The translations under genes were made by a program, and so were the position numbers. Below are positions 1 through 8,139 of a DNA stretch of 8,139 nucleotides, one piece after another. The notes beneath the pieces were generated by a model. It ran no database searches. It was not told the DNA's origin and saw nothing but the letters and a program-made list of their open reading frames with translations. Positions within the stretch are counted from its first letter, which is position 1; every line of letters begins with the position of its first letter. Source of the stretch: Desulfobacterales bacterium. Its GTDB lineage: Bacteria > Desulfobacterota > Desulfobacteria > Desulfobacterales > BuS5. The DNA is taken from contig JAGVGX010000273.1 of NCBI GenBank assembly GCA_020056865.1, positions 1-8,139 on the forward strand, given 5' to 3'.

Positions 1-747
1 ATAATGTACCCCTTTTGCAAACACAATCACAGGCTCGTTGTTGCGTTTGATTTTGGAAATAATTTTTTCCATGTAGTATAAAGAAAATTCTTTAAAATGA
101 TCTTGAGAAAGGATCCCGCCCCATGTATCAAAAATTTGAACTGCATTGACCCCTGATTCAATTTTAGCGTTCAAATAATCGGCAGCAGCATCAGCAATTT
201 TGTCTAAAAGGCTATGGGCAAGTTTTGGATTGTTATAAATCAGGCTTTTTACTTTTGAAAATGTCTTTGAGCCTCTACCTTCCACCATATACGTTAACAA
301 TGTCCATGGAGAACCTGAGAACCCAATAAGTGGTACGCGTCCTGCCAATTCCTTTTTTGTAAGAGCCACAGCATCAAGCACATATTTTAAATCAACAAAC
401 GGATCAATATGCTTGAGCTTTTTAGCATCATCTTCAGTCCTCACAGGATGATTAAAAACAGGTCCTATTCCTTCGTTCATTTCAAGATGCATCCCCATGG
501 CTTCAGGAATTACAAGAATATCAGAAAAAATAATCGCTGCATCAACACCCATGATGTCAATTGGCTGCAACGTTACCTCAGCTACAACTTCAGGCGTTTT
601 ACACATGGTAAGAAAATCAAATTTATCGCGTACTTGTCTGTATTCAGGCAAATAACGGCCTGCCTGTCTCATTATCCATATCGGCGTTCTTTCAACAGGC
701 AACCGCCTGCAGGCACGCAAGAATAAATCATTTTTTAATTGGGTCAC
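1..747 (-). CDS. hemE: Uroporphyrinogen decarboxylase HemE (C-terminal part missing)
   Basis: Cytoplasmic enzyme that removes four carboxyl groups from uroporphyrinogen III to give coproporphyrinogen III in heme synthesis. Visible are 249 residues of a family normally about 340-355 long; the rest lies beyond base 1. The family signature MRQAGRYLPEYR is at residues 26-37 (substrate-binding Arg27 and Arg31). FSDIL is at 74-78, with Asp76 matching human Asp86, and Tyr154 in the PWTLLTYMVEG stretch matches human Tyr164. The constant offset of ten from human numbering supports a true HemE rather than a UroD-like methyltransferase. The start is GTG at 747, preceded by GGAGGAAAAGA as ribosome-binding site. 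The in-frame ATG codons lie inside the conserved region and are too late. The GTG overlaps the stop of the upstream TPR gene (GTGA), so translation is probably coupled. The visible part shows no damage. Confidence 0.96.
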   Translation of the reverse strand, partial: MTQLKNDLFLRACRRLPVERTPIWIMRQAGRYLPEYRQVRDKFDFLTMCKTPEVVAEVTLQPIDIMGVDAAIIFSDILVIPEAMGMHLEMNEGIGPVFNHPVRTEDDAKKLKHIDPFVDLKYVLDAVALTKKELAGRVPLIGFSGSPWTLLTYMVEGRGSKTFSKVKSLIYNNPKLAHSLLDKIADAAADYLNAKIESGVNAVQIFDTWGGILSQDHFKEFSLYYMEKIISKIKRNNEPVIVFAKGVHY

Positions 748-1382
748 TCTTTTCCTCCATCATTCTGTTTAAATTTCTTAAGTAATTCTGATACAGACAT
801 CCCACTTGGACTCATTGCATTGGGGTTAATTGCAACCAGGCCTTCCCATTCCTTGACAGCACCTTCAATATTATTTAAATCATGCATGAGAACGACACCT
901 TTATTAAAGCGTGATTGTTCATGGGAAGGATCTGCTTTAATTGCTTTATCAAAAGCAGCAATGGCTTCTGTAGACTGGCCATCTTTGCGATACATTACAC
1001 CCAGATCAGTAAGAACATCGGGATTGTTTGGATCTTTCTCAAGGTGTTTATTGTATGCTATAATCGCCTTTTCATGGTTGTTCGTATCAAAATAAAGATT
1101 GCCAAGCTGAAGCCATTGGTCAAATTTGGGTGGGCTTTCAGCAAGTTTTTTTTCAAGTTCAAAAATCTTTACCGCAAGTTCTGTAGGAACCGTCTGCTGT
1201 TTTTCAGCAGGCTCTTCCTGATGTTGATGCTGATCAGCAGCTTGAGATGGCACCTTGGAATTTGATTTATATACCGTTGTCATAACTCCCGCCAAAAAAC
1301 CTGCGATAAGCATTATAACAGCAACAATGATCACCGTTTCTTTTTTAACATAACCTTCTGTATTCCCCTTTTTTTCTCCCAT
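744..1382 (-). CDS. Membrane-anchored TPR protein between hemC and hemE
   Basis: A 212-residue protein of unknown exact role. A short charged N-terminus is followed by one transmembrane segment (about residues 16-38). Next come a Gln/His/Glu-rich linker (about 46-66), a short helix, and three consecutive tetratricopeptide repeats (about 86-119, 121-153 and 155-188, each ending in a DPN/DPS/NPN turn). Lys residues before the helix and none of the features of a cleaved signal peptide suggest an anchor with the TPR domain outside the cytoplasm. TPR domains bind protein partners. The layout recalls the TPR parts of cytochrome c maturation proteins of the CcmI/NrfG type, and the heme context makes that attractive, but this is inference. 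ATG at 1382 is preceded by AAGGGGAG at a short spacing. The last codons contain the hemE ribosome-binding site, and the stop overlaps the hemE start by 4 nt. Confidence 0.9.
   Translation of the reverse strand: MGEKKGNTEGYVKKETVIIVAVIMLIAGFLAGVMTTVYKSNSKVPSQAADQHQHQEEPAEKQQTVPTELAVKIFELEKKLAESPPKFDQWLQLGNLYFDTNNHEKAIIAYNKHLEKDPNNPDVLTDLGVMYRKDGQSTEAIAAFDKAIKADPSHEQSRFNKGVVLMHDLNNIEGAVKEWEGLVAINPNAMSPSGMSVSELLKKFKQNDGGKE
751..757 (-). promoter_or_regulatory. Ribosome-binding site of hemE inside the TPR gene
   Basis: On the minus strand GGAGGAAAAGA immediately precedes the GTG of hemE. It lies within the last codons (Gly-Gly-Lys-Glu) of the TPR gene. The strong GGAGG core decides the GTG start and, with the GTGA overlap, fits translational coupling. 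Confidence 0.75.
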
Positions 1383-1467
1383 ATGACTCCCCTTCTTTAA
1401 AATAAATTTTATTTTCAGTTATACCGTTTACATGTTTTTTAAGATAAATGCGATATGCTTTTCTATA

Positions 1468-1495
1468 AAAATAAGCCGTAAAACCGAGTTGTCAA
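1468..1495 (-). promoter_or_regulatory. Candidate sigma70-type promoter for the TPR-hemE pair
   Basis: Minus strand: a perfect -35 hexamer TTGACA (1490-1495) and a -10-like TATTTT (1468-1473, 4 of 6 matches) are separated by 16 nt, in the 147-nt spacer between hemC and the TPR gene. It would give a leader of roughly 75-80 nt before the ATG at 1382. The -35 is convincing; the -10 is imperfect, and nearby AT-rich hexamers (for example TATAGA) are alternatives with poor spacing. If real, TPR-hemE can be transcribed independently of hemC. Confidence 0.4.
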
Positions 1496-1529
1496 CATAC
1501 ACAATGCCTTGATAAAGCTTCATGTTACG

Positions 1530-2471
1530 CTACGCCATACGAACGGTTCTGTAAATCTCCTCTAATATTTCTTTTGCGCCGGCTTTTAGTAAATCATCGG
1601 CCAATCTTTTCCCAAGATTTTCCGGCTCTTTCTTGCTGCCTCTTATTTTTTTTCTGTATTGAATGGTTCCATCTATCGAACCGACACTTGCAAAAAGATA
1701 TAATCCGTTTGACTTTACCTCGGCATAAGCACCTATGGGTACCTGGCATCCGCCTTCAAGGGCTTTTAGCAGAGCCCTTTCTGCAGTCACTGCAATACAT
1801 GTGTTCTCGTGGTGTATTGACTGGAGGATTGCATCTGCAAATGTATTGTCTCTTTTTATCTCTATGCCTAAAGCACCCTGCCCTACTGCAGGAACAATTT
1901 CATTTATGTCAATAAAAGATGAAATGTGTCGGCCCAAGTTTAATCTTTCAACACCGGCCCTGGCGAGAATGATTGCATCCCAGTCGGAATCAATAAATTT
2001 CTGAATACGTGTAGGAACATTTCCACGCAAATCAATGACGTGTATATCCGGACGCAAATGCTTTATCTGAGAGCCCCTGCGTAGCGAACCTGTTGCAACT
2101 GTTGCGTTATCCGGTAGCATTTTAATGGTAATTCCATGTTTTTTTGCAATTAAAACATCCTCAACTTCATGACGCCTTGTAACTGCGGCAAGTTTTAAGC
2201 CTTCAGGTATTTTTGTTTCCAAATCCTTAAGGCTGTGTACGGCAATATCTATATCGCCGTTAAGCAGTTCTGTTTCAAGTTCTTTTGTAAAAAGGCCTTT
2301 GTCACCAATTTTTGAAAGTGCTACATCAAGTATCTTGTCTCCCTTGGTATTAACCAGTTTGGTTTGTACTTCGACATCTTTATTGTATTTTTCGATTTCA
2401 CTTTTTACATAACTGGTTTGCCATAAAGCCAAATCACTGGAACGTGAACCTATAATCAACCGTTTTTTCAT
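1530..2471 (-). CDS. hemC: Hydroxymethylbilane synthase (porphobilinogen deaminase) HemC
   Basis: Cytoplasmic enzyme that joins four porphobilinogen units into hydroxymethylbilane, using a covalently bound dipyrromethane cofactor. The 313-residue length is normal. Numbering from the ATG at 2471, key residues fall almost exactly where E. coli has them. Asp83 in AVHSLKD is the catalytic Asp. Arg131-Arg132 in GSLRR, and Arg149 and Arg155 in LRGNVPTR, bind substrate and cofactor. Cys242 in LEGGCQVPIG carries the cofactor. PAVGQGALGIE (194-204) is also intact. The alternative ATG at 2477 would add two residues but sits only 2 nt from the AGGA box, so the second ATG is preferred, though its spacing of about 10 nt is slightly long. 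It lies 108 nt behind the 18-heme cytochrome gene, in the same direction. The loop after the catalytic Asp departs from the usual KDVPT and PRDA wording. Confidence 0.97.
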   Translation of the reverse strand: MKKRLIIGSRSSDLALWQTSYVKSEIEKYNKDVEVQTKLVNTKGDKILDVALSKIGDKGLFTKELETELLNGDIDIAVHSLKDLETKIPEGLKLAAVTRRHEVEDVLIAKKHGITIKMLPDNATVATGSLRRGSQIKHLRPDIHVIDLRGNVPTRIQKFIDSDWDAIILARAGVERLNLGRHISSFIDINEIVPAVGQGALGIEIKRDNTFADAILQSIHHENTCIAVTAERALLKALEGGCQVPIGAYAEVKSNGLYLFASVGSIDGTIQYRKKIRGSKKEPENLGKRLADDLLKAGAKEILEEIYRTVRMA

Positions 2472-2528
2472 AAACACATTGTCCTGTTTTTTGATGGTAT
2501 GTAACCATTATTGAAGTTTAACGCATAC

Positions 2529-2534
2529 ATTATC
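2529..2534 (-). promoter_or_regulatory. Weak candidate -10 element for hemC
   Basis: Minus strand GATAAT (5 of 6 matches to TATAAT) lies about 60 nt before the hemC start, in the spacer after the 18-heme gene. No good -35 stands 16-18 nt upstream (only T-rich sequence), so this is a low-confidence pointer to independent hemC transcription. Confidence 0.2.
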
Positions 2535-2545
2535 CAAAACATATA

Positions 2546-2564
2546 AAACCTTAAAAAAGGATTT
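2546..2564 (-). terminator. Weak AT-rich hairpin after the 18-heme gene
   Basis: On the minus strand, AAA-T-CCTT, a TTTT loop and AAGG-TTT can pair as a 7-bp stem with one bulged base, starting about 15 nt past the stop of the 18-heme cytochrome. It runs into a T-rich stretch. Only two G-C pairs are present, so it may be a leaky terminator or attenuator, or may be chance in AT-rich spacer. Confidence 0.22.
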
Positions 2565-2579
2565 GTTGCAAACCGTTTC

Positions 2580-4859
2580 TTATTTTCTTACAGCTTTGCC
2601 TCTTTTATCAGGATAATGAAAATATTGATATCTTAAAAGAGCATCTGTTCCATGACAGTCGATGCAAACGGTTTTATAGCTTAGGGTTCTTAGAAATTTT
2701 CCATTTATTTTGTTTTGCTGTTTTTCCTGTCCTTCCTTTTCCTTAAGGCTCCACTGGTGAGCATTATGGCAAGAAGGGCAGGAAATATCTCCACTATTTA
2801 CTTCTTTGCCATCTTTATCAAAAATAAGCGTATAATCTTTTATTTCTCTGTTAAACTGCATAATATTATTAATTAATTTGCCTTCAGGATGTGTTGCTAT
2901 AATCGGAATTTTGTTTTCTGCGCTTTTCCCCTTTTCATGGCAGCTTCTGCATAAGGCATTCATTGTGCTTTCCGACTCGACGATAGAACCATAGGGCAGC
3001 GCCCAGAGTTTTAACTTATTAGGGCTGTTGTGCACCAAATGGCACGCCCCGCATTGCCCGGAAGCCTTTACTGTCTGGCCAAGCAAATTCGCAGCTTGTG
3101 GAGCGGTTATATTAAGATCGTGAGCAGTCCCGTCAACCATTGATTCTTTAACATGGCATGTTTTACAAAGTTCGGAGGACGGAAAATTTGCTTTTCTTAA
3201 AAAACTGTTTGTGGCATCCCCTTCTTCATTTTTATATGCATCGTTTGAAATCGTACTGGTTTTACCAGGAGCCCAGGTATGGGGTTCGTGGCAGGTCAGG
3301 CAAACCATTTTCATATCCCCTTGTTTCATATCCTCTTGTTGATTGCCATCACTGTCATACAGGGGTAGCACGCTTAAACCTTTTTTCTTTGCTTCGTCCA
3401 TATTCAGTCTTTCCAGCATGACATCAACCGGGTGATAGTTATCGCCTATGCCTTTTTCTTTTGCAGCACCCTCTGCGTTGTGGCAACCGATACATAACTG
3501 AGTTACAACATCCTTATTGCCGGCCAAGGGCTTACTCCACAGCCCTTTACCTGCAGCATTGTGAACAATGTGGCAGGCACCGCAAGGCCCGGAAACAGAA
3601 GCTGTGAATTGCTGCATGTTTTTTTCATCCGGTGCGGTTATAATTAAGTTATGGTCGGAACCCATCAGTTGCTTTTTATTCTGATGACATTCTATGCACA
3701 ATAAGGATGAAGAACTGTTTGACATCCTTAAAAAACTGTTTGAAGCATTACCTTCAATATTAATACCGCCTCGATTGGCTGTAGAAGCTGGGTCCCACCG
3801 ATGCACCTCGTGACAACTGAAACACTGAATCCGGCCTTTCTTGTTTCTCGTCAATTCCCCTGAATATAAAGGCAGCGAGGTTGCGCTGTAATCCTTTAGT
3901 ACAACAGGTTCAATATTAATAGGATGCGAAAAATCACCTGTATTTTTTGTATTGTATCCCGAGTTTTTATCATGACACGAAAGGCACATCTGAGCCGCAG
4001 GATCGCCGGCCCCAAGACGCCTTGCCCACAATCTTTTACTGGCCCCATTATGCGGGGTATGGCATGCTCCGCAAGGTCCTGCCTCAGAGGGCTTTTTACT
4101 TTTTATATTTTTTTCATCCGGCAATGACGTCGAAAGATCGTGTTTTGTGTCTATAATGTATTTTTGTTTTTCATGGCACATCATGCAAAGTTCTGATTTT
4201 CTGTTATCAATAATAACAATGTTATCTCCTTTTGCACCATGCGCTTTATGGCATGACTGGCAGATAATTTTATCTTTCTGCTTCGCCTGTTTACCCCCTG
4301 ATTCAAAAAGTATTTTCGGCAAATTCATTTCACCGGCAGCTAAAGGATGACCGTTGTTATTTTTATAATTGCCCTCACGAACATGACACATTTGGCATAA
4401 AATTGAATCGGTTTTATCTTCTCTGAAAAATGATGTAATTCCCGTGCGTTCATCAGGAGCAGATCCAATCCCATGTGGAGAATGACATGTTCCGCAATAG
4501 ATTTCATCTTTATTGCTTAAAGGAAGCGAAGATGGAATGCTGACATTGTCTGAAGGTTTTACAAACACCTTATGCCTGTTGTATTTCCATGCAATTGCCC
4601 GTGAATCATTTACATAACCATCATGACAGCTGTAACATATTTCTTCAGAGCTGACCACACCTTGGGTATCCTTCATGAGAACATTTCCCGGTTGCCAGGG
4701 AATCAATGTCTTTTTTTCTGTCCTGAAATCGTTAAGCCACATAATATGACAAATCGCACAGTCTCTTTTTGAAGACATTTCCAAGGCTGAAATCGCTGGG
4801 GGTAAGCACCCTAACGCAAACATGATACATAAACATATATTTATTTTTATTTTGAGCAT
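2580..4859 (-). CDS. Secreted 18-heme c-type cytochrome (doubled CXXCH family)
   Basis: A 759-residue multiheme electron-transfer protein with 18 CXXCH sites, starting at residues 34, 75, 122, 155, 200, 225, 263, 292, 346, 388, 426, 456, 520, 565, 603, 637, 694 and 732. A hydrophobic N-terminus (about 4-25, ending PAISA) is a signal peptide, so hemes are attached outside the cytoplasm. From heme 3 on, every odd heme reads CXXCHXXH and every even heme plain CXXCH, the doubled-CXXCH pattern. Four related four-heme blocks can be seen (hemes 1-4, 7-10, 11-14, 15-18), with an extra pair 5-6. LGC at residues 17-18 is a poor lipobox, so a lipoprotein is less likely. The start is ATG at 4859, or TTG one codon earlier; a stop lies directly before, and no clear ribosome-binding site is visible. 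It probably accepts electrons from the membrane cytochromes encoded upstream. Periplasmic versus surface location is unknown. Confidence 0.95.
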   Translation of the reverse strand: MLKIKINICLCIMFALGCLPPAISALEMSSKRDCAICHIMWLNDFRTEKKTLIPWQPGNVLMKDTQGVVSSEEICYSCHDGYVNDSRAIAWKYNRHKVFVKPSDNVSIPSSLPLSNKDEIYCGTCHSPHGIGSAPDERTGITSFFREDKTDSILCQMCHVREGNYKNNNGHPLAAGEMNLPKILFESGGKQAKQKDKIICQSCHKAHGAKGDNIVIIDNRKSELCMMCHEKQKYIIDTKHDLSTSLPDEKNIKSKKPSEAGPCGACHTPHNGASKRLWARRLGAGDPAAQMCLSCHDKNSGYNTKNTGDFSHPINIEPVVLKDYSATSLPLYSGELTRNKKGRIQCFSCHEVHRWDPASTANRGGINIEGNASNSFLRMSNSSSSLLCIECHQNKKQLMGSDHNLIITAPDEKNMQQFTASVSGPCGACHIVHNAAGKGLWSKPLAGNKDVVTQLCIGCHNAEGAAKEKGIGDNYHPVDVMLERLNMDEAKKKGLSVLPLYDSDGNQQEDMKQGDMKMVCLTCHEPHTWAPGKTSTISNDAYKNEEGDATNSFLRKANFPSSELCKTCHVKESMVDGTAHDLNITAPQAANLLGQTVKASGQCGACHLVHNSPNKLKLWALPYGSIVESESTMNALCRSCHEKGKSAENKIPIIATHPEGKLINNIMQFNREIKDYTLIFDKDGKEVNSGDISCPSCHNAHQWSLKEKEGQEKQQNKINGKFLRTLSYKTVCIDCHGTDALLRYQYFHYPDKRGKAVRK

Positions 4860-4896
4860 CAATTAGTGATACTTTGATCATAAAAAAAGTTTTTTG

Positions 4897-5826
4897 TTAG
4901 TCTAACAGCTTGGATACACTTATTTTCCCCGCTCTCATTTCCACAACATGCAAGCTTTGTTTTTTATCATCGATAGTCATTCCCACAGGTGTTACAAACT
5001 GTCTGTTTTTACCTTCTTCACAAACAACTCCAAAAAAGCGGCCATCATCAGAAAAGACCTGTATAAAACCCATGTAACTATCACTGATATAAACCCTGTT
5101 GCGTTTATCCACCGCAACGCCCTTGGGCCTGAAAAGTTTTCCTGGAAGCACACCCCAGGAACCAATATCTGCTATAAAATTGCCAAAAGGATCAAACTTC
5201 TGAACCCTGGTATTGAGCACGTCAACAACAAAGATTTCATTAAATTCGTTGATTGCCATAATCCCTGGATACCTGAACTGCCCATGATCTTCCCCAAAAC
5301 TCCCCCATTCAAACTCAAAAATACCGTTTTGGCTATATACCTTAATTTTATGATTATCATTATCCGATACATATACATAATTTTTAAGCTTTGATACCAG
5401 CACATCAACAGGATCCGAGGGTTTTTCATCCGGGCCTGATTTTACGGCGAACATATAGTCAAATTCACCTTTTAGATTAAAAACCTGTATCCTGTGGTTA
5501 CCTGAATCCGCAATAAAGACCTTACCACTATCAGATATGTCAATACCCAGCGGATAATCAAACTCTCCTTTGCCTGCTCCTTTTTTCCCAAAGTTAAATT
5601 TTGATCTGCCCTTACTGTCAAAAACTCTGATTTTATGGTTTACCCCATCAACCAGATACATATCTCTGTTTGGCGCAATCGACATATCGCTGGGCTGATC
5701 CGCGCCTGTTTCAACCTCAAAAAGGGGTTTGATTTTCACACAGTCTTCAGGATAACAGACACCCGACATAAGTTGAGTAAAAAGAAATAAGCCGAGACAT
5801 GCAGCAACATGTTTGATTTGAATCAA
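4897..5826 (-). CDS. Secreted six-bladed NHL-repeat beta-propeller protein
   Basis: A 309-residue protein with an N-terminal signal segment (about 6-24) followed almost entirely by NHL repeats. Six repeats are visible, at about 44-74, 91-121, 138-169, 186-216, 233-263 and 279-307, with the recurrent core (P)xGIxIxxxGxxxxxDxxNHxIQVF. The sharpest is blade 2, with FIADSGNHRIQVFNLKG at 104-120. This count fits a closed six-bladed propeller. NHL propellers usually serve as protein- or ligand-binding platforms, and no catalytic residues or heme sites are seen. The start is TTG at 5826, chosen because AGAGGT lies six bases upstream and no ATG occurs before the repeats. It starts 10 nt after the triheme gene, and the ribosome-binding site overlaps that gene's TAG. 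Position between two cytochromes suggests a docking or assembly role in the electron-transfer module. The Cys at 24 lacks a proper lipobox (V at -1). Confidence 0.92.
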   Translation of the reverse strand: MIQIKHVAACLGLFLFTQLMSGVCYPEDCVKIKPLFEVETGADQPSDMSIAPNRDMYLVDGVNHKIRVFDSKGRSKFNFGKKGAGKGEFDYPLGIDISDSGKVFIADSGNHRIQVFNLKGEFDYMFAVKSGPDEKPSDPVDVLVSKLKNYVYVSDNDNHKIKVYSQNGIFEFEWGSFGEDHGQFRYPGIMAINEFNEIFVVDVLNTRVQKFDPFGNFIADIGSWGVLPGKLFRPKGVAVDKRNRVYISDSYMGFIQVFSDDGRFFGVVCEEGKNRQFVTPVGMTIDDKKQSLHVVEMRAGKISVSKLLD

Positions 5827-5836
5827 GCGGTAACCT

Positions 5837-6715
5837 CTATTTTACAACTTTTTGGCTATTTTTTGTTTTTAATTCGCCTGACTCGGACTCCTGAAACAGA
5901 TTTGGCAGGTAAAAATCTTCATACTTGGTAATCATTCCCTTTATATTTAACTGCTCTAAATCTAATATCCTTTTATCAGCAAATCCAAGTTTACTAAACT
6001 GCAATATGCTGTCTTTGGAATGACATATTTTGCATTCATGACCTTTGGGCTTTATGCCAACATGAAATTTATTTTTAACACTGTCTCTTTGCTCAGGCGT
6101 CAGTTTATCCCTGACTTTCATGTAGTCCTTGGCCAAAGGGGCATCTTGTTTCTGGATTTCCGATTCCAGTTGATCCCCTTTTACAAGATATGGCGCTATT
6201 TTGGAAAACAGATCCTCAACTTCAACAAGCGCACCTGATTCAGCATCATAACTCGTTCCAAAAAACGGCCCTTTTGGATCCGTTTGAAAAGGGTCATACC
6301 ATTTGTACACAACGACTTCTTCTTTTTTGTTCTCAATATGGCATGTTTCACATACAAAAAACTGGGTATGAATATTTAAAAGAGATCTGACCTTTTTGCT
6401 TTTATTATGCGGATAATCAGAATGACAGATATAACATACAGGCCGGTCTTTTTCAGGAAGTTGAGGAAAATCAGCAATATTATGAAAATGCCTGTGAATC
6501 TCAAATTCTTCTGAAAGATTTGCTTCTTCCAATATAACTGACCTTTCTTCCTGCTGCAATTTTTCTTTTAATGGCAATAAAAGTCCTGGACCATGCGACG
6601 ATAACGTGAAATGGAACCCAACACATGTAGTAATGGATATCATAATAACAATAAAAAACAGGCTAATAAAATACACAACAAAAGGATGATTTAATCTTTT
6701 TGGTTCGTTTTTCAC
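5837..6715 (-). CDS. Membrane-anchored triheme c-type cytochrome
   Basis: A 292-residue protein. A basic N-terminus (KNEPKRLNH) and one hydrophobic segment (about 11-38) form an inner-membrane anchor with the rest in the periplasm. Three heme sites are present: CYICH at 94-98, CETCH at 122-126 and CKICH at 228-232. About 100 residues without a heme site lie between hemes 2 and 3, rich in Asp, Glu and Lys. Many extra His (74, 76, 78, 103, 116, 218, 226) could serve as sixth ligands. I do not recognise a named family; the spacing does not look like four-heme NapC/NrfH. The start is GTG at 6715, 2 nt after the stop of the cytochrome b gene, with GGAGGG nine bases upstream inside that gene's last codons. 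Probable role: relay from the cytochrome b to the soluble multiheme protein (inference from gene order). Confidence 0.9.
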   Translation of the reverse strand: MKNEPKRLNHPFVVYFISLFFIVIMISITTCVGFHFTLSSHGPGLLLPLKEKLQQEERSVILEEANLSEEFEIHRHFHNIADFPQLPEKDRPVCYICHSDYPHNKSKKVRSLLNIHTQFFVCETCHIENKKEEVVVYKWYDPFQTDPKGPFFGTSYDAESGALVEVEDLFSKIAPYLVKGDQLESEIQKQDAPLAKDYMKVRDKLTPEQRDSVKNKFHVGIKPKGHECKICHSKDSILQFSKLGFADKRILDLEQLNIKGMITKYEDFYLPNLFQESESGELKTKNSQKVVK

Positions 6716-6717
6716 TT

Positions 6718-7752
6718 CTAAACGCCCTCCATGGTATCAGGATGTAAAAGATTTTCAGTTACTTCTGAAGTGCTCTTTTCCGACTTAACATCGTCAACAT
6801 AAAACCCATTTTCCTTTAAAACGTCTCTTAAATATTCTTGTTCTCCGGGTATTTCTTCCAAATTTCTGATATATTCCAGGAAATGTTCTTCCATTTGATG
6901 TTCTCTGGTTATTTTACCGGTTAAAAAAGACCATTGCAGGGGGAATCTTCCAGGAACCACATGAACATTTGTCCAGTGCCAGAAGGCAACGACGATAAGT
7001 GCCATAATCGCTTCATCCACATGCATTAACCTTGCAAGATCTTGTATAAAGGTTGGAAGTGCAGTAAAATTGGCAAGGGTTTCAGAAAATATTTTAACCA
7101 GACCGTCAGGAAAAATTATCATTAACATATCTGGAAACAGGTTAGAGGTAATCTCGGGAAACAACAATGCCGAACCTGCAGTCAACAACACCGTGTTACC
7201 CCATAAAATTGCAAGATAATGCATCTTTTGTTTATACATAAATTTTTCCATTTTCGGGCGATACGGTTCTTTACCAAGAAAATATTTTAAATCAGCGATA
7301 AAATCATAGAGGTCCTTTAAACGGGGAATCTGCGTCCGTTTATAGTCAAATTTGCCACGTTTAATCTTTTGAACCGTTCCTGCGATAATCGTCGAAACAT
7401 GATATACAGAAGAAAACACCATAATAGACGCACCAACTCTATGAATAATTCTTGCTGTATCGGGTCCTCCAAGCATAGAGACAATATAAGGTGCCCAGAA
7501 CAGATCGCTGAAATAAAGCGGCAGTCCGGTTAATGCAAGCGTGAGAAAGCTTACGAACACCATGATATGTTGAATAACAATGTGAATGGAATATCTCGGC
7601 AAATCACCCAAAGGATCGGACAGAACATATCTATAGATATCCCTTGGAATAACGCCTACACCTTTAACATGCGTAAAAAAATCATCCTGAAGCATGTCTT
7701 CTTTATTATACTTGGGTTGCGTAGGTACAGATTCTGATATTGTTACCGGCAT
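6718..7752 (-). CDS. Four-helix membrane cytochrome b, formate dehydrogenase gamma/FdnI-like
   Basis: A 344-residue inner-membrane protein with four hydrophobic helices, at about 57-82, 102-125, 178-198 and 244-266. Helix 1 carries the IQHIMVF...ALTGLPLYF pattern typical of cytochrome b subunits of formate dehydrogenases and hydrogenases. Candidate heme ligands are His57 or His62 in helix 1, His104 or His118 in helix 2, and His244 and His259 in helix 4. That distribution fits the two-heme FdnI scheme. Charged tails of about 55 residues (N-terminal) and 75 residues (C-terminal) are probably cytoplasmic. Such subunits exchange electrons between periplasmic partners and the quinone pool. No dehydrogenase or hydrogenase catalytic subunit is visible nearby; the partners here are c-type cytochromes. 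ATG at 7752 follows AGGAG at good spacing, 18 nt after the upstream cytochrome gene. Family placement is firm; physiological partner and electron direction are inferred. Confidence 0.93.
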   Translation of the reverse strand: MPVTISESVPTQPKYNKEDMLQDDFFTHVKGVGVIPRDIYRYVLSDPLGDLPRYSIHIVIQHIMVFVSFLTLALTGLPLYFSDLFWAPYIVSMLGGPDTARIIHRVGASIMVFSSVYHVSTIIAGTVQKIKRGKFDYKRTQIPRLKDLYDFIADLKYFLGKEPYRPKMEKFMYKQKMHYLAILWGNTVLLTAGSALLFPEITSNLFPDMLMIIFPDGLVKIFSETLANFTALPTFIQDLARLMHVDEAIMALIVVAFWHWTNVHVVPGRFPLQWSFLTGKITREHQMEEHFLEYIRNLEEIPGEQEYLRDVLKENGFYVDDVKSEKSTSEVTENLLHPDTMEGV

Positions 7753-7770
7753 AAATTCTCCTGTCTTTCG

Positions 7771-8139
7771 TTATCGTGATTTGATGTTGGATCTGCTTTT
7801 TTTCACGCCTCGCCAAGATGTACCTTGTTTTAACTTCCATTTGATACCATCTTTTCTCCTTCGATATACTTCAATAGACAAAAGGGCTAAAAAGCTGGAA
7901 ATAGTACCATACAATGCACAAGTTAAAAGAACACTCAACGCATGTAAAACAGGTGTTTCCCTGTGATCAGCACTGGGATGAACGGCAATCTGTATAAAGT
8001 TCTGATTGACTCTCACATGACATTGGCGGCAGGTTTTTTCAAGATTGTCTTTATTAACCGTAGACTTTTTATCATCTTGTTTATAAATATCATGAAGTGA
8101 ATTGGTAGAATGACAGCTTATACAATCCGGGGCCACCTG
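7771..8139 (-). CDS. Membrane-anchored multiheme cytochrome c, C-terminal part only
   Basis: The reading frame is open to the window edge, so only the last 122 residues are seen and the true start is upstream. Two heme sites are visible: CISCH, five residues in, and CRQCH about 30 residues later. Then come an HPSADH stretch with possible axial His, one hydrophobic segment (LHALSVLLTC to LALLSIEVY), and a very basic tail of about 34 residues rich in Arg and Lys. The charge pattern places the heme domain in the periplasm and the tail in the cytoplasm. A C-terminally anchored cytochrome c directly followed by a cytochrome b recalls the CbcA-CbcB pair of Geobacter sulfurreducens; this is an analogy from gene arrangement, not shown homology. 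A GTG near the edge is inside the heme domain and is not a credible start. Confidence 0.88.
   Translation of the reverse strand, partial: QVAPDCISCHSTNSLHDIYKQDDKKSTVNKDNLEKTCRQCHVRVNQNFIQIAVHPSADHRETPVLHALSVLLTCALYGTISSFLALLSIEVYRRRKDGIKWKLKQGTSWRGVKKSRSNIKSR

Follow-up and report, generated by a model that had tools for sequence, protein, structure and literature searches.

In sulfur-metabolising syntrophs, the electron route between the quinone pool and outer-membrane conduits is an open question in the field. The stretch of DNA analysed here (the window; 8,139 nt of contig JAGVGX010000273.1 from a Desulfobacterales bacterium) holds a compact set of genes for membrane-bound and secreted cytochromes, and raises the question of what such a set would connect. 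We find that the cassette is most likely a quinone–cytochrome complex of the CbcL kind supplemented by a triheme protein, a propeller and a wire of 18 hemes, a conserved arrangement with which uncultured sulfur-metabolising bacteria probably pass electrons between membrane quinones and a large multiheme wire. The cassette, in which a CbcL-like core is linked with a large cytochrome and, in Nitrospirota, also with a conduit, names specific candidate proteins for this route.

Organization of the five-gene cassette

The five genes are sequentially organized on the minus strand, and the coordinates, order, strands, spacers and heme counts of the original prediction were all reproduced. The first gene is represented by an A fragment (7771..8139; 122 aa, two CXXCH motifs and one transmembrane (TM) stretch) whose frame is open at the window end and which, judged from full-length relatives, corresponds to the C-terminal third of the cytochrome. 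It is followed by B, an FdnI/CbcL-type cytochrome b (6718..7752; 344 aa), and T, an N-terminally anchored triheme cytochrome c (5837..6715; 292 aa, GTG start, three CXXCH motifs, N-terminal TM helix). The last two genes encode NHL, a secreted six-bladed beta-propeller (4897..5826; 309 aa, TTG start, signal sequence, Pfam PF01436 with E 1.3e-25), and M, a secreted 18-heme cytochrome c (2580..4859; 759 aa, 18 CXXCH motifs, PF09699 with E 8.6e-37). The spacers measure 18, 2, 10 and 37 nt, the last counted from the ATG of M at 4859, which is used here as its start; the ORF list gives a TTG at 4862.

On the same strand, 3' of the operon, window positions 1-2477 hold hemC (TIGR00212), a gene for a TPR protein and hemE (TIGR01464, over cut-off). 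A heme-synthesis link of hemC and hemE to the operon was considered and dropped, as no hemC, TPR or hemE match was found among the ORFs of loci L001-L112.

Conservation, distribution and copies of the cassette

Protein searches at E 0.001 returned 1191 proteins related to B and 479 related to T, the best 120 of each being listed; the T relatives among the best 120 of 479 share 60% identity or more. A single genome scan found 42 loci, which by title comprise 26 Nitrospirota-like loci (two titled Deferribacteres and two BMS3) and 16 Desulfobacterota-like or "Deltaproteobacteria" loci; 40 of the titles begin with MAG and the other two are BMS3 bins. L018 and L026 belong to one genome, and the carriers number 41.

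Gene neighbours were counted around T over the loci with data, the others of the 42 ending first, and after unlabelled ORFs of less than 130 aa had been dropped. B is next upstream in 38/40 loci and A precedes B in 38/40, a strict count that leaves out L032, in which a 7-heme neighbour takes the place of A and B was not called. Downstream of T, NHL comes next in 31/38 loci and M second in 27/35; beside A-B-T, NHL is missing in seven of 38 loci and M in eight of 35. Eighteen CXXCH motifs are present in 21 of the 23 M calls without an open end, the exceptions being a 72-aa piece beside a 17-heme ORF and a protein with 22 motifs. The five-gene arrangement is not a product of chance, and the co-occurrence in related genomes on which the original prediction depended is borne out by the positions of B, NHL and M around T.

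In a tree of 41 T proteins, the window groups with L004, L005, L015 and L024, all Desulfobacterales-like, with support of 96/86. Type-I T (E 1e-80) occurs in three of 198 sampled Nitrospirota. A second A-type gene follows M on the same strand in 14/42 loci, as read from the locus listing, and in most of these it opens a whole second cassette whose M has 19-20 hemes; other copies run A-B-T(-A-B-T)-T5-NHL-M24. More than one T match is listed in 35/41 carrier genomes, some of these matches being pieces of one gene. The M homolog at L128:11777-16693 is 1639 aa long, has 38 CXXCH motifs and adjoins a B-T fusion and genes for 25- and 16-heme proteins.

A and B, a probable CbcL-like core

Full-length A relatives span ~350-380 aa, carry 6-7 hemes and are anchored C-terminally; among 36 complete relatives, 23 have six CXXCH motifs, 12 have seven and one has five. 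B had been described as an FdnI-type cytochrome b, an assignment carried by weak matches. Both TIGR01583 and structure comparison point to it, yet the TIGR01583 match (E 4.9e-8) scores 33.2 bits against a cut-off of 115.85, so the threshold of this FdnI/HydC model is not reached, and the Pfam matches fall below gathering. The best Foldseek match of the B model is 1kqf_C (prob 1.00, E 0.021), from an AlphaFold model with a pLDDT of just 55; the value for T is 46, and both are of low confidence. Sequence searches of the PDB with single cassette proteins gave no useful match. B contains invariant histidines, which may ligate its b hemes.

The B profile also matches the b domain of proteins with the CbcL layout. 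The C-terminal part of A and B align, in this order, with single ORFs that contain nine CXXCH motifs followed by a b domain; of 12 regions retrieved for this comparison, six contain such an ORF (L139, L140, L141, L143, L144 and L145). According to an excerpt of PMC9129911, residues 30-279 of CbcL carry nine c hemes, and its b domain has six helices and two hemes. This ordered alignment, together with the A-B fusions described below, places the A-B core, as judged by sequence, among the CbcL-type c/b quinone oxidoreductases, a known kind. In CbcL of Geobacter sulfurreducens, as in A-B, a c domain precedes the membrane b domain, and like CbcL, the cassette would work at the boundary between quinone and periplasm. 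In contrast, CbcL is one polypeptide with nine c hemes, whereas A and B are two genes in most loci and A has 6-7 hemes (35/36); T, NHL and M lie beyond the CbcL layout. The earlier statement that the set is not a named system therefore holds for the set as a whole, since literature searches for the five genes found no paper describing it, but not for its core.

Pairs of A and B as separate genes, with 7-13 hemes in A, are common in the sampled phylum; a cytochrome with 15 or 16 hemes comes after some of them, and neither T nor NHL was matched there. Six loci (L083, L149, L150, L082, L108 and L110) hold repeated A-B pairs ending in such a 15-/16-heme cytochrome, possibly another multi-copy quinone module. 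GC-rich loci were read by six-frame scan.

T marks the subtype and is fused with its neighbours in some genomes

T carries three CXXCH motifs at 40/42 loci. One segment of T resembles the Shewanella octaheme cytochrome 1sp3 (TIGR04315 family), the T profile matching residues 209-280 of that chain (E 1.4e-4); unlike 1sp3, T is anchored in the membrane and carries three hemes, and its TIGR04315 match is far below cut-off. At E 1e-5, T is found in 21 and B in 111 of 297 sampled genomes, and at E 1e-19 or better T is found in 18 of the 297, 17 of which also have B. Since T is rarer than B, plain A-B pairs occur without T, and nearly all genomes with a strong T match have B, T is, judged from this distribution, the defining subunit of the cassette subtype. 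Spread of the cassette by plasmids was rejected, as a plasmid search with T gave no match.

The three membrane-associated genes are also found joined. A and B are fused in G225 and G075 (six hemes) and, in shorter forms possibly broken at the 5' side, in G249 and G334. B-T fusions are present in G036, G038, G057 and G112, the last of which also has an A-B-T triple fusion in one 889-aa ORF with nine c hemes (L079 ORF 4; L071). B and T matches share one open frame in G235, G244, G280, G288 and G334, and an A-T fusion without B is seen in G018. These fusions come from MAGs and single ones could be assembly errors, but their number and order suggest that assembly error is not the general cause. 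As the fusions follow gene order, and as the TM segments of A (at the C-terminal end) and T (at the N-terminal end) fit beside B, the A-B, B-T and A-B-T fusions argue for a single A-B-T membrane complex.

Linkage to a candidate outer-membrane conduit in Nitrospirota

The original prediction suggested that the module may support extracellular or interspecies electron transfer, and the evidence on this point divides by lineage. A 26-heme protein is detected at E 1e-90 in 21/25 Nitrospirota carriers and in 4/16 Desulfobacterota-like carriers (36-39% identity). A homology search with the 26-heme protein, scored over the 7997 candidates that shared most words, yielded few names. T and the 26-heme gene lie on one contig in ten genomes, within 20 kb of each other in seven (G007, G011, G014, G017, G021, G023 and G497) and 78-781 kb apart in three (G006, G022 and G037); in the remaining genomes they are on separate contigs, which are uninformative on linkage. 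In G021 and G497, the cassette and the conduit genes are on one strand. The 26-heme gene has as neighbours a 16-heme gene and genes for a PPIase, for LpoB/CsgG-like proteins and for a family of 746-785 aa whose members end in Phe and gave no Pfam match. From the protein ends, we infer that this family is a candidate porin and the 26-heme protein a lipoprotein.

This neighbour set resembles an operon core reported from SEEP-SRB1, for which an excerpt of PMC5539420 gives a 16-heme protein, a 26-heme protein, a PPIase and a propeller, and which was later called Oet (PMC10553843, in part). In Nitrospirota loci, the set likewise has a PPIase, 26-heme and 16-heme genes and a candidate porin (the porin of Oet being OetI), and the match to the core, propeller included, is by features only; the likeness concerns the neighbours of the cassette and not the cassette itself. 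All three T carriers among the 198 Nitrospirota have the 26-heme gene, versus 18/198 overall (hypergeometric 6e-4, kinship not removed), and 18/18 Nitrospirota with the 26-heme protein carry dsrA, versus 85/198 overall (E 1e-110; kinship not removed).

Among the four genomes nearest the window, the 26-heme gene is absent at E 1e-30 in G005, G015 and G024, and G004 holds it only as a broken piece of 35% identity. The MtrB/PioB porin, over cut-off in just 5/41 carriers, was rejected as a partner of the cassette. Because the cassette is often within 20 kb of the conduit-like set, extracellular transfer appears well motivated in Nitrospirota carriers, whereas for the window's own lineage, whose nearest Desulfobacterales relatives lack the conduit set at threshold, only a role between quinone and periplasm is supported.

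Taken together, we consider it fairly likely that A-B-T is a CbcL-kind inner-membrane bc complex exchanging electrons between menaquinone and the 18-heme M, that NHL positions M, and that the path continues outward in Nitrospirota. B would hold the quinone-reactive b hemes and be flanked by the membrane anchors of A (6-7 hemes) and T (three hemes), both of which would place their hemes in the periplasm. M, presumably the direct partner of this complex, would serve as a wire in the periplasm, with the NHL propeller holding it or setting its position. In Nitrospirota, the wire would most likely continue into the porin/26-heme/16-heme outer-membrane conduit next door, giving a quinone-to-outside path.

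Alternative roles and neighbouring genes

We regard it as unlikely that the cassette is instead a diverged version of Cbc5 (CbcEDCBA) from Geobacter and hence nothing more than a member of a complex already known. Three c-type cytochromes and one b-type cytochrome occur in Cbc5 as in the cassette (PMC11434368, in part), the c and b subunits being separate proteins encoded in a single cluster beside further cytochromes, and CbcBA has been proposed as the quinone link in Seep-SRB2 (an excerpt of PMC10553843). The fifth gene of Cbc5, however, is described in the same excerpt of PMC11434368 as a membrane protein, CbcE, where the cassette has a secreted NHL propeller with a signal sequence; the order A-B-T-NHL-M18 differs as well, T and M being set against CbcC and CbcD by description only. 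Moreover, the repeated A-B pairs with a 15-/16-heme protein in Desulfobacterota have no T or NHL match nearby. We assign still less probability to the module being the electron-transfer arm of an oxidoreductase encoded elsewhere, such as a molybdopterin enzyme. Genes for a molybdopterin oxidoreductase, an FeS protein and a TorD-like protein lie directly upstream in L018 and L033, with a partial oxidoreductase gene in L040, and DsrP-like and FeS genes follow M in L032. The molybdopterin family is nevertheless near the cassette in only 3/42 loci, as grouped by clustering with a Pfam name for L018 only, a count taken with the window cut off upstream and many loci also ending short. In relatives, the cassette starts with A and not with a dehydrogenase, which agrees with the view of a quinone-to-periplasm module without a catalytic subunit of its own.

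Equally improbable is that the module takes the place of Qrc in sulfate reduction, reducing menaquinone with electrons received from periplasmic cytochromes. This reading would fit the presence of dsrA over cut-off in 37/41 carriers and the absence of QrcD over cut-off from all 25 Nitrospirota-like carriers. However, dsrA is common by lineage (84 of the 198 Nitrospirota), and every one of the 16 Desulfobacterota-like carriers has QrcD over cut-off, which makes simple substitution impossible there and rules out a Qrc substitute as the general role. For the Seep-SRB link between quinone pool and conduit, Qrc or CbcBA has been proposed (PMC10553843, in part). Within the preferred reading of a CbcL-kind complex feeding an 18-heme wire, a further step is tentative and rather doubtful: in dsr-bearing Nitrospirota, a locus of ~30 kb, counting A-B-T, the 18-heme wire, the 16-heme protein, the porin, the 26-heme lipoprotein and a two-component system, could be a whole quinone-to-outside path, which may draw electrons from minerals or from partner cells to reduce sulfite or sulfate without Qrc.

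Downstream of M in L032 (10264-14509) are genes for a 4-heme cytochrome, an FeS protein, a DsrP-type NrfD over cut-off and an 8-heme cytochrome. Some Nitrospirota cassettes are flanked by genes for a single-CXXCH histidine kinase and a sigma-54 response regulator (8 and 11 loci, counted from clusters, with both proteins named for L007). The L007 kinase gene (5949-7457) adjoins the cassette, and its product contains an Mcp40H-20-like sensor (below gathering) besides the single CXXCH motif.
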